From: Sphingosinicella sp.
GTDB lineage: Bacteria; Pseudomonadota; Alphaproteobacteria; Sphingomonadales; Sphingomonadaceae
DNA: 64,000 bases
Direction of reading: 5' to 3'
Assembly (NCBI GenBank): GCA_013816585.1
Contig: JACDEE010000005.1
Location: 62,001-126,000 of the forward strand
Position numbers and translations under genes: made by a program. The notes below the pieces were generated by a model. That model made no database searches and was not told the DNA's origin. It was given only the letters and a program-made list of their open reading frames with translations. Positions 1 through 64,000 of this stretch are shown here, piece by piece (the stretch's first letter is position 1; every line of letters begins with the position of its first letter).

Positions 1-2277
1 GAAGGGCATGGGCCGCCCGATCAGATACCCCTGAGCCAGATCGCATTCGAGCTCCACCAGAGCGGCCAATGTCTCTTTCCGCTCGACTCCCTCCGCCACG
101 ACCTTCTGGCCGAGTGAATGCGCGAGCTGAATGGTCGAGGCGACCAGCAGCCGGTCGCTATGACTAGTTTCGATCAGTTGGATGAAGCTTTTGTCGATCT
201 TGATCTCGGTGGCCGGGATTTGCTGCAGATAGGCCAGAGTCGACATGCCGGTTCCATAATCGTCGATCGACAGTTCTACGCCCATCTCACGCAACTGCAT
301 GAGCAAGGCCAAATTCGCGCCCGAGCCCGCCAAGGCAGCGGTTTCCGTGATTTCGAGCGTCAATTGGTCCGCCGGCAGCCGGTACTCCTTCAGCAGAGCC
401 GCTATGGTCGCCGGCAAGCGTACATCGTTAATAAGCTTTGCGGATAGATTGATCGCCATGTTGAGCGGGATACCGGCGGCGTTGGCTCCAGCCGCCGCCT
501 CAATGGCGGCGCGGAGCACGTAGCGAGTGAGTTTTTCGATACGCCCGCTCTGCTCGGCGGCAAGGATGAAGTCCGCGGGATTGATCATTCCCTTTTCAGG
601 ATGATGCCAGCGCACCAGCGCCTCGGCGCCTACGATCCGCCCCGACGAGATTTCCAGCTTTGGCTGGTAGGCGATCGACAATTTTCCACCGTCGATCGCC
701 TGGTCGAGCTGGCTCAGCAGCGAAAGCTTCCAGCCAGCGTCTTCCAGCGTGGTGGGATCATATTGCTTCCACTTGAGGCCTTCCCGTAACGCTTCGTCCG
801 CAGCGAAAAGCGCGCTGGCGAGACGATTGGGAATCGAGCGGGACATTCCAAGATCAATGCCGAACGCCACTACGGGATCGACCATTCGGCCCTCGATAAC
901 GAAAGGACTGCGGAATATCTCATAAAGCGCGTCCAATTGTTCGCCTCGCGCTGGTCCGGTAGCGGGATTGGCGAACCAGGCGAAAACTCCCTCCCCGCCC
1001 TGATAGATTTCGGAGGCGATCGAGACGACGGTCAGCCGGTTGACGATCTGGCGGACGAGCGAATCCTCGGCATCCGACAGCATCGACATGATCTCGGGAT
1101 AATTCTTGATCCGCATGACGAGCAGTGGAAGCTCGCGAGTGGTAGTTTCGTGACGGAGAGCATTGAAGTTGGGCAAGCCGGACCCGGCCTTCATGCTTCC
1201 TCGGACCTTGTAGATGGTCTGGAAGCGTGACCAGCCAAAGGCACCACCTACAATGAGAAGGAGGAAAAGGGCCGGCACAATATCGGCAAAGATCAGGCGT
1301 TGTTCCAGGGCGAGTGGGATCAGCAGATAGAGGATGAGAGCGCCGGCGCAGCCAATCGCCGCGCGTGCTTCGCGGGCAAAGGCCAGGATGGAAACGAGGA
1401 ACAGGGCCAACAGGAAGGGCGGCAGCCACCCCAAATCAATCGGGACGCCCCTCTTCAGCGTTTCGGCACCAAGAACATGTGTGTAAACGCCCCCCATCAA
1501 CCCTTGGCGCGGGACAATGGAAGTATCGCCTAGATCGATCGAAGTGGCTCCAAGGATGACCGTTTTCCCGGCAACCTGATCAGGACGGAGGTTGCCGCTT
1601 AATATGTCCGCCGCGCTGATCACCGGAATCGTGTGCGGATCTATCGAAAAATCGATCGACATAGCCTCGGCGCCCACATGGGGTGCCTCCGCCAGCCGCG
1701 AAGCGAAGGAGGGATAAGTCTTGCCGGCGACCTTCATGTCATAAGGTAATTTTCGGACCTCGGCCCGGTAATTATATCGCCAGTTGATGTGCGCGAGTTC
1801 CGCACTTTTTCGGAACCTCGATATTGGCACCCTGTGTGAGCTAATGCCCGTTACCGGGTCGATCACGAAACGCACCGGAAGAACAACCTTCCCCTTGGCT
1901 CGATCGAGCGCGAGACCAAAGATTCGGTCTTCCCGCGGCTCTGACTCTGTGGCCAAAATAATATCGACGAATATCTTTTTGGCGCCCGCTTCCCTTAGAG
2001 CATCAATGATTTGGGCATGATAGCGGCGCGGCCACGGCCAGCGCGGAAGCGCCTCGAGAGCGCGCTGGTCAATCGCCGCGATGACTATTTCGCCGCTCGC
2101 AGTACGTGGATTCGTCAGATCTCGTGAGGTGCGCAACATATCGTCGAGCGGCTCACCAATACCGCCGAGTCCGACAAGAAAGCTCAGGATAGCAGCAATC
2201 AGCAGCAGACTGACGCGCCAGCGCCTGCCGCGTTCCTGCTTGTCCCCGCCCGTTAATTTGACATTCGGCTCGCCCAT
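1..2277 (-). CDS. CHASE2 / degenerate GGDEF / EAL cyclic-di-GMP phosphodiesterase (3' end beyond window)
   Basis: Inner-membrane sensor expected to hydrolyse cyclic di-GMP. The 759 codons present read through without a stop. They encode an N-terminal membrane helix (about residues 22-40), an extracytoplasmic CHASE2 region (45-275), a cluster of membrane helices (280-370), a GGDEF-like domain whose signature has decayed to GGEGVF (about 428), and an EAL domain starting near 535. The EAL domain keeps its key motifs: EALVRW near 551, NMAINLS, EITE, DDYGTG, KIDKSF, AEGVE and QGYLIGRPMP. The phosphodiesterase therefore looks active and the cyclase inactive. The start is the ATG at 2277, which has only a weak ribosome binding site. 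The C-terminus is lost at the window edge shortly after the last EAL motif, so few residues should be missing. Confidence 0.85.
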   Translation of the reverse strand, partial: MGEPNVKLTGGDKQERGRRWRVSLLLIAAILSFLVGLGGIGEPLDDMLRTSRDLTNPRTASGEIVIAAIDQRALEALPRWPWPRRYHAQIIDALREAGAKKIFVDIILATESEPREDRIFGLALDRAKGKVVLPVRFVIDPVTGISSHRVPISRFRKSAELAHINWRYNYRAEVRKLPYDMKVAGKTYPSFASRLAEAPHVGAEAMSIDFSIDPHTIPVISAADILSGNLRPDQVAGKTVILGATSIDLGDTSIVPRQGLMGGVYTHVLGAETLKRGVPIDLGWLPPFLLALFLVSILAFAREARAAIGCAGALILYLLIPLALEQRLIFADIVPALFLLLIVGGAFGWSRFQTIYKVRGSMKAGSGLPNFNALRHETTTRELPLLVMRIKNYPEIMSMLSDAEDSLVRQIVNRLTVVSIASEIYQGGEGVFAWFANPATGPARGEQLDALYEIFRSPFVIEGRMVDPVVAFGIDLGMSRSIPNRLASALFAADEALREGLKWKQYDPTTLEDAGWKLSLLSQLDQAIDGGKLSIAYQPKLEISSGRIVGAEALVRWHHPEKGMINPADFILAAEQSGRIEKLTRYVLRAAIEAAAGANAAGIPLNMAINLSAKLINDVRLPATIAALLKEYRLPADQLTLEITETAALAGSGANLALLMQLREMGVELSIDDYGTGMSTLAYLQQIPATEIKIDKSFIQLIETSHSDRLLVASTIQLAHSLGQKVVAEGVERKETLAALVELECDLAQGYLIGRPMPF

Positions 2278-2330
2278 AGGATGCCTGTGTCAGAAAATGG
2301 TTACCAAATTCGTAGCGAAGATGAAGGCGA

Positions 2331-4250
2331 TCACCCGCGAGGGTGGAAATAATCGTAAAGCCCGCGGGCCATCGCCTTTGAAATTCCGGGCGCCTTTTCC
2401 AGGTCCTCGAGCGCCGCGCTCTTCACTGCCCGAGCGGTACCGAAATGCATCAGCAGCGCCCGCTTGCGGCTGGGGCCGATGCCGGGAACATCGTCGAGCG
2501 GGTTGGCCGCAAAGCTTTTCGCGCGTTTCTGCCGGTGCGCCCCGATCGCGAAGCGATGCGCTTCATCGCGGAGCCGTTGCAGGTAGAAAAGCACCGGGTC
2601 GTTGGGTGGAAGACTCATCTCTCGTCCGCCGGGCAAGTGAAATGTCTCCCGACCCGCATTGCGGTCCGGTCCTTTGGAGATCGCGACCACCGGCACGTCG
2701 TGCACGCCCGCATCCTCCAAAGTCTCGCAAACTGCCGAAAGCTGTCCCTTGCCGCCATCGATCAGCAGCAGGTCCGGCCAATCTCCTCTGGACCGATCCG
2801 GATCCTCCCTTTCGAGGCGCGCGAAACGCCGGCTCAACACTTCACGCATCATCGCGAAATCATCCCCCGGGGCGGTATCCTCGCGCTTGATGTTGAACTT
2901 GCGATAGCTGTTCTTGATGAAGCCTTCGGGCCCGGCCACGACCATCGCGCCAATCGCATTGGTCCCCATGACGTGGCTATTGTCGTAAACCTCTATCCGC
3001 GAAGGCGGCCCTTCCAGCTCGAACAATTCGGCCAGGGCACGCAGATTGCGGTTCTGGGTGGAAGTTTCCGCCAGACGCCTTTCCAGCGCCTCCTCGGCAT
3101 TGCGGGCGGCCTGGCGGATCATCTTCAGATGGTCGCCCCGCTGCGGAACTCGAATCATCACCTTGCGCCCGGCAAGCTCCGACAATGCCTCGCAGAGCAG
3201 ATCGGGCTCCGGTACCGTGCGGTCGAGCAATATCTGCCGCGGAGGTGGGACTTCCTCGTAAAATTGGACGAGGAAGCTGGCCAGCACCTCGTCTTCGGGA
3301 ACGTCGTTGGTGTGCGCCGGGAAGAAGCTGCGGTGCCCCCAATTATTGCCGCCACGGATGAAGAAGGCCTGGATGCACATGGTGCCGCCCTTGCAGGCCA
3401 GGGCAAGGATATCGGCGTCCCCAAGGCCTTCGGCGCTGATCGTCTGGGTCCCCTGAATATAGGTCAGCGCGCGAAGGCGGTCCCGATATACGGCGGCGAG
3501 TTCGAAATCCATCGCCTCCGCGGCTTCGTTCATCAGACCCCCGAGCTTGGTCTGGACCTTGATCGACTTGCCGCCGAGGAAATCCTTGGAATCGGCCACC
3601 AGCTCCGCATAGCCCGATTCGTCGATCCTCCCCGCGCAAGGCGCCGAACAGCGCCGGATTTGATAGAGCAGGCACGGCCGCGACCGATTGGCGAAAAAGC
3701 TGTCCGAACAACTTCTGAGAAGGAAGAGCTTCTGCAGCGCATTGAGCGTCCGGGTAACCGACCCGGCACTGGCAAATGGGCCGTAATATTGGCCCTTGAT
3801 GCGGCGCGCGCCGCGATGCTTCTGGACGCGCGGAAAGGGATGATCCTCGCGCAGCAGGATGAAGGGGAAGCTTTTGTCGTCGCGCAGCAAGACGTTGTAC
3901 GGCGGCCGGTAGCGCTTGATCAGCTGCGCCTCGAGCAGCAGGGCCTCAGCCTCGGTGTTGGTCGTCACGATGTTCATGTCGCGGGTCTGCGCGACCATCC
4001 GCTGCAGCCTTTTGGTCAGCCGCGAAACCTGAGTGTAATTGGTTACCCGGTTGCGGAGCGCCCGCGCCTTGCCGACATAGAGCACTTCGCCTTTGACATC
4101 GAGCATCCGGTAGACGCCGGGCCTGGCGGGAAGCGTCTTCACCACGCTGCGAATGGCGGCCACCCCCGCCTCCAGGTCGGGCTTGTCGGTTCCGCGCACC
4201 GTGAAAGCGGATTTCTCTTCGTTAAAGCGGTCGGTAGGCAATTGGGTCAC
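2331..4250 (-). CDS. uvrC: Excinuclease ABC subunit UvrC
   Basis: Makes the dual incisions on either side of a lesion in nucleotide excision repair, acting with UvrA and UvrB. The 639-residue protein has the full family architecture. A GIY-YIG nuclease domain carries GVYRM at 45-49 and YVGKA near 58. A UVR (UvrB-binding) motif lies near 237-270. The RNase H-like C-terminal nuclease includes DNSHVMGTNAIGAMVV near 420. A pair of helix-hairpin-helix motifs closes the protein (VPGIGPSRKRALL, APGISKAMA). The start is a GTG with no clear Shine-Dalgarno sequence and the next methionine is far downstream, so the exact N-terminus is uncertain. It lies upstream of nothing co-directional and close; atpF ends 47 bases upstream. 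Confidence 0.96.
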   Translation of the reverse strand: MTQLPTDRFNEEKSAFTVRGTDKPDLEAGVAAIRSVVKTLPARPGVYRMLDVKGEVLYVGKARALRNRVTNYTQVSRLTKRLQRMVAQTRDMNIVTTNTEAEALLLEAQLIKRYRPPYNVLLRDDKSFPFILLREDHPFPRVQKHRGARRIKGQYYGPFASAGSVTRTLNALQKLFLLRSCSDSFFANRSRPCLLYQIRRCSAPCAGRIDESGYAELVADSKDFLGGKSIKVQTKLGGLMNEAAEAMDFELAAVYRDRLRALTYIQGTQTISAEGLGDADILALACKGGTMCIQAFFIRGGNNWGHRSFFPAHTNDVPEDEVLASFLVQFYEEVPPPRQILLDRTVPEPDLLCEALSELAGRKVMIRVPQRGDHLKMIRQAARNAEEALERRLAETSTQNRNLRALAELFELEGPPSRIEVYDNSHVMGTNAIGAMVVAGPEGFIKNSYRKFNIKREDTAPGDDFAMMREVLSRRFARLEREDPDRSRGDWPDLLLIDGGKGQLSAVCETLEDAGVHDVPVVAISKGPDRNAGRETFHLPGGREMSLPPNDPVLFYLQRLRDEAHRFAIGAHRQKRAKSFAANPLDDVPGIGPSRKRALLMHFGTARAVKSAALEDLEKAPGISKAMARGLYDYFHPRG

Positions 4251-4297
4251 AAGGTGGATTTAGGGCCGGCCGGCCGCTTTATCCACCTCGAACGCGG

Positions 4298-4861
4298 TTA
4301 GCGCGCGCTGCCGAGCCCGGCGATCGCGCTGTCGATCATGACCTTGTCGGCGCCGGCATCGTGCTGCTCCGTGATCAAGGTCTTCGCAGCGGCCGCCGCG
4401 GCGCCGGCCGCCTTGGCGCGAACTTCGGCCACGGCGGCACGCTCGGCCGCCCCGATCTTGTCTTCCGCCATACGGGCGCGGCGTTCGACCAGCGCTGTCG
4501 AATCCCGCTCCGCCTGCGCCACGATGGCTTCCGCCTCGTGGCGAGCCCGTTCCAGCATCAACTCGGCCTCTTCGCCGGCCTTTGCCGCCTTGGCCTCATA
4601 TTCGGCCTTGATCGCTTCGGCTTCGGCACGAAGCTGGGCGGCTTCGTCGAGCTGTTCGCGGATCGAGTCGATTTTCCGGTCGAGCGCCTTGCCGATCGCG
4701 GCCGGGACCTTTTTCCAGATCATCATCGCGATCACCACGATCATCGCCAGGGCAACCCAGCCGGTGGCATCCAGGCCCCAGGCCGTGGGCTCGGCATGCG
4801 CCTCCGCCCCGGCCTGATGCTCGGTCATTGCAACGGTGTCGTGAGGAGCGGTTTCAGCCAT
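4298..4861 (-). CDS. atpF: ATP synthase Fo subunit b
   Basis: Peripheral-stalk subunit linking the Fo membrane sector to F1. It has 187 residues: a polar, histidine-containing N-terminal tail, one membrane helix (about 33-50), and a long alanine/glutamate-rich heptad region that would form the stalk coiled coil. It is the last gene of the Fo operon and overlaps the b' gene by 8 bases, so the two stalk subunits are translationally coupled. Two different b-type genes in tandem (b' then b) is the normal arrangement in alphaproteobacteria, cyanobacteria and plastids. The N-terminal extension of about 30 residues before the membrane helix is longer than in E. coli AtpF. Confidence 0.93.
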   Translation of the reverse strand: MAETAPHDTVAMTEHQAGAEAHAEPTAWGLDATGWVALAMIVVIAMMIWKKVPAAIGKALDRKIDSIREQLDEAAQLRAEAEAIKAEYEAKAAKAGEEAELMLERARHEAEAIVAQAERDSTALVERRARMAEDKIGAAERAAVAEVRAKAAGAAAAAAKTLITEQHDAGADKVMIDSAIAGLGSAR

Positions 4862-5348
4862 TGGACATTGCCGCCTTTACTGCCTTGGCTGCGCGTGCGC
4901 TGGTTACTTTGAGGCCGGCGACCTTGGCCACCATCTCCTGCGCAGCTTCCGATGCTACCGTTTCGATTTCGGCGAGCGCCGCGTCGGTCGCAGCACGGAT
5001 TCGTGCTTCGGCCGTTTCGACCTTGGCCCCGATCTCAGCATCCGCCGCCTTGACCCGCTCTTCGGCCTCTCGCCCTGTCGCCTGCTTCGCCGCCTGGGTC
5101 ACCTTTACGGCTTCCCCACGGCTTGCTTCGATACGCGCGCGATAAGCAGCCTCGATCTCATCCGCCGCGGAGCGCGCGCGTTCCGCATTGGCCAGGTCTT
5201 CCGCCACGCGATTGTCGCGTGCTTCCACCGTCGAAAGGATCTTCGGGAGCATGCCCCGTCCGATTCCGAAATAGATGATGGCGAGCACCAGAAGCAGCCA
5301 GAAGAACTGCGAAAAGGCGACATCGGCCAGCTGGTTGATCTGAGGCAT
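4854..5348 (-). CDS. atpX: ATP synthase Fo subunit b'
   Basis: Second peripheral-stalk subunit, which pairs with b as a heterodimer. The 164 residues start MPQINQLADVAFSQFFWLLL. The membrane helix follows directly at the N-terminus, and then a charged coiled coil runs to the C-terminus. The N-terminal pattern MPQ...FSQFFWLL is characteristic of b' rather than b. It follows atpE by 43 bases and overlaps atpF by 8. Some annotations call both stalk genes atpF or call this one atpG/atpF2; atpX is the Rhodobacter usage. Confidence 0.9.
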   Translation of the reverse strand: MPQINQLADVAFSQFFWLLLVLAIIYFGIGRGMLPKILSTVEARDNRVAEDLANAERARSAADEIEAAYRARIEASRGEAVKVTQAAKQATGREAEERVKAADAEIGAKVETAEARIRAATDAALAEIETVASEAAQEMVAKVAGLKVTSARAAKAVKAAMSNG

Positions 5349-5391
5349 TGTTGACCTTCGTTAGAACGGCAGGACCGGCCTGCCGATCCTA

Positions 5392-5619
5392 TTAGACGGC
5401 GTAGAGGATGATCATCGCGACGGCGAACGCGATCAGGCCGAGCAATTCTGCCGCGGCGAAGCCGATGAACAGACGGCCCTGCTGACTGTCGGCAGCGGCA
5501 GGATTGCGAAGCGCGCCCTGAAGGAACGATCCGAATACGTTGCCCACGCCAGCGGCGGCGGCGCCGACGCCGATGGCCGCAAGGCCCGCGCCGATTACTT
5601 TTGCAGCTTCAAGATCCAT
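5392..5619 (-). CDS. atpE: ATP synthase Fo subunit c
   Basis: Proton-carrying rotor-ring subunit. The 75 residues form two membrane helices joined by a polar loop with the conserved RNPAA signature (38-42). Helix 1 is glycine-rich with a GxGxxxxGxG-type packing pattern. The proton-binding carboxylate is Glu58 in FAAAELLGL. The start codon is preceded by a strong AAAGGAG site seven bases upstream, in keeping with the high synthesis rate needed for a multi-copy ring. No sodium-binding signature is evident, so proton coupling is inferred. Confidence 0.96.
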   Translation of the reverse strand: MDLEAAKVIGAGLAAIGVGAAAAGVGNVFGSFLQGALRNPAAADSQQGRLFIGFAAAELLGLIAFAVAMIILYAV

Positions 5620-5655
5620 GATTAACTCCTTTGATGAACTGGATGACGATTGATG

Positions 5656-6435
5656 TCAGTGAAGATTGACGGCGTCGTTGATATAGAGCGAAGTCAACAG
5701 CGCGAACACATAGGCCTGGATCGCACAGACCAGCAGCTCCAGAGCGCTCACCCCGATGATGAAGACGAAGCTCAGCAAGCTGATCGCGGGACCCATCGCG
5801 CCTTCGGCATTGAGGCCGGAGACGATGAAGCTGCCGAACACCTTGATCAGGATATGGCCCGCAATCATTGCGACGAAAAGCCGCAGCGCCAGGCTGAACG
5901 GGCGGACCAGGAACGACACGAATTCGATCGGGACGATCAGCAGCTTCAGGATGAACGGCGTGCCCTTGGGCACGAATAACGAGAAGAAATGCAGCTTGTG
6001 CTTCCAGAAGCCCACGATCAGCACGATCGAGAAACTGATGATCGCAAGAATGCCGGTTATCGTGAACTGGCTGGTGACGGTGAACGGATGCACGCCCGGG
6101 ATAATCCCGAACGGCATCATCCCGATAAGGTTCGCGAACAGGATGAACATGAAAACGGTGAATACCCAGGGCACATATTTCCTGCCTTCGGGGCCCACAT
6201 TCGTCATCAGCATTGAGGAGATGAAGCTGGTCACCCCCTCGACCGCTGCCTGCCAGCGGCCTGGCACCAGCTCGCGCTTCATGCCGCCCATCATGAACAC
6301 CCAAATCGACGCCAGGACGATCAGCATCCACAATGCGCTATTGGTAAAGACGAACGGATTCCCCTCGGCCCAGCTTCCGATCACGGGATCGATCTGGAAC
6401 TGATGCATCGGGTCAATCTTGGTTTCGGCTGCCAC
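5656..6435 (-). CDS. atpB: ATP synthase Fo subunit a
   Basis: Stator channel subunit of the Fo proton path. The 259-residue protein has about five or six membrane helices. It contains the essential arginine, Arg185 in PFSLALRLFVAMIAGH, which faces the c-ring glutamate. The start is a GTG with an AAAGG site about nine bases upstream. It lies between atpI and atpE in the usual alphaproteobacterial Fo operon order, with a 36-base gap to atpE. Confidence 0.96.
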   Translation of the reverse strand: MAAETKIDPMHQFQIDPVIGSWAEGNPFVFTNSALWMLIVLASIWVFMMGGMKRELVPGRWQAAVEGVTSFISSMLMTNVGPEGRKYVPWVFTVFMFILFANLIGMMPFGIIPGVHPFTVTSQFTITGILAIISFSIVLIVGFWKHKLHFFSLFVPKGTPFILKLLIVPIEFVSFLVRPFSLALRLFVAMIAGHILIKVFGSFIVSGLNAEGAMGPAISLLSFVFIIGVSALELLVCAIQAYVFALLTSLYINDAVNLH

Positions 6436-6467
6436 GCAACTAACCTTTATCCATCAAGCGGAGCGCC

Positions 6468-6785
6468 TCATTCCGGGCGCTCCTTTGAAATTTTCCAAAC
6501 TTCCCGAAAGGCTATTACGAACCCCAGGAACAGCATTGCCACCAACACCCAACGCGTGCCGAGCCATTGATCGAACAACCAGCCGATCAAGGCGCTGCCC
6601 ATCGGGTAGCCGAACAGGACGGAGAGGATTCGCATCCCCTGGGACTGCCCCTTGCTAGATGCAGGGCGAGACCCGCCGGTCCTGACCGCCTCTTCCAGTC
6701 GCGCGCGCTTCAAACGCTCGTCGAGCGACGTCAGCCGCGCATCTTCCGGAAGCTTTGGGTTCTGCCCGGGCTCATTTTCGGTCAT
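6468..6785 (-). CDS. atpI: AtpI/AtpZ-type ATP synthase assembly protein
   Basis: Small membrane protein at the head of the Fo operon, thought to help c-ring assembly or ion loading. The 105 residues comprise a charged cytoplasmic N-terminus (1-48) and two predicted membrane helices, with the family motif GYPMGSALIGWLFDQWLGT between and within them. It precedes atpB by 32 bases. Its role in ATP synthase is inferred from family and position; AtpI is usually dispensable. Confidence 0.88.
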   Translation of the reverse strand: MTENEPGQNPKLPEDARLTSLDERLKRARLEEAVRTGGSRPASSKGQSQGMRILSVLFGYPMGSALIGWLFDQWLGTRWVLVAMLFLGFVIAFREVWKISKERPE

Positions 6786-6866
6786 GCCACTCTCCCATGC
6801 GTCCTCACTTCAGAAACGAGGTGCAACAAAGCCGTGAACATGCCGCAGACGAACCCGCCAAGGCGC

Positions 6867-6888
6867 GGTTCCTTTAGGAAGGGGAACC
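6867..6888. other. Hairpin-forming inverted repeat in the ydbL-atpI gap
   Basis: The arms GGTTCC and GGAACC, extended by two G-T pairs and one A-T pair, enclose a four-base loop. They sit in the 248-base gap between ydbL and atpI. There is no T-tract on either strand, so it is not a classical intrinsic terminator. It could be a leader structure or operator of the Fo operon. The rest of the gap shows no gene. Confidence 0.35.
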
Positions 6889-7033
6889 TGCCAAGTCAAC
6901 AGTTCCGCTGCATCGCGGCACGACCCTGGAGACGGGGAAATGAAGCCACTCGCGTGCCTCCGAAATCGATCCTCCCGGCCCGCTTTATTGGGACCTAAAC
7001 GCTTTATCGCTCCCTCAGGCGCGCACCTTCACC

Positions 7034-7432
7034 TCAAATGCAATAAGCCGGGCGCCTGACAGGCGCGTTGCCCTGCCGCTGGCGCCATTCGCCGTCAGCC
7101 AGACGGTAATATTGACCGGGAGCTACGCTGGTCGCCAGCAGCTCGCAGGCCATGGTGGCGGCCACTTCCTCGATCTGGACGCGCCGTTTTCCGGCCAGTT
7201 CGGTATAGGCAGCCCGGCGCCGAATGTTGACGGCATTGACCCGGGCTCGGATTTCCGACGGAGCCGACTCGACGATACCGAGATAACCGTTCGCCTGCTC
7301 GCCCACCTGTCCCGTGGCCCTAAGCTCGGCCGACGTGTCCGTCTGCATCATGGCATGAGCATAGCCAGCGCGCCCAGCAACCGCCGCAACCGTAAGCGCG
7401 ACGGCGAGGAGCAAGTTGGTTTTGCGGTTCAT
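7034..7432 (-). CDS. ydbL: YdbL-family (DUF1318) periplasmic protein
   Basis: Third member of the ydbH-ynbE-ydbL envelope operon. In E. coli YdbL is a periplasmic protein reported to modulate the YdbH-YnbE lipid-transport bridge. The 132 residues have an N-terminal signal peptide ending near AHA (25-27). The DUF1318 region follows, with the conserved GYLGIVESAP and the RVNAVNIRRRAAYTELA helix. Two or three cysteines occur near the C-terminus (MACELL, PAYCI). It follows ynbE by four bases. Confidence 0.88.
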   Translation of the reverse strand: MNRKTNLLLAVALTVAAVAGRAGYAHAMMQTDTSAELRATGQVGEQANGYLGIVESAPSEIRARVNAVNIRRRAAYTELAGKRRVQIEEVAATMACELLATSVAPGQYYRLADGEWRQRQGNAPVRRPAYCI

Positions 7433-7436
7433 CGGT

Positions 7437-7664
7437 TCAGAATACTCCAGGCTCTTTCTGCCTCAATTCTCGCACGTCTTCAGTAAGGCGTACAACAACC
7501 TCTTGCTTGATATTGATGTTGAGGTTGATCTCGATCGGCCGGTCGGGAGCGCTCACCTTCACGCAGCCGGTAAGCATGGGAAGCAGGAGCATACCCGCCA
7601 GGGGCAGCGCCTTTCCCATCCGCGTCCGGTCGAGACGCACCTCGTTCACCTTTGCGTCCTTCAT
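7437..7664 (-). CDS. ynbE: YnbE-family outer-membrane lipoprotein
   Basis: Small lipoprotein partner of YdbH; in E. coli, YnbE strands extend the YdbH groove to the outer membrane. It has 75 residues as read. The signal peptide ends in the lipobox LTGC and the mature part is very short, with the characteristic alternating segment PIEINLNINIKQEVVVRL. The start overlaps the ydbH stop (ATGA). An internal ATG at 7619 would give a more typical lipoprotein signal length, so the first 15 residues may not be translated. Confidence 0.88.
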   Translation of the reverse strand: MKDAKVNEVRLDRTRMGKALPLAGMLLLPMLTGCVKVSAPDRPIEINLNINIKQEVVVRLTEDVRELRQKEPGVF

Positions 7665-10600
7665 TGCACAATCTCGCTTTCCTGGGGCTTAACCGTTTCG
7701 TCTTCGTTTTTATCCTGCTCGACCACTTCGATCGGCAAATCCTGAAGTTCGGGCGGGAGAACCGGCTGGATGATGAGGCTGGGATCTTCAAACGAGCGCG
7801 CCGTCCCGATCAGGGCGCGGAAGGGGCCCCGGATGGCGATGTTGAATTCGAACCGCAGTTTTTGAAGCTGGCCGATGACATAGCCGGCAATTCCCTTTTG
7901 CGGGCCGGTGTTCCGGGCAATTCCGTCCAGCTCGATACCCGCCAGGAATTCGCCCTCCAGCGATCCGTCGAGTTTGATGATGAATTTGTCGAACCGCAAG
8001 GATTTCAGCGCGTTGAAGGCCATCATCCCATAAGCGCCCATCGATTGCTTGGTAACCACGCCGATATAGGAAAGCGTGCCTCCCGGCGCTCTCGCCTCCA
8101 GCCGGCCGCCGACGATCCGGCCGCCATTCTGGTCGAATTCCATCGGCAATATGCCGTCGAACGTGCCGGTGGCATCGATATTGGCGAATTCCATTTGCTT
8201 GATGAAGGCGGCGGCATCCAGTCCGACGACCCGGAAGGTAAGCTTCTTGGTCGACGGCTGGCTGAAATCCAGGATCGTCTCGTCGAGCGTGAGCCGACCT
8301 CCGGCGAACGGCCATTGCCCGGATTCTACCCGAATTTTGAGATCCCGGAGCAATTGATACCGTATCTGCCCGTCGACCACGTCGATACCGGTGCGGATCA
8401 GGTCGACTTTTGCCAATTGCCCCGGAGCACTCTCCAATCCCAGCAAATCGGTGAAGTTGACCGTGGTGGTGAGGCCCTCGATCGGGCCGAACGGAGCGGC
8501 AAGATCCATGTCGACCGTGGAAAAACTGCCGGTGCTGGTGGTTCCCTTGCGGCTCCAGTTAATCTGGCCCCGGCCGGTCAGCGTTCCATTCACCAGCGCA
8601 ACGACTCCGGTGGTGAGACGCGTCAGTTCCTCGGGCTGATACCCTTCCGGATCGAAAGCGATCCCCGGGATGTCGAGCAAAGCGCTGCCCACCCCGGTTG
8701 GGAGCGAGTGCGCGATCGTCGCCTGCGTCACTCGTGTTCCGGTTTCGGGATCGTGCAGCCAGGCGTTGGCGCGGATTTGGTTGTCGATCAAGGTCAGGTG
8801 GAAATCGTTAGTTTCCAAGGGCCAGAAACGCGGTGGATCGAGTGCATCGGCAACCGTAAGGCCACCATCGACGGTTACGTCGCCATCTACCACACGCCAT
8901 CTGCCCGCCGCCTTGCTCATCAGCAGGGGCACATTGGCCAGGCGTCCTACGCCGCCGGCAAAAGTGCCGACGACTGCGCCGGATGTAATGCGGCCGTCGA
9001 ACCGGTCCAGATCGAGGCGGTTGATATAATCGCCCTGCCCCAGCCTGATCGCCACTCCGGAGCCGGAGAATGCCGGGTTGCCGAGGGTCACGCGCATCCG
9101 CGCTGCGGCCATGCTGATCGGAGTCTGGCCAAGGCGGCCCGCCAGCCGCATCGACCGGATTTCGGCGCCGCCCTGAACCGGACCATTGCCTGCTTTCCAT
9201 ATCAAGGCGCGGCCGGTGGGGCACAAAGGCAGGCGCGTACGCCCGAGCTGGAGCCCCGCCGCCTTCAGCGATTCGAATGAAGCGGTGACGCAATTCTCGC
9301 CAAAGGCGAAACCGCCTCTGCCGAAGTGGCCGGAGACGGGCAGCGCAAGATTGCGGACATAGCCGTCCTTGAAAGGCCCGCTGAGCACCGCCGCCGTATC
9401 GATCTGGGTCGCTCCGCCCGCTGCAGCGTGGAAACGGATCGGAGCAAGCGCGATCCGCGCATTCTCGGCAGCGAACGGCGCGATTACCGCGGTTCCCTGG
9501 ATCGGCGCATTGCCGGTCGGCTGACTGAGGCTGAGGCGCGTAGCGGGGAACCCACCGCCGGTGAGCCCAAACTCGCCGTCGATCCGCGCCGCGCCGCTCG
9601 GCCAATAATAAGTGATCCCTTCCCCGCCAGTAAGGCCCAGCCGCGCGCCGCTGCGGCTCCCAAGGGTCATTCGATCGAACCTGACAGCGCCGAACCGCTT
9701 GCGGTTGACCAGTCGCAACGACCCCTCAAGATCGAAGCCGCTCGCAGCGCGCCGCACGGCTGCGGCAAGCGCGTCGCCCAGAGGTTCGACCGGCGTTCCG
9801 TCGCCGGCTGAAAGCGCCGATACGACCGGCTGCACCATCGCCGCGCCGCCGACGACGCCCCGGCCGCGCAGCGTACCGAGCAAGCTGATGTCTCCGGTCG
9901 CCAGCGAAAGCGCATAATGTCCGTTCAGATTGGTGCGGGCCGAAGTGAAATCACCCATCTTCGCCTGAACCGCAGTCAGATCCATTGCGCCGCGAGTGAG
10001 CTTTTTGCGTCCGTCAAAGCTGATCCGCCCAGTCACCCCGGCGGCCGCATTAACGCCGAGCTGCGCGCGCTGAACCGACAGGCCTGCGCTGCCGCGCCAG
10101 CTGTTCAGAGTTTCGGAGACATTGGCCTTCAGATCGAGGACCGGGTTGGCGAGGTCCACCTCTTCCTTCGCGCATAAAAGCCGGTCGGCGCGCAGGGGAC
10201 CATCGATCGAAGGACGCCGCTTGACGACGGCGACCTTGGCAAAAGCGGCCGGCGCCTGGACCACGCATTTGCCAAGCAACAGGCGCTGCGAGCGCATCGC
10301 CATCTGGCCAGCAAATCCGTCCGCAAGATTGCCTTTGCCTTCGACCGCAAGGCCGATGCGTCCGGCGGGTGTGTCCATGGTCATCGCCGTGTCGGCGAGA
10401 TCGACGTTGAGGTCCGGAAATTCGAACGGCTTCCCGGTCGGACGAGGAAGCAATTTATCGACCTGGCCGAACGACACCTTCTTTTTAGCGATGCGGCCGA
10501 CCATGCGCACGCCCCGCGCCTTGATCATGCTGACCTGGGGCCGACGGAAACCCCAGCTTATCTTGATCTCGACCCATTTGGCGGTGAGGTCGGGCCGCGC

Positions 10601-10855
10601 GGGGTCACCGATCACCACATCTTCGATCCGCTCGGTGCGGAAACCGATGCGGGTTACACGATAGGTTGCCTGCACTCCGCGCCGTTCCAGCTCACCCTCG
10701 ATATAGTCGGTGGCGAGCTGGCGCCGCTGCGTCCAGATGATGACGAACAACAAAAGGACGACCAGCAGGAATCCGACGAGCACGGTGGCCCAGCGGGGAC
10801 GACGCATCGGGAGCGTGAATCGCCGGCGGCGCTGAACTTCTTCCTCTCCTGCCAT
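7661..10855 (-). CDS. ydbH: YdbH-family AsmA-like intermembrane phospholipid transport protein
   Basis: Large bridge-like protein of the AsmA/TamB class. In E. coli YdbH is redundant with TamB and YhdP in carrying phospholipids to the outer membrane. The 1064-residue protein is anchored by one N-terminal membrane helix (about 24-42) after a basic cytoplasmic tail, and the rest is extracytoplasmic and beta-rich. The C-terminal third matches the YdbH family, including GGRLTLDETILDF and a conserved stretch near FDGILPMEF. The C-terminus ends in an acidic tail after PVLPPELQDLP. It heads the ydbH-ynbE-ydbL operon and is divergent from radC across a 165-base gap. Confidence 0.9.
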   Translation of the reverse strand: MAGEEEVQRRRRFTLPMRRPRWATVLVGFLLVVLLLFVIIWTQRRQLATDYIEGELERRGVQATYRVTRIGFRTERIEDVVIGDPARPDLTAKWVEIKISWGFRRPQVSMIKARGVRMVGRIAKKKVSFGQVDKLLPRPTGKPFEFPDLNVDLADTAMTMDTPAGRIGLAVEGKGNLADGFAGQMAMRSQRLLLGKCVVQAPAAFAKVAVVKRRPSIDGPLRADRLLCAKEEVDLANPVLDLKANVSETLNSWRGSAGLSVQRAQLGVNAAAGVTGRISFDGRKKLTRGAMDLTAVQAKMGDFTSARTNLNGHYALSLATGDISLLGTLRGRGVVGGAAMVQPVVSALSAGDGTPVEPLGDALAAAVRRAASGFDLEGSLRLVNRKRFGAVRFDRMTLGSRSGARLGLTGGEGITYYWPSGAARIDGEFGLTGGGFPATRLSLSQPTGNAPIQGTAVIAPFAAENARIALAPIRFHAAAGGATQIDTAAVLSGPFKDGYVRNLALPVSGHFGRGGFAFGENCVTASFESLKAAGLQLGRTRLPLCPTGRALIWKAGNGPVQGGAEIRSMRLAGRLGQTPISMAAARMRVTLGNPAFSGSGVAIRLGQGDYINRLDLDRFDGRITSGAVVGTFAGGVGRLANVPLLMSKAAGRWRVVDGDVTVDGGLTVADALDPPRFWPLETNDFHLTLIDNQIRANAWLHDPETGTRVTQATIAHSLPTGVGSALLDIPGIAFDPEGYQPEELTRLTTGVVALVNGTLTGRGQINWSRKGTTSTGSFSTVDMDLAAPFGPIEGLTTTVNFTDLLGLESAPGQLAKVDLIRTGIDVVDGQIRYQLLRDLKIRVESGQWPFAGGRLTLDETILDFSQPSTKKLTFRVVGLDAAAFIKQMEFANIDATGTFDGILPMEFDQNGGRIVGGRLEARAPGGTLSYIGVVTKQSMGAYGMMAFNALKSLRFDKFIIKLDGSLEGEFLAGIELDGIARNTGPQKGIAGYVIGQLQKLRFEFNIAIRGPFRALIGTARSFEDPSLIIQPVLPPELQDLPIEVVEQDKNEDETVKPQESEIVQ

Positions 10856-11020
10856 TTACTCGCGCCTCAGGGGAGATAGACCGGAAAAGATGCTGACATG
10901 CGTCGGAGGAACATCGTTTCTAAACCTCTCTCCGTCCCGAAGCGTTCCGCATCCGTCACTTTTTCGCAAAAACACCACACCCGTTTGCCTAGCCGTAACA
11001 CCGCCCTTAAGCAAAGCAGG

Positions 11021-11701
11021 ATGACGGACCTTAATCCAGGTGCCGGCCACCGTGCCCGTCTCCGCAAGCGCCTGTTCGAAGGCGGGGGCGAGGCCCTGCT
11101 CGACCACGAACTGGTCGAATATCTGCTCGCTTTGGCCATTCCGCGCCGAGATACCAAGCCGCTTGCCAAAAAACTGATCAAGCAATTCGGCAGCTACGGC
11201 GCGCTGGTGGCGGCCGATCCGGAAGCGATCGCCCGGGCAGGGGACCTTTCCGAAGGCGCGGTCGCCGCCATCAAGATCGCGCAGGCATCGGCGTTGCGGC
11301 TGTTGAAATCCAGGATCGCCGAGCGGCCGGTACTGGGAAGCTGGCAGGCTTTGCTCGACTATCTTCACGCCGATATGGCGCACAATCCGGTGGAGCGGGT
11401 ACGCGTCCTCTTTCTCAATTCGAAAAATGTGCTGATCCACGACGAGCCGATGTCCGAAGGATCCGTCGATGAAGCGGCGGTCTATATCCGCGAGATCATC
11501 CGCCGCGCGCTCGACCATCATGCCACGGCCTTGATCATCGTCCATAACCATCCAAGCGGCGATCCTACCCCGAGTCAGCAGGATATCAGGTTGACCCGCG
11601 ATATCGTCGAGGCCGGCCGGCATCTGCGGATCACAGTCCACGACCATGTCATCATCGGCACCAGCGGGCATAGCAGCCTTCGCGCTCTGGGCCTGCTCTA
11701 G
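11021..11701 (+). CDS. radC: RadC-family JAB1/MPN-domain protein
   Basis: Member of the RadC family, whose historical link to DNA repair is doubtful; some members act in transformation or in phage-related processes. With the ATG at 11021 it has 226 residues: an N-terminal helix-hairpin-helix-like region (10-90), then a JAMM metalloprotease-like domain with HNHPSGDPTPSQQD. That motif supplies His175, His177 and Asp188. An open frame extends upstream to 10898, but the residues it encodes are not family-like, so the internal ATG is preferred although its AGCAGG site is very close. It is divergent from ydbH and followed by purB. Confidence 0.88.
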   Translation: MTDLNPGAGHRARLRKRLFEGGGEALLDHELVEYLLALAIPRRDTKPLAKKLIKQFGSYGALVAADPEAIARAGDLSEGAVAAIKIAQASALRLLKSRIAERPVLGSWQALLDYLHADMAHNPVERVRVLFLNSKNVLIHDEPMSEGSVDEAAVYIREIIRRALDHHATALIIVHNHPSGDPTPSQQDIRLTRDIVEAGRHLRITVHDHVIIGTSGHSSLRALGLL

Positions 11702-11768
11702 CCGTCGATTGATGCCGGGGGGCTACTTTGCTACCGGCACCCGCAATATCAAGCAGGAAAGCCAAATC

Positions 11769-13082
11769 ATGATCCCTCGCTATTCGCGCCCGCAAATGGC
11801 GAGCCTCTGGGAAGCCGAATCCCGTTTCCGCATCTGGTTCGAGATCGAGGCGCACGCCCTCGACGCGATGGCCGATCTCGGGACCGTGCCCAAGGAGGCA
11901 GCCAAGGCGGTCTGGGACTGGTGGGCGACCGGTCCCGCGATTGACGTAGATCGGATCGACGCGATCGAGGCCGTAACCAAGCATGACGTGATCGCCTTCC
12001 TCACCTGGGTGGCCGAACAGGTCGGCCCGGAGGCGCGGTTCCTCCATCAGGGCATGACCAGTTCAGATGTGCTCGATACCTGCCTCGCCGTACAGCTTGC
12101 CCGCGCGGCCGATCTCCTGATCGACGATATCGACCAATTGCTCGAAGTGCTGAAACGGCGCGCTTACGAACATAAGCTCACGCCCACGATCGGGCGGAGT
12201 CACGGCATCCACGCGGAGCCGGTCACGTTCGGCCTGAAACTGGCCGAGGCCTATGCCGAATTCGCCCGCGGACGCGCCCGCCTGGTCGCCGCGCGCGCGG
12301 ATATCGCGACCTGCGCCATATCCGGCGCCGTCGGCACTTTCGCCAATATCGACCCCAAAGTCGAAGCCTATGTCGCGGCGAAGATGGGCCTTTCCATCGA
12401 ACCGGTTTCGACCCAGGTCATTCCACGCGATCGCCATGCCATGTTCTTCGCCACTTTGGGTGTCGTCGCCTCGTCGATCGAGCGACTGGCGACCGAAGTC
12501 CGTCACTTGCAGCGGACCGAAGTGCTGGAGGCGGAGGAATATTTCTCGCCCGGCCAGAAGGGCTCGTCGGCGATGCCGCACAAGCGCAATCCGGTACTGA
12601 CCGAGAACCTTACCGGCCTTGCAAGAATGGTCCGCGCTTATGCCCTACCCGCGATGGAGAATGTCGCGCTCTGGCACGAACGCGATATCAGTCACAGCTC
12701 GGTCGAACGCTATATCGGCCCCGATGCGACGATAACGCTCGACTTCGCACTCGCACGCCTCACCGGCGTGGTGGATAAATTGCTTATCTATCCGGAGCGG
12801 ATGCAGAAAAATCTCGACCGCATGGGGGGTCTGGTCCACTCGCAGCGCGTATTGCTCGCCTTGACCCAGGCCGGCGCCAGCCGGGAGGACAGCTACCGGC
12901 TGGTCCAGCGCAACGCGATGAAGGTCTGGGAATCGGACGGCCAATTGTCGCTGATGGAATTGCTCAAGGCCGATCCGGAAGTGACGGCGCTGCTTCCGGA
13001 CAGCGAAATCGAGGAGCGGTTCGACCTCGGTTATCATTTCAAGCAGATCGACACAATTTTCGAGCGCGTCTTCGGAAAATGA
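11769..13082 (+). CDS. purB: Adenylosuccinate lyase
   Basis: Catalyses two beta-eliminations in purine synthesis: SAICAR to AICAR, and adenylosuccinate to AMP, each releasing fumarate. The 437-residue protein starts at the ATG at 11769, preceded by AGGAAAG; the open frame upstream is not family-like. It contains the fumarase/aspartase superfamily signature SSAMPHKRNP, the TSSDVLDT segment near 97 and the catalytic-histidine segment GRSHGIHAEP. Its length is typical of the short bacterial class. Its stop overlaps the start of the next gene (ATGA). Confidence 0.96.
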   Translation: MIPRYSRPQMASLWEAESRFRIWFEIEAHALDAMADLGTVPKEAAKAVWDWWATGPAIDVDRIDAIEAVTKHDVIAFLTWVAEQVGPEARFLHQGMTSSDVLDTCLAVQLARAADLLIDDIDQLLEVLKRRAYEHKLTPTIGRSHGIHAEPVTFGLKLAEAYAEFARGRARLVAARADIATCAISGAVGTFANIDPKVEAYVAAKMGLSIEPVSTQVIPRDRHAMFFATLGVVASSIERLATEVRHLQRTEVLEAEEYFSPGQKGSSAMPHKRNPVLTENLTGLARMVRAYALPAMENVALWHERDISHSSVERYIGPDATITLDFALARLTGVVDKLLIYPERMQKNLDRMGGLVHSQRVLLALTQAGASREDSYRLVQRNAMKVWESDGQLSLMELLKADPEVTALLPDSEIEERFDLGYHFKQIDTIFERVFGK

Positions 13083-13429
13083 CCGGAAAGCCTATCGACC
13101 GGCTACGCGCGATCTGCCTCGCGCTTCCCGAGGCGATGGAGAAGGAAGCCTGGGGCGATCCGACTTTTCGCGTGCGTGACAAGATATTCGCAATGGAGAA
13201 ACGCGGCGACGGCCGGGTATCATTATGGTTGAAAGCGCCGCCGGGAATCCAGCAGATGCTGGTCGAGGCCGATCCGGACCGGTTTTTTGCTCCGCCTTAT
13301 GTCGGTCCCAAAGGCTGGATCGGCATCAGGCTGGATACGGATCCGGATTGGGACGATGTTTCAGACCAGGTGAGGCGCAGCTATCGGCTCGTCGCGCCCA
13401 GGCGCCTCGCCGATCAGCTTGAGAGCTGA
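13079..13429 (+). CDS. MmcQ/YjbR-family protein
   Basis: The 116-residue protein has the MmcQ/YjbR fold (CyaY-like). The family is called DNA-binding in databases but its function is not established. Typical features seen are the N-terminal ALPEAMEKEAWGDPTFRV region, KIFAM, and a C-terminal YVGPKGWIGIRLD followed by a helix with SYRLVAPRRLA. It overlaps the end of purB by four bases and is probably co-transcribed with it. It converges with dnaJ. Confidence 0.85.
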   Translation: MTGKPIDRLRAICLALPEAMEKEAWGDPTFRVRDKIFAMEKRGDGRVSLWLKAPPGIQQMLVEADPDRFFAPPYVGPKGWIGIRLDTDPDWDDVSDQVRRSYRLVAPRRLADQLES

Positions 13430-13464
13430 AATTCGGGGGGCCAGGCGGGTCTTGAGGCCCACAA

Positions 13465-14589
13465 TTACTCAGTGAATCCTTCCCACACGCCCTTGAGCTT
13501 CTTGAAAAAGTTCGACGAGGCCGGGCATTCGTCACCGGTTTCGGTCAGGCGGAACTCTTCAAGTAATTCCTTCTGCTTGGCCGAAAGCCGGGTCGGGGTT
13601 TCCACCTCGATCTGGACCACCATGTCGCCATGGCCGCGGCCGTTGAGCACCGGCATTCCCGCTCCGCGTTGCCGGATCTGCTTGCCGGATTGAATGCCCG
13701 CCGGAATCTTGATCTCATGATGCTTGCGGTCGAGCCCCGGTATCTCGATCGTACCGCCCAAGGCAGCGGTGGTGAAGCTGACCGGGCATCGTGCGAACAG
13801 CGTAGTGCCTTCGCGCTGAAACAAAGCGTGGCGGGCAACATGGATGAAAATGTAAAGATCGCCGGACGGGCCGCCGCGCGCGCCGGCCTCTCCTTCGCCG
13901 GACAGCCGGATACGAGTTCCCTCATCGACGCCCGAGGGTATGTTCACCTGCAGAGATTTGGGTTTTTCGACCCGGCCCTCACCGCGGCAGCTCGGGCACG
14001 GATCGGTGATGACTTCGCCCAGGCCATGGCATGTCGGACACGTCCGTTCGACCACGAAGAAGCCCTGATTGGCGCGCACCTGACCGCGGCCGCCGCACAT
14101 GTTGCAAGCGCGCGCGCCGGTCCCGGCCTTGGCGCCGCTGCCGCTGCACGGCTCGCAACCGACGGTCGTATCGACCTTCAGTTCGACGCCCTTGCCTTCA
14201 AAGGCATCCTCGAGGCTGATTTCCAGATCATAGCGCAGGTCCGATCCACGCCGCATATTGGCGCGGCGTTCCCCCTGGCCGTTATTCATGAACTCGCCGA
14301 AGATATTCTCGAATATGTCGGAGAAGGACCCGAAATCCTGCGCCCCTCCAGCATTGCCGCCATTCTGGAACGCAGCGTGCCCGAACCGGTCATAAGCGGC
14401 GCGCTTTTGCGGATCCTTCAGACAGTCATAGGCCTGGCTGATCGCCTTGAAGCGATTTTCACTGTCCTGGCATCCCGGATTGCGGTCGGGATGGCATTCC
14501 ATCGCCAGGCGGCGATAGGCGGACTTGATGGCCCGTTCGTCCGCAGTCCGCTCCACTTGGAGCAGTTCATAATAATCAGTATCGAGCAT
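13465..14589 (-). CDS. dnaJ: Chaperone protein DnaJ
   Basis: Hsp40 co-chaperone that delivers substrates to DnaK and stimulates its ATPase. The 374-residue protein has a J domain (1-70) with HPD at 33-35 and a glycine/phenylalanine linker (75-100). Four CxxCxGxG zinc motifs follow (Cys145/148, 162/165, 184/187, 198/201), and then the C-terminal substrate-binding domains. It lies 109 bases downstream of dnaK in the same orientation, separated by a REP-like repeat pair. Confidence 0.97.
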   Translation of the reverse strand: MLDTDYYELLQVERTADERAIKSAYRRLAMECHPDRNPGCQDSENRFKAISQAYDCLKDPQKRAAYDRFGHAAFQNGGNAGGAQDFGSFSDIFENIFGEFMNNGQGERRANMRRGSDLRYDLEISLEDAFEGKGVELKVDTTVGCEPCSGSGAKAGTGARACNMCGGRGQVRANQGFFVVERTCPTCHGLGEVITDPCPSCRGEGRVEKPKSLQVNIPSGVDEGTRIRLSGEGEAGARGGPSGDLYIFIHVARHALFQREGTTLFARCPVSFTTAALGGTIEIPGLDRKHHEIKIPAGIQSGKQIRQRGAGMPVLNGRGHGDMVVQIEVETPTRLSAKQKELLEEFRLTETGDECPASSNFFKKLKGVWEGFTE

Positions 14590-14605
14590 GACGACGTCCC
14601 CATGT

Positions 14606-14687
14606 CGTCATCCCGGCAAAGGCGGGAAGCCCAGGAAGCGGCACAGATGCCCTGCCCCCTGAAATCCCAGCATCCGCCGGAATGACG
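14606..14687. repeat. Pair of inverted REP-like palindromic units between dnaK and dnaJ
   Basis: Two copies of a short GC-rich unit face each other: 14606-14634 begins CGTCATCCCGG, and 14658-14687 is its imperfect reverse complement, ending CCGGAATGACG. Related single units occur at 41847-41874 and 59511-59537. They resemble the dispersed CGTCATCCC...GGGATGACG palindromes common between sphingomonad genes. Here the pair could form a hairpin in the dnaKJ transcript and affect dnaJ level or mRNA stability. Confidence 0.6.
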
Positions 14688-14698
14688 ATCATGTTCAC

Positions 14699-16615
14699 TT
14701 AGCCTTTGTTTTCGTCGTCGACCTCGGAGAATTCGGCATCGACGACTTCTTCGCCGTCCGCTTCTCCGCCTTCGGAACCCGCTTCGCTATCCGGGGACGC
14801 GGCCGAGGCCTGTTCCTTTTCGTAGATCGCCTGGCCGAGCTTCATCGCCACTTGCGCCAGCGCCTGGCTCTTTTCGGTGATGGCGTCGGTGTCGCCGCCC
14901 TCGATCGCCGTCTTGGTTTCGTCGATCGCCGCCTGGATCTCGGTCCGAAGCGTTTCGTCCACCTTGTCCTTATGCTCCTCGAGCTGCCGCTCGGTGGAAT
15001 GGACCAGGCTTTCGGCGTTGTTCTTCGCCTCGGCCGAGGCGCGGCGCTGCTTGTCGTCTTCCGCGAACTTTTCGGCGTCCTGCACCATCTGTTCGATGTC
15101 GCTGTCCGAAAGACCGCCCGAGGCCTGGATGCGGATCTGCTGCTCCTTGCCCGTTCCCTTGTCCTTGGCGGAAACATTGACGATGCCATTGGCGTCGATG
15201 TCGAACGTGACTTCGACCTGCGGCACGCCGCGTGGCGCGGGCGGAATTCCCACCAGGTCGAACTGGCCGAGCATCTTGTTGTCCGCGGCCATTTCGCGTT
15301 CGCCCTGGAAGACGCGGATGGTCACCGCATTCTGATTGTCATCCGCGGTCGAATAGGTTTGCGATTTCTTGGTCGGGATAGTCGTGTTGCGATCGATCAT
15401 CCGGGTCATGATTCCGCCCAGCGTTTCGATCCCCAGCGAAAGTGGAGTGACGTCCAGCAGCAGGACGTCCTTGACGTCGCCCTGCAGAACGCCGGCCTGG
15501 ATCGCGGCACCCATGGCAACGACTTCATCCGGATTGACGCCCGTATGCGGTTCCTTGCCGAAAAATTCCTTCACGACTTCGCGGACGCGGGGCATGCGGG
15601 TCATGCCGCCTACCAGCACGACCTCGTCAATCTGGTCGGCCTTGATGCCCGCATCCTTGATCGCCTTTTTGCAGGGATCGAGCGTGCGCTTGATCAGATC
15701 CTCGACCAGCTTTTCGAGGTCGGCGCGGGTGATCGACTTGACCAGATGCTTAGGTCCCGTCGCGTCGGCGGTGATGAAGGGAAGATTGACTTCGGTGGTC
15801 TGCGCCGAAGATAGCTCGATCTTCGCCTTTTCGGCCGCTTCCTTCAGGCGCTGCAGCGCCAGCCGGTCGCCGCGAAGGTCGATCCCTTCGACCTTCTTGA
15901 ACTCGTCCGCGAGAAATTCGACGATCTTGGCGTCGAAATCCTCGCCGCCGAGGAAGGTGTCTCCGTTGGTCGATTTCACTTCGAACACGCCGTCGCCGAT
16001 TTCCAGGATCGAAACGTCGAACGTACCGCCGCCAAGATCGTAGACCGCGATCGTCTTGCCGTCATTCTTCTCGAGCCCGTAAGCGAGCGCTGCCGCGGTC
16101 GGCTCGTTGATGATGCGAAGGACTTCCAGGCCCGCAATCTGGCCGGCATCCTTGGTCGCCTGACGCTGGGCGTCGTTGAAATAGGCTGGAACGGTAATCA
16201 CCGCCTGAGTGACCGTCTCGCCGAGATAGGCCTCGGCGGTTTCCTTCATCTTCTGCAGGATGAAGGCCGAAATCTGCGAAGGCGAATAATCCTCGCCTCC
16301 GGCCTTGACCCACGCATCGCCGTTTGGACCCTTACTGATCGTATAGGGGACCAGCTCCATGTCTTTCTTGGTGACGGGATCGTCGAAGCGGCGGCCGATC
16401 AGGCGCTTCACCGCGAAAACCGTATTGTCGGGATTGGTGACCGCCTGGCGCTTGGCCGGCTGGCCGATCAGCCGTTCTCCATCCTTGGCGAAGGCGACAA
16501 CGGACGGCGTGGTGCGCGCGCCCTCGGCATTTTCAACAACTTTCGGCTTTCCACCTTCCATCACGGCGACGCAGCTGTTGGTCGTCCCAAGATCGATACC
16601 GATAACTTTTGCCAT
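14699..16615 (-). CDS. dnaK: Chaperone protein DnaK (Hsp70)
   Basis: ATP-dependent Hsp70 chaperone. The 638-residue protein has the ATPase signatures [15 protein letters not shown] at the N-terminus, [14 protein letters not shown] near 200 and [13 protein letters not shown] near 340. The substrate-binding domain and helical lid follow, and the acidic tail contains [12 protein letters not shown], the usual GrpE/DnaJ-associated bacterial ending. A sigma-32-type promoter lies about 75-100 bases upstream. dnaJ follows in the same orientation, while hrcA-grpE are about 23 kb away. Confidence 0.98.
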
Positions 16616-16690
16616 TTAACTACCTCTTATGCCCCAATAAGTCTTTCAGCCCGCACCCTCCAACGAGGCACGCAGGCGTTACGTGTTTGG

Positions 16691-16718
16691 ATATAGGTGC
16701 GCTTGCGATTGCTACAAG
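16691..16718 (-). promoter_or_regulatory. Candidate sigma-32 (RpoH) heat-shock promoter of dnaK
   Basis: On the minus strand, CTTG (16718-16715) is followed after 17 bases by CCTATAT (16697-16691). This fits the alphaproteobacterial RpoH consensus CTTG-N17/18-CYTAT. It would start a dnaK transcript with a leader of roughly 60-70 bases. No CIRCE element is seen. Confidence 0.7.
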
Positions 16719-16765
16719 AAGCCCGCCTGCACTAAGGCCTGCTCACAATTTCAGCAGGATAGACC

Positions 16766-17215
16766 ATGCGCCTCATCCCCCTCGCCGCCGCGTCGGCCCT
16801 CCTCGCGCTCTCGGCGTGCAATACCAAGCCGGCTGAACCCGAAGTGACGGTGGATGAGGCCTGGGTGCAGCTCCCTGCCGTGCCGGGCCGTCCCGGCGCC
16901 GCTTATTTCACGCTTTCCTCGAATAACGATCCGACCAGACTCATCGGCATCGCGAGCCCGCGCGTGCAGAGGATCGAGTTGCACGGCACCGTCACGGAAC
17001 AGGGCATCACCCGGATGAGGCCGCTGGAGGCGCCCCTTTTCACCGGCAGCAAGTTGGATTTTGCCCCCGGCGGCAACCACGCGATGCTGTTCGATCTCGA
17101 TCCGGCTTTGAAGGCGGGAGACAAGGTCCCGCTTACCTTCACCTTCGATACCGCCCCGGCGGTCACCGTGGAGGCCGAAGTCCGCGCCTTTGGCGAGGGC
17201 CATGCCGGACATTAG
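16766..17215 (+). CDS. PCu(A)C-type copper-chaperone lipoprotein
   Basis: Periplasmic, membrane-anchored copper(I)-binding protein of the PCu(A)C (DUF461) family, which supplies copper to cytochrome oxidase assembly. The 149 residues start with a signal peptide and lipobox LSAC (Cys18). The copper ligands are His73, Met84 (X10 spacing), His105 and Met107, close to the family pattern H-X10-M-X21-H-X-M with one residue fewer in the second spacer. A histidine-containing tail (GEGHAGH) ends the protein. No oxidase or Sco gene is adjacent. The next gene overlaps its end by 14 bases. Confidence 0.88.
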   Translation: MRLIPLAAASALLALSACNTKPAEPEVTVDEAWVQLPAVPGRPGAAYFTLSSNNDPTRLIGIASPRVQRIELHGTVTEQGITRMRPLEAPLFTGSKLDFAPGGNHAMLFDLDPALKAGDKVPLTFTFDTAPAVTVEAEVRAFGEGHAGH

Positions 17216-17693
17216 CCGCCCGCTCACCGACGGAGAAAAGCAGCTCGCTCACTCCCTCTATCGCGGCGCGATCAGGCTGGACGAGGTTCGGATAAAGCGG
17301 CGAAAATGGTTTCCTTTCCAGCCAAGGAACGTCCTGATGGCGCCGTGCGGCCACGTTCACGTCCACCCCAAAAGCCACCTCTGGAGCGAAGATTATAGCC
17401 AGGAGCATATGGGGTTGCAGGGATTGCTTCTGCATGAGCTTTGCCACGTCTGGCAGGCCCAGCAACGAGGCAAATATTATCTGCCCCTGATGCGGCACCC
17501 CTTTTGCACTTACAATTACACAATCAAGCCCGGCCGCGAGTTCGAGCGCTACGGGCTGGAGCAACAGGCGGAACTCGTGCGGCATACGTTCCTGCTGCGG
17601 AATAAGTACCCTCTTACTGGGGCGCCCCCCTTGGCGCAGATCGAAAGCATATTGCCTTTCAACCGACCGGGGGGTTCGCCGGAGCGCCCTTGA
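17202..17693 (+). CDS. Small HExxH (DUF4157-like, 'vgr-related') protein
   Basis: A 163-residue protein without a signal peptide. A zinc-protease-like motif HELCH (His78, Glu79, His82) is followed by WQAQ, as in DUF4157-type metallopeptidase domains. In sphingomonad genomes such proteins are labelled 'vgr related' from weak similarity to type VI spike-associated sequences; their function is unknown. The start at 17202 is preferred over 17190 because GAGGG precedes it. It overlaps the copper-chaperone gene by 14 bases. A decayed second copy of its C-terminal part lies at 22922-23171. Confidence 0.7.
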   Translation: MPDISRPLTDGEKQLAHSLYRGAIRLDEVRIKRRKWFPFQPRNVLMAPCGHVHVHPKSHLWSEDYSQEHMGLQGLLLHELCHVWQAQQRGKYYLPLMRHPFCTYNYTIKPGREFERYGLEQQAELVRHTFLLRNKYPLTGAPPLAQIESILPFNRPGGSPERP

Positions 17694-17764
17694 ACACTCA
17701 TCTCCCACAGAGGGGGCCTAAAATAGGCTGAAATAAGCTGTCGGAGGGAGGAATATTGTGAAGC

Positions 17765-18730
17765 TCAATTCTTCCACTTGGGACCTTCGATTTTCAGCCC
17801 CCGAGCGGCAAGCTGATCGAGGATGCCGCCGCCTATCGCGAGCGACCGTATGTCCATTACTGCTACCGTGACCTTGGGCTCGGAAAGCAAGCGCAAGATC
17901 GTGTCGCGCTGCCCTGGCCGCGCTGCTTCGTCCAGATGGCTTGGCCAGCAGGAACCGTATACCTGCTCGGCAGGCGAGGCGAGCAATTGCGGAACACGCC
18001 GCGCTGCCCATGCCTCGGAACGCTCCTTCATCAGCGAGGACCCCATTTCAGCCAGAGCCGCCATATCGAGAAGGCACTGGACGTGAGATTCTGGCTGGGT
18101 CGCGAACAGATTGTTGAATATTGCCTTCACCCCGACTTTCGGGACTGGCACCATATTAAGTCGGTGCTTCTTGGCGGCGCGCTTTACATAGTCGCTGATG
18201 TCCGGCCCGAGGCCGCTTTTGCCAACCGCATGGTCGAACAAGCCGACAGCCAAATGAAATGGATGCTTACGGTCGAAGCCCTTCTTCAGAATTCCACGCC
18301 TTTCCAACCTCACTAGCCGCTGAAACTGATCGGGAGGCATCATTTGGGCGAGGTTGCGTCCCCTAGGGAGGCTCGCCTGCTTTAGCCAGCGCGGAATCAC
18401 GCTTATTACCGCGCCAAGCGAAAAATCATATTCGACCTTCCCCGGATGCAGGATTCTGTCGGCCTTCAATAACGCCTCCGTAAGTGGCCCGGGGTCCCAC
18501 TTAGTGCCGGCGATCACACCATCCAGATCGCCCACAACAATAACGATGATGGTTGGGCTGCTCACCCGCCAGAAGGGGATTCCACTGCGGCGACCGACCA
18601 CAAGGATGTCTTCCGCTTTGTCCTGCAGCTCAGGTGTGTCAGGCTGATTTGCGAGCGATGGCGATGCTGTGGTGGTCACGCAAATCGCAATGACATAGGG
18701 CATTAGTCGACGAACGATTGCGTTTCGCAT
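17765..18730 (-). CDS. TraB/GumN-like secreted protein, paralogue 1
   Basis: The 321-residue protein has a signal peptide (about 1-27) and then the motif VVGRRSGIPFWRV. It resembles sphingomonad proteins that I recall as TraB/GumN family. It is a clear paralogue of 21914-22894: they share QFQRLVRL, LASPAEQVY/LRSPAEKVY, a TVAVxD segment, a GGxLDxL helix and an ending GPxWK. The family's metal-binding GxxH motif is not present; the equivalent position reads VVGDLDGV. A catalytic role is therefore doubtful. It lies downstream of and co-directional with the outer-membrane protein gene at 18798. Confidence 0.6.
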   Translation of the reverse strand: MRNAIVRRLMPYVIAICVTTTASPSLANQPDTPELQDKAEDILVVGRRSGIPFWRVSSPTIIVIVVGDLDGVIAGTKWDPGPLTEALLKADRILHPGKVEYDFSLGAVISVIPRWLKQASLPRGRNLAQMMPPDQFQRLVRLERRGILKKGFDRKHPFHLAVGLFDHAVGKSGLGPDISDYVKRAAKKHRLNMVPVPKVGVKAIFNNLFATQPESHVQCLLDMAALAEMGSSLMKERSEAWAARRVPQLLASPAEQVYGSCWPSHLDEAARPGQRDTILRLLSEPKVTVAVMDIRSLAIGGGILDQLAARGLKIEGPKWKN

Positions 18731-18797
18731 ATCAAACCTTTCTTCCCACCGGCGCTACGCGAGCACCAGACTTAATTACCCCCCGGCGGCGGCGCGT

Positions 18798-19649
18798 TTA
18801 GAAAGCCAGACTCAGCCGAAATCCAACTTCCGTGGTGCGATTTTTCGGCTCGAACAATTCGATGGACTCGGTCGGATCCTCGGGATTCGTCAGGATGAAG
18901 CTTTGGGACTGGTCGATTTTCCAGCTCCGAAAGAAGGGGCCAAAGGCTATCCGTTTGCTGCCGACAGGAACGCCGATCATGGCGCTCGCGTCGTAACCGT
19001 GGCCATCCTTAAACTCCACCTCGACGTCCGGCAATTCGCGGCTGATCGCTGAAAAATGTGACTTGGAATCGCCGCCTGCAAGCCAATTATACTGGGCTGA
19101 CAGATTCAGAATGGCCCTCCCACCAAGCGGCACGCCCGCGGCAATTCCGAGCGGGACGTAAGCATAGCTTATTTCCCGGTCGTAACCGGCAAGCCCATCG
19201 GCCGTTTCCCGTCCGCCGCTTTTATCGCTGAGGTACCGGCTACCAATACCGATAAATGGCGTGATGGAAGCGCCGTTGCTCAGCATGAAATCCTTGCCGA
19301 TGTGCAATTCCAGCTGGCCGATGCTCTGCGGCACGTTGTCGAGGCGAGCTTCGCCGATCTCAGGGTCTTCGAGGATCGGCCCGGAACTGGAATAATCGAC
19401 CGAACCAAAGGCAATGTTGAGACGCGCGCGCAGGAATGCGCCGCCGCCGACAGTCTCGATGTAACCGACACTTGCTCCGCCGAAAATCCCATCGTCCTTA
19501 GCGACGACTTGGCCATCCTGGCGCTCCCGGTAATTATAATCGAACACCTCCGCGCCGACTTCAAAACCCCCTCGGGTCTGCGCGCTGGCGCCCTCCGCCA
19601 GCATCGCTGCGAAGATAGAAGTGACGACCATGATCCCACGGTTATTCAT
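18798..19649 (-). CDS. Outer-membrane beta-barrel protein
   Basis: The 283-residue protein has a signal peptide ending ASA (about 21-23). A mature chain of alternating polar and hydrophobic strands, rich in glycine and aromatic residues, ends in LSLAF with a terminal phenylalanine, the barrel-assembly signal. No specific family is recognised; the size fits an 8-12-strand barrel. A strong GGGAGG site precedes the start. It is transcribed divergently from the two-component genes, and the shared 148-base region contains OmpR-type repeats, so control by that regulator is likely but inferred. Confidence 0.65.
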   Translation of the reverse strand: MNNRGIMVVTSIFAAMLAEGASAQTRGGFEVGAEVFDYNYRERQDGQVVAKDDGIFGGASVGYIETVGGGAFLRARLNIAFGSVDYSSSGPILEDPEIGEARLDNVPQSIGQLELHIGKDFMLSNGASITPFIGIGSRYLSDKSGGRETADGLAGYDREISYAYVPLGIAAGVPLGGRAILNLSAQYNWLAGGDSKSHFSAISRELPDVEVEFKDGHGYDASAMIGVPVGSKRIAFGPFFRSWKIDQSQSFILTNPEDPTESIELFEPKNRTTEVGFRLSLAF

Positions 19650-19717
19650 TTTTTTCCTCCCGCTACTCGCCGCACGATTGGCGGCTTCGGTTCTTTGTGC
19701 AGCGGGTGGATTGTGCG

Positions 19718-19758
19718 AAGCTTACGGGCCTAGCTTCGGCCGCGTAAGCTTGGCGTAA
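19718..19758. promoter_or_regulatory. Inverted and 11-bp direct repeats, candidate response-regulator operator
   Basis: The nine-base arms AAGCTTACG (19718-19726) and CGTAAGCTT (19743-19751) form a perfect inverted repeat. In addition GCGTAA occurs at 19742-19747 and again at 19753-19758, an exact 11-base period. OmpR/PhoB-family regulators bind such direct half-sites. The site lies between the barrel gene and the regulator gene. Confidence 0.55.
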
Positions 19759-19797
19759 TGCAGGTTCAGCAAAATGAAAGCTGAAGGAGAAGTCGAC

Positions 19798-20472
19798 ATG
19801 CGGGTCTTACTGGTGGAGGACGAACCCGAACTGGGTGCGACGGTCGTTGCCCGCCTCAGCGCCGCCGGCTTCGTGGTCGATCATTTCACTTGCTTGGGAG
19901 ATGCGATCGAAGCGGTGTTGAGCGCGCAATATCGCGCGGTCCTGCTCGACCGGCGGCTACCCGATGGTGACGGCCTCTCGCTGATCGCGGTGCTGAAAAC
20001 GCGTCCCTCGCCGCCGCCGGTCCTCATTCTCACTGCGCTGGACGACGTGCCCGACCGGGTCGCGGGCCTCGATGCGGGCGCGGAGGATTATTTGATAAAG
20101 CCCTTCGCATTCGAAGAACTTTTGGCGCGGCTTCGGGTGCTGCTCCGCCGCAACGATGTGGGCGCCCATGTGCCTCTGATTACCATAGGACGCCTCGCTT
20201 ATGATCTGGCGGCTCGAGAGCCCATTATCGACGGACATTCGCTGGCGCTGCCAAGGCGCGAACTTGCCATCCTGGATGCATTGATGCGCCGCGCCGGACG
20301 CGTAGTGATGCGCGAAAATTTGGAAGCCAACGTATATGGCTTTGATGATGACATCAGCTCTAACGCGCTGGAGGCGCACATCTCCCGCCTCCGCAAGCGC
20401 CTTGCCGACGCACAAGCGGGAGTTATCCTGCATGGCGTCCGCGGCGTAGGTTATATGCTGAGAGCGGCATGA
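19798..20472 (+). CDS. OmpR-family response regulator
   Basis: DNA-binding regulator of a two-component system. With the ATG at 19798 (AAGGAGA upstream) it has 224 residues. The receiver domain has the acidic pocket VEDEP (Glu7, Asp8), the phosphoacceptor Asp51 in VLLDRRLPDGDG and the conserved lysine in YLIKPF. A C-terminal winged-helix domain follows (about 130-222), with SSNALEAHISRLRKRL and the GVRGVGYML hairpin. Its stop overlaps the kinase start. The open frame extends eight codons upstream but lacks a better binding site. Confidence 0.93.
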   Translation: MRVLLVEDEPELGATVVARLSAAGFVVDHFTCLGDAIEAVLSAQYRAVLLDRRLPDGDGLSLIAVLKTRPSPPPVLILTALDDVPDRVAGLDAGAEDYLIKPFAFEELLARLRVLLRRNDVGAHVPLITIGRLAYDLAAREPIIDGHSLALPRRELAILDALMRRAGRVVMRENLEANVYGFDDDISSNALEAHISRLRKRLADAQAGVILHGVRGVGYMLRAA

Positions 20473-21809
20473 AGCGCCCTCGCCCATCCCTGGTGCGGCG
20501 GCTCACCATCGGCTTCATTGTGAGCAACGCCCTGGCAGCTCTGCTGTTCGTACTCGTCATTCTGTATCCAGGGGCGTTGCTGGAGGATAGCGAGCCTGTC
20601 GGCCCCGAGTTGCCGATCCTCCTCCTGGAGAGTGATTTGCGGTTGACCAGGGACAGCCTTTCGATTCGGCCGGACGCAGAAATTGTACGGTTCGCACAAT
20701 CGCATCCCGGGACATGGTTTGTGGCGCGTAAGGGGTCTCAAGAGATGAGATTCGGCCCGGTCCCCAGCAGCTTCCGGGCCGCGCTTGATCCGTCGAAGGG
20801 GCCATTTCAGGCCCGATACCGCGACCTGGGAGCCAAGGGTCCGGCCGGGGATGCAATGACCGCAGAGGTCGAGATCGACGACCAGATCATACTTGTGACC
20901 AGCGGCGGCGTCATCTCCTCGGCCATCACCTTTCGGCAGTTTCTCGAGTATATGTGGGGGACATACATGTTCTGGATCCCCGTTTTCACGGCCATCTTCA
21001 ACGTGGCAGGCGGGCTGATCGCGATCCCGATCGTTTTAAGAAGCGTCTATTCCACGGCGCGTGCCGCTGCGGAATTGGATCCGGCCGACCCCGCCAGGCG
21101 TCTCCCCGAATATGGCGTGGTGAAGGAGCTTGGCCCGATCGTATCGGCCTTCAACGCGGCGCTCGATCGCCTCGCAGATGCCCTCGAACGCCGCCGCCGC
21201 TTCATTGCAGACGTTGCCCACGAACTGCGAACTCCTTTGGCAGTCCTCAATATGCACACGGAAGACATGCCGGATGGCGGCAAGAAACCCGACCTTCAGC
21301 GAACGGTGTTTCGCCTCAGCCAGATGGTGGGACAGATGCTCGATGCCGAGCGGCTTTTGCTCGCCGCGAGGGTGCGAGAGCCAGTCGATCTGATTGAGCT
21401 CGCGCGCGGAGCGGTGGCCGAAATTGCGCCGCTGGCGATCTCAAACGGCTACGACGTTGCGGTCATTGCTGCAGAAAGCAGTGTTACCGTCCAGGGCGAT
21501 CCTTACGCCATCTCCCGCGCTCTCTCCAATTTACTTGGCAATGCCGTCGCGCATGGGGGTGGTTCGGGCACTGTCGAGGTGCGAATTGGGAAGGAAGGCG
21601 TGGTCGACGTCGTCGATCAGGGCCCGGGCGTAGCCAATGAAGCGCGCGAGCGCATCTTTGAGCCCTTCCATCGAGAGAGATGGGACAAGGATGGTTGCGG
21701 CCTCGGCCTCCACCTCGTCAGCGAGGTGATGCAAGCCCATGGGGGCAGTGCAAGATTGGTCGGTACGGGGCCCGGCGCCATATTTCGTCTGGAATTTCCG
21801 CAGTCTTAA
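20469..21809 (+). CDS. Sensor histidine kinase
   Basis: Inner-membrane partner of the adjacent OmpR-family regulator. The 446 residues include a first membrane helix (12-34), an extracytoplasmic sensor region (35-163), a second helix (165-190) and a HAMP-like linker. The H-box is DVAHELRTPLAVL with His251. The ATPase domain has NLLGNAVAHG (N-box), DQGPGV (G1), FEPF and GCGLGLHLV (G2). All catalytic elements are present. The overlap with the regulator (ATGA) indicates co-translation. The signal sensed is unknown; the gene is flanked by secreted TraB-like paralogues and a barrel protein. Confidence 0.93.
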   Translation: MKRPRPSLVRRLTIGFIVSNALAALLFVLVILYPGALLEDSEPVGPELPILLLESDLRLTRDSLSIRPDAEIVRFAQSHPGTWFVARKGSQEMRFGPVPSSFRAALDPSKGPFQARYRDLGAKGPAGDAMTAEVEIDDQIILVTSGGVISSAITFRQFLEYMWGTYMFWIPVFTAIFNVAGGLIAIPIVLRSVYSTARAAAELDPADPARRLPEYGVVKELGPIVSAFNAALDRLADALERRRRFIADVAHELRTPLAVLNMHTEDMPDGGKKPDLQRTVFRLSQMVGQMLDAERLLLAARVREPVDLIELARGAVAEIAPLAISNGYDVAVIAAESSVTVQGDPYAISRALSNLLGNAVAHGGGSGTVEVRIGKEGVVDVVDQGPGVANEARERIFEPFHRERWDKDGCGLGLHLVSEVMQAHGGSARLVGTGPGAIFRLEFPQS

Positions 21810-21913
21810 CTTCGAGCTATCCGCCTTGCAGCCGCTGGTGACGGACAATCGTATCGAGCGAATTAAAGGGCAAGGCGTGTCGCAGCTCTCGTGTTTTTTT
21901 GGAAAGGGTGATC

Positions 21914-22894
21914 ATGTTCAATATGCCAAAGCTTTTCGCTGCACTTATCGTGGGCACATTCACCTTCGCAATGGCTGGCCTCGCGCATGGCGCCCAGGGA
22001 AAGGTCGCGCCCGGTTACCCGGATGCCAGAGCCGCGGAGGCAGAGGAAATCGTCGTTGTCGGGCGCCGGAGCGGCGTACCGATCTGGCGGGTGCAAAGTG
22101 GCCAGAGCAATCTTGTACTGGTTGGCACGATCAATGGGGTGACTAAGGATACCAAATGGGACCCCACGTCGCTTGTGGAAGCGCTGCGACGGGCCGACCG
22201 TGTAATGTTTCCGCAGATGCAGCGAGTAAAAGCCTCACCCCTTGCCATGCTTGGCTACCTCGCCAAATGGCGCCGCCAGGCAACACTTCCAGAAAAGCAG
22301 AGCTTGGCGAATTATCTTACCGCCGAGCAGTTCCAGCGGCTCGTGCGGCTTCAGAGGAAAGGCATTGCCAAACGCGGAAGCGAGAAGACCCATCCGCTGC
22401 ACCTGGCCATGAATCTTCGCGCAACTGCCAAGGGCCGTGTCGGGTATGGCGAGGATCCCGATCAATACGTCATGCGCGCGATCGGCAAATATAAGCTCCG
22501 GCTTCTGCCGATACAGAAGCGCGCTGCCAAACCGCTAGCGAACGAACTGTTCGAAGGGTCCCCGTCGCGTCACGTCCCCTGCCTCGTGGATGCGATCACC
22601 ATGGCGGAGGCCGGACCGGCAGCTGTGGCATTGCGTTCGCAGGACTGGGCGCGGGGGCGCGTGGCCGAGGTGCTGCGATCTCCTGCCGAAAAAGTATACC
22701 AAAGTTGTTTCCCCGCTGACCTCGCGAGGGAGGCCAGGGAAAAGGCGGCTTTCCACTCAAACATCGCCAGAGTGTTGACGGAGCCCCAACTTACTGTGGC
22801 AGTATTGGACCTTCATTCGCTGGCTGGACGAGGCGGCGTTCTCGACTCGCTGGTGGCCGAGGGGCACCATGTTCAGGGGCCGCAATGGAAGTGA
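21914..22894 (+). CDS. TraB/GumN-like secreted protein, paralogue 2
   Basis: The 326-residue protein has a signal peptide (about 1-26) followed by EEIVVVGRRSGVPIWRV. It is a paralogue of 17765-18730 and the two flank the two-component system in divergent orientation. The expected TraB/GumN GxxH motif is GTINGV here, so the histidine is replaced. The start used is the ATG at 21914, with AAAGGGTG six bases upstream; a TTG at 21899 is an alternative. It lies 104 bases downstream of the kinase. The family assignment is from recall of similar proteins and is tentative. Confidence 0.6.
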   Translation: MFNMPKLFAALIVGTFTFAMAGLAHGAQGKVAPGYPDARAAEAEEIVVVGRRSGVPIWRVQSGQSNLVLVGTINGVTKDTKWDPTSLVEALRRADRVMFPQMQRVKASPLAMLGYLAKWRRQATLPEKQSLANYLTAEQFQRLVRLQRKGIAKRGSEKTHPLHLAMNLRATAKGRVGYGEDPDQYVMRAIGKYKLRLLPIQKRAAKPLANELFEGSPSRHVPCLVDAITMAEAGPAAVALRSQDWARGRVAEVLRSPAEKVYQSCFPADLAREAREKAAFHSNIARVLTEPQLTVAVLDLHSLAGRGGVLDSLVAEGHHVQGPQWK

Positions 22895-22921
22895 GAAGGG
22901 GACGGACAGTCGGAGCATCTG

Positions 22922-23171
22922 GGTATGCCCGGGTTGCTTCTGCATGAGCTTGCCATATCTGGCAGGCCCAGCAACGAGGCAAATATTATCTGCCCCTGTT
23001 GCGGCACTCCTTTTACACCTACAATTACACTATCAAGCCGGTTGCGAGCTCGATCGGTACGGGCTGGAGCAACAGGCCGAATTGGTGAGGCATACTTTTC
23101 TGCTTCGAGCCAGATATTCCGTCCCCGGAGCGCCACCATTGGAGCAGCTGGAGACGATATTGCCGTTTTAG
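22922..23171 (+). pseudogene. Truncated, frameshifted copy of the HExxH 'vgr-related' gene
   Basis: This stretch is clearly homologous at the nucleotide level to about 17415-17664 of the intact gene, including the run around CAGGCCCAGCAACGAGGCA. The N-terminal half is missing. One base is lost near 22950, inside the HELCH codons, and another near 23036-23041, so the reading frame changes twice before the conserved end GLEQQAELVRHTFLLR...ILPF and a stop at 23169. It cannot encode the full protein. It follows TraB-like paralogue 2, which suggests that the pair was duplicated as a unit. Confidence 0.8.
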
Positions 23172-23202
23172 AGCTTGCCGGTCCTTTCTGAATGGCGGTC
23201 AA

Positions 23203-24387
23203 TTATTTCCGGCGCAGCCGCTCGGTATCCTGTCCAAGGGCGGGAGCCGCGAACGGCGGAGCGGAGCGCGAGCGGCCGAACCTGATCGGCTCGGCGACAC
23301 CGCGGTAGCTGCCCAGCGTGGGGTGAGCGATATTGGCGGTTATCCCTTCCGCCAATATTTGGGGGTGGTCGAACATGTCCTCGACCGGACGAACGATCGA
23401 ACAGGGGACCTCGTCCCCGAACAGATGCTCCCATTCGACCGCCGAACGGGACGCGAGGCGGTCGCGCAATTGGGGGACGATTTCCGGCGCATGGTCGGCG
23501 CGTTTGCGGACGGTGTCGTAGCGCGGGTCCGCAGCCAGCGCTTCGAGGCCGGTAAGACGGCACAAGGCCCGCCAGAAATGGGGCGTGTTGGCCGATAGAT
23601 AAAGATGACCTTCGGCGGTCGGATGGAGGCCGGTTATGCCGCCCGATCGCATGTCGCGGGGGATGTCGTGCAGTTCGCATTCGGCCTTTATCATTCGCGC
23701 CGATTGCATGGTGAGAGCGCTGCGCAGAAGCGAGACGCCGACAAATTGCCCCTTTCCGCTCCGTTCCCGTTCGAAAAGCGCGGAAGCGACTCCGGCCGCG
23801 ACCATTGCCGCGGCGTAATAATCGACCGGCGAACCGTAAGTGAGTTCGGGAGGCCCACCCGGCTTGCCCTGGAGCACGCACATTCCGGTCATCGCCTGAA
23901 GCACCTGATCATAGCCCGCCTTGGTGCGCATCGGGCCGTCATCGCCATAGCCGGTGACCGTGCAGTAGATGAGCCGCGGGTTGAGCGCTTCCATCCGCGG
24001 ATGATCGATCTCGAGACGTTCGGGCACACCTGGCCGGAAATTATGGACCAGGACGTCGGCTTCCGCAGCAAGCTCGTAGAGCGTAGCGAGATCCTCCGGC
24101 TGCTTGAGGTCGAGCATCATCCCCTGCTTGCTTCGGTTGACGCCGAGGAACGCGCGATTCTCGCCCTCGAGAGTCGAAGGATAATGGCGTAGATTGTCGC
24201 CCGACGGCGCCTCGACCTTGATCACGTCGGCGCCCTGATCCGCGAGCAAAGCGCAGCCATAGGGCCCGGCAATATAGGCGCTGAGATCAACCACTTTGAT
24301 CCCGGAAAGCGGACCGGCCCCCTCCGCCCGCAACGGACTGCGGAACCGGGAAGATTCGGGAATGTCATTGAAATGTGGGCGGCGCAT
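23203..24387 (-). CDS. Type III (CaiB/BaiF, family III) acyl-CoA transferase
   Basis: Transfers CoA between carboxylic acids. The 394-residue protein starts at the ATG at 24387, three bases after the esterase stop. Family features are GPLSGIKVVDLSAYIAGP near the N-terminus, LGVNRSKQG near 81, VHNFRPGVPERL near 114 and the catalytic aspartate Asp160 in GYDQVLQAMTG. It is the last gene of the six-gene operon that begins with the TonB receptor. Together with the CitE-like lyase on the divergent arm it suggests that a carboxylic acid is activated by CoA transfer and then cleaved. The substrate is not known. Confidence 0.9.
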   Translation of the reverse strand: MRRPHFNDIPESSRFRSPLRAEGAGPLSGIKVVDLSAYIAGPYGCALLADQGADVIKVEAPSGDNLRHYPSTLEGENRAFLGVNRSKQGMMLDLKQPEDLATLYELAAEADVLVHNFRPGVPERLEIDHPRMEALNPRLIYCTVTGYGDDGPMRTKAGYDQVLQAMTGMCVLQGKPGGPPELTYGSPVDYYAAAMVAAGVASALFERERSGKGQFVGVSLLRSALTMQSARMIKAECELHDIPRDMRSGGITGLHPTAEGHLYLSANTPHFWRALCRLTGLEALAADPRYDTVRKRADHAPEIVPQLRDRLASRSAVEWEHLFGDEVPCSIVRPVEDMFDHPQILAEGITANIAHPTLGSYRGVAEPIRFGRSRSAPPFAAPALGQDTERLRRK

Positions 24388-24390
24388 CAA

Positions 24391-25932
24391 TCAGGTTCCG
24401 GGCTGGGTATAGGGTGCAGGTGCGAAGAGGAGGCGCTGCCAGCGCCGCGGGTCACGCTCAAGCCGGGCCTTTATGTCGAACATCATCGTAGGGCGATCCT
24501 TGAGGGTGTAGCGGGGCCAATGGGGTATGGCGCGGCAATTGGGATCCCCTGTGCGGGCAAAAGCGAGGAAGCAATCCTGCATCCGCACCGAAGCCTCGCG
24601 CGCGTCCGGCGCGTCGCCCGTTGGTGAGCCTTTGGCGCTGAGCGTACCGAAAACGAGCGGGACATCGATCGCATGTTCGGCGCCGCGACGTGGGTCCGCA
24701 CGGGAGGAGAAGTTCACCTGATAAGCGAAAACCGGGCGTCCCGCTTTTGCCCGGGCCTCCAAGATTTCGAGCTGCCCGCGCCAGCTGCGGCCGTCCGTGG
24801 TCGCCGCGAAGAAAATGTCACTGGGCGATGCCTCGGGCATGTGGCGCCGATAGGTCGCGACGACCAATTCGGGGGGAACATCCACTGGAAGCTCGCCGGC
24901 GATCTGCGCACCGACATTGTCCCAATTCATCTGGCGGATCATTGGGGAATCAGGGGAGAAATAGTTGCGCGTTTCATCTCGCGTGCCGCCCATCATCATG
25001 TTCACATCGTGAGAAATGCTGGGGGCATCCGGCCAGAAAGGATGGCGGCTGATCCATCGGCCGTCCAGCACCGGGCCCATATGGACCGGGCCTCCATATG
25101 CCGGATCTTCCGCTGCCAATCCTTCCAGAAGCCGTTCGGCGGGGAGAACCGGAAGCTCGGTCGGGGCGACCTTCAATTTTCGGGCAAAAGCTTCCGTTCG
25201 GGCAGCGGCGCGAATGGGGCCGGAGGCGGTCACTTGCTGGCCGCTCATGGTGGCGACGCGGCTGAAGAGGCCCTTTGCCGCCGGGGCCGCCATGAGGTTT
25301 GTGATCTTGCCTCCGCCACCCGATTGACCGAAAAGCATCACTCGATCGGGATCTCCGCCAAAACGCGCGATATTCGCCTTCACCCAGCGCAGGGCCAGGA
25401 GGATATCCAGCTGTCCCGCATTTCCGCTGTCTGGAAATCGCGGATCGAGGCCCGCGAGGTATAGATAGCCAAAGGCGTTGAGACGATGATTGAGGGTGAC
25501 GACCACCACGTCGCCGCGCGACGCGAGAATTTGCCCATCGGTCTGGGGATCGGCGCCGCTGCCAAAGGCGAAAGCTCCGCCATGGATATAGACCATGACC
25601 GGTTTCCGAGCGGTCGCTTCAATGCCCGGCGTCCAGATGTTGAGGAACAGGCAATCCTCGGACTGGGGCCGCTTTCGCAAGGGTTGCGGGCAATCAGGTC
25701 CGAACTCCCGCGCGGATACAAGATTGGCGCCCCGTGCCACGGGGCGAGGCGCGCGGAAGCGGTCGGCGCGACCGTAGCGAATACCCCGGAAGACGGCCAC
25801 CCCGTCTTGCCATTCCCCCTCATACTGTCCGGCCTCGCAAGTGACGATCGGGCCGTTCCGGGCAAGGGCCCAGCCGGGGCCGGCCATCAGGGCACTTCCC
25901 CCCGCCAGGACAAGTCGCCGCGTAATGATCAT
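24391..25932 (-). CDS. Type-B carboxylesterase, exported
   Basis: Alpha/beta-hydrolase of the carboxylesterase family. The 513 residues start with a twin-arginine-like signal (TRRLVLAGGSALMAGPGWA), so a periplasmic location is likely. Features include SEDCLFLNIW (91-100), the oxyanion HGGAF (118-122) and the nucleophile elbow GQSGG with Ser204. The usual GESAG is altered at two positions. The histidine segment is HAIDVPLVFG. Its start overlaps the GH127-like stop (ATGA). In this operon it may remove acyl or aromatic esters from a plant-type carbohydrate, which is inference. Confidence 0.88.
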   Translation of the reverse strand: MIITRRLVLAGGSALMAGPGWALARNGPIVTCEAGQYEGEWQDGVAVFRGIRYGRADRFRAPRPVARGANLVSAREFGPDCPQPLRKRPQSEDCLFLNIWTPGIEATARKPVMVYIHGGAFAFGSGADPQTDGQILASRGDVVVVTLNHRLNAFGYLYLAGLDPRFPDSGNAGQLDILLALRWVKANIARFGGDPDRVMLFGQSGGGGKITNLMAAPAAKGLFSRVATMSGQQVTASGPIRAAARTEAFARKLKVAPTELPVLPAERLLEGLAAEDPAYGGPVHMGPVLDGRWISRHPFWPDAPSISHDVNMMMGGTRDETRNYFSPDSPMIRQMNWDNVGAQIAGELPVDVPPELVVATYRRHMPEASPSDIFFAATTDGRSWRGQLEILEARAKAGRPVFAYQVNFSSRADPRRGAEHAIDVPLVFGTLSAKGSPTGDAPDAREASVRMQDCFLAFARTGDPNCRAIPHWPRYTLKDRPTMMFDIKARLERDPRRWQRLLFAPAPYTQPGT

Positions 25933-27776
25933 AGCGTCGAACCGCTCGATGGAGCCAGACCCATCCAGCTAAGTCGCCAGCTGCCATGCTGCCGCCCGCC
26001 CGCCCGGTAATAAGGTTCGAAGATCAGCACCGCGCCGCGATCCGATCGTAGCTCCAGATCGTAACCCGGCAGGCCATTGCTGGCCGGCACTGCGCGAATG
26101 TCGGCAGGGCCAGGCTCGGCGCGGAGGATGTCGCTCGTTCGGTAGCCGTCGATCAGCCCCGTGGCATAAGTGAATGGCCCCAGGGTGAAGGCGACATAAT
26201 CGTAGCGCATTACCTCCTGCGCCACCGGGGAACCGTCCGGAGCCAGCGATTCCTGGACATTCCGGCTGACGGCGCGGTGGATCGACGGCGTCATGGGGAG
26301 CGAAAGAATGATGCGGTCACCGGGTGCCCAGCGGCGCGTGATCGACGCAAACTCGCCGGCTACGGCTGGGCGGCTCGCCTCGCCGGTTACGGAAACCGAG
26401 CCGCCGTCAGCCCAATCGGGGACGCGGACCTGAACGGTAAACTCTGCCTCCCTCTCTGGCTCGATTACCAGGCTGACATCGCCGCCAAAGGGATAATCGC
26501 CCTCCTGCCGGACGCTAACCGCTCCAGCCCCAGGTAAAATGACTACCGCCTTAGAAGGGCCGAGCAGGTTGACGCTGAGCGCGCCCGCGCGGGTCACGCC
26601 GTAGGCAATCGCCGGAAGTTCCTCCAGGGCCATCGCGCCGCTCGACTTGCAGCACCGCCAATAAGTGGTGTGGGTCCGCCGGCCGTTCGGGAAGGAATAA
26701 TAGCACCAATCTTCACCGTCAGGCGCCTGCGCGCCGATAAGGTCGTTATAGGCCGTGCGCTCGATTTCCTGGGCGAATTCGGCCTCACCCAGAATTTCGA
26801 GCAGCTGACGGTTGAGTTGTATCCAGGCCATCGTCGAGCAGGTTTCGACATAGCCATGAGGATCGAAAACCGCCGCGGGGTTGAATATTTCGCGTGAGCG
26901 ATGGGCGACACCGCCCCAGGGACCGCCGCCAAGCGTCAAATGGTGAGCGCGGATACGGGCCCAGATATTGCGCACTGCCGTCAGATAGCGTTCGTCGCTC
27001 GTCGCCCGGTAGAGCTTGGCGAGCCCGACCAGATTCCAAAGCAATTGATAAGCCTTTCCCGTCGCAATTTCCGACGGATCGGCGTCGGCGAGCGCCGCCG
27101 ACAGGAAGGCGCTGCGCGGGTCGCGCTCCGCCTGCTCGACGAGCAATAAGGCGAGGTCGAGATAATGCTGCTCCCCCGTCGCCTCGTACAATTCCACAGC
27201 CGGATCGATCAGGATCGTCGCCGACAGGCCGAAATGGTTGCCAAGATCGGTAATAGAGATGTCGCCGCTACTCAGCGTCTTAAAGGCGAGGTCCCCAATC
27301 CTGCGCGCGGCGGCCAGATAGCGCGCGGCCTCCGTCGCCCGATGGAGTTCGACAAAGCCAAGAATGAGATAGCTGTGAGTCCAGATGTCCCAGGTGCGGA
27401 GCGCCGGGGCCCCATCCCAGTTGAATGGCTTGGGCGGCTGCTTGACCATGAAGCGCCGCTCGGGTGGGTAATTGCCCAGATAGCCGCCCGTCTCCTGCCG
27501 TGCGATCAGCCAGTCGGCGACACGTTGTGCCCGGGCGATCAGTTCGGCATCGCCGGCTCGCACCGCCGCGCGCGTTGCCGCCACCAGCCATTTACCGGAA
27601 TGTTCGCCATACCAGTCCCCGCCTTCATTGGCCGCGACCGCCTCCGGCCCGAACAGGGCGATGGCCGGGCTGGATTCATCCACGACGAAGCGCGAAAGGC
27701 GCCCGCGATGATTGGCGTCCAGCGCCTCACCCAGAACTCCCCCCAGCCGCGCGGGGCCGGAGGAGTTGAAACTCAT
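25929..27776 (-). CDS. GH127-like (DUF1680) glycoside hydrolase
   Basis: Related to beta-L-arabinofuranosidases with an alpha/alpha-barrel. With the ATG at 27776 it has 615 residues and no evident signal peptide. The barrel segment ETCS (Glu312, Cys314) and the segment YWRCCKSSG (Cys375, Cys376) correspond to the region of the zinc site and nucleophilic cysteine. In characterised GH127 enzymes I recall a C-x-C-C motif; here the first cysteine is replaced by tryptophan, so the metal site may differ. A GTG at 27800 would overlap the upstream gene by 17 bases and is an alternative start. Substrate unknown. Confidence 0.75.
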   Translation of the reverse strand: MSFNSSGPARLGGVLGEALDANHRGRLSRFVVDESSPAIALFGPEAVAANEGGDWYGEHSGKWLVAATRAAVRAGDAELIARAQRVADWLIARQETGGYLGNYPPERRFMVKQPPKPFNWDGAPALRTWDIWTHSYLILGFVELHRATEAARYLAAARRIGDLAFKTLSSGDISITDLGNHFGLSATILIDPAVELYEATGEQHYLDLALLLVEQAERDPRSAFLSAALADADPSEIATGKAYQLLWNLVGLAKLYRATSDERYLTAVRNIWARIRAHHLTLGGGPWGGVAHRSREIFNPAAVFDPHGYVETCSTMAWIQLNRQLLEILGEAEFAQEIERTAYNDLIGAQAPDGEDWCYYSFPNGRRTHTTYWRCCKSSGAMALEELPAIAYGVTRAGALSVNLLGPSKAVVILPGAGAVSVRQEGDYPFGGDVSLVIEPEREAEFTVQVRVPDWADGGSVSVTGEASRPAVAGEFASITRRWAPGDRIILSLPMTPSIHRAVSRNVQESLAPDGSPVAQEVMRYDYVAFTLGPFTYATGLIDGYRTSDILRAEPGPADIRAVPASNGLPGYDLELRSDRGAVLIFEPYYRAGGRQHGSWRLSWMGLAPSSGSTL

Positions 27777-27783
27777 GGCCTGT

Positions 27784-29931
27784 TCAAAGGTCCGCGGCAC
27801 AGCGGAAGCCGATGCCGGCGGAGCGGTCTTTCGACGGCGCCATCAGCAGATATTTGCCATGTTCATTGAGCGCATAGGCCTGGGGGAAGTACCAATGGGA
27901 GGTTTGCGGCTGATAATTACTCCCGCCGCGCAGCACCGCCGCCCTGACATGCTCGTCCAGATATTCGTCGGTCCACTGCCAGACATTGCCCACCATATCC
28001 ATCACACCGAACGGGCTGGCGCCCAGCGGATGCGCGCCGACGCGCGCAGGATCAGGCATATTTCGATCCAGCGAAGGTTCGGGGACCGCCTCGGGATTCC
28101 ATTCGCCGCCCCATGGGTAGAGTCGGCCGTCATTGCCCTGCGCGGCATATTGCCATTCCCACTCGCGCGGCAGCCGCTTGCCCGCCCAGGCGGCAAAAGC
28201 GCGTGCGTCCTCGATCGAGACCCATATGACCGGTTTCTTCTCCGAACCCGCGGGCGGTGCCCCGTCGCTCCAATGGCGGAGGAAATTATGGGCATCGGCG
28301 GGCGCGTATCCACTCGCATCGAGGAAGGCCTTATACTGGCCGTTGGTCACCGGGCAGCGATCGATGCCAAAAGGATCGATCCTGATCCGGTGGCGATGAT
28401 GACGGCGCGGCGCGGTTTCCCATGGATATTGGACGTCGACTCCCTCGGCGGCATAGCCTTCGATCACCACGCCGTGAACGTCGAAATCGAAGTCTGTTGC
28501 GGGGATAGCGATCATCCCCTCGGGCACGCTGCCATGCGCCTTATTCGCCTGGATCGGTACCAGGCGTTGCGCCGCCGAATGCCAGGTCGAAGAGAAGCTA
28601 TCGAGCGGGTTTTTGGCGAGGCCCCGCATTTGATCGAGGAAGGTTTTCAGATCGTCGTCCTGCGCTCCGTCGGAGCATTGGAGCACGGCTCCAAAACCTT
28701 TGGCGTCGATGGACATCGAAATGACAGCGCGATCCCCTTCGATTCGGGGATCGAGCCCGGTGCCGTTCCAGGGATCGAAATATTCGGCGCCTTCGACATG
28801 GGGAATGCTGATCTGCTCGCCTGCAACGTCGAATTCGTTGCGGTTGATCAGCGTCCACAAAATCTGTCTCTCGCCGGGAAAGCGGCTGGCAAATATGCCG
28901 AACTGGAGCGTGCGTTCATAGGGGCGCCAGCCCGGGCTGGTGACCAACTTCCAGAAATGGCGCTGGATCGCCGCCACGCGGCGCAGAGTCTGGCCATCCC
29001 GTTCGGTCAGCTGGTTCCAGAAGCCGAAGACATTTTCCCAGGCCACATAGCCGATGCCGTTGAAGAAGGCGTGCTGCAGATCGTTGGTGCGGCTGCGGCT
29101 CCAGCGATTCTCGATATTGACGATATGGCGAGGCTCCAGCCATTTCAGCTTGAGCACGGCCGGCACGGGTTCGTCGGGAATGCGCTTCGACCAGCTCTGC
29201 ACGTTCCAGGACAATATGTGGTCGCCGGCCTGCGAGGTGGTTTCGGGTTGGAGAACGACCGGCCGGCCCTGTGCCAGGCAAGCCTTGTGAAAGGCCCGCG
29301 GGACGCCGCTATAGGTATCGCCATTGACCCCGTCGGCCCCGGTCGCGGCAACGAGATCGGCCATCAATTCCCAATCGGGCTTGCTTCCCGGGCGGGTGCC
29401 ATTGTCCCAGGGCATGGTCGGAAGGAACACCTTAACCCCGCGGCGGTGGAAGTCGTCCACTACCCCCTTGAGGCCCTCCACGCCGCCGGGTAGATCCCTG
29501 GCGAGGTCGAACTGGCTGCGATCGTCAATGCCGATATTGGGATAGATGTACCAGATGAGCACGCTGTCCACCTGGCCGAACCGGCCCTCGAGATCGTCCA
29601 GATAGCGGTCGACCGTATAGCGCCCGGATTCAGCGTCATAGAAATAACGGTCCTCGACCATCGTCAGCACATGAACGAAATTGCGCTGGGCCCATTCGAG
29701 CCCGGGATCGCGGTAGAGACTATCGTCGAACCCGATCCGGATCAGATGTTCGGTCCGCCATTCGGTGAAACCGCGCACCCATTCGTCGCAATCGCCATCG
29801 ACGTCGACCCGCCACCGGCCCATTTCCTGGAAAGGCCATCCCATCAGCCGGCCCGGCGGCGCCAAATAGGGACCGGTCAGCGCATGCGACACCTTGTAAG
29901 TGCTGGTCGTTCGAATGGGGGACGAGCTCAT
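27784..29931 (-). CDS. Fusion: glycosidase-like TIM-barrel domain plus FGE-like (SUMF1) domain
   Basis: The 715-residue protein starts at the ATG at 29931, which overlaps the kinase stop. The open frame upstream to 30144 is a shadow of the kinase gene. Residues 1-410 look like a retaining-glycosidase-type barrel, with acidic segments GADGVNGD (Asp200, Asp205) and QPETT (Glu230). I cannot assign a CAZy family. Residues 470-715 are formylglycine-generating-enzyme-like: PEGMIAIP, DRCPVTNGQYKAFL, GKRLPREWEWQYAA, MVGNVWQWTDEY, LRGGSNY and a final GIGFRCA. The catalytic cysteine pair of true FGE (in YRYRCAAR) is replaced by YFPQAYALN, and no sulfatase is nearby. The FGE-like part is therefore probably not a sulfatase activator. 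Confidence 0.7.
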   Translation of the reverse strand: MSSSPIRTTSTYKVSHALTGPYLAPPGRLMGWPFQEMGRWRVDVDGDCDEWVRGFTEWRTEHLIRIGFDDSLYRDPGLEWAQRNFVHVLTMVEDRYFYDAESGRYTVDRYLDDLEGRFGQVDSVLIWYIYPNIGIDDRSQFDLARDLPGGVEGLKGVVDDFHRRGVKVFLPTMPWDNGTRPGSKPDWELMADLVAATGADGVNGDTYSGVPRAFHKACLAQGRPVVLQPETTSQAGDHILSWNVQSWSKRIPDEPVPAVLKLKWLEPRHIVNIENRWSRSRTNDLQHAFFNGIGYVAWENVFGFWNQLTERDGQTLRRVAAIQRHFWKLVTSPGWRPYERTLQFGIFASRFPGERQILWTLINRNEFDVAGEQISIPHVEGAEYFDPWNGTGLDPRIEGDRAVISMSIDAKGFGAVLQCSDGAQDDDLKTFLDQMRGLAKNPLDSFSSTWHSAAQRLVPIQANKAHGSVPEGMIAIPATDFDFDVHGVVIEGYAAEGVDVQYPWETAPRRHHRHRIRIDPFGIDRCPVTNGQYKAFLDASGYAPADAHNFLRHWSDGAPPAGSEKKPVIWVSIEDARAFAAWAGKRLPREWEWQYAAQGNDGRLYPWGGEWNPEAVPEPSLDRNMPDPARVGAHPLGASPFGVMDMVGNVWQWTDEYLDEHVRAAVLRGGSNYQPQTSHWYFPQAYALNEHGKYLLMAPSKDRSAGIGFRCAADL

Positions 29932-30911
29932 ATTCTGTCCTGGGCGGCTTCTCTGCCGATATCCGCTACGCCGCAATAAGCCGCCAGACCAGCCAGAGCC
30001 GCCGTTTCGGCATCGGCCCTGTCCGGCACCGCTTCGACCTCCGCGCGGGTTGGGATACTGGACTGCGCGCCCATCCGGGTAGCGGCAAGGCCCGCGGCGG
30101 CGCAGGCGGTGCTGAGGCCCGTAGCAAGGCTCTCGCCCGCACAAAGAGAGGCGGCAAGCACACCGCAGAAAGTATCGCCTGCGGCGGTCGTATCGACCGG
30201 AGTGACCGCGACGGCGGGCTGAAGGTAGAATTGTCCATCTGAGCGCGCACAGGCGCCGCGAGCGCCGAGGGTCGCAACAACGCAGGGCACATCCAGGCGA
30301 GCCAGCTGCTCGGCGATCGTCCCTTCCGCCCCGCCAATGGCGGAAAGCTCGTCTTCATTCACGACCAGCACGTCGATCGCGGCGAGCAATTCGGCGGGAA
30401 GCAATTGCGCTGGAGAAGCATTCAGGATCACCCTCACTCCATGCGCATGCGCGGCGCGCGCATAGGCAATGACGGTCGGAAGTGGGGTCTCAAGCTGCAA
30501 CAGCAGGCCGTCTATCCCGGTCAAATCGGGCAGATCCCCCGGCCGAAGCGACATGTTGGCGCCCGGCGCGACGGTGATGGCATTTTCGGCATTGTCCGAA
30601 ACGCAGATCAAAGCGGCGCCGGTGGGTGCGCCCGACCGCACGCGATGAAGCGTGATGCCGGCCCCGGTGAGCGACGTTTCAAGCAAAGGTGCGAATACGT
30701 CATTGCCGAGCGCGACGAGCATAGCGGTGTCGGCGCCGCCCGCACGTGCGGCGGTCACCGCCTGGTTGGCGCCCTTGCCGCCAGCCACCATGGTGAGATC
30801 CCGGCCCAGCACCGTCTCGCCGGGTGCCGGAATGTGCGGCGCCCGGATGACGAAGTCGACATTGGCGGAACCGGCAACCAGTACCGAGGCGTGAGGCTTC
30901 GATTCGGTCAT
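29928..30911 (-). CDS. rbsK: PfkB-family sugar kinase, ribokinase-like
   Basis: Phosphorylates a sugar or related compound with ATP in the cytoplasm. The 327 residues carry the two PfkB signatures: GGKGANQAV (44-52) and DTTAAGDTFCGVL near 240-252 with catalytic Asp246. The N-terminal VAGSANVDFV and the overall pattern are closest to ribokinase. It follows the TonB receptor by 12 bases and overlaps the fusion gene. Ribose is not the only possibility; in this locus the product of glycoside cleavage, perhaps a pentose, is a likely substrate, which is inference. Confidence 0.85.
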   Translation of the reverse strand: MTESKPHASVLVAGSANVDFVIRAPHIPAPGETVLGRDLTMVAGGKGANQAVTAARAGGADTAMLVALGNDVFAPLLETSLTGAGITLHRVRSGAPTGAALICVSDNAENAITVAPGANMSLRPGDLPDLTGIDGLLLQLETPLPTVIAYARAAHAHGVRVILNASPAQLLPAELLAAIDVLVVNEDELSAIGGAEGTIAEQLARLDVPCVVATLGARGACARSDGQFYLQPAVAVTPVDTTAAGDTFCGVLAASLCAGESLATGLSTACAAAGLAATRMGAQSSIPTRAEVEAVPDRADAETAALAGLAAYCGVADIGREAAQDRI

Positions 30912-30923
30912 CGGATCGCGAGG

Positions 30924-33137
30924 TCAGAAATTGCTGTTAAGTGTCAGCGTTACCGTGCGTCCACGTCCCGCGAAATAGTTCTGAAAGAAGTCGATCTGCG
31001 AGAAGGAGAGGAAATAAAATTTATTGAAAAGATTTTCTGCGCCCAGCGAGACCGTGCCGAGCCCGTCGACCCTGTAGCGTGCCGTCGCGTCGAACAGGGT
31101 TCGCCCCTTGGTCTGTTCAGTGACCACAGTTCCGGTTCGCACCGTCCGATCCATCGTCTGGTCCATGCCGAGCGAGAATGACAAATCAGGTGTCGGCAGC
31201 ACCGTCGCGGTCAGGTTAAGCTTGTCCGGCGCGATGTTGGTGATGCCGAGCTGGACGTCGAGCGGTGTGATTACATTGTTGGCCCGGGTGGTCATCCCCT
31301 TCACGTGGCTATAGAGGCCGTTGAAACGGAGCCACGGGGTTGGTCTGAGCTCCGCAGTTGCATCGACTCCGGTGATCTTGACCGGACGCCGGTTTAACAC
31401 GAAATCGAGCGTTGCCGGATCGACTGACAGGCTCGCACCAAGTTTCGAAAAGGACCGGTAATAGGAAGCCCCGATGCTGCCCCAACTGCGACGCCAATTT
31501 GCGCCGATTTCCTTGTTCTCGAAGATGACGGCCTGCAAATCGACGATCCCATCGACCGACTGGCCCGGCTTGTTGATGTTCCGTAGCGGAATGCCCACGT
31601 TCGGCAGCGTGAACCCTTCGCTATAGGACGCGAAAGCGGAAAGGCCGGCACCCAATCGCGCGATGATCCCAGCGTTATACAAGTCGTTCTTGTATTTGAG
31701 CGTGCCACCGGTGACGAAGGCGCGGTTACGCCTGAAGAGGGTGCTGTAATCGTCGACCTTCACTCGGCCATCCTCGTGCCGGATGCCGCCGGTGACCGTC
31801 ACCGGACCGATGTCGTAAGACAATTGCGCGTAGGGGCCGAAACTCGTGTACTTGAGGGGTGGTACCAGCACACGATCAGTGATTGCCAGGCGCTGCTGGG
31901 TATTGTCGTACACGGCGTCGATGCCGACGCGCACTTCCAGGCCCTCGAGGAATTCGGGCAGTGTGTAGGACGTACGCAAGCCATGCTTCTTCGAATTGAT
32001 TTCCGATTGGTCGACCAGGGTACCGATCGGTGCAATCAACGGGTCTTGGCGATCATCGGTGTTTTCGCCACCGAAGCGCATTGCCTGCCGCGCGTAATAA
32101 GCCGTTACCAAGAGACTGCCGTCGAACAGATCGGTGTTGCTGTAATTCAGGGCCGCCTGCTTGAATTCATTGAATTCGGTGCGCAACGTGTCTTGCCCGT
32201 TGCGGTCTAGGAGGGGACCGGGCTCGGACGTATCGGGGAGTCCGGTCGTCTGGTCGGTGCCAGGAGGTGGCCGGCGACCCGCAACGTAGTGATAGTTCCC
32301 CTTGCTCGCGAGCCGGAAGAAGTTGCCGGTCAGCTCGAGCCTCTGGTTGCTGTCGAATTCAATTCCGGTCTTGAGGAAAAAGTTCTTTTGCGTGGTATCG
32401 GCGAGCGAACTGGACGCGCTTAGCCCGATCCGGCGACCCCTGGCGTCGTAGGTCGCACCGCGATCGACAAAAGCGGCGGCAGTGAACAGGTCGAAGTTGC
32501 CGCTTTTGTAGGACAGGTCACCCTTGATGCCATAGATGCCGCTGTCATCGCGAAACTGCGTCCCCAGACGGCCGCCAACGTGGGCATGAAGGCCTTCGCG
32601 CGTTGCGCGCTTGGTAATGTAGTTGATGACGCCGCCGGCGGCGCCGATGCCTTCCGACGCCGACGCGCCGCTGATGACCTCGATCCGTTCGATGATCGAC
32701 ATGTCCGTGAAAGTCGCGTTTCGGCTGCCGTCGCGCAATGGGGTTGATTGCGGAATGCCATCGAACAGGTAGAGCGTAGCGCGGCCGCGCAAGGTCTCGC
32801 CGAGCGTGTTGAGCGTCTGGTTCGATTCGGAATAGCCAGGCACGTTCTTCGCGAGCACCGAGGTCGAATCTTCGTTCAGCTCCAGATTGCGCGACACCTC
32901 CGCGGATGAAATCACCGTGACCGCACCGGGAATCTTGTCCACCGCCTTGGGCGTACGGCTACCGGTGACGATGACTTCTTCCTGGTCGGGGTCATCGAGC
33001 GCCGCCTGCGCTTCTTTGGGGGTAAGCTCGGCTCCGTCCGCCGCGGCAGTGCCCGCCCCGGTATCCTGAGCATAAGCAATATGGCTGGTGCCAACGAGCA
33101 GCATCGAGGCCAGCGTCAAACGCGCAAAAGTTTTCAT
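30924..33137 (-). CDS. TonB-dependent outer-membrane receptor
   Basis: Energised uptake of a large or scarce substrate across the outer membrane. The 737-residue protein has a signal peptide (1-23). A plug domain begins after EEVIVTGSRTPKAVDKIPG (about 53-71) and contains LRGRATLYLFDG and SGASASEGIGAAGGVINYI. A 22-strand barrel follows and ends TLTLNSNF with the terminal phenylalanine. It is the first gene of the operon reaching to the CoA-transferase, and divergent from the CitE-like gene. Position at the head of a carbohydrate operon suggests glycan or glycoside uptake rather than siderophore uptake, though the sequence alone does not settle this. Confidence 0.92.
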   Translation of the reverse strand: MKTFARLTLASMLLVGTSHIAYAQDTGAGTAAADGAELTPKEAQAALDDPDQEEVIVTGSRTPKAVDKIPGAVTVISSAEVSRNLELNEDSTSVLAKNVPGYSESNQTLNTLGETLRGRATLYLFDGIPQSTPLRDGSRNATFTDMSIIERIEVISGASASEGIGAAGGVINYITKRATREGLHAHVGGRLGTQFRDDSGIYGIKGDLSYKSGNFDLFTAAAFVDRGATYDARGRRIGLSASSSLADTTQKNFFLKTGIEFDSNQRLELTGNFFRLASKGNYHYVAGRRPPPGTDQTTGLPDTSEPGPLLDRNGQDTLRTEFNEFKQAALNYSNTDLFDGSLLVTAYYARQAMRFGGENTDDRQDPLIAPIGTLVDQSEINSKKHGLRTSYTLPEFLEGLEVRVGIDAVYDNTQQRLAITDRVLVPPLKYTSFGPYAQLSYDIGPVTVTGGIRHEDGRVKVDDYSTLFRRNRAFVTGGTLKYKNDLYNAGIIARLGAGLSAFASYSEGFTLPNVGIPLRNINKPGQSVDGIVDLQAVIFENKEIGANWRRSWGSIGASYYRSFSKLGASLSVDPATLDFVLNRRPVKITGVDATAELRPTPWLRFNGLYSHVKGMTTRANNVITPLDVQLGITNIAPDKLNLTATVLPTPDLSFSLGMDQTMDRTVRTGTVVTEQTKGRTLFDATARYRVDGLGTVSLGAENLFNKFYFLSFSQIDFFQNYFAGRGRTVTLTLNSNF

Positions 33138-33208
33138 GATAATCCCCTCCTATATTTTTGGCGCATCCTATGGAGGCTTGAGAACCAGCGAAACCGGGAG
33201 GAGCCTGT

Positions 33209-33238
33209 GTTCAGACCACATGTTTGTGTTTTCTGAAC
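33209..33238. promoter_or_regulatory. Inverted repeat in the divergent promoter region of the catabolic locus
   Basis: GTTCAGA (33209-33215) and TCTGAAC (33232-33238) are perfect arms around an inner CACA...TGTG palindrome (33217-33228). The element sits 72 bases upstream of the TonB receptor start and about 85 bases upstream of the CitE-like start. It is a plausible operator for a locus regulator. Confidence 0.45.
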
Positions 33239-33272
33239 CCGTGTGCCGCGACTAGTTCCGGACGCGCCTGTC

Positions 33273-33290
33273 GTTATCAATGTTCATAAC
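33273..33290. promoter_or_regulatory. Second inverted repeat in the divergent promoter region
   Basis: GTTAT (33273-33277) and ATAAC (33286-33290) flank eight bases, 33 bases upstream of the CitE-like start. The AT-rich arms stand out in this GC-rich DNA. The LysR product of the same locus is a candidate binder; this is inference. Confidence 0.35.
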
Positions 33291-33323
33291 CCGGCGATGT
33301 GACCGGAGCGGAGGGGTCGTTTG

Positions 33324-34160
33324 ATGCGCAGCAAGCTGTTCGTGCCCGGCACGCGCCCGGATTTTTTCGAAAAGGCACTGGCCGGCGAAGCCGACGCGAT
33401 CTCATTCGACCTTGAAGATTCGGTCCCGGAGGGCGCCAAGGCCGCTTCTCGCACCCGGCTGGCCGAGTTCCTTGGCAGCGACCTCGTGCGCTCGACCGCG
33501 AAGACGATCATCGTCCGGGTCAACGCGATCGGTACGCCGCATTTCCAAGACGATCTTCGGGCCCTTGCGCAGGCGCACATGCACCTGATCAACCTTCCCA
33601 AGGTGGAGGATGACGAAGCGATGCGGGCGGCGGCGTCGAAAGCCAGCGAAATTGCCGGGGACGCGCGCCTGCTGGTGAACATCGAAACGCCTCGTGCACT
33701 CGCGCGGGCCAGGACCATCGCCGCTGCCGATCCGCGGATAGCGGGGCTGCAGGCCGGCCTGAACGATCTGTTCGAGCCGCTCCGTATGGATCGAGCCGAT
33801 CCGTTCAACGTGCAAACGGCCTTATGGCAAATACGCATGGCCGCCGCGGAGAGCGGGTTGTTCGCGTATGACGGCGCTTGGCCGAATCTGGAAGATGCTG
33901 ACGGGTTTCGGCGCGAGGGCGAACTGGCGCGGAGCATGGGTTTCCTGGGCAAGAGCTGTGTTCACCCGAGCCAGGTGGCGATTGCCAATGACATATTCGA
34001 CCGCGGCGCAGAGATCGCGCAAGCGCACCGTATTCTTGATGCGGCGGGGGCCGCGGCAACCGAGGGCAATGGGGCCTTCCTGCTCGACGGAAAGATGATC
34101 GACGGGCCAGCGATCGCGCAGGCCAGGTCCGTTGTCGCCGGCGTGGAGGAGGGACGATGA
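33324..34160 (+). CDS. CitE-like (HpcH/HpaI family) CoA-ester lyase
   Basis: Member of the citrate-lyase beta / malyl-CoA lyase superfamily, which cleaves or forms beta-hydroxyacyl-CoA esters with magnesium. The 278 residues start at the ATG at 33324 after GCGGAGGGG. Features are SKLFVPGTRPDFFEKAL, the metal/CoA segment DAISFDLEDSVPEGAK, INLPKVE, VNIETPRAL (acidic ligand) and GKSCVHPSQ near the C-terminus. It overlaps the symporter start (ATGA). Together with the type III CoA-transferase on the opposite arm it could form an acid-activation and cleavage pair. Confidence 0.88.
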   Translation: MRSKLFVPGTRPDFFEKALAGEADAISFDLEDSVPEGAKAASRTRLAEFLGSDLVRSTAKTIIVRVNAIGTPHFQDDLRALAQAHMHLINLPKVEDDEAMRAAASKASEIAGDARLLVNIETPRALARARTIAAADPRIAGLQAGLNDLFEPLRMDRADPFNVQTALWQIRMAAAESGLFAYDGAWPNLEDADGFRREGELARSMGFLGKSCVHPSQVAIANDIFDRGAEIAQAHRILDAAGAAATEGNGAFLLDGKMIDGPAIAQARSVVAGVEEGR

Positions 34161-36577
34161 TCGGCCGCGCCGTGCGGATGCTGCTCGCCGCCCTGTTTTT
34201 GCTGGTGATGGGTACGATGCCCGCCCAGGCCGCCGACGGCGTGGCCCAGGTCAAGACGATCCGCCTCCCCGCGCTTTTGAGTGACGGGTCGCAGCCGATA
34301 TTGGGTGCGGTCGGTGGCCGGCCGATCGTGCTGCAGCGGACCGGCCTCCATTTACTCGCGAGCGACCGACGTAGCTGGACGGCCCTCGATCCCAGAGAGC
34401 TAGGCCTGGCGGAGCCCATCGCAAGCACCGCCAGCGATGGTGCCCAAACCTTGCTGCTGATCGAGGGTCAAGACGGGGCGGGCCGCGCGATATTGCTGAC
34501 GGCAGAAGGTGGAAACCCGAAGTCCCGAAGGCTCGCTGCATTGCCGGTAGCACTCAAGGACACAAAGGCTACCTTTCAGGGGGATAACATTGTGGTGGCG
34601 GGCACCACGCCTGGCAGCCGTATCAGAATATTCCGCCTGTCTATCTTGGGTTCCGGCGGCTGGACCGAACAGGCGAGCGTTCCCGGCGCCGTAAAACTCG
34701 CCGGGCTGGTCGGTCAGGGAAATGCCCTTTTCGCTACCCTGGAGGATGGAAGCCTTTGGCGCTGGAACCTGAAATCCGGGTGGCAGGTTCGTACGCGCGC
34801 TCCTGGAAAGCTCGTCTCCGGTTCCGAACGGGCGGTCAGCCAGGCTGGACTGCTCTATCTGGTCAAAGACGCAAGCGGCGGCGAGAACCTTTTCAGCTAC
34901 AGCACGATCACCGATGCCTGGGCCAAGCTTGGCCACCACCAGGCGGACAGTGCCGTCGCGAACGTCCGATACGGCAATGGCATCCTGTCCGCCTGGCAAG
35001 TCGCCGGACGCCTTCAATTTGCAGCGGCGGAGCTGGAATATCAGCGGCGCCCTCTCGGCTTTCTCGATTGGGTCATCATCATCTTCTATCTGGTCGCGAT
35101 GCTGTCGGTGGGATTCTATTTCTACCGCCGTTCCAAGCACGGCTCTTCCAGCGACTTCTTCCTCGGCAGCCGCACCATCCCCTTCTGGGCAGCGGGCATC
35201 AGCATGTTCGCCGGCAATACCAGTTCGATCAGCTATCTCGCCATTCCGGCCAAGGCGTTCGAGACCGACTGGCAATATATGATGTCGAAAGTGGTGACCG
35301 TCTTTGGCCTGATGGCCGTCGCCTTCTGGATCATACCGGTTTTCCGCCGCCTCAACCTGGTGTCGGTATTCAATTACCTGGAAATGCGTTTCCACCCGAT
35401 TATCCGCATGCTTTCCAGCGCGCTCGCCATCCTGATGCATGTCGGTGGCCGGATGGGCATCGTCCTGTTCCTCCCAGCGCTCGCGATCGGCACGATCACT
35501 GGCACTAACGTCGTGGTCTGTATCCTGGTCATCGGCATATGCACGATCATCTACACCGCCCTGGGCGGGATGCGCGCCGTGGTCTGGACCGATTTCTTCC
35601 AGGTGATCATCCTGATGAGCGGCGCGCTCTTCGCGATCGGGTTCATCATCTATTCGGTCGGCGCCGCGCCGATTTACGAAACGGCGATGCAGTTCGACAA
35701 GACCAAGCTTGTCAACGTCAGCTTCGATTTCACCCAGCCCACCATCTGGGGTTTCATCATCCTCATATTATTCGACACGGTCCTGACCTTTCCCAAGGAT
35801 CAGGTGCTGATGCAGCGGGCCCTGTCGACGCCTTCAGAAAAGCAGGCGAGCCGGTCGGTCTGGGTTTTCGCTGCCATCCTGCTGCCGGGCGGGATCATCT
35901 TCTATTTCATGGGCACGATGCTGTTCGCTTATTATCGCGCCAATCCCGGTCGGCTGGACCCCTTGTTGCCGATCGACGCCGTGTTTCCCGCCTTCATCGG
36001 AACCGAGCTGCCGCACGGAGTCACTGGCATGATCATCGCCGGGCTGTTCGCCGCGGCGATGGGAACGCTGTCAGGCACGATCAACAGCGTCGCCACTTTG
36101 CTCTCGGTCGATTTCTACGAGAAATTCCGGCCAGGGACGACGCAGAAGAAGAGCGTCCGCTTCGCCGAATGGATGAGCGTCGTCGTGGGACTCGTGGGAA
36201 TCGGCATCGCGATAATTCTGTCGCGGATGGACATTCATTCGCTGCTGGACCTAACGATCGAGCTGTTCGGTCTGCTGGGCGGAAGCTGCGCCGGCGCCTA
36301 CACTTTGGGCATGTTCACTCGAAGATCCAACTGGCAGGGGGTAGCGATCGGTATCGTCAGCGCCTCGATCATCACCTTGGTCTGCTGGATATTCGGGCTG
36401 GTCCATCCTTATTTCTACCTGGCGATTGCGATCGTCATGTCGATCGCGATTGGCTATGTTGCCAGCTTCTTCTTCGCGCCTCCGCCGGAAGAATCGCTCA
36501 CGGGCCTCACCCTGTGGGACGGCGGCGGACGAAAGGGCATGACCGGGAGACGCGCGCAATCGACATCAACTTCCTGA
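34157..36577 (+). CDS. Sodium:solute symporter with extracytoplasmic N-terminal beta-propeller-like domain
   Basis: SSS-family sodium-coupled transporter in the inner membrane. The 806 residues begin with a signal peptide (1-26). About 270 extracytoplasmic residues follow (27-300) with repeating short beta-strand patterns such as GNALFATLEDGSLWRWNL, resembling propeller blades. The SSS core starts at GFLDWVIIIFYLVAM (301) and contains FFLGSRTIPFWAAGISMFAG and the sodium-site helices. The core is a normal length. The N-terminal domain is an addition that may bind or sense the solute, or mutarotate it; some sugar-acid SSS genes lie next to propeller mutarotases. Substrate unknown. Confidence 0.8.
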   Translation: MIGRAVRMLLAALFLLVMGTMPAQAADGVAQVKTIRLPALLSDGSQPILGAVGGRPIVLQRTGLHLLASDRRSWTALDPRELGLAEPIASTASDGAQTLLLIEGQDGAGRAILLTAEGGNPKSRRLAALPVALKDTKATFQGDNIVVAGTTPGSRIRIFRLSILGSGGWTEQASVPGAVKLAGLVGQGNALFATLEDGSLWRWNLKSGWQVRTRAPGKLVSGSERAVSQAGLLYLVKDASGGENLFSYSTITDAWAKLGHHQADSAVANVRYGNGILSAWQVAGRLQFAAAELEYQRRPLGFLDWVIIIFYLVAMLSVGFYFYRRSKHGSSSDFFLGSRTIPFWAAGISMFAGNTSSISYLAIPAKAFETDWQYMMSKVVTVFGLMAVAFWIIPVFRRLNLVSVFNYLEMRFHPIIRMLSSALAILMHVGGRMGIVLFLPALAIGTITGTNVVVCILVIGICTIIYTALGGMRAVVWTDFFQVIILMSGALFAIGFIIYSVGAAPIYETAMQFDKTKLVNVSFDFTQPTIWGFIILILFDTVLTFPKDQVLMQRALSTPSEKQASRSVWVFAAILLPGGIIFYFMGTMLFAYYRANPGRLDPLLPIDAVFPAFIGTELPHGVTGMIIAGLFAAAMGTLSGTINSVATLLSVDFYEKFRPGTTQKKSVRFAEWMSVVVGLVGIGIAIILSRMDIHSLLDLTIELFGLLGGSCAGAYTLGMFTRRSNWQGVAIGIVSASIITLVCWIFGLVHPYFYLAIAIVMSIAIGYVASFFFAPPPEESLTGLTLWDGGGRKGMTGRRAQSTSTS

Positions 36578-37446
36578 GGACGTTTCTCGCCGTGGTGGAT
36601 CACGGATCGATGGCTGCCGCGGCCCGCTCGCTCGGCCTCAGCCCCTCCGGCATCGCGCAGCAACTGCATGCGCTGGAACGCGAACTCGGAACGCCTTTGA
36701 TTGTTCGCGTCGGCCGTACCATGCGGATGACCGAGCAAGGTGGGCGTATCATCGATCATGCGCGTCAGGTGGTGCGGGACGCGGCCGACCTTCGAAGCAT
36801 CGCCAATGACGGAGAATTGCGCGGCGAGCTTCATCTGGGGGCCTGCACGACGCCGCTGATTGGCATGCTTCCTGAAATCCTGTCGCGGGTAAGCGAAAAA
36901 TTTCCCCAGATCACTGTCCACATCCAGTCCGGCAATTCGTCGCAACTCTACCGCGAGGTCGAAATGGGCAATCTCGACGCGGCGTTCGTGCTCGAAGCTC
37001 CCTATCCGTTGCCCAAGACCTGCGACTGGATGGTGCTGCGCGAAGAGCCGCTGATCGTGCTGGCGCCGGAGGCGCTCGCCCATGTCGATGCGCACAGCCT
37101 GCTTCGCGAGCAGCCATTCATCCGTTACGACCGCAATCAATGGGGCGGGCGGAGCGCCGAACAATATCTGCGCGGGGCCGGCATCGTCCCGCGCGAACGG
37201 TTCGAACTCAACGCTCTTAACGCCATCGCCATGATGGTCGACCGCGGGCTAGGAATATCGCTGGTTCCCGATTGGGCGCCCCCTTGGCCGGCGGGCCTCA
37301 ACGTCGCGCGGCTGGCCCTGCCCAAACCGACCATGGCACGCCGGATCGGGATTGTCTGGTCGCTGGCCACCGTTCGAATGCGGTTGGTGCGCGTACTCCG
37401 GGAGGAAAGCGAGAAAGCCTCCGCGAGTGCCACCCACCGGGCTTGA
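36514..37446 (+). CDS. LysR-family transcriptional regulator
   Basis: The N-terminal winged helix (INFLRTFLAVVDHGSMAAAA, SPSGIAQQLHALERELG) and an effector-binding domain (from about residue 105) are intact. There is no in-frame ATG before the helix-turn-helix. The nearest standard start is the GTG at 36514, giving 310 residues and a 64-base overlap with the symporter, but without a clear binding site. A rare ATC start near 36559, preceded by GGGAG, would give the family-typical N-terminus. It is the last gene of the right arm of the catabolic locus and is the best candidate for its regulator. Confidence 0.82.
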   Translation: MGRRRTKGHDRETRAIDINFLRTFLAVVDHGSMAAAARSLGLSPSGIAQQLHALERELGTPLIVRVGRTMRMTEQGGRIIDHARQVVRDAADLRSIANDGELRGELHLGACTTPLIGMLPEILSRVSEKFPQITVHIQSGNSSQLYREVEMGNLDAAFVLEAPYPLPKTCDWMVLREEPLIVLAPEALAHVDAHSLLREQPFIRYDRNQWGGRSAEQYLRGAGIVPRERFELNALNAIAMMVDRGLGISLVPDWAPPWPAGLNVARLALPKPTMARRIGIVWSLATVRMRLVRVLREESEKASASATHRA

Positions 37447-37471
37447 TCGGGCTCGGTTTCCGGTCAGCCCG

Positions 37472-38668
37472 CTACCGCAACTTGCTCGCCAACCATTCCT
37501 CGATCGCTCGATAGGCCGACCGGCCCCGCGGCGGCTCCGATCCGTTGCCGGCCGCGAAATAGGCGATCCCAATTTTGCGTTCGCGGTCGATCCACAGTCC
37601 GGAACGAACACCATAAGCATCGCCCGCGTGACCCGTGACGGATCGGCCGTCGCCGAACAGATCATCGTGGCAGCCGTCCATACGAACAGGCAGAGTCTGG
37701 CTCGCTAGCCCATAGGCGCAGTAGAAACCCTTATCAGTCTCCCCGTTGGAGCCGTCATATTTCCAGACCGGAGTGAGCTGGCTTTCGATACTGGCCGGAT
37801 TCAGGAAGACGGCACCTTCATGCCGGCCCTCGTTGAGCAATAAGCGCCCAATCACCGAAAGGTCGCGCACCGAGACGCGAAGCCCGCCTTGCGGGGAAAA
37901 GATGGCGCCATTGGTCCCCAACCTATAAGCTTCCAGGTCGCATTTTCCGCCTTCCACCTGAGCCACCGGGCAATCGGGCAGACGCCCGTGCAGATCGTCG
38001 CGGATTGCGGACCCGTCCTCGCCATAGAGGACGACCGCGCGCCCAAGCGCGACATCGCTGCAAGTGGTCCAGTTGAAACAGGCGTCGAGCCCGAGCGGCT
38101 TCAACACGAGGCGCTCCATCAGCCGGTCGAACCGCTCCCCGGTCGCCTTTTCCATCATGGAGGCGATCACCGGAAAATTGAGGTTCGAATATCGGAAATA
38201 GGCGCCCGGCGCATGCTGCGGGTCGAAACCGGCTGGATCGGCAAGAGTCCCGCGCAGATCAGTTCCCAGCGGGACCACATAATCCACTTCATCGCGGAGG
38301 CTCGACGTGTGCGAAAGAAGCATCCGCAAACTTATCTCACGGTCGGGGAAAGTCGGGTTTCGCAGGGGCCAGCCCAGCCGGTCCGATACGTCCGCGTCCA
38401 GATCGAGCCGGCCCTGTTCGACCAGCCGCATCACGCCCAGCGCCACCACCAGCTTGGAGATTGAGGCGACCCGCACAGGATCGTCGATCGTGAGCACGCG
38501 GCCGGTGCCCCGGTCGGCCACGCCTGAAGCCCCTTTTCGCCTCAGCCCATTTTCGTCGAACGAGGCCCAGGCATAAGCCACCCCGGCCGGCGTCGCCGGA
38601 ATAGGGGATGGCCGCCCAACGCAGCCGGCAAGCAAGACGATGATCAGGATTCCGGCCAAGAGCCGCAT
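37472..38668 (-). CDS. Beta-lactamase-fold serine hydrolase, lipoprotein
   Basis: Class C beta-lactamase / DD-peptidase superfamily member. The 398 residues start with a lipoprotein signal and lipobox LLAGC (Cys16). The active-site motifs are SISK (Ser69, Lys72), YSN in RYSNLNFPV, and HAG in GHAGDAYG near the C-terminus. It contains at least four cysteines in the mature chain (CFNWTTC, CPVAQ, KC), which may form disulfides. The role could be an esterase, a peptidase or a beta-lactamase; sequence alone does not decide. It converges with the LysR gene and stands alone. Confidence 0.85.
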   Translation of the reverse strand: MRLLAGILIIVLLAGCVGRPSPIPATPAGVAYAWASFDENGLRRKGASGVADRGTGRVLTIDDPVRVASISKLVVALGVMRLVEQGRLDLDADVSDRLGWPLRNPTFPDREISLRMLLSHTSSLRDEVDYVVPLGTDLRGTLADPAGFDPQHAPGAYFRYSNLNFPVIASMMEKATGERFDRLMERLVLKPLGLDACFNWTTCSDVALGRAVVLYGEDGSAIRDDLHGRLPDCPVAQVEGGKCDLEAYRLGTNGAIFSPQGGLRVSVRDLSVIGRLLLNEGRHEGAVFLNPASIESQLTPVWKYDGSNGETDKGFYCAYGLASQTLPVRMDGCHDDLFGDGRSVTGHAGDAYGVRSGLWIDRERKIGIAYFAAGNGSEPPRGRSAYRAIEEWLASKLR

Positions 38669-38778
38669 GTCGCCCCCATTTCCCGGCCGCCCCGTCGACA
38701 GAAAGGGCAGCGCGATTGCAATGGACCGAATGTGCGGCTTTTGCGTCCTTCATTCCACCAAAAGTTGGCGGCCGCCGG

Positions 38779-39324
38779 TCAACCCTTTTTCGCGACTCCG
38801 ACTAAAGCCGGACGAAGCAGCCGATCCTTGATCATATAGCCCGCCTGCATTTCCTGGACGACGATGCCCGGTTCCTCGTCACTGGCGATCTCGACCATGG
38901 CCTGGTGGCGATTGGGGTCCAGCGGCTGGCCCATCGCCTCTACCCGAAGAATTCCGTTGCGCTGGAACACGGTCTCCAGCTCGCGGCCCGTGGCCTCGAT
39001 CCCCGCAACCAGTCCCTTCATCCTGTCGTCGCTCCGCAGATCTTCCGGGATGACGGCGAGCGCGCGGTCCAGATTATCCTTCACCGAAAGCATGTCGCGA
39101 GCGAAGCCGGTCGCCGCATAAGCCGCCGCATTCTGTTTTTCCTGCTCCAGCCGGCGGCGCACATTCTGCGTTTCGGCTTGCGCGTAAAGCACTTCCTGAC
39201 GCACGTCGGAGAGCTGCTTTTCGAGCTCCGCAACGCGGTCATCCTCTTGCAATTCAGGCGTTTCTTCCGCGAGTCCCTCGCGAACGCTTTCATCGTCGTC
39301 GTGCAACTTCTGTTCGTCGTTCAT
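38779..39324 (-). CDS. grpE: Nucleotide-exchange factor GrpE
   Basis: Releases ADP from DnaK. The 181 residues comprise an acidic N-terminus, a long coiled coil (about 28-75, LEKQLSDVRQEVLYAQAET), then the four-helix bundle and beta-domain with the family motif near VFQRNGILRVEAMGQPLDPNRHQAM. It overlaps the hrcA stop by four bases. The hrcA-grpE pair is about 23 kb from dnaKJ. Confidence 0.96.
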   Translation of the reverse strand: MNDEQKLHDDDESVREGLAEETPELQEDDRVAELEKQLSDVRQEVLYAQAETQNVRRRLEQEKQNAAAYAATGFARDMLSVKDNLDRALAVIPEDLRSDDRMKGLVAGIEATGRELETVFQRNGILRVEAMGQPLDPNRHQAMVEIASDEEPGIVVQEMQAGYMIKDRLLRPALVGVAKKG

Positions 39325-40364
39325 GCCATCAATCTCGATAGTGCCTTTGCCGTGAAATCCACCATGGGAACGACGCGGGCATAGTTCAACCGCGTAGGGC
39401 CGATCACCCCCACCACGCCGACCACCTTGCCGTCGCCGCCGCGATAGGGCGCGGCGATCACCGATGAACCCGACAACGCGAAAAGCTTGTTTTCGGACCC
39501 AATGAAAATTTTCATGCCTTTTCCGGATCCCGCACTGTCGAGCAGGCGGGCAATTTCCTCTTTGCCCTCCAGCTCGTCCAGTAATTGCCGGACTCGTTCC
39601 AGATCGGCAGCGGCGGCTTGATCGATCAGATTCGCCTGACCGCGCACGATCAGCTCCGGCCGCTGCGCACCGTCGTGCGACCAGGTGGCAAGGCCGCGCG
39701 TGACCAGTTCCTGTGCCGCCTGGTCCAAAGCGGCCTCGCCCGCCTCGATCTCCTGCCTAAGCCGCGCCTCCGCCTCTCCGAGCGTCAGTCCGCTGAGCCG
39801 CGCGCTCACATAATTGCCCGCCTCGCTGAGCGATGAAGGAGTGACTCCGGCAGGTAGCTCGACGACGCGGTTTTCGACGCTTCCGTCATTGCCGACCATC
39901 ACGGCCAGCGCCTGCCCGGGGGATAATTGAACGAAACCGAATTGCTTGAGCACCGGCTCGCGCTTGGGCACCAGCACGATCCCTGCACAGGCGGATAGTC
40001 CGGACAAAGCGGCGGTGGCATTGCTCAGCGCCTCTTCGATCGGTCCGCCACGGTCCAGCCGCCCTTCGATCGCGGCGCGTTCCTCGGCGCTCGGCTCCGC
40101 CGCCTGCATCATCCCGTCGACGAACAGGCGAAGACCGCCTTCGGTCGGGACGCGACCGGCCGAAATATGGGGATGGCTGAGCAGGCCCAGTTCCTCCAGA
40201 TCCTGCATCACGTTGCGGATCGACGCCGGCGACAAATTGATTCCGGGCAGTTGCGAAATCGTGCGCGAGCCGACCGGCTGGCCGTGGCTTAGATAATTTT
40301 CGACCAATATACGGAATACCTCGCGCGCGCGGTCGGTCATTTCGCCAATGGGGGTGGTCGCCAT
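39321..40364 (-). CDS. hrcA: Heat-inducible transcription repressor HrcA
   Basis: Repressor that binds CIRCE elements, usually before groESL. The 347 residues comprise an N-terminal winged helix (about 8-75, with PVGSRTISQLPGINLSPASI), a GAF-like central region, and a C-terminal segment containing NYARVVPMVDFTAKALS. It is co-transcribed with grpE (ATGA overlap). No CIRCE sequence is visible upstream of hrcA or dnaK in this window. The 92-base gap to the divergent rph contains an AAGGAGG site followed by a three-codon open frame (ATG ATT ACA TAG) just before the hrcA start. Confidence 0.95.
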   Translation of the reverse strand: MATTPIGEMTDRAREVFRILVENYLSHGQPVGSRTISQLPGINLSPASIRNVMQDLEELGLLSHPHISAGRVPTEGGLRLFVDGMMQAAEPSAEERAAIEGRLDRGGPIEEALSNATAALSGLSACAGIVLVPKREPVLKQFGFVQLSPGQALAVMVGNDGSVENRVVELPAGVTPSSLSEAGNYVSARLSGLTLGEAEARLRQEIEAGEAALDQAAQELVTRGLATWSHDGAQRPELIVRGQANLIDQAAAADLERVRQLLDELEGKEEIARLLDSAGSGKGMKIFIGSENKLFALSGSSVIAAPYRGGDGKVVGVVGVIGPTRLNYARVVPMVDFTAKALSRLMA

Positions 40365-40456
40365 AGTCCCCTATGTAATCATCCCTCCTTCGAGCGAAAG
40401 CTGGAATCTGGAAGTCGACGTGGCTAAGGCCCCCGCAAATCATTGGAGATAAAGAC

Positions 40457-41173
40457 ATGCGCCCATCCGGCCGCACCCCCGATCAAATGCGAAATATCGT
40501 GATGGAAGCGGGATTCACCCGCCACGCCGAAGGAAGCTGCCTGATAAGCTTTGGCGACACTCGCGTATTATGCACCGCATCGGTCGAGGAGCGCCTGCCG
40601 CCCTGGCTTCGCGGCAAGGGACAGGGCTGGGTCACCGCCGAATATGGAATGCTGCCCCGTGCCACCCATACGCGCGGCAATCGGGAAGCGGCCAAGGGCA
40701 AGCAGTCCGGCCGCACGCAGGAGATACAGCGCCTGATCGGCCGCAGCCTCCGGGCGGTGGTCGATCTCGGCCTGCTCGGCGAGCGCCAGATCACTTTGGA
40801 TTGCGACGTGATCCAGGCCGATGGCGGTACGCGCACCGCCGCGATTTCCGGTTCCTGGGTTGCGCTGCGCATCGCCGTCGACAAGTTGATCGAGCAGAAA
40901 TTGATCGAAAAGGATCCGATCCGTCAGAAGGTCGCTGCCGTCAGCTGCGGTATCCATCAAGGAAATGCGGTGCTCGACCTTGATTATATCGAGGATTCAT
41001 CGGCCGGCTGCGACGGCAATTTCGTACTGACGTCGGACGGAAATATCGTGGAGGCGCAGGTGACGGCTGAAGGCGAATGCTATGATGAAGAAGGCCTGCT
41101 GCGCCTGCTGCGCCTCGCCCGGATCGGCTGCACCGACATTTTCGCCGCGCAGGACAAGGCGACGGGCCGGTGA
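40457..41173 (+). CDS. rph: Ribonuclease PH
   Basis: Phosphorolytic 3'-5' exoribonuclease that trims tRNA 3' ends. The 238 residues match the family throughout: [12 protein letters not shown] at the N-terminus, [35 protein letters not shown] and the phosphate/metal segment near [21 protein letters not shown] site lies ten bases upstream of the ATG. It is the first gene of rph-rdgB-hemW, a common conserved order in alphaproteobacteria. Confidence 0.97.
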
Positions 41174-41832
41174 TGCGGCGTCTGGGACCCGGCAAGCTGG
41201 TCATCGCCAGCCACAATAAGGGCAAGGTGCGTGAGATCGAGGATCTGCTCGGCCCTTATGGTATCGAACCGGTTTCCGCCGCCGACCTGGACCTCCCCGA
41301 ACCCGAGGAGACGGGTGTTACCTTCATCGACAATGCGGAGCTGAAGGCGCGGCTGGCCGCGGACCTTTCCGGCCTTCCCGCTCTGGCCGACGATAGCGGG
41401 CTGTGCGTAGACGCGCTCGATGGCCGGCCCGGAATCTATTCGGCGCGATGGGCGCAGTCGGGCTACAAAATTCCGTCGGCGAGAGCCGATGGAAGCCCGG
41501 CGGAGGGCGGGGAGGATCGAAATTTCGATCTCGCCATGGAACGCGTGCATCAGGAAATGCTGGCGAAGGGGCCCGAAGCGGGTCGCAACGCTCATTTCGT
41601 CTGCGCGCTCGCAATGTGCTGGCCCGAAGACGGCCAGGGGGAGCTGTTCGAAGGTCGCGTGGATGGCCAATTGGTCTGGCCGCCGCGCGGAAATCTCGGT
41701 TTCGGATATGATCCGATGTTCCAGCCGATCGGCCATGATCTCACATTCGGCGAAATGGACCCGGCGCAAAAGCATATGATGAGCCACCGGGCCGACGCCT
41801 TCCGCAAGCTGGTGGCGGCCCTGATCGCATGA
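41173..41832 (+). CDS. rdgB: XTP/dITP diphosphatase (RdgB/HAM1 family)
   Basis: Removes non-canonical purine nucleoside triphosphates such as ITP and XTP. The 219 residues have the family signatures [46 protein letters not shown] and the C-terminal [10 protein letters not shown]. The ATG at 41173 shares one base with the rph stop; the frame also has a GTG one codon earlier. It overlaps hemW by four bases. Confidence 0.96.
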
Positions 41833-43025
41833 ACATCCGCCCCTCCCTCATCCCGGCCGACGCTGGGATGACGGAAACGGATCAGCCTTTGGCGCTCTAT
41901 GTCCATTGGCCCTTCTGCATTTCGAAATGCCCCTATTGCGACTTTAACAGCCACGTCCGTGAAACCGTCGACCAGGATCGATGGCGCGAGGCATTGCTGG
42001 CGGACCTTGCCTACGAGGCCGGCATCGAACCGGGACGCGAAATTGGATCGATTTTCTTCGGCGGCGGCACACCCTCTTTAATGCCGCCCCGCACCGTCGC
42101 TGCGATCATCGAGGCCGCGGAGCGCCATTGGGGATTTGCCCCGAACATCGAGATCACGCTGGAAGCCAATCCCTCGTCAGTTGAGGCGGCGCGTTTTGCG
42201 GATCTCGCCAAGGCCGGGGTCAACCGGGTCTCGCTGGGGCTGCAGTCGCTGGATGATTCGGCGCTCCGCTTCCTCGGCCGCGCCCATGATGCGGCCGAGG
42301 GGTTGGCCGCCCTGGCGACGGCGCAAGGCGTGTTCGATCGCGTAAGTTTCGACCTCATCTACGCTTTGCCCGGGCAAGGCGAAGGCGCATGGCGCACCGA
42401 ACTTGCGCGCGCGCTTTCATTCGGGACGGGCCACCTCTCCCTATATCAATTGACCATCGAGCCGGGCACGCGTTTTGCCGCGATGGCGGCCAGGGGCGAA
42501 TTGGAACCGGCCGATCCCGATTTCGGCGCGGGGCTTTACGAAATGACCCAGGCCATGACCGGGGCCGCGGGGCTACCTGCCTACGAGATCTCCAATCATG
42601 CCCGTCCCGGCGAGGAAAGTCGGCACAATCTCGCTTACTGGCGCTACCTCAATTATTTGGGGATCGGCCCAGGAGCGCATGGGCGGCGGGGAGGCTTTGT
42701 TACACAGCGCCACAAAAAGCCCGAAAATTGGCTCGCAGGCCTGACGCGCAACGGGCACGGCATCGTCGAGGAAAACGCACTGAGCCGCGGCGACAAAGGT
42801 ATGGAGGCCCTGCTGATGGGCCTGAGGCTCAGGGAGGGCGTGGATCTGGAGCGTATTGCCGGGCTTGCCCAAACGGATCCAGCCGGACTGATCGACGAGC
42901 GAGCGCTGACCCGCCATGAGGCGCAAGGGCTCGTCGCGCGAGAGGGAGACAGATTGCGCGCCACTCCCGCCGGGATGTTGCTCCTCGACGCGATTCTGGG
43001 TGAATTGGTGCTCGTTCCGGCCTAG
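41829..43025 (+). CDS. hemW: Radical SAM heme chaperone HemW
   Basis: Heme-transfer chaperone, formerly annotated as oxygen-independent coproporphyrinogen oxidase. The 398 residues include the radical SAM cluster motif CISKCPYC (about 32-39), [10 protein letters not shown] and the C-terminal HemN-like domain near [10 protein letters not shown]. Before the domain the frame reads [15 protein letters not shown], which is a REP-like palindrome translated (41847-41874). The real start may be the ATG at 41868, giving 385 residues. The ATG at 41829 overlaps the rdgB stop and is equally possible. Neither has a clear ribosome binding site. Confidence 0.92.
41847..41874. repeat. REP-like palindromic unit overlapping the hemW start
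   Basis: CTCATCCCGG...CTGGGATGACGG is related to the units at 14606-14687 and 59511-59537. It lies between the two possible hemW start codons and supplies the second one. Confidence 0.55.
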
Positions 43026-44200
43026 CGGCCAAATCCCTGGGCTGCGGGAGAGACCGTGGCCGACGCGCCGGCATTAACCTGTTTCACCTCCAACTGCCTT
43101 TCGGAAGTTCCGTCCTTCCTGAAGCGGATGGCGCCGTCGACACCGGTAAATCCGTCCGATTGCCTCAGCGCGCTTGCCGGAAAGGTCCTTCCGATCTTCC
43201 ATTCCTTGCCCGACAGCCTGACTGCCAACAGCACCGCATCATAGCCGAGGCTGGCAAGGCGATAGGGATTGGATTTGTAGCGCGCGCGATATCGGGTGCG
43301 AAGCTGATTGAAACGCGAGTCCGATGGGCTCGCAAACCACGCTCCGCGCAGGGCCGCTTGGCTGCCGAGGCCGGTTTCAGTGTTCCAAAGCTCGGTACCA
43401 AGGATTTTCGCCCTCGCCGACGCGCCGCGGCTTATCACCGGCGCGGCCTGCATGGCGATCCTTCCGCTGTCCGCAATCAGCACCGCGTCAAATCCGGATT
43501 GCGTGTTGAGGCGCCCGATCGCCGCATTCATCGACGCAGCGCTACGATCATAGCTTTGCATCGCCACCATCCGGCCGCCGGCCCCCTCGACCGAGGCGAT
43601 CAGGGCCTGACTAGCACGGCGGCCATACACACCGTCCGGAATGAGGCCGGCAAAGCGTTGCAGGCCCTGCGACCGGGCGTAGCCAACCACTCGCTCGATC
43701 GACTGGGCCGGGGTGAAACCCATGATGTAGACGCCGTTACCCGCGATGCCCTCATCGTTGGAGAAGGAGACAATTGGAACGTCCCGGCGCCGTGCGATCG
43801 GCGCGACGGCCTCGACATCTTCGGCAAGCAAGGGTCCAAGAATCAGCCCGTTGCCCTCGGCCAGCGCCTGGGTGGCTGCCGTGGCGGCGCCTTTCGCGGT
43901 GTCATACACCGTGATCCGTACCGCCTCGCCGCCCGTGTCGAGCAAAGCCAGGGTCGCCGCATTGGCGATCGATTGCCCCACGCCCGCATTGGCCCCGCTA
44001 AGCGGCACTAGAATTGCGACGCGGTTGCGCGTTTGATCGCCGGGCAGCGGAATAGGCCTCGTCTCTTCTTCGGGTATCGGATCCGGTCTTGGAACGGGCC
44101 GTTCGCCGCGCGGAACGCAGCCAGTCAGAACCAGAAAGGCGGCCGCCGCAAGCGTGATGAATGATCGCCGTGCTTGCGGGCAAGGGATTTGCTCTGCCAT
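43022..44200 (-). CDS. LpoA-like penicillin-binding protein activator / periplasmic-binding-fold lipoprotein
   Basis: The 392-residue protein has a lipoprotein signal with lipobox LTGC (Cys28) and a proline-rich linker (about 30-55). A type-1 periplasmic-binding fold follows, with VAILVPLSGANAGVGQSIANA and GPLLAEDVEAVAPIA. It resembles the C-terminal half of LpoA, the outer-membrane activator of PBP1a, and is often annotated as penicillin-binding protein activator. The N-terminal TPR half of E. coli LpoA is absent. It is divergent from rsmI with an 11-base gap; this gene pairing (often with yraN and gshB) is widely conserved. Confidence 0.85.
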   Translation of the reverse strand: MAEQIPCPQARRSFITLAAAAFLVLTGCVPRGERPVPRPDPIPEEETRPIPLPGDQTRNRVAILVPLSGANAGVGQSIANAATLALLDTGGEAVRITVYDTAKGAATAATQALAEGNGLILGPLLAEDVEAVAPIARRRDVPIVSFSNDEGIAGNGVYIMGFTPAQSIERVVGYARSQGLQRFAGLIPDGVYGRRASQALIASVEGAGGRMVAMQSYDRSAASMNAAIGRLNTQSGFDAVLIADSGRIAMQAAPVISRGASARAKILGTELWNTETGLGSQAALRGAWFASPSDSRFNQLRTRYRARYKSNPYRLASLGYDAVLLAVRLSGKEWKIGRTFPASALRQSDGFTGVDGAIRFRKDGTSERQLEVKQVNAGASATVSPAAQGFGR

Positions 44201-44211
44201 GACCTGTTCCT

Positions 44212-45042
44212 ATGTGCGAACGACTTGAGCCGGGCCTCTACATCGTGGCGACCCCGATCGGCAATCTCGCCGATCTGAGCCCCCATGCAGCAAGAATACT
44301 TTCCTTGGCCGATTTGGTTGCGGTCGAGGATAGCCGCGTTACTGCAAAATTGATGAACCACATCGGCGTGAAGCGGCCGATGACGCCCTATCACGATCAC
44401 AATGCCGACCGGGTCCGGCCCGATCTAATCGCGCAAATGGCGGAAAAGGCGATTGCCCTTGTGTCCGATGCTGGCACCCCACTCATTTCCGACCCCGGCT
44501 TCAAACTGGTCCGCGACGCGCGTGCCGCCGGCCGTTCGATCCATACGGTCGCGGGGCCGTGCGCGGCCATTGCCGCCCTGACCCTTGCCGGGCTTCCGAC
44601 CGACCGCTTTTTCTTCATGGGCTTCCTGCCGCCCAAGACCGCCGCGCGCGCCACGGCCATTGCCGAGGTGGCGACCCTCACGGCGACCCTCATCTTCTAT
44701 GAAAGCGGGCCGCGCCTGGGCGCCGCGCTTGCCGCCTTGCATAAAGGCCTAGGAGATCGCGAAGGGGCTGTGGCACGCGAAATCAGCAAGAAATTCGAGG
44801 AGACCGTGACCGGCACGCTTGGTGAGCTTGCAGCCCGCTATGCCGAGGCCCCGCCCAAGGGCGAGATCGTAATCGTCGTAGGGCCTCCCGGCGAGGCGGA
44901 ACCGGCAGGCGAGGACCAGATAGACGACGCACTACGCGAAGCCATGACCCGTCTCTCCGCCTCCCGCGCCGCTGCCGAAGTCGCCGAAACCCTGGGGCTG
45001 CGGCGGCGCGATGTCTATGAACGAGCTTTGGCCCTCAAATGA
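44212..45042 (+). CDS. rsmI: 16S rRNA (cytidine(1402)-2'-O)-methyltransferase
   Basis: Methylates the 2'-O of C1402 in 16S rRNA. The 276 residues have the tetrapyrrole-methylase fold with ATPIGNLADLSPHAARIL at the N-terminus, LVAVEDSRVTAKLM, SDAGTPLISDPG for SAM binding, and GFLPPKTAAR. The C-terminal helical segment ends near RRDVYERALALK. Its stop overlaps the yraN start. Confidence 0.96.
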   Translation: MCERLEPGLYIVATPIGNLADLSPHAARILSLADLVAVEDSRVTAKLMNHIGVKRPMTPYHDHNADRVRPDLIAQMAEKAIALVSDAGTPLISDPGFKLVRDARAAGRSIHTVAGPCAAIAALTLAGLPTDRFFFMGFLPPKTAARATAIAEVATLTATLIFYESGPRLGAALAALHKGLGDREGAVAREISKKFEETVTGTLGELAARYAEAPPKGEIVIVVGPPGEAEPAGEDQIDDALREAMTRLSASRAAAEVAETLGLRRRDVYERALALK

Positions 45043-45389
45043 GCCGGCAGCGGGCGGAGCAGAAGGGCCGCCGCGCGGAAGCCTTCGCGGCGCTCTGGCT
45101 GCAGTTGAAAGGTTGGCGGATCATCGGGCGACGCGTTCGAACTCCGGTCGGCGAAGTCGATCTGATTGCGAGGCGAGGCAGAATTGTTGCCTTTGTGGAG
45201 GTCAAGGCGCGCGCGACGGCTCGGGATGGGGATTTGGCGCTCGATGCTTATCGGCTCCGACGTGTCGCGGCGGCGGCCGAAGCATTGGCATCGCGTTACA
45301 CCAAAGCGGGCGATGATATCCGAATCGACGCGATCTTCGTCATTTCGCGCCGCCTGCCCCACCACCTGGCCAATGTCTGGATCGGATAA
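45039..45389 (+). CDS. yraN: YraN-family (UPF0102) endonuclease-fold protein
   Basis: The 116 residues show the UPF0102 pattern: RAEAFAALWLQLKGWRII, TPVGEVDLIARRGRIVAFVEVKAR and RRVAAAAEALA. The GEVDLI...VEVK residues form a PD-(D/E)xK-like site. The function is unproven; a Holliday-junction-resolvase-like fold is known for the family. It is co-transcribed with rsmI and followed by a probable terminator. Confidence 0.92.
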   Translation: MSRQRAEQKGRRAEAFAALWLQLKGWRIIGRRVRTPVGEVDLIARRGRIVAFVEVKARATARDGDLALDAYRLRRVAAAAEALASRYTKAGDDIRIDAIFVISRRLPHHLANVWIG

Positions 45390-45392
45390 GAA

Positions 45393-45430
45393 AAGGGCGC
45401 CGATCTTTCGACCGGAGCCCTTCCTTTTAA
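45393..45430 (+). terminator. Intrinsic terminator after yraN
   Basis: AAGGGC (45393-45398) pairs with GCCCTT (45417-45422), with a partial inner CCG/CGG pairing, followed by TTCCTTTT. It lies four bases after the yraN stop. Confidence 0.65.
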
Positions 45431-45445
45431 ATCTGCGCTAGAACT

Positions 45446-45748
45446 TTAGCGGCACTTGCTGACTACATTGCGCTGAACGTGCCGTCCGACGAGCGCTCCG
45501 ACAGCGGCGCCAAGAATGGTACCGGTTGCGCGGCTGCCGCGCGTATCGATCGCGCGCCCGGCTAGGGCGCCGGCGCCGGCGCCTACGATCAGCCCGACCG
45601 TGCCGTTTGATTTCTTGCAATAGATGCGGCCGTCGCTGCCGCGCCACGTCTTGCCCTGATAGGTGCCGTAGGACTGGGCTACAGCCGCCGTCGGCATCGC
45701 AGGGACGGTAAGGGTAAGGGCCGAAACGGCCAGAACGAGCTTACGCAT
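45446..45748 (-). CDS. Small exported glycine-zipper (2TM) protein
   Basis: The 100-residue protein has a signal peptide ending near AVAQ (about 24). The mature part begins with a tyrosine/tryptophan-rich segment containing WRGSDGRIYCKKSNGT. A glycine-zipper region follows (GLIVGAGAGALAGRAID and TILGAAVGALVGR) and the end is CR. Such proteins insert in or associate with the outer membrane or periplasm; the specific role is unknown. A clear AAAGGAG site precedes the ATG. It converges with yraN and is divergent from gshB across a 219-base gap in which no gene is seen. Confidence 0.78.
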   Translation of the reverse strand: MRKLVLAVSALTLTVPAMPTAAVAQSYGTYQGKTWRGSDGRIYCKKSNGTVGLIVGAGAGALAGRAIDTRGSRATGTILGAAVGALVGRHVQRNVVSKCR

Positions 45749-45967
45749 GGGATACTCCTTTTAAACACTGTCCGGCCGCGGCGACTCAACGCTACTAGCC
45801 GCTGCCGTCCCATCCCTTTGACCACAGCCGGCTTGATCGTTCGCTGAACCAGCCTGTCAGGGGAGGTTCAGCAGGAAATGGACCCACGGGCATGGCGGAG
45901 TGGCGCCGCTAGTGACAGGAGCCGGCCTCTCCCCTAATCGCCTTTTCACCGGTCGTTGGAGAACAGC

Positions 45968-46912
45968 ATGAGCCTGCGCGTAGCCGTCCAGATGGATCCG
46001 ATGGAAGGGATCAACATCGCCGGCGATTCCACTTTCGCGATCATGCTCGGCGCCCAGAGACGCGGGCACCAACTCTACCACTATCTCGCGCCGCATCTGA
46101 GCTATTCGGAAGGGCGGGTGAGCGCCCGTGTCCGGCCCCTGGAAGTACGCGGCCAGGCAGGCGACCATTTCACGTACGGCGAGTGGGAAAATCTCGATCT
46201 GGAAGAGGATGTGGACGTCGTCCTGATGCGGCAGGACCCGCCGTTCGACCTGAGCTACATCACGGCTACTCATTTGCTCGAACGAGTCCAGAAAAGCACC
46301 CTGGTAGTGAATGACCCTGCGTCGGTCCGGAATGCTCCCGAAAAATTGTTCGTGCTCGATTATGCGGAGTTCATGCCTCCCACCCTGATCACCCGGTCGC
46401 TGGAGGAAACGCGCGAATTCCAGACACGCCACGGAGAGATCGTGGTAAAGCCGCTTTACGGCAATGCCGGTACCGCGGTGTTCTTCGTCGGCAAGGACGA
46501 CCGCAACCTCGCCGCGCTCAGCGAATTGTTCAGCCATGTCTGGGTCGAGCCGTTCATGGTCCAGGCGTTCCTGCCCGACGTGGCCGCCGGCGACAAACGG
46601 ATCGTGCTGGTGGATGGAAAGGTCACCGGCGCGATCAATCGTTTGCCCAAGGACGGCGAAATACGGTCCAACCTTGCCGCGGGCGGCCGCGCCGAGGCGA
46701 CCGAACTTACGAAGCGCGAGCGCGAGATTTGCGATGCGCTCGGGCCGGAACTCGCCCTCCGTGGTCTATTGTTCGTCGGCATCGACGTGATCGGCGGCCA
46801 CCTGACCGAAATCAACGTTACTTCACCCACTGGCATCGTGGCGATCGACCGTTTCAACGGCACCGACACTCCGGCGATCATCTGGGATGCAATCGAGGCG
46901 AAGCTGTCCTGA
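45968..46912 (+). CDS. gshB: Glutathione synthetase
   Basis: ATP-grasp enzyme that joins glutamylcysteine and glycine. The 314 residues start at the ATG at 45968 after GGAGAA. Features are VAVQMDPMEGINIAGDSTFA, LMRQDPPFDLSYI, IVVKPLYGNAGTAVFFV (ATP-binding lysine) and the metal-binding end GIDVIGGHLTEINVTSPTG. It is followed two bases later by the DedA gene. Confidence 0.96.
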   Translation: MSLRVAVQMDPMEGINIAGDSTFAIMLGAQRRGHQLYHYLAPHLSYSEGRVSARVRPLEVRGQAGDHFTYGEWENLDLEEDVDVVLMRQDPPFDLSYITATHLLERVQKSTLVVNDPASVRNAPEKLFVLDYAEFMPPTLITRSLEETREFQTRHGEIVVKPLYGNAGTAVFFVGKDDRNLAALSELFSHVWVEPFMVQAFLPDVAAGDKRIVLVDGKVTGAINRLPKDGEIRSNLAAGGRAEATELTKREREICDALGPELALRGLLFVGIDVIGGHLTEINVTSPTGIVAIDRFNGTDTPAIIWDAIEAKLS

Positions 46913-46913
46913 C

Positions 46914-47513
46914 ATGACCGAATGGATTACCAATCTGATCGAGCAGTCGGGCTATCTCGGCGTCGCCTTCCTGATGTTCCTCGAAACGGTCTTTCCGCCG
47001 ATCCCGTCGGAAGTGATCATGACCTTGGCGGGGCTGGAGGCACAAAGGGGAAGCATGACGCTTCCCGGCGTGATCGCCGCCGGGACCTGCGGCGCGATGC
47101 TGGGCAATTTCTTCTGGTATCTGCTCGCCCGTGCGCTGGGTATCGAACGCTTCAAGCCGTTCATAAAGCGCTGGGGGCGCTGGCTCACCATAACCTGGCG
47201 CGATGTCGAGAAATCCGACCGCTGGTTCGAGCGGCACGGCATCTGGTTCGTCCTGATCGGCCGCATGTTGCCGACTGTACGCTCCCTCGTTTCGGTCCCT
47301 GCCGGCCTGCTCCACATGCGGATCAAGCGTTTCCTCATCGCATCCACCATAGGCACTGCCGGATGGACCGCGGCGCTGGCCCTCGCAGGCTGGGAGCTTG
47401 GAACTCAATATAAGGATGTGGACCAATATCTCGGGCCGCTGTCGATCGGGATATTGATAGCCTTGCTGGCTTATTATATTTTTCGCGTGGTCCACTGGAA
47501 TATCGAACATTAA
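46914..47513 (+). CDS. DedA-family membrane protein
   Basis: Integral membrane protein of the DedA superfamily; several members have been shown to flip undecaprenyl phosphate or phospholipids. The 199 residues contain the re-entrant motif FLETVFPPIPSEVIM, the F/GRxxxxxR segment in IGRMLPTVRSLVSVPAG, and four or five membrane helices. The ATG at 46914 overlaps no upstream gene and follows gshB closely. Its end overlaps the convergent xerC stop by four bases. Confidence 0.92.
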   Translation: MTEWITNLIEQSGYLGVAFLMFLETVFPPIPSEVIMTLAGLEAQRGSMTLPGVIAAGTCGAMLGNFFWYLLARALGIERFKPFIKRWGRWLTITWRDVEKSDRWFERHGIWFVLIGRMLPTVRSLVSVPAGLLHMRIKRFLIASTIGTAGWTAALALAGWELGTQYKDVDQYLGPLSIGILIALLAYYIFRVVHWNIEH

Positions 47514-48445
47514 GCGCGGGGGTGGGCGTTCCTGTAAACGTCCATCAAATGCGCGGCGTCGACCGAAGTGTAGATTTGCGTGGAAGACAGGCTGGCATGG
47601 CCAAGCAATTCCTGCAGCGACCGAAGATCTGCGCCGCGCCCTAGCAAATGGGTAGCGAAACTGTGCCGCAGCGCATGTGGTGTCGCCCGTTCGTCGAGCC
47701 CCAGGGTGCGCCGCGCGTTGCGGACGGCGCGGCGGACGATCTCTCCTTTCAACGGACCTCCACGAGCGCCGCGGAAAATCGGCTCGTCGCGGCCGACGGG
47801 ATAGGGGCAAAGGGCGATATAAGCCTGGATGGCCTCCGCCACCGGGGCCAGCAATGGCACGATCCGGGTCTTGTTGCGCTTGCCGGTAACGCTCAGAACT
47901 TCACCCAGCGGTAATATGCTTCCGGTCAGCCCCAGAGCCTCGGCAACGCGGAGCCCGCATCCGTAAAGCAGCAGCAGAACCGCATAATCACGGGCGGCGA
48001 TCCATTCCTGCGATCCGTTTTCGGCAACCTCATCCGCAAGCGAAATCACGTCATCCGGCGACACGGGACGTGGCACGCCACGCGGCCGCTTGGGGCCCTT
48101 GAGCCGCGGAAGCGCGCTGGTATTTCCGCTCTCCGACGCGGCGAAGCCCAGGAACCCCCGAACCGCCGAAAGTTCGCGGGCCGCCGAAACATTGACGAGG
48201 CCCTCGGCTCGACGGCTGGTCAGGAAGGCGCGAAGATCTGTCGCCTGGAGTCCAGCCAAAACCTCCCCGGTCACTTCCTCTCCCTTATGGGCACCAAGAA
48301 ATTCGATCAGGCGGTGCGCGGTCGCGGCATAGGCCCGAACCGTATGTTCGGAACGGCGGCGGTCACGGATGAGATGGTCTTGCCAACGCATCGCAATGGC
48401 GCTCGCGGGATGTGCCCCAGGCCCGTTGTTCGGATTATCAGCCAC
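47510..48445 (-). CDS. xerC: Tyrosine recombinase XerC
   Basis: Resolves chromosome dimers at dif with XerD. The 311 residues have an N-terminal SAM-like core-binding domain and a catalytic domain with Arg166, Lys189, His257-Ala-Leu-Arg260, His283 and Tyr292, the full catalytic set. The start is a GTG that overlaps the DUF484 gene by eight bases; an ATG at codon 19 is a possible alternative. The DUF484-xerC order is conserved and supports XerC rather than an integron or phage integrase. Confidence 0.93.
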   Translation of the reverse strand: MADNPNNGPGAHPASAIAMRWQDHLIRDRRRSEHTVRAYAATAHRLIEFLGAHKGEEVTGEVLAGLQATDLRAFLTSRRAEGLVNVSAARELSAVRGFLGFAASESGNTSALPRLKGPKRPRGVPRPVSPDDVISLADEVAENGSQEWIAARDYAVLLLLYGCGLRVAEALGLTGSILPLGEVLSVTGKRNKTRIVPLLAPVAEAIQAYIALCPYPVGRDEPIFRGARGGPLKGEIVRRAVRNARRTLGLDERATPHALRHSFATHLLGRGADLRSLQELLGHASLSSTQIYTSVDAAHLMDVYRNAHPRA

Positions 48446-49004
48446 CGGGTATTAGCCAGCGCCCCATGCAGCGCGTCAGCACGCGTCCCAGAAACACCAG
48501 CAATTCGGATCCATGGCGGGTCTCGAACCCCTGCACTTCACGCTGACCCAAAGCGAGCAGGCCGGACGGGAGCGGCGGCGCGCTTTCGAGCCGGACCAAA
48601 GCCTCGGCACGGATCAGGTCGCAGGCCGGGCCGAACAGGGGATGGCCGCGTTCGACGCCGCGCAGCACGACGCCGTCAAATTGCGCGATTGATTTCTGAA
48701 TGACCCGGGGATCGACGAACTGAAGCCCGGAAGCATCGGCACGCATGCCGGTTTCGCCGGCAAACAAGGCGACCGCCACCGAATCCAGTCCCAATATTTG
48801 CGGCCATTCCTGGGTCACGATGTGGATCAGATGGTCGAAGCCCTCGGCCTCGACCGCGGCCAGCACTGCCTCATGGATCGAATGGACCGCGCCCGAATGG
48901 CCGCGCGCGAATGCGATCAGGTCCTGATTGGCCTCCTCGGCCGCCGCAACGCGAGCGCGAAGGTTCGCCAGCGCATGATCCTCAAAGCTGATTACCCTAC
49001 CCAT
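48438..49004 (-). CDS. DUF484 (GAF-like) protein
   Basis: The 188-residue cytoplasmic protein belongs to the DUF484 family. An N-terminal coiled coil (about 5-45, with LRARVAAAEEANQDLIAFA) is followed by a GAF-like domain ending with GLLALGQREVQGFETRHGSELLVFLGRVL. It is commonly encoded directly before xerC and has no established function. It overlaps xerC by eight bases. Confidence 0.87.
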   Translation of the reverse strand: MGRVISFEDHALANLRARVAAAEEANQDLIAFARGHSGAVHSIHEAVLAAVEAEGFDHLIHIVTQEWPQILGLDSVAVALFAGETGMRADASGLQFVDPRVIQKSIAQFDGVVLRGVERGHPLFGPACDLIRAEALVRLESAPPLPSGLLALGQREVQGFETRHGSELLVFLGRVLTRCMGRWLIPGG

Positions 49005-49061
49005 TAGGGCAGTTTAAACGCGATATGGTTAATATGCGATGGCCAAGTGAATGCCGATTGA

Positions 49062-49715
49062 TCAGGCGATTTTCTGGCCCGTTTTCTGCCAATCGGCGAG
49101 GAAACCCTCCAGCCCGCGGTCGGTCAGCGGATGCTTGAAAAGCTGGCGGATCACGGCCGGCGGCGCGGTCATCACATCGGCGCCGATCAGCGCGGATTGA
49201 AGGACATGGATGGGATGACGGACGCTCGCGACCAGTATCTCGGTCTTGAAATCATAATTGTCGTAGATGGTCCGGATTTCCTCGATGATCTGCATTCCGT
49301 CGAAACCGATATCATCGTGCCTGCCGACGAAGGGCGAAATGAAACTCGCGCCGGCCTTGGCGGCCAAAAGCGCCTGATTGGCTGTAAAGCACAAGGTGAC
49401 ATTCACCATCGTTCCGTCTTCGGTCAATTTCTTGCAGGTCTTGAGCCCGTCGATCGTGAGAGGCACCTTCACCGCAATGTTGCTGGCGATCTTCCGGAGT
49501 ATGTCGGCCTCGCGCATCATCTCGTCATGCGCGGTCGCCACCACTTCGGCCGAAACCGGGCCCGGCACGATCTTGCAAATCTCGGCCACCACTTCGAAGA
49601 AATCGCGCCCCGACTTATGGATTAGCGAAGGATTGGTGGTGACCCCATCAAGCAGGCCTGTTTCGGCGAGCTCCCGGATGTCATCGATGTCGGCGGTGTC
49701 GACGAAAAATTTCAC
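49062..49715 (-). CDS. fsa: Transaldolase / fructose-6-phosphate aldolase family (TalC/FSA type)
   Basis: The 217-residue protein is of the short transaldolase class. It contains [24 protein letters not shown], the Schiff-base lysine in NIAVKVPLT (about 86), and [11 protein letters not shown]. Whether it acts as transaldolase or as aldolase cannot be fixed from sequence. A GTG start is preceded by AAGGA seven bases upstream. It stands in the priA neighbourhood, as in many sphingomonads. Confidence 0.93.
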
Positions 49716-49756
49716 TTCTGGTCCTTCGATTCGGTGCGAGTCGAAGCCCGTATAGC

Positions 49757-50446
49757 TTAGCCGAGAACGCCGAACACTCCCGTCAGGACCGGATCATTGG
49801 CGGAGGAAGGATTGGCGCGGATCGAGGCCTCCTCGCGCCCGATCGCGTTCCAGATGCCGCGCGCGGTCTTCTGCGTGACGTCCTGCTGAAGACCCGAAAA
49901 ATTGATGCCCGTGGCCGCGCCGAGCGCCCGGCTGATTATTCCGCTGTCCAACGCCCTAAGCGCGTTGCCCACGCCCGGGAACAGGGCACTGACGATTCTG
50001 TCTCCGATGCTTTGCTCCAGATAGGCCGTCGCGGCGGTTTGCCCACCGCGCACGATGGAAACCGCGTCGGTGATCGTCATGTTCCGGATCGAATCATAGA
50101 CGATCGGCGCCGCATTCTCCGCGGCCTGGGCGGCCGCCTTGTTGACCAGATGGAGCAACTGATTCTGCACGCTGCTGGTGCGGAGCAAGGCCGACAGGAT
50201 TGAGGCCGCGCCGCTTCCACCCAACTGCGGGGGGAGCGTCACTCGCGCCAAATCATCCTGGAAGAAGCCTTCATCCTGAAGCAGATTGGCGAAGGCGCGT
50301 TGCGATGAAATCGTCAGCAGCCGTCTGATGGCATCTTCGAAACCGAAGCCGCCTAAATCGCCCAGCGTGGAACAGCCCGGCAATGCCAGGAGAGGAAGGA
50401 TGCAGCCGCCGCCCAACAGAGCCCGTCGCGAAATCATGGCGTTCAT
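49757..50446 (-). CDS. DUF4197 exported protein
   Basis: The 229 residues start at the ATG at 50446 with GAGGA upstream; a second ATG lies three codons later. A twin-arginine-like lipoprotein signal (SRRALLGGG...LPGC) is followed by the DUF4197 pattern: [17 protein letters not shown], a [13 protein letters not shown] segment and [23 protein letters not shown] at the end. The family is periplasmic and of unknown function. Frame upstream of 50446 is not family-like. Confidence 0.85.
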
Positions 50447-50505
50447 TCGATCATCCTCGTTCCAACTGGAGGTGAAAGACGCAACGCCGCTGGAACGACA
50501 AGAGT

Positions 50506-50817
50506 TCAACTCGCCAGGCCGCCTTCCGCGTCGAAATGAGTAACGTGCGGTTCCTTCTCCAGCAGGAAGTCGGCGTCGAAATCATAATATTTGGCCAGGG
50601 CGATGTTCTCACCCGCGAAGGCGCGGATCGACCGCTCGCCCTCCCACAAGGTGAACATTTCTACATGGATGATGTCGCCCTCCTGCCGGTGGAGGCACCA
50701 GGCGCCCCGATTGCCCTCCGTCGATCCATAATCGGGCAGCGCCACCTCGCGCATCAGCCTCAGATATTCTTCCGATTTCGAGCTTGGTACCCTTCCATGC
50801 CACCGTCGTGCGATCAT
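50506..50817 (-). CDS. ABM-like ferredoxin-fold protein
   Basis: The 103-residue protein has an antibiotic-biosynthesis-monooxygenase-like (dimeric alpha/beta barrel) pattern: IARRWHGRVPSSKSEEYLRLM, LHRQEGDIIHVEMFTLWEG and a C-terminal YYDFDADFLLEKEPHVTHF. The function is unknown. A GGAGG site precedes the ATG by about six bases. It is divergent from priA across a 50-base gap. Confidence 0.78.
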   Translation of the reverse strand: MIARRWHGRVPSSKSEEYLRLMREVALPDYGSTEGNRGAWCLHRQEGDIIHVEMFTLWEGERSIRAFAGENIALAKYYDFDADFLLEKEPHVTHFDAEGGLAS

Positions 50818-50867
50818 CTTCCGCCTCCCTACTTTCCGATCCGCAGCAAATACCGATATGAGAATGA

Positions 50868-53033
50868 ATGAACCGCGCCCGCGTCCTTCTTCTCAATGCT
50901 GCCCTCGGCCCGCTCGATTACCGGGTGCCCAAGGAAGCGCAAGTCGTTCCCGGGTCGATCGTGCTCGCGCCACTCGGGCCCAGGCAATTAACGGGTGTAG
51001 TGTGGGAGCCCGACCGGCTGGAAAGCGAAGAAGTGGGCGACAACCGCCTTCGTCCCCTGATCCATATTTACGATCTGCCGCCGCTTTCCGAGGCGTTGCG
51101 CCGGCTGATCGAATGGACAGCGGATTATTATATGGCCCCGATCGCTTCGGTACTTCGAATGGCGCTCGCTTCGTCCAGCGCTCTGGACGGTGCCCGCACC
51201 GTCACCGAATATCGGGCCACGGGCCTCGTGCCCGAGCGGCTGACACCGCAGCGGGAACAGGCGCTGGAGAGGATTGCCGACCGCCAGGGCTTGGTCCGCG
51301 AGCTCGCCTTGGCCGCCGACGTATCCGAAGGGGTGATACGCGGCCTGGTCAAGGCGGGCGCGATCGAAGCGGTGGAAGTATCGATCGACGATCCGTTTGC
51401 CACCCCCGATCCAGATCATGCCCCGCCCGCGCTGGAAGTTGCCCAGGCGGAGGCTTCGGGCGAATTTGTCGATGCGGTTAAGGCGCGGGATTTCGCGCCC
51501 TATCTGCTCGACGGCGTCACCGGATCCGGCAAGACGGAAGTCTATTTCGAAGCCATTGCGGAGGCTTTGCGGCAGGATCGCCAGACGCTGATATTGCTTC
51601 CCGAAATCGCGCTTACCGAACCGTTCCTCAAGCGCTTCACCGCCCGCTTCGGAAGCGAGCCGGTGACCTGGCATTCGGGGCTTCGCCAGTCGCAACGTCG
51701 GCGCGCATGGCGGGGCATAGCCACCGGCGATGCCAAGGTGGTGGTCGGCGCTCGCTCGGCGCTGTTCCTGCCCTATCGCAACCTCGGCCTGATCGTCGTC
51801 GACGAGGCGCATGAGGCAAGCTTCAAACAGGAAGATGGCGTCCAATATCACGCGCGCGACGTTGCGGTGATGCGCGCGAAACTGGAACAGGTACCGATAA
51901 TATTGGCGTCGGCGACGCCCGCGATCGAAACGCGCCAGATGGCGGAGATTGGCGTCTATAAACAAGTGAAGCTGCCCGACCGCTACGGGGTTGCCGAGAT
52001 GCCCGATATTGCGGCGATCGACCTGATCCAGGATCCGCCGCCGCGCGGCCGCTGGCTGGCGCCGGCGCTGGTCCAAGAAATCGAAACCAATCTGGAGCGA
52101 GGCGAACAATCCCTTCTGTTCCTCAACCGCCGCGGCTATGCGCCGTTAACCTTGTGCCGTACCTGCGGCCATCGCTTCCAATGCCCGAATTGCACCGCCT
52201 GGATGGTCGAACACAGGCTGGTACACCGGCTCGCCTGCCACCATTGCGGACATATGATGCCTCCGCCCAGGGCCTGTCCCGAATGCAAGGAAGAGGACAG
52301 CCTGGTTCCCTGCGGCCCAGGCGTGGAGCGCATCGCCGACGAGGTCGCCGCTTTGTTTCCGGAAGCGCGCGTGGCGATCGTGACTTCCGACACGATCTGG
52401 TCCCCGGCGAAGGCGGCCGAATTTGTCGGCCGAATGGAAGCGGGCGTCATCGACATTGTAGTCGGGACCCAGCTCGTCACTAAAGGCTATCATTTTCCCA
52501 ACCTTACGCTGGTGGGCGTGGTCGATGCCGATCTCGGCCTTTCGGGCGGCGACCTCCGCGGCGCCGAGCGAAGTTTCCAGCAGATCATGCAGGTTTCGGG
52601 CCGCGCCGGACGGGGCGAGAAACCGGGCCGGGTACTGGTCCAGACGCACGAACCCCAGGCCCCGGTCATCAGCGCATTGGTGAGCGGCGATGCAGAAGGC
52701 TTTTATACCGCAGAAACCGAAGCCCGCCGGGATGCTGCCATGCCGCCCTTCGGAAGGCTGGCGGGAATCATCGTTTCCTCGGAAGATCTTGGCGAAGCCA
52801 CGCAGACTGCGCGGCTGATCGGCCGCACGGCGCCGACCGTGGAGAATATGGCGGTATTTGGCCCCGCGCCGGCGCCGATGGCGATGCTCAGGGGCCGCCA
52901 CCGCCAGCGTTTGCTGGTCCATGCCGCCCGGTCGCTCGATGTGCAGGATGTGATACGCGAATGGCTTGGAAAGCTGGAATGGCCGCGAAGTGTGCGCGTC
53001 GCGGTCGATATCGACCCCTACAGCTTTCTCTAA
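50868..53033 (+). CDS. priA: Primosomal replication-restart helicase PriA
   Basis: DNA helicase that reloads the replisome at stalled forks. The 721 residues comprise an N-terminal fork-binding domain, Walker A GVTGSGKT (216-223), DEAH box (311-314), and paired zinc-binding segments (CRTCGHRFQCPNC and CHHCGH...CPECK, about 433-475). Helicase motifs continue to the C-terminal domain ending VDIDPYSFL. Two ATG codons lie at 50864 and 50868; the latter is in frame. It converges with the DUF2171 gene, overlapping by four bases. Confidence 0.96.
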   Translation: MNRARVLLLNAALGPLDYRVPKEAQVVPGSIVLAPLGPRQLTGVVWEPDRLESEEVGDNRLRPLIHIYDLPPLSEALRRLIEWTADYYMAPIASVLRMALASSSALDGARTVTEYRATGLVPERLTPQREQALERIADRQGLVRELALAADVSEGVIRGLVKAGAIEAVEVSIDDPFATPDPDHAPPALEVAQAEASGEFVDAVKARDFAPYLLDGVTGSGKTEVYFEAIAEALRQDRQTLILLPEIALTEPFLKRFTARFGSEPVTWHSGLRQSQRRRAWRGIATGDAKVVVGARSALFLPYRNLGLIVVDEAHEASFKQEDGVQYHARDVAVMRAKLEQVPIILASATPAIETRQMAEIGVYKQVKLPDRYGVAEMPDIAAIDLIQDPPPRGRWLAPALVQEIETNLERGEQSLLFLNRRGYAPLTLCRTCGHRFQCPNCTAWMVEHRLVHRLACHHCGHMMPPPRACPECKEEDSLVPCGPGVERIADEVAALFPEARVAIVTSDTIWSPAKAAEFVGRMEAGVIDIVVGTQLVTKGYHFPNLTLVGVVDADLGLSGGDLRGAERSFQQIMQVSGRAGRGEKPGRVLVQTHEPQAPVISALVSGDAEGFYTAETEARRDAAMPPFGRLAGIIVSSEDLGEATQTARLIGRTAPTVENMAVFGPAPAPMAMLRGRHRQRLLVHAARSLDVQDVIREWLGKLEWPRSVRVAVDIDPYSFL

Positions 53034-53491
53034 ACATCGGTTCCGCTCTGCTCTGAAGACGCGCCGGAGGCGGCGCGATCGGCCTCGCTAAGCTCGCCCT
53101 TGGCATTGTCACGATAGTCCGGCTCGTCGGCGGCATAGCCAAGACCCCGGATGCCAAGCAATATGATCATCAGCAACAGGATTGCGCCGATCAGCCAGAC
53201 GATCCAGCTTTTGCCCATGCTTCGATGGGCCTCTCCGCGGACCGGGGTTGCAGGGGAGCTTGGGTCATGGCTGGTCCAGGTATCCCGAACCAAAGCGGCC
53301 TCGCGATTGAGATGAACATGATCGTCGATCCGGGCGACCCAGTTACGGGGCACTATATGCGATCCGGCGTGCGGCGACGGCGCATCAGGCTCGACATGGA
53401 TATGATCGCCGTGCAGCCCGGTGACCCTGCCGACCATTCCGCCGTCCGAGCCCAGAACCTGCATTCCTTCACGGATGTCTGCCACGAGCAT
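53030..53491 (-). CDS. DUF2171-like protein with C-terminal membrane helix
   Basis: Starting at the ATG at 53491 the protein has 153 residues. Residues 1-70 match DUF2171 (IREGMQVLGSDGGMVGRVTGLHG, NWVARIDDHVHLNREAA). One membrane helix lies near 97-115 (WLIGAILLLMIILLGI), followed by an acidic, low-complexity tail. DUF2171 has no known function and is often found in radiation or stress-related small proteins. The open frame upstream to 53578 lacks family-like sequence. AGGAG abuts the ATG directly. Confidence 0.75.
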   Translation of the reverse strand: MLVADIREGMQVLGSDGGMVGRVTGLHGDHIHVEPDAPSPHAGSHIVPRNWVARIDDHVHLNREAALVRDTWTSHDPSSPATPVRGEAHRSMGKSWIVWLIGAILLLMIILLGIRGLGYAADEPDYRDNAKGELSEADRAASGASSEQSGTDV

Positions 53492-53637
53492 CTCCTGATA
53501 GTAAGACTGCTCGCAAATGCCCGGTCCCGACCTTTGTTCCGAACACCGATCCGGATCATTTTTACTCCACGATGTCATTTTCTTGTTAGGCCGGAGCGGC
53601 TACGCCGGTGCCAAGCTATTAGATCAGGGGGCAGATC

Positions 53638-55187
53638 TTGAAATTCGGACGATTTTTGGCTGTGACCTTTCTGCTTTGGGCCAGCGGCGCCCAGGCCGAG
53701 TGGCTGGAAGCGAGCACCGACCACTTCATGATCTATTCCGAGCAGAAGGAGCCGGCGCTTCGGGAATTCGCAACCCGGCTCGAACGCTATGACAAGGCCA
53801 TGCGAAACATACAGCGCGTGGCGGATCAGACCCTGGGCGCCGCCGACAGGCTGACCGTATATGCCGTTCGCGATCTTGCGACCGTCCAAAAACTGTTCGG
53901 CGAGGGAGCATCGAACCGGGGCTACAGCATTGCCGGCTTCTACATGCCGCGAGCGACGGGCTCTGTCGCCATCACCCCACGCCGGACGGGGCCAGCATCT
54001 AAATTCGACATGGATGCGGAGATCGTGCTGCTGCACGAATATGCGCATCATTTCATGATGACCAATTTCACCGGGGCCTTTCCAGCCTGGTTCATCGAGG
54101 GGTTCGCCGAATTCTACTCGACAGCCAAATTTGACGAGAATGGCGGCGTGGGCATCGGCACTCCCGCCCTTCACCGCGCCTATGGCCTCGTCCTTGGCGA
54201 CCCGATCCCGATCCAACGTCTGGTAACCCATTCCAGTCGGGACCTGAGTCCGGAGCAGCGCGAGGCGCTTTACGGCCGTGGCTGGCTCCTGACCCATTTT
54301 TTGACCTTCGAACCCGCGCGGGACAGCTCGACGATTATATCCGGCGGCTCAACAAGGGAGAGTCCTCGCTTGCCGCGGCCACGGCTTCGTTTGGAGACCT
54401 GAAGAAGCTCGACCGCGAACTCGATACTTATCTGAAGCAGCGTAAGTTGAAATATCTGCAGCTCTCCCCGGACAAGGTGACGGTAGGGCCGGTGAGGATA
54501 CGCCAGCTAAGCGCGGGCGAAAATGCCGTGATGAACCTCAAGATCAGGTCACGGCGGGGCCTCAATACCGAACGTTCGAAGGCCCTGGTCCCCGAGATCC
54601 GCCGTGCCTCCGCCCCGTTTCCCAAGGATGCGGCCGTCCAGACGAGCTTGGCAGAAGCCGAGTTCGACGCCGGAAATTTCCTCGAGGCTGAGGCGGCGGC
54701 GGACCGCGCGCTGGCCCTGGACCCGAAGGCCATGGACGGATTGATCTACAAGGCGCGGGCCAAGATGGCTCTTGCGGCGGCCGGTCCATCGGGAAGCGAA
54801 GCGGCCTGGAAGGAGGTGCGGAGGGCGATCGTCGCTGCCAACCGTGCCGATCCGGATGATCCCGAGCCCCTCATCCTTTTCTATTCGAGTTATCGTGAGC
54901 AGGGCATCGAGCCGACGGCCAATGCGACAATGGGCTTGGTGAGAGCGCTGGAACTCGCGCCCCAAGATGGGGACCTGAGGATGAAAGTGGCCTATCAGCT
55001 GCTGATCGACGGCAAGACCAGGGAAGCGCGAACAGCCTTGGTGCCGATTGCCTTCGACCCGCATGGTGGAGAGAGAGCCGCAACCGCCGCGGCGATCATT
55101 GAGAAGTTAGATTCCGGCGGCAAAGCTGAGGAGGCCCTCTCGGGCTGGAGCCTTTTGGCCCCCAAGAAAGATGACAAGGCCGACTAA
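53638..55187 (+). pseudogene. Frameshifted peptidase-MA-like (HExxH) protein with TPR repeats
   Basis: Starts at a TTG (53638) with AGGGGG upstream and a signal peptide (1-20). It contains the zinc-peptidase motif HEYAH (133-137) with a downstream glutamate in WFIEGFAEFY. The frame then goes out of register at about 54313-54322, within a CGCGCG run, and stops at 54402. The next frame resumes exactly at GQLDDYIRRLNKGE and runs to 55187 through a TPR-like region (LAEAEFDAGNFLEAEAAADRAL). A one-base, or four-base, loss would join them into one protein of about 515 residues. It may be a true decay or a sequencing error; the downstream half has a plausible TTG at 54447. Confidence 0.75.
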
Positions 55188-56239
55188 CCCCGCTTGGAGA
55201 CTGATTCCCGGGCCAGAAGATCCCGCTTGCGATCAAGTCCGTAAGCGAACCCGCCCAGGCTCCCGTCCGTACGCTGCGCCCGATGACAGGGGATCAGCAC
55301 CGCCACATTGTTGGCCCCGCAAGCCGACCCGGCGGCCCGAACGGCCTGCGGGTTTCCCGCCCTCGCCGCCAAGGCGGTATAAGTGAGACTTTCCCCTGCA
55401 GGGATCCGGGTCAATTCGCGCCAGACCGCTTCCTGAAAGGCGGTGCCTTGGACATCGAGCGGTAGATCATGCGGCTTTTCGGGAGCGTTCACCGCATCCA
55501 CGGTGAGTTGGAGGAGATCGGCCATGTCGGCCCCTCCCCGTTCGATGATCGCCTTGGGAAAACGCTGCCGCAACACCTCTTCATCTTCGTCGAATGACAG
55601 CCGGCAAATCCCTTTTTCGGTAGCGGCAACCAGCATCATGCCCAAAAAGGTCTGGGCGCTGGCCCAGCGGATTGTCTCGCCTCGGCCTCCGTCACGCCAG
55701 GCTGAGGGCGTCATCCCCAACCGGCTTTTGGCGTCGGCGTAAAAACGGCCGGGGCCCGAATATCCGGCATCATATATGGCGTCGGTCACCTTTTCGGTCT
55801 CCCGGAGGCTAGCAGCCATCGATTCGGCCCGCCGTCCCCGGGCATACTCCGCCGGTGTCACCCCCGTGGCGCGCTTGAACAGGCGGTGGAAATGGTGTGG
55901 CGAATAGCCCGCTGCGTCGGCCAATTGTTCAAGCGACGGCCGGGATTCCGCCGCGTGCAGCAGTTTCAGGGCGCGATCCAGAGCCGCCGCCTCGCGAGAG
56001 ACGTCATTGGGCTTACAGCGAAGGCAGGGCCTGAGGCCCGCCTCCTCCGCCTCGGTTCCCGTAGCGAAGAAGCGGACGTTCTCGCGCTTGGGATGCCGCG
56101 CGGCGCAGCTCGGCCGGCAATAGATGCCGGTCGTGAAGACGCCGGTTACGAACCGGCCGTCCGAATTCCGGTCCCGGCGAAGCACGGCGGTCCAGGCGGT
56201 TTCATCATCGATCAGATTTTGCGGTTTCATTTGATCCAT
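55184..56239 (-). CDS. ada: Bifunctional Ada: DNA-repair methyltransferase and transcriptional activator
   Basis: Removes methyl groups from O6-methylguanine and phosphotriesters, and activates its own regulon. With the ATG at 56239 (AGAGG upstream) it has 351 residues. The N-terminal zinc site has Cys41, Cys45, Cys72 and Cys75 in YCRPSCAARHP and PCLRCKP. An AraC-type helix-turn-helix follows (about 85-180), and the C-terminal methyltransferase has the acceptor Cys318 in IPCHRAQ. The upstream open frame from 56338 is not family-like. It is divergent from the F1 operon across 220 bases. Confidence 0.95.
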   Translation of the reverse strand: MDQMKPQNLIDDETAWTAVLRRDRNSDGRFVTGVFTTGIYCRPSCAARHPKRENVRFFATGTEAEEAGLRPCLRCKPNDVSREAAALDRALKLLHAAESRPSLEQLADAAGYSPHHFHRLFKRATGVTPAEYARGRRAESMAASLRETEKVTDAIYDAGYSGPGRFYADAKSRLGMTPSAWRDGGRGETIRWASAQTFLGMMLVAATEKGICRLSFDEDEEVLRQRFPKAIIERGGADMADLLQLTVDAVNAPEKPHDLPLDVQGTAFQEAVWRELTRIPAGESLTYTALAARAGNPQAVRAAGSACGANNVAVLIPCHRAQRTDGSLGGFAYGLDRKRDLLARESVSKRG

Positions 56240-56386
56240 ATAAGCCTCTGGCGACGACCTTGCATCCCGATCCTTGCGATCAAAGCGATGCCCGTCTTGC
56301 ATCGCCCCAAAGCCCCTGCTAGGGCCCGCGCGACCCATGAGGGGGCGCAGGACACGAGAGTCCCGCAGCTCCCTTTTTTCATGGGG

Positions 56387-56433
56387 ATTATGGGGCCGCG
56401 CCCGCCACTGGCGGGCAAGATGGGCCTCATAAT
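56387..56433. promoter_or_regulatory. Nested inverted repeat upstream of the F1 ATP synthase operon
   Basis: ATTATGGGGCC (56387-56397) pairs with GGCCTCATAAT (56423-56433) in ten of eleven positions, with a G-T wobble at the other. Inside lie CCCGCCA and TGGCGGG around a single base. It is 27 bases before the atpH GTG, in the divergent ada-atpH region. It could form a leader hairpin or an operator. No T-tract follows. Confidence 0.4.
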
Positions 56434-56459
56434 ATCACGATCTGGGAGTTAAGGCGCGC

Positions 56460-57014
56460 GTGGATAATTCCGGCGGCATTCAGGCAAGTTTGGCGGGCCG
56501 CTACGCGACCGCCCTGTTTGGCCTCGCCCGCGATGAAAAGCAGCTCGAAACGGTGGCGGCCAGTCTCGCCGCCCTGAAGCGTGCGCTTGGCGAATCGGAA
56601 GATTTCCAGGCGCTGATCGCAAGCCCGCTCATTTCGCGCGACGAGGCTGCCCGGGCGGTCGCGGCAACGGCCAAGGCGATGAAGCTCGACACGACCACGA
56701 CCAGTTTCCTGGGAGTGCTTTCTGGCAATCGCCGTCTGGCCGAGCTTGGCTCGATCATCCGCGCCTTCGACATGCTACTTTCGGCCCATCGCGGCGAGAC
56801 CACTGCCGAAGTCACTTCCGCGCATCCGCTGACCGACGACCAGGTCGCGGCATTGAAGACCAATCTCAAGTCCCGTCTTGGCCGCGATGTCGCGGTCGAT
56901 CTCGCCGTCGACCCCGCCATCCTGGGCGGACTTGTCGTCAAGGTCGGCTCGCAAATGATCGACGGCTCCATCCGAACCAAACTTAACTCTCTCGCCCAAG
57001 CAATGAAGGGTTGA
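56460..57014 (+). CDS. atpH: ATP synthase F1 subunit delta
   Basis: Connects the peripheral stalk to F1. The 184 residues have the family pattern: [20 protein letters not shown] near the N-terminus, and the C-terminal signature [31 protein letters not shown]. The start is a GTG with GGGAG upstream; no ATG lies near. It is the first gene of atpHAGDC and is followed by atpA after 31 bases. Confidence 0.95.
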
Positions 57015-57045
57015 AGCCCGTAAGGGCTTCGATGAAAGGCTGAAC

Positions 57046-58575
<1,530 letters not shown>

Positions 58576-58587
58576 GGATCAGGGCAG

Positions 58588-59466
58588 GTGACAAGCCTCA
58601 AAGCACTTAAAGGGCGGATCGCCTCGGTCAAATCGACCCAGAAGATCACCAAGGCGATGAAGATGGTCGCCGCCGCCAAGCTGCGCCGCGCGCAGATGGC
58701 CGCGGAAGCCGGTCGCCCTTACGCCGAGCGGCTTGACGCGATGGTCGCGAGCCTTGCTTCGAGCGTTTCGATCAGTCCGCAAACCTCGAAGCTGCTGGCC
58801 GGCACGGGCAAGGACGATGTCCACCTGTTCGTCATCTGCACGTCCGACCGAGGTCTCGCCGGCGCCTTCAATTCGAACATCGTGCGCGCCGCGCGCAAGA
58901 GCGCCGATATTCTGATCGCCCAGGGCAAGACGGTCTATTTCTATCTGGTTGGCCGCAAGGGCCGGGCGGTGATCGCGCGGCTTTATCCCAAGCAGATCCT
59001 GCATCAATTCGACACGGGCGAGATCAAGCAGGTGAAGTTCAGCGACGCCCAGGCGATCGCGGCCGATATCGTCGAACGGTTCAATGGCGGCGCCTTTGAT
59101 GTGGCGCATCTGTTCTACGCGCGGTTCCAATCGGCACTGGTGCAGGAGCCCGTTCAACAGCAGATCATCCCTGTCGAGATCGTCCCCGCCGCGAAGGTGG
59201 AAGGCGTTTCGGGCGCCACCGAATATGAGCCGGACGAGGAAGAAATTCTGGCAGATCTGCTTCCGCGCAATGTCGGTGTTCAGATTTACCGCGCCCTGCT
59301 GGAAAATGCGGCGTCCGAACAGGGCAGCCGGATGACCGCGATGGACAATGCCACGCGGAATGCCGGCGACATGATCAACCGCCTGTCGATCCAGTATAAC
59401 CGGACCCGTCAGGCCGCGATCACGACCGAACTCGTAGAGATCATTTCCGGCGCGGAAGCGCTTTAG
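58588..59466 (+). CDS. atpG: ATP synthase F1 subunit gamma
   Basis: Central rotor shaft of F1. The 292 residues begin SLKALKGRIASVKSTQKITKAM, with the long N-terminal helix. The C-terminal helix ends with NRTRQAAITTELVEIISGAEAL. The start is a GTG. It lies between atpA and atpD; a 94-base gap to atpD holds a REP-like unit. Confidence 0.97.
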   Translation: MTSLKALKGRIASVKSTQKITKAMKMVAAAKLRRAQMAAEAGRPYAERLDAMVASLASSVSISPQTSKLLAGTGKDDVHLFVICTSDRGLAGAFNSNIVRAARKSADILIAQGKTVYFYLVGRKGRAVIARLYPKQILHQFDTGEIKQVKFSDAQAIAADIVERFNGGAFDVAHLFYARFQSALVQEPVQQQIIPVEIVPAAKVEGVSGATEYEPDEEEILADLLPRNVGVQIYRALLENAASEQGSRMTAMDNATRNAGDMINRLSIQYNRTRQAAITTELVEIISGAEAL

Positions 59467-59510
59467 CTACCGGGGCTCCACCCCACGGAGCCCGACACGA
59501 TATTCACCAG

Positions 59511-59537
59511 GGTGCCAGCCTTCGCTGGCATGACGAA
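59511..59537. repeat. REP-like palindromic unit between atpG and atpD
   Basis: GGTGCCAGCC TTCG CTGGCATGACGAA has a self-complementary core (TGCCAGC/GCTGGCA). It is related to the units at 14606-14687 and 41847-41874. It may form a hairpin in the atp transcript. Confidence 0.55.
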
Positions 59538-59542
59538 GATAG

Positions 59543-61015
<1,473 letters not shown>

Positions 61016-61018
61016 ATC

Positions 61019-61285
61019 ATGGCCGACCTGCATTTCGAACTCGTTACGCCTGACCGGCTCATTCGCTCCGAGGACGTCTACATGGTGGTCGTCCCCGGCA
61101 GCGAAGGCGATTTCGGCGTGCTCGCCGGCCACGCACCGGTCATGTCGTCGATCCGCGAAGGCGAGATTGCGATCTACCGAACCAATGGCGGCGAGCCGGA
61201 GCGGATCGCGATCGAGGGCGGTTTTGCCGAAGTGAATGAAAAGGGCCTGACGGTCCTTGCCGAAAAGGCCGACATTCCCGCCTAA
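61019..61285 (+). CDS. atpC: ATP synthase F1 subunit epsilon (short form)
   Basis: Rotor-foot subunit that couples the c-ring to gamma. It has only 88 residues: the N-terminal beta-sandwich is complete ([41 protein letters not shown]). The C-terminal helical domain that inhibits ATP hydrolysis in other bacteria is absent; the protein ends after [12 protein letters not shown]. It would therefore be unable to perform the usual epsilon inhibition. A separate zeta inhibitor is known in some alphaproteobacteria but none is seen here. Confidence 0.92.
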
Positions 61286-61286
61286 G

Positions 61287-61742
61287 CTAGCGGACCGATG
61301 GGCGTTTGAAGGTCCAGCTAAGGGGATTCTTACCCTCGGGCCCCGAAACCGTCCCGACCAGAACGTCCTTCTCCAATCGGTAGACGATGCGGGTCGGATA
61401 ATCGTGTGCCGGATTTTCGAATGTCGCTTCGCGGTCCTTGATCGAAACCAGCGGGAAGGCTACCGGCGGCGCCCCTGAAGGCGATCCCCAAAACTGGATC
61501 GCGCCCCGGTCATCGGCGGCGATCCGCATATATTCATATCCGGTGGCTTTCTCGCCTTTGCCCGACCGGTTGGTGCCCAGCATCGTTCCACCTCGAGCAT
61601 CGGTCCATTGCTCCTCGACCCATCCTTCATCGTTTTCCGACACCCAGGCCCCCGCCAGCCAGCCAAGGTCGCCGACCTGCGGCGCCGGGGCTGCGGCGGC
61701 CAGAAAGCCGGCCAGAAATAAAGCGCTGGTTCTCGCCAACAT
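61287..61742 (-). CDS. DUF6265-like exported protein
   Basis: The 151 residues have a signal peptide (about 1-20) and then the segment LGWLAGAWVSENDEGWVEEQWTDARGGTMLGTNR, which fits the DUF6265 lipocalin-like beta-barrel pattern (longer run not repeated here). The C-terminal half includes FENPAHDYPTRIVYR. The function is unknown. It converges with atpC with a one-base gap. Confidence 0.72.
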   Translation of the reverse strand: MLARTSALFLAGFLAAAAPAPQVGDLGWLAGAWVSENDEGWVEEQWTDARGGTMLGTNRSGKGEKATGYEYMRIAADDRGAIQFWGSPSGAPPVAFPLVSIKDREATFENPAHDYPTRIVYRLEKDVLVGTVSGPEGKNPLSWTFKRPSVR

Positions 61743-61861
61743 GTGCAGCCCCTTCCCTCCCTGCCGATAAACATCGCCCGAATTAGGTAATTGTCAAAGT
61801 TTCCAGCTTATTCACCACATTCGCGCAGGGATTTCATCGGTCAGTCGAGGTTCGCTTAGGT

Positions 61862-63400
61862 ATGAGTGCTTTTGGACGGAGAGGCGGCGTAAACGGAGCG
61901 GCGGGAAGCCGGCCGTCTTTCGGTGTTGCCAAGCCGATGAAAGGCGGAGGCCCGGTTTCGAAGGCGGAAGAGCCGGAAGGCGGTGAACAATTTCCGCCGA
62001 TCGAAACTCTCCCGCTGCCCGGCGAGCCCGAAGCAGGCGCGAGCGCCGAGCCGCAGTCGAGGGGCGACCAGGCCATGTCCCGGCTTGCCGACCGACAGGC
62101 CCAATCAGGCGAACAGGGGGCGTCGAAGGCCGAGGGCTTCGAAGCCGCCGTGCACCGCATCAAAGAGCAAGTGCTTCCCCGCCTGCTGGAGAGAGTCGAT
62201 CCCGAGGCTGCCGCAACCTTGTCCAAGGATGAGCTTGCCGAAGAATTCCGCCCGATCATCGGCGAAGTGCTGGTCGAGCTGAAGATCAACCTCAACCGGC
62301 GCGAACAATTCGCGCTGGAGAAAGTGCTGGTCGACGAATTGCTGGGGCTTGGCCCCTTGGAAGAGTTGCTCAACGATCCCGAAATCAGCGACATCATGGT
62401 CAACGGCCCCGGCCAGACCTTTGTCGAACGCAAGGGCAAGCTGGAGCTGGCGCACATCCAGTTTCGCGATGAAGAACATCTGTTCCAGATCGCCCAGCGC
62501 ATCGTCAACAAGGTCGGCCGCCGCGTCGATCAGACCACGCCGCTGGCCGACGCCCGTTTGATGGATGGCAGCCGCGTCAACGTGATCGTGCCGCCCTTGT
62601 CGCTCAAGGGCACCGCGATCTCGATTCGGAAATTCTCGGAAAAGCCGATCACGATCGACATGATGAAGGGCTTCGGCTCCATGTCGGACAAGATGGCGAC
62701 TGCCCTCAAGATCGCGGGGGCCTGCCGCTTCAATATCGTCATTTCCGGCGGTACCGGTTCGGGCAAGACCACAATGCTCAATGCCCTGTCGAAATTGATC
62801 GACCCTGGCGAGCGTGTCATCACCATTGAGGATGCGGCCGAATTAAGGCTGCAGCAGCCGCATTGGCTGCCGCTCGAAACCCGGCCGCCCAACCTCGAAG
62901 GTCAGGGCGCGATCACCATCCGCGATCTGGTGGTCAACGCCCTTCGTATGCGTCCCGATCGCATCATCCTGGGCGAAATTCGTGGCCCCGAATGTTTCGA
63001 CATGCTCGCGGCCATGAACACCGGTCATGACGGATCGATGTGCACGCTTCACTCCAACTCGCCGCGCGAATGCCTCGCGCGTATGGAGAATATGGTGATG
63101 ATGTCGGACATCAAGGTGCCAAAGGAAGCCATCTCGCGTCAGATCGCCGACTCGGTCGATCTCATCATCCAGGTGAAGCGCCTTCGCGACGGTTCGCGCC
63201 GCACCACCAACATCACCGAAGTGATCGGGATGGAAGGCGATGTGATCGTCACGCAGGAATTGTTCAAATTCGAATATCTGGACGAAAGCGCGGACGGCAA
63301 GATCATCGGCGAATACCGATCAATGGGTCTGAGGCCGTACACGCTCGAAAAGGCCAAGCAGTTTGGTTTCGACCAGCCCTATCTGGAATCCTGCCTCTAA
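61862..63400 (+). CDS. cpaF: CpaF/TadA-type secretion ATPase
   Basis: Hexameric motor ATPase for Flp/Tad pilus assembly. The 512 residues have a low-complexity N-terminus (about 1-90, rich in glycine, proline and glutamate). An N-terminal domain follows with DEIxDIMVNGP-like [10 protein letters not shown], then Walker A GGTGSGKT (296-303), the aspartate-box region [16 protein letters not shown], and [16 protein letters not shown]. No other tad or cpa gene lies within the window, so it is an orphan here. It overlaps the next minus-strand gene by four bases. Confidence 0.92.
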
Positions 63401-63585
63401 GTCTTCAGGGCCAGGATTGCGAGGATCGCCGCGGCGAACAAGGCGGCGACCTGTATCCCGGTCCAGGGAACCCAACCAACCCGGTCAAGGCTGCGCCTTC
63501 GCGCTCGCCGCCACTCGGCCAGCCCCGCCCCGACAGCCAGCCCCATCGAGCTACCGGCTCCGATCCATAGCCCGGCTTGCGTCAT
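63397..63585 (-). CDS. Small hypothetical membrane protein
   Basis: The 62-residue protein has two hydrophobic segments (about 5-22 and 42-60) separated by a basic stretch (EWRRARRRSLDR), so a two-helix hairpin is likely. It is not recognised. The start is an ATG with GGAAGGG seven bases upstream, which supports translation. It overlaps cpaF by four bases and is divergent from the next gene. Confidence 0.5.
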   Translation of the reverse strand: MTQAGLWIGAGSSMGLAVGAGLAEWRRARRRSLDRVGWVPWTGIQVAALFAAAILAILALKT

Positions 63586-63635
63586 CTTTACCCTTCCGTC
63601 ATGACCGTGAACAACAATGTAAGGAGAGGATTTTC

Positions 63636-64000
63636 ATGCGCCAGTCCCTGTTTCGCGCGGCATTTGCCAGCGCCTTGATGCTTTCGGCCGCCGGCTGTTC
63701 CACCGTCGCGGATGAAACCACCTCGGTCGCGGCCAGCGACGCACTCGCGGCGACCATCGCCAGTCCGATCCGTACCCCCGCCAACGTCGCGCGCGACCCC
63801 TATCGGCATCCCGCCGAAACGCTCGCCTTCTTCGGTGTCGAACCCGACGATGTCGTAGTCGAGATCTGGCCGGGCGGCGGTTGGTATACCGAAATCCTGG
63901 CTCCTTACCTCGCGGCGGGCGGCGGCCGCCTCTACGCGGCGGCGGCCGATTGGGGCCTGGGCGGCATCAAGAAGCTCAAGGAATCCAATCCGGCGGTCTA
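63636..64000 (+). CDS. Exported methyltransferase-like lipoprotein (3' end beyond window)
   Basis: The 121 codons present begin with a signal peptide and lipobox SAAGC (Cys21). After a linker, EIWPGGGWYTEILAPYLAA resembles the SAM-binding motif I of class I methyltransferases. Such exported methyltransferase-like proteins are common in sphingomonads and other alphaproteobacteria, but their activity is unknown. A strong AAGGAGAGG site precedes the ATG. The C-terminal two-thirds lie outside the window. Confidence 0.7.
   Translation, partial: MRQSLFRAAFASALMLSAAGCSTVADETTSVAASDALAATIASPIRTPANVARDPYRHPAETLAFFGVEPDDVVVEIWPGGGWYTEILAPYLAAGGGRLYAAAADWGLGGIKKLKESNPAV

Follow-up and report, generated by a model that had tools for sequence, protein, structure and literature searches.

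FGE uses two cysteines to bind copper and to oxidise a sulfatase cysteine to formylglycine, and proteins of the same fold that have no such cysteine pair, among them SUMF2, EgtB and PvdO, are also known. In glycosidases of family GH13, the nucleophile is an Asp after strand 4 of the barrel, with an Arg two residues before it; the acid/base is a Glu at strand 5, and a further Asp stands at strand 7. An FGE-sulfatase-domain protein has been described as the target of a diversity-generating retroelement (PMC3610870), and FGE-sulfatase has been treated as a lectin-fold domain with a plain binding role (PMC8195603); no glycosidase barrel appears in the parts of these two papers that concern the domain.

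Here we describe a protein from Sphingosinicella sp. in which an FGE-like domain is fused to a glycosidase-type barrel. It is encoded in a stretch of 64,000 nucleotides (contig JACDEE010000005.1, positions 62,001 to 126,000; hereafter the window). A search of the open-licence literature returned no description of such a fusion, which is weak evidence of absence. The fold of each half is already known, as are FGE-fold proteins without the cysteine pair; what is new, as far as searches of Pfam, NCBIfam, PDB sequences and the open-licence literature show, is a family that joins an as yet unassigned glycosidase-type barrel to a converted FGE domain. The reading put forward below, to which we give a probability of about 0.5, is that of a retaining glycosidase barrel of an unassigned family with an obligate, non-oxidase FGE-fold partner at its substrate site.

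A two-domain protein and its relatives

The reading frame is real: translation runs from an ATG at 29931 to a stop ending at 27784 and yields 715 aa, and the 786-aa frame of the open reading frame list is the same frame with an upstream TTG start and nothing else. The ATG overlaps the stop of the ribokinase-like gene upstream, and the GH127 frame has its own ATG a few bases past the barrel-FGE stop (Table 1). Up to E 10, the sole Pfam match of the protein is FGE-sulfatase (PF03781) at residues 507-712 (E 4e-36), which leaves the first ~460 residues without any, and no signal peptide is apparent by eye. AlphaFold2 modelled the whole protein, with 79 sequences, at a pLDDT of 91.4 and a pTM of 0.92, and the barrel half alone at a pLDDT of 91.6.

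Table 1. Features of the barrel-FGE gene and its surroundings, with coordinates in the window. Loci are the best 80 of 196; a neighbour was counted if its tblastn match reached E 1e-10 or better and covered at least 40% of the query, in flanks of at most 8 kb.
Feature	Coordinates	Strand	Basis and occurrence
Class III CoA-transferase	23203..24390	-	Pfam CoA_transf_3; 51/80 loci
Carboxylesterase-family gene	24391..25932	-	Pfam COesterase; 6/80 loci
GH127-family gene, from ATG at 27776	25929..27776	-	Pfam GH127 catalytic and middle domains; 48/80 loci
Barrel-FGE protein, 715 aa	27784..29931	-	Translation; homologues (best 80 of 196) full-length or nearly so, 50-74% identity
FGE/SUMF1-fold domain without cysteine pair, residues 471-715	27787..28521	-	Pfam PF03781; Z 21-22 against FGE, SUMF2 and CalU17
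S-x-W-Y ... D-R signature, residues 678-703	27823..27900	-	S678 137/138; W680, Y681 138/138; D702, R703 136/136
(beta/alpha)8 barrel (to about residue 335) and C-terminal beta-sandwich, residues 44-420	28672..29802	-	AlphaFold2 models; Z about 22 against GH13 enzymes; no Pfam match
E230, predicted acid/base, end of barrel strand 5	29242..29244	-	141/141; strand from model; role inferred
D205, predicted nucleophile, after barrel strand 4	29317..29319	-	141/141; strand from model; role inferred
Ribokinase-like PfkB kinase, overlapping the barrel-FGE start	29928..30911	-	Pfam PfkB; 55/80 loci
TonB-dependent receptor	30924..33137	-	Pfam; 51/80 loci
HpcH/HpaI (citrate-lyase-beta-like) lyase	33321..34160	+	Pfam; 20/80 loci
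Sodium:solute symporter	34157..36577	+	Pfam SSF at residues 334-732; 47/80 loci
LysR-type regulator, start approximate	36568..37446	+	Pfam HTH_1, LysR_substrate; 47/80 loci

Relatives were taken from the best 80 of 196 confirmed stretches, a set biased to close relatives. Alignment A1 combined the window protein with 78 of these 80, leaving out L011, which nearly duplicates L009, and the fragment L058; of its 79 rows, A2 used 52 and A3 used 40. A larger set of 141 proteins, comprising 138 distinct sequences, joined the window protein and the best 80 of 196 to 60 proteins from wider searches. Left out of it were L103-L110, which are re-reads of included loci, and L111, which is represented by L171; the barrel limits of L122 were set by hand.

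The same two-domain order, with the FGE-like domain C-terminal to the barrel and in the same frame, was found in 140 of the 141 sampled proteins, and a search for an already characterised barrel family with this order found none. In the one exception, L170 (L170:1-2750), the barrel frame is cut by the DNA end and the preceding frame closes with an FGE-like domain; the locus could hold two tandem copies. Some family members carry long extra N-terminal parts without a Pfam match. Set against ten other FGE-domain proteins, which the window protein had found in 60 related genomes (partial L089 and EgtB-like L002 and L003 excluded), the FGE-like domains of the family are monophyletic with a support of 0.933, and this single clade would be consistent with one fusion event.

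The family spans Pseudomonadota, Acidobacteriota, Armatimonadota, Neomarinimicrobiota and one Spirosoma plasmid, by which Bacteroidota are represented. At E 1e-5, profile A2 matched barrels in 4 of the 398 genomes searched from the window's phylum and in 22 of 297 Acidobacteriota, and profile A4 in 6 of 149 Neomarinimicrobiota and 73 of 251 Armatimonadota; A2 is narrower than A4, so these rates are not strictly comparable between phyla. Each searched genome set is named by the phylum of its centre loci. The Armatimonadota matches are strong (E 7.9e-87 or lower) in 37 of the 73 genomes, and the FGE-like domain was checked in 29 of these (L136-L164) and in L082. Among the relatives searched with the window protein, the window genome is the only one of its genus with a barrel match, and ten other related genomes matched the FGE-like half only.

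Copies of the gene also lie on a Sphingopyxis plasmid (72% identity) and on the Spirosoma plasmid (34%). Both are annotated 'SUMF1/EgtB/PvdO family nonheme iron enzyme', a public label that is probably misleading: it likely points to the wrong chemistry and obscures a candidate carbohydrate-active family that is common in some phyla (strong barrel matches in 37 of 251 Armatimonadota genomes). The Sphingopyxis plasmid pSFD01 (L096, NZ_AP017899.1) is typed mobilizable and carries the receptor, kinase, barrel-FGE, GH127 and CoA-transferase genes, and the presence of the cluster on such a plasmid suggests horizontal spread.

The FGE-like domain

Compared with known structures, the C-terminal half has an FGE fold (CalU17, Z 22.0; SUMF2, Z 21.2; FGE, Z about 21). 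An earlier, sequence-only reading of this gene had listed an FGE/SUMF1 framework in which the cysteine pair is missing, and both parts of that claim stand. PEGMIAIP, GKRLPREWEWQYAA, MVGNVWQW, RGGSNY, YFPQAYALN and GFRCA are all found in the translation. When the window protein is aligned with FGE-domain proteins that bear CxxxxC, the position of the first cysteine is taken by Q674 and that of the second by H679 according to mafft, or by S678 according to hhalign (a one-residue gap). Across residues 672-682, no Cys occurs in any aligned family sequence (138 have residues at 674, 678 and 679), and CxxxxC after the GG(S/A) motif is found in 0 of 140 family members, whereas seven of the ten FGE-domain proteins taken for comparison from related genomes carry it. 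C711, in GFRCA, is kept in 134 of 136 sequences; as the GFRCAAD motif with this cysteine is also present in SUMF1 and SUMF2, C711 is not one of the catalytic pair. FGE activity was rejected on the absence of the catalytic cysteines, in agreement with the earlier statement that the domain is not an FGE. The same genome holds one sulfatase-superfamily match (E 5e-10).

The family has a signature of its own. W680-Y681 and D702-R703 are invariant wherever they are aligned and S678 nearly so (Table 1), and the two pairs are kept even where the barrels share 24% identity. A regular expression of the form S-x-WY...DR...GFR fits 134 of 140 family members. Four of the six misses (L114, L121, L131, L138) are sequences that stop short of the signature stretch or inside it; of the other two, L083 is without the signature Ser and L073 reads SFRC instead of GFRC, with WY and DR present in both. 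In L114, which came from the Acidobacteriota search, the frame stops inside the FGE-like domain though the DNA runs on, possibly through a frame break or an assembly error. Taken as a whole, the FGE-like domain is no less conserved than the barrel: mean column identity is 72% (40 rows) for the former and 62% (52 rows) for the latter.

A degenerate former FGE, drifting without function, might be expected to have lost its catalytic cysteines, as the paralogue SUMF2 has done. Signature residues that are invariant across four phyla and a fusion kept in 140 of 141 proteins make such drift scarcely credible, and the idea of a decaying domain was rejected as contradicted by these counts. The loss of the cysteines together with a fixed signature looks like selection for another role and not like decay, and the strict conservation of the domain would fit a ligand or active-site role.

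One such role would be that of a second enzyme with cysteine-free chemistry, for instance a metal- or oxygen-dependent step like that of PvdO- or EgtB-type proteins. The strictly conserved W-Y and D-R set could serve it, the window protein has weak NCBIfam similarity to EgtB, SenA, PvdO and GldK, and three histidines of the domain are widely kept (H512 in 119 of 129 sequences, H691 in 116 of 136, H661 in 111 of 138). Yet all of these NCBIfam matches fall far below the cut-offs, no histidine of the domain reaches 95% across the family, and the window protein is without the HxxxHxE motif, which is found in the other FGE-domain protein of the same genome (L002). A second enzyme is thus quite improbable in our view, and an EgtB-type iron enzyme was rejected on the missing HxxxHxE. 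Because the domain has no cysteine pair, no HxxxHxE in the window protein and no histidine above 95%, we take it not to be an oxidase.

The other role to be weighed is that of an independent carbohydrate-binding (lectin-like) or structural module, attached to a glycosidase barrel and placed outside its active site. The FGE fold is common to C-type lectins and serves elsewhere as a ligand domain (PMC8195603), the retroelement target mentioned above is of this domain type (PMC3610870), and the structural matches of the FGE-like half include Treponema variable protein 1 (Z 18.8). Retention in 140 of 141 proteins would, however, be unusual for an add-on binding module, and the domain is conserved to at least the same degree as the barrel; a module of this kind is possible but somewhat doubtful. 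That the FGE-like domain is instead a non-oxidase partner helping to form the substrate site has, in our estimate, roughly even odds.

The barrel half and a proposed function

According to AlphaFold2 and structure comparison, the N-terminal half is predicted to fold as a (beta/alpha)8 barrel of the alpha-amylase type, joined to a beta-sandwich. The GH13 enzymes TVAII, neopullulanase and maltogenic amylase each match it at Z 22.1 over about 330 residues, GH129 at Z 20.4 and an alpha-galactosaminidase (GH36-like) at Z 19.6. These matches to the predicted model have only 10-13% identity and moderate Foldseek TM-scores (about 0.55 of query), and as the compared chains were pre-ranked by Foldseek, families absent from the lists are uninformative. 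Sequence searches gave no family. At E 1, the 52 barrels matched nine Pfam families with one to three members each, the best at E 0.01 (DUF4585, Malt_amylase_C), which may be chance or remote similarity; the GH13 catalytic domain was matched by none of the 52, and Malt_amylase_C by two (best E 0.01). Likewise, the family profile found no significant barrel match among PDB sequences, where the best hit outside the FGE half, VirB9 at E 0.029, was taken as chance. The sequence-only impression of a barrel that resembles a glycosidase but fits no nameable family is therefore borne out, with a glycosidase-type fold predicted and no Pfam family assigned.

Six residues, W175, D176, D200, D205, T206 and E230, are invariant in all 141 proteins (138 distinct sequences, the most divergent sharing 24% identity with the window protein), and the model places D205 after strand 4 and E230 at the end of strand 5. 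Position 299, which follows strand 8, holds Glu in 128 of 130 sequences. From the strand positions of D205 and E230 and the arrangement in GH13, the barrel is probably a retaining glycosidase with D205 as its nucleophile and E230 as its acid/base. The same scaffold could instead support a transglycosidase, phosphorylase, isomerase or lyase, given that the GH13-like fold houses several activities and that branching enzymes, GlgE and trehalose synthase are in the structural list of the barrel; nothing found favours these activities over hydrolysis, however, and we consider a non-hydrolase unlikely.

Starting from the domain content, the predicted folds, the conservation, the near-universal fusion and the gene neighbourhood, all of which are established, we infer catalytic roles, retention, a role for the FGE-like domain, a cell location and a pathway as follows. 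The protein would be a glycoside hydrolase or a close relative, with the barrel performing retaining chemistry through D205 and E230. The FGE-fold domain, devoid of the copper cysteines and not an oxidase, would be the obligate partner of the barrel, and the surface bearing W680-Y681 and D702-R703 may either form part of the substrate site or close over the barrel. For the window's lineage, a cytosolic enzyme is probable, and it would act together with the products of the nearby genes for GH127, a sugar kinase, a CoA-transferase and a lyase to degrade a small imported acidic or acylated glycoside. A bolder version of this reading, which we offer only tentatively, is a new glycoside hydrolase family that arose by one early fusion and was kept across phyla, its active site lying between the amylase-type barrel and the converted FGE domain with a W-Y/D-R pocket.

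Gene neighbourhood and comparison with known systems

It had been suggested that the fusion might always lie beside GH127 genes. This did not hold, as GH127 is present in only 48 of the best 80 of 196 loci, and an obligatory GH127 partnership was rejected; of the 32 loci that lack GH127, 17 comprise less than 17 kb of DNA, so that the absences are partly contig ends. Both the CoA-transferase (51 of the 80) and the ribokinase-like kinase (55) are commoner neighbours. The CoA-transferase accompanies GH127 in all 48 loci that have it and occurs without it in L046, L049 and L052. ADP-ribosylglycohydrolase-family genes are found near barrel-FGE in the latter two (L049:11702-12916; L052 near 11753) and in L079 (10087-11808). 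Eight GH127-less loci, all from Acidobacteria, possess both the ribokinase-like kinase and a sugar/ureide-type permease; elsewhere the surroundings are mixed or the contigs short.

As for the neighbours themselves, the PfkB kinase of the window scores below the ribokinase equivalog cut-off (249.9 vs 299.65 bits). The symporter has an N-terminal extension of ~300 residues (window:34157-35100, + strand), apparently with a signal sequence, and its first 314 aa are without a Pfam match. In 32 of the best 80 of 196 loci (e.g. L014:5687-7000), the cluster includes an esterase-like gene of the class-C beta-lactamase family; the beta-lactamase-family gene that the window carries at 37472-38668 is a different one.

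The CoA-transferase resembles formyl-CoA and succinate-hydroxymethylglutarate CoA-transferases, the lyase resembles citrate-lyase-beta and acyl-CoA lyases, and the best solved relative of the symporter is 5nv9, listed as a putative sodium:solute symporter and presumably a sialic acid transporter. Together, these resemblances hint at an acidic or acylated glycoside, and the cluster of the window's lineage may serve the uptake and breakdown of a small compound of this kind. Barrel-FGE would then mark a conserved uptake-and-breakdown cluster for a glycoside in soil and plant-associated bacteria.

Among known systems, EgtB, SenA, OvoA, PvdO, CalU17 and ToxD have an FGE-like fold in common with the C-terminal half (Z 19-22 where they appear among the structural matches). 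The window protein differs from EgtB in having no HxxxHxE iron ligands and in NCBIfam scores far below the cut-offs. In the predicted model, the barrel and its C-terminal beta-sandwich are alike to those of GH13, GH129 and the GH36-like alpha-galactosaminidase, and GH13 also has an Asp after strand 4 and a Glu at strand 5, to which D205 and E230 would correspond. In contrast to GH13, the family shows no recognisable sequence similarity to it, has N, F, V, I or Y in place of the Arg two residues before D205, and has no invariant acid after strand 7 across the family alignment.

A further likeness is to DUF6259 (PF19773). The barrel profile hits five long proteins of Armatimonadota with E-values from 2.5e-33 to 2.6e-39, the matches lying mainly in the second half of the profile; the three of them that were scanned are DUF6259. 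Unlike the barrel-FGE family, none of the five has an FGE-like domain, and DUF6259 is matched by no scanned barrel-FGE protein, among them the window protein at E 10 and the 52 barrels at E 1. DUF6259 is likely a distant cousin of the barrel family, with a kinship that is indirect and runs through the family profile, and as DUF6259-like proteins do without the FGE-like domain, the barrel type is not tied to that domain outside the barrel-FGE family. Armatimonadota genomes such as G976, G927 and G882 have six or seven barrel-profile matches each, mostly partial and in long frames, which apparently form an expanded, undescribed barrel family (three similar proteins are DUF6259).

With FGE/SUMF1 and SUMF2, finally, the family has both the PF03781 fold and the framework motifs in common (Pfam E 4e-36, Z about 21). 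It differs from FGE/SUMF1 in that the catalytic cysteine pair is absent (0 of 138), in its fusion to a glycosidase-type barrel and in its own S-x-W-Y ... D-R signature, and it thereby provides a clear case of an FGE fold that has shed the oxidase residues and is still under strict selection.
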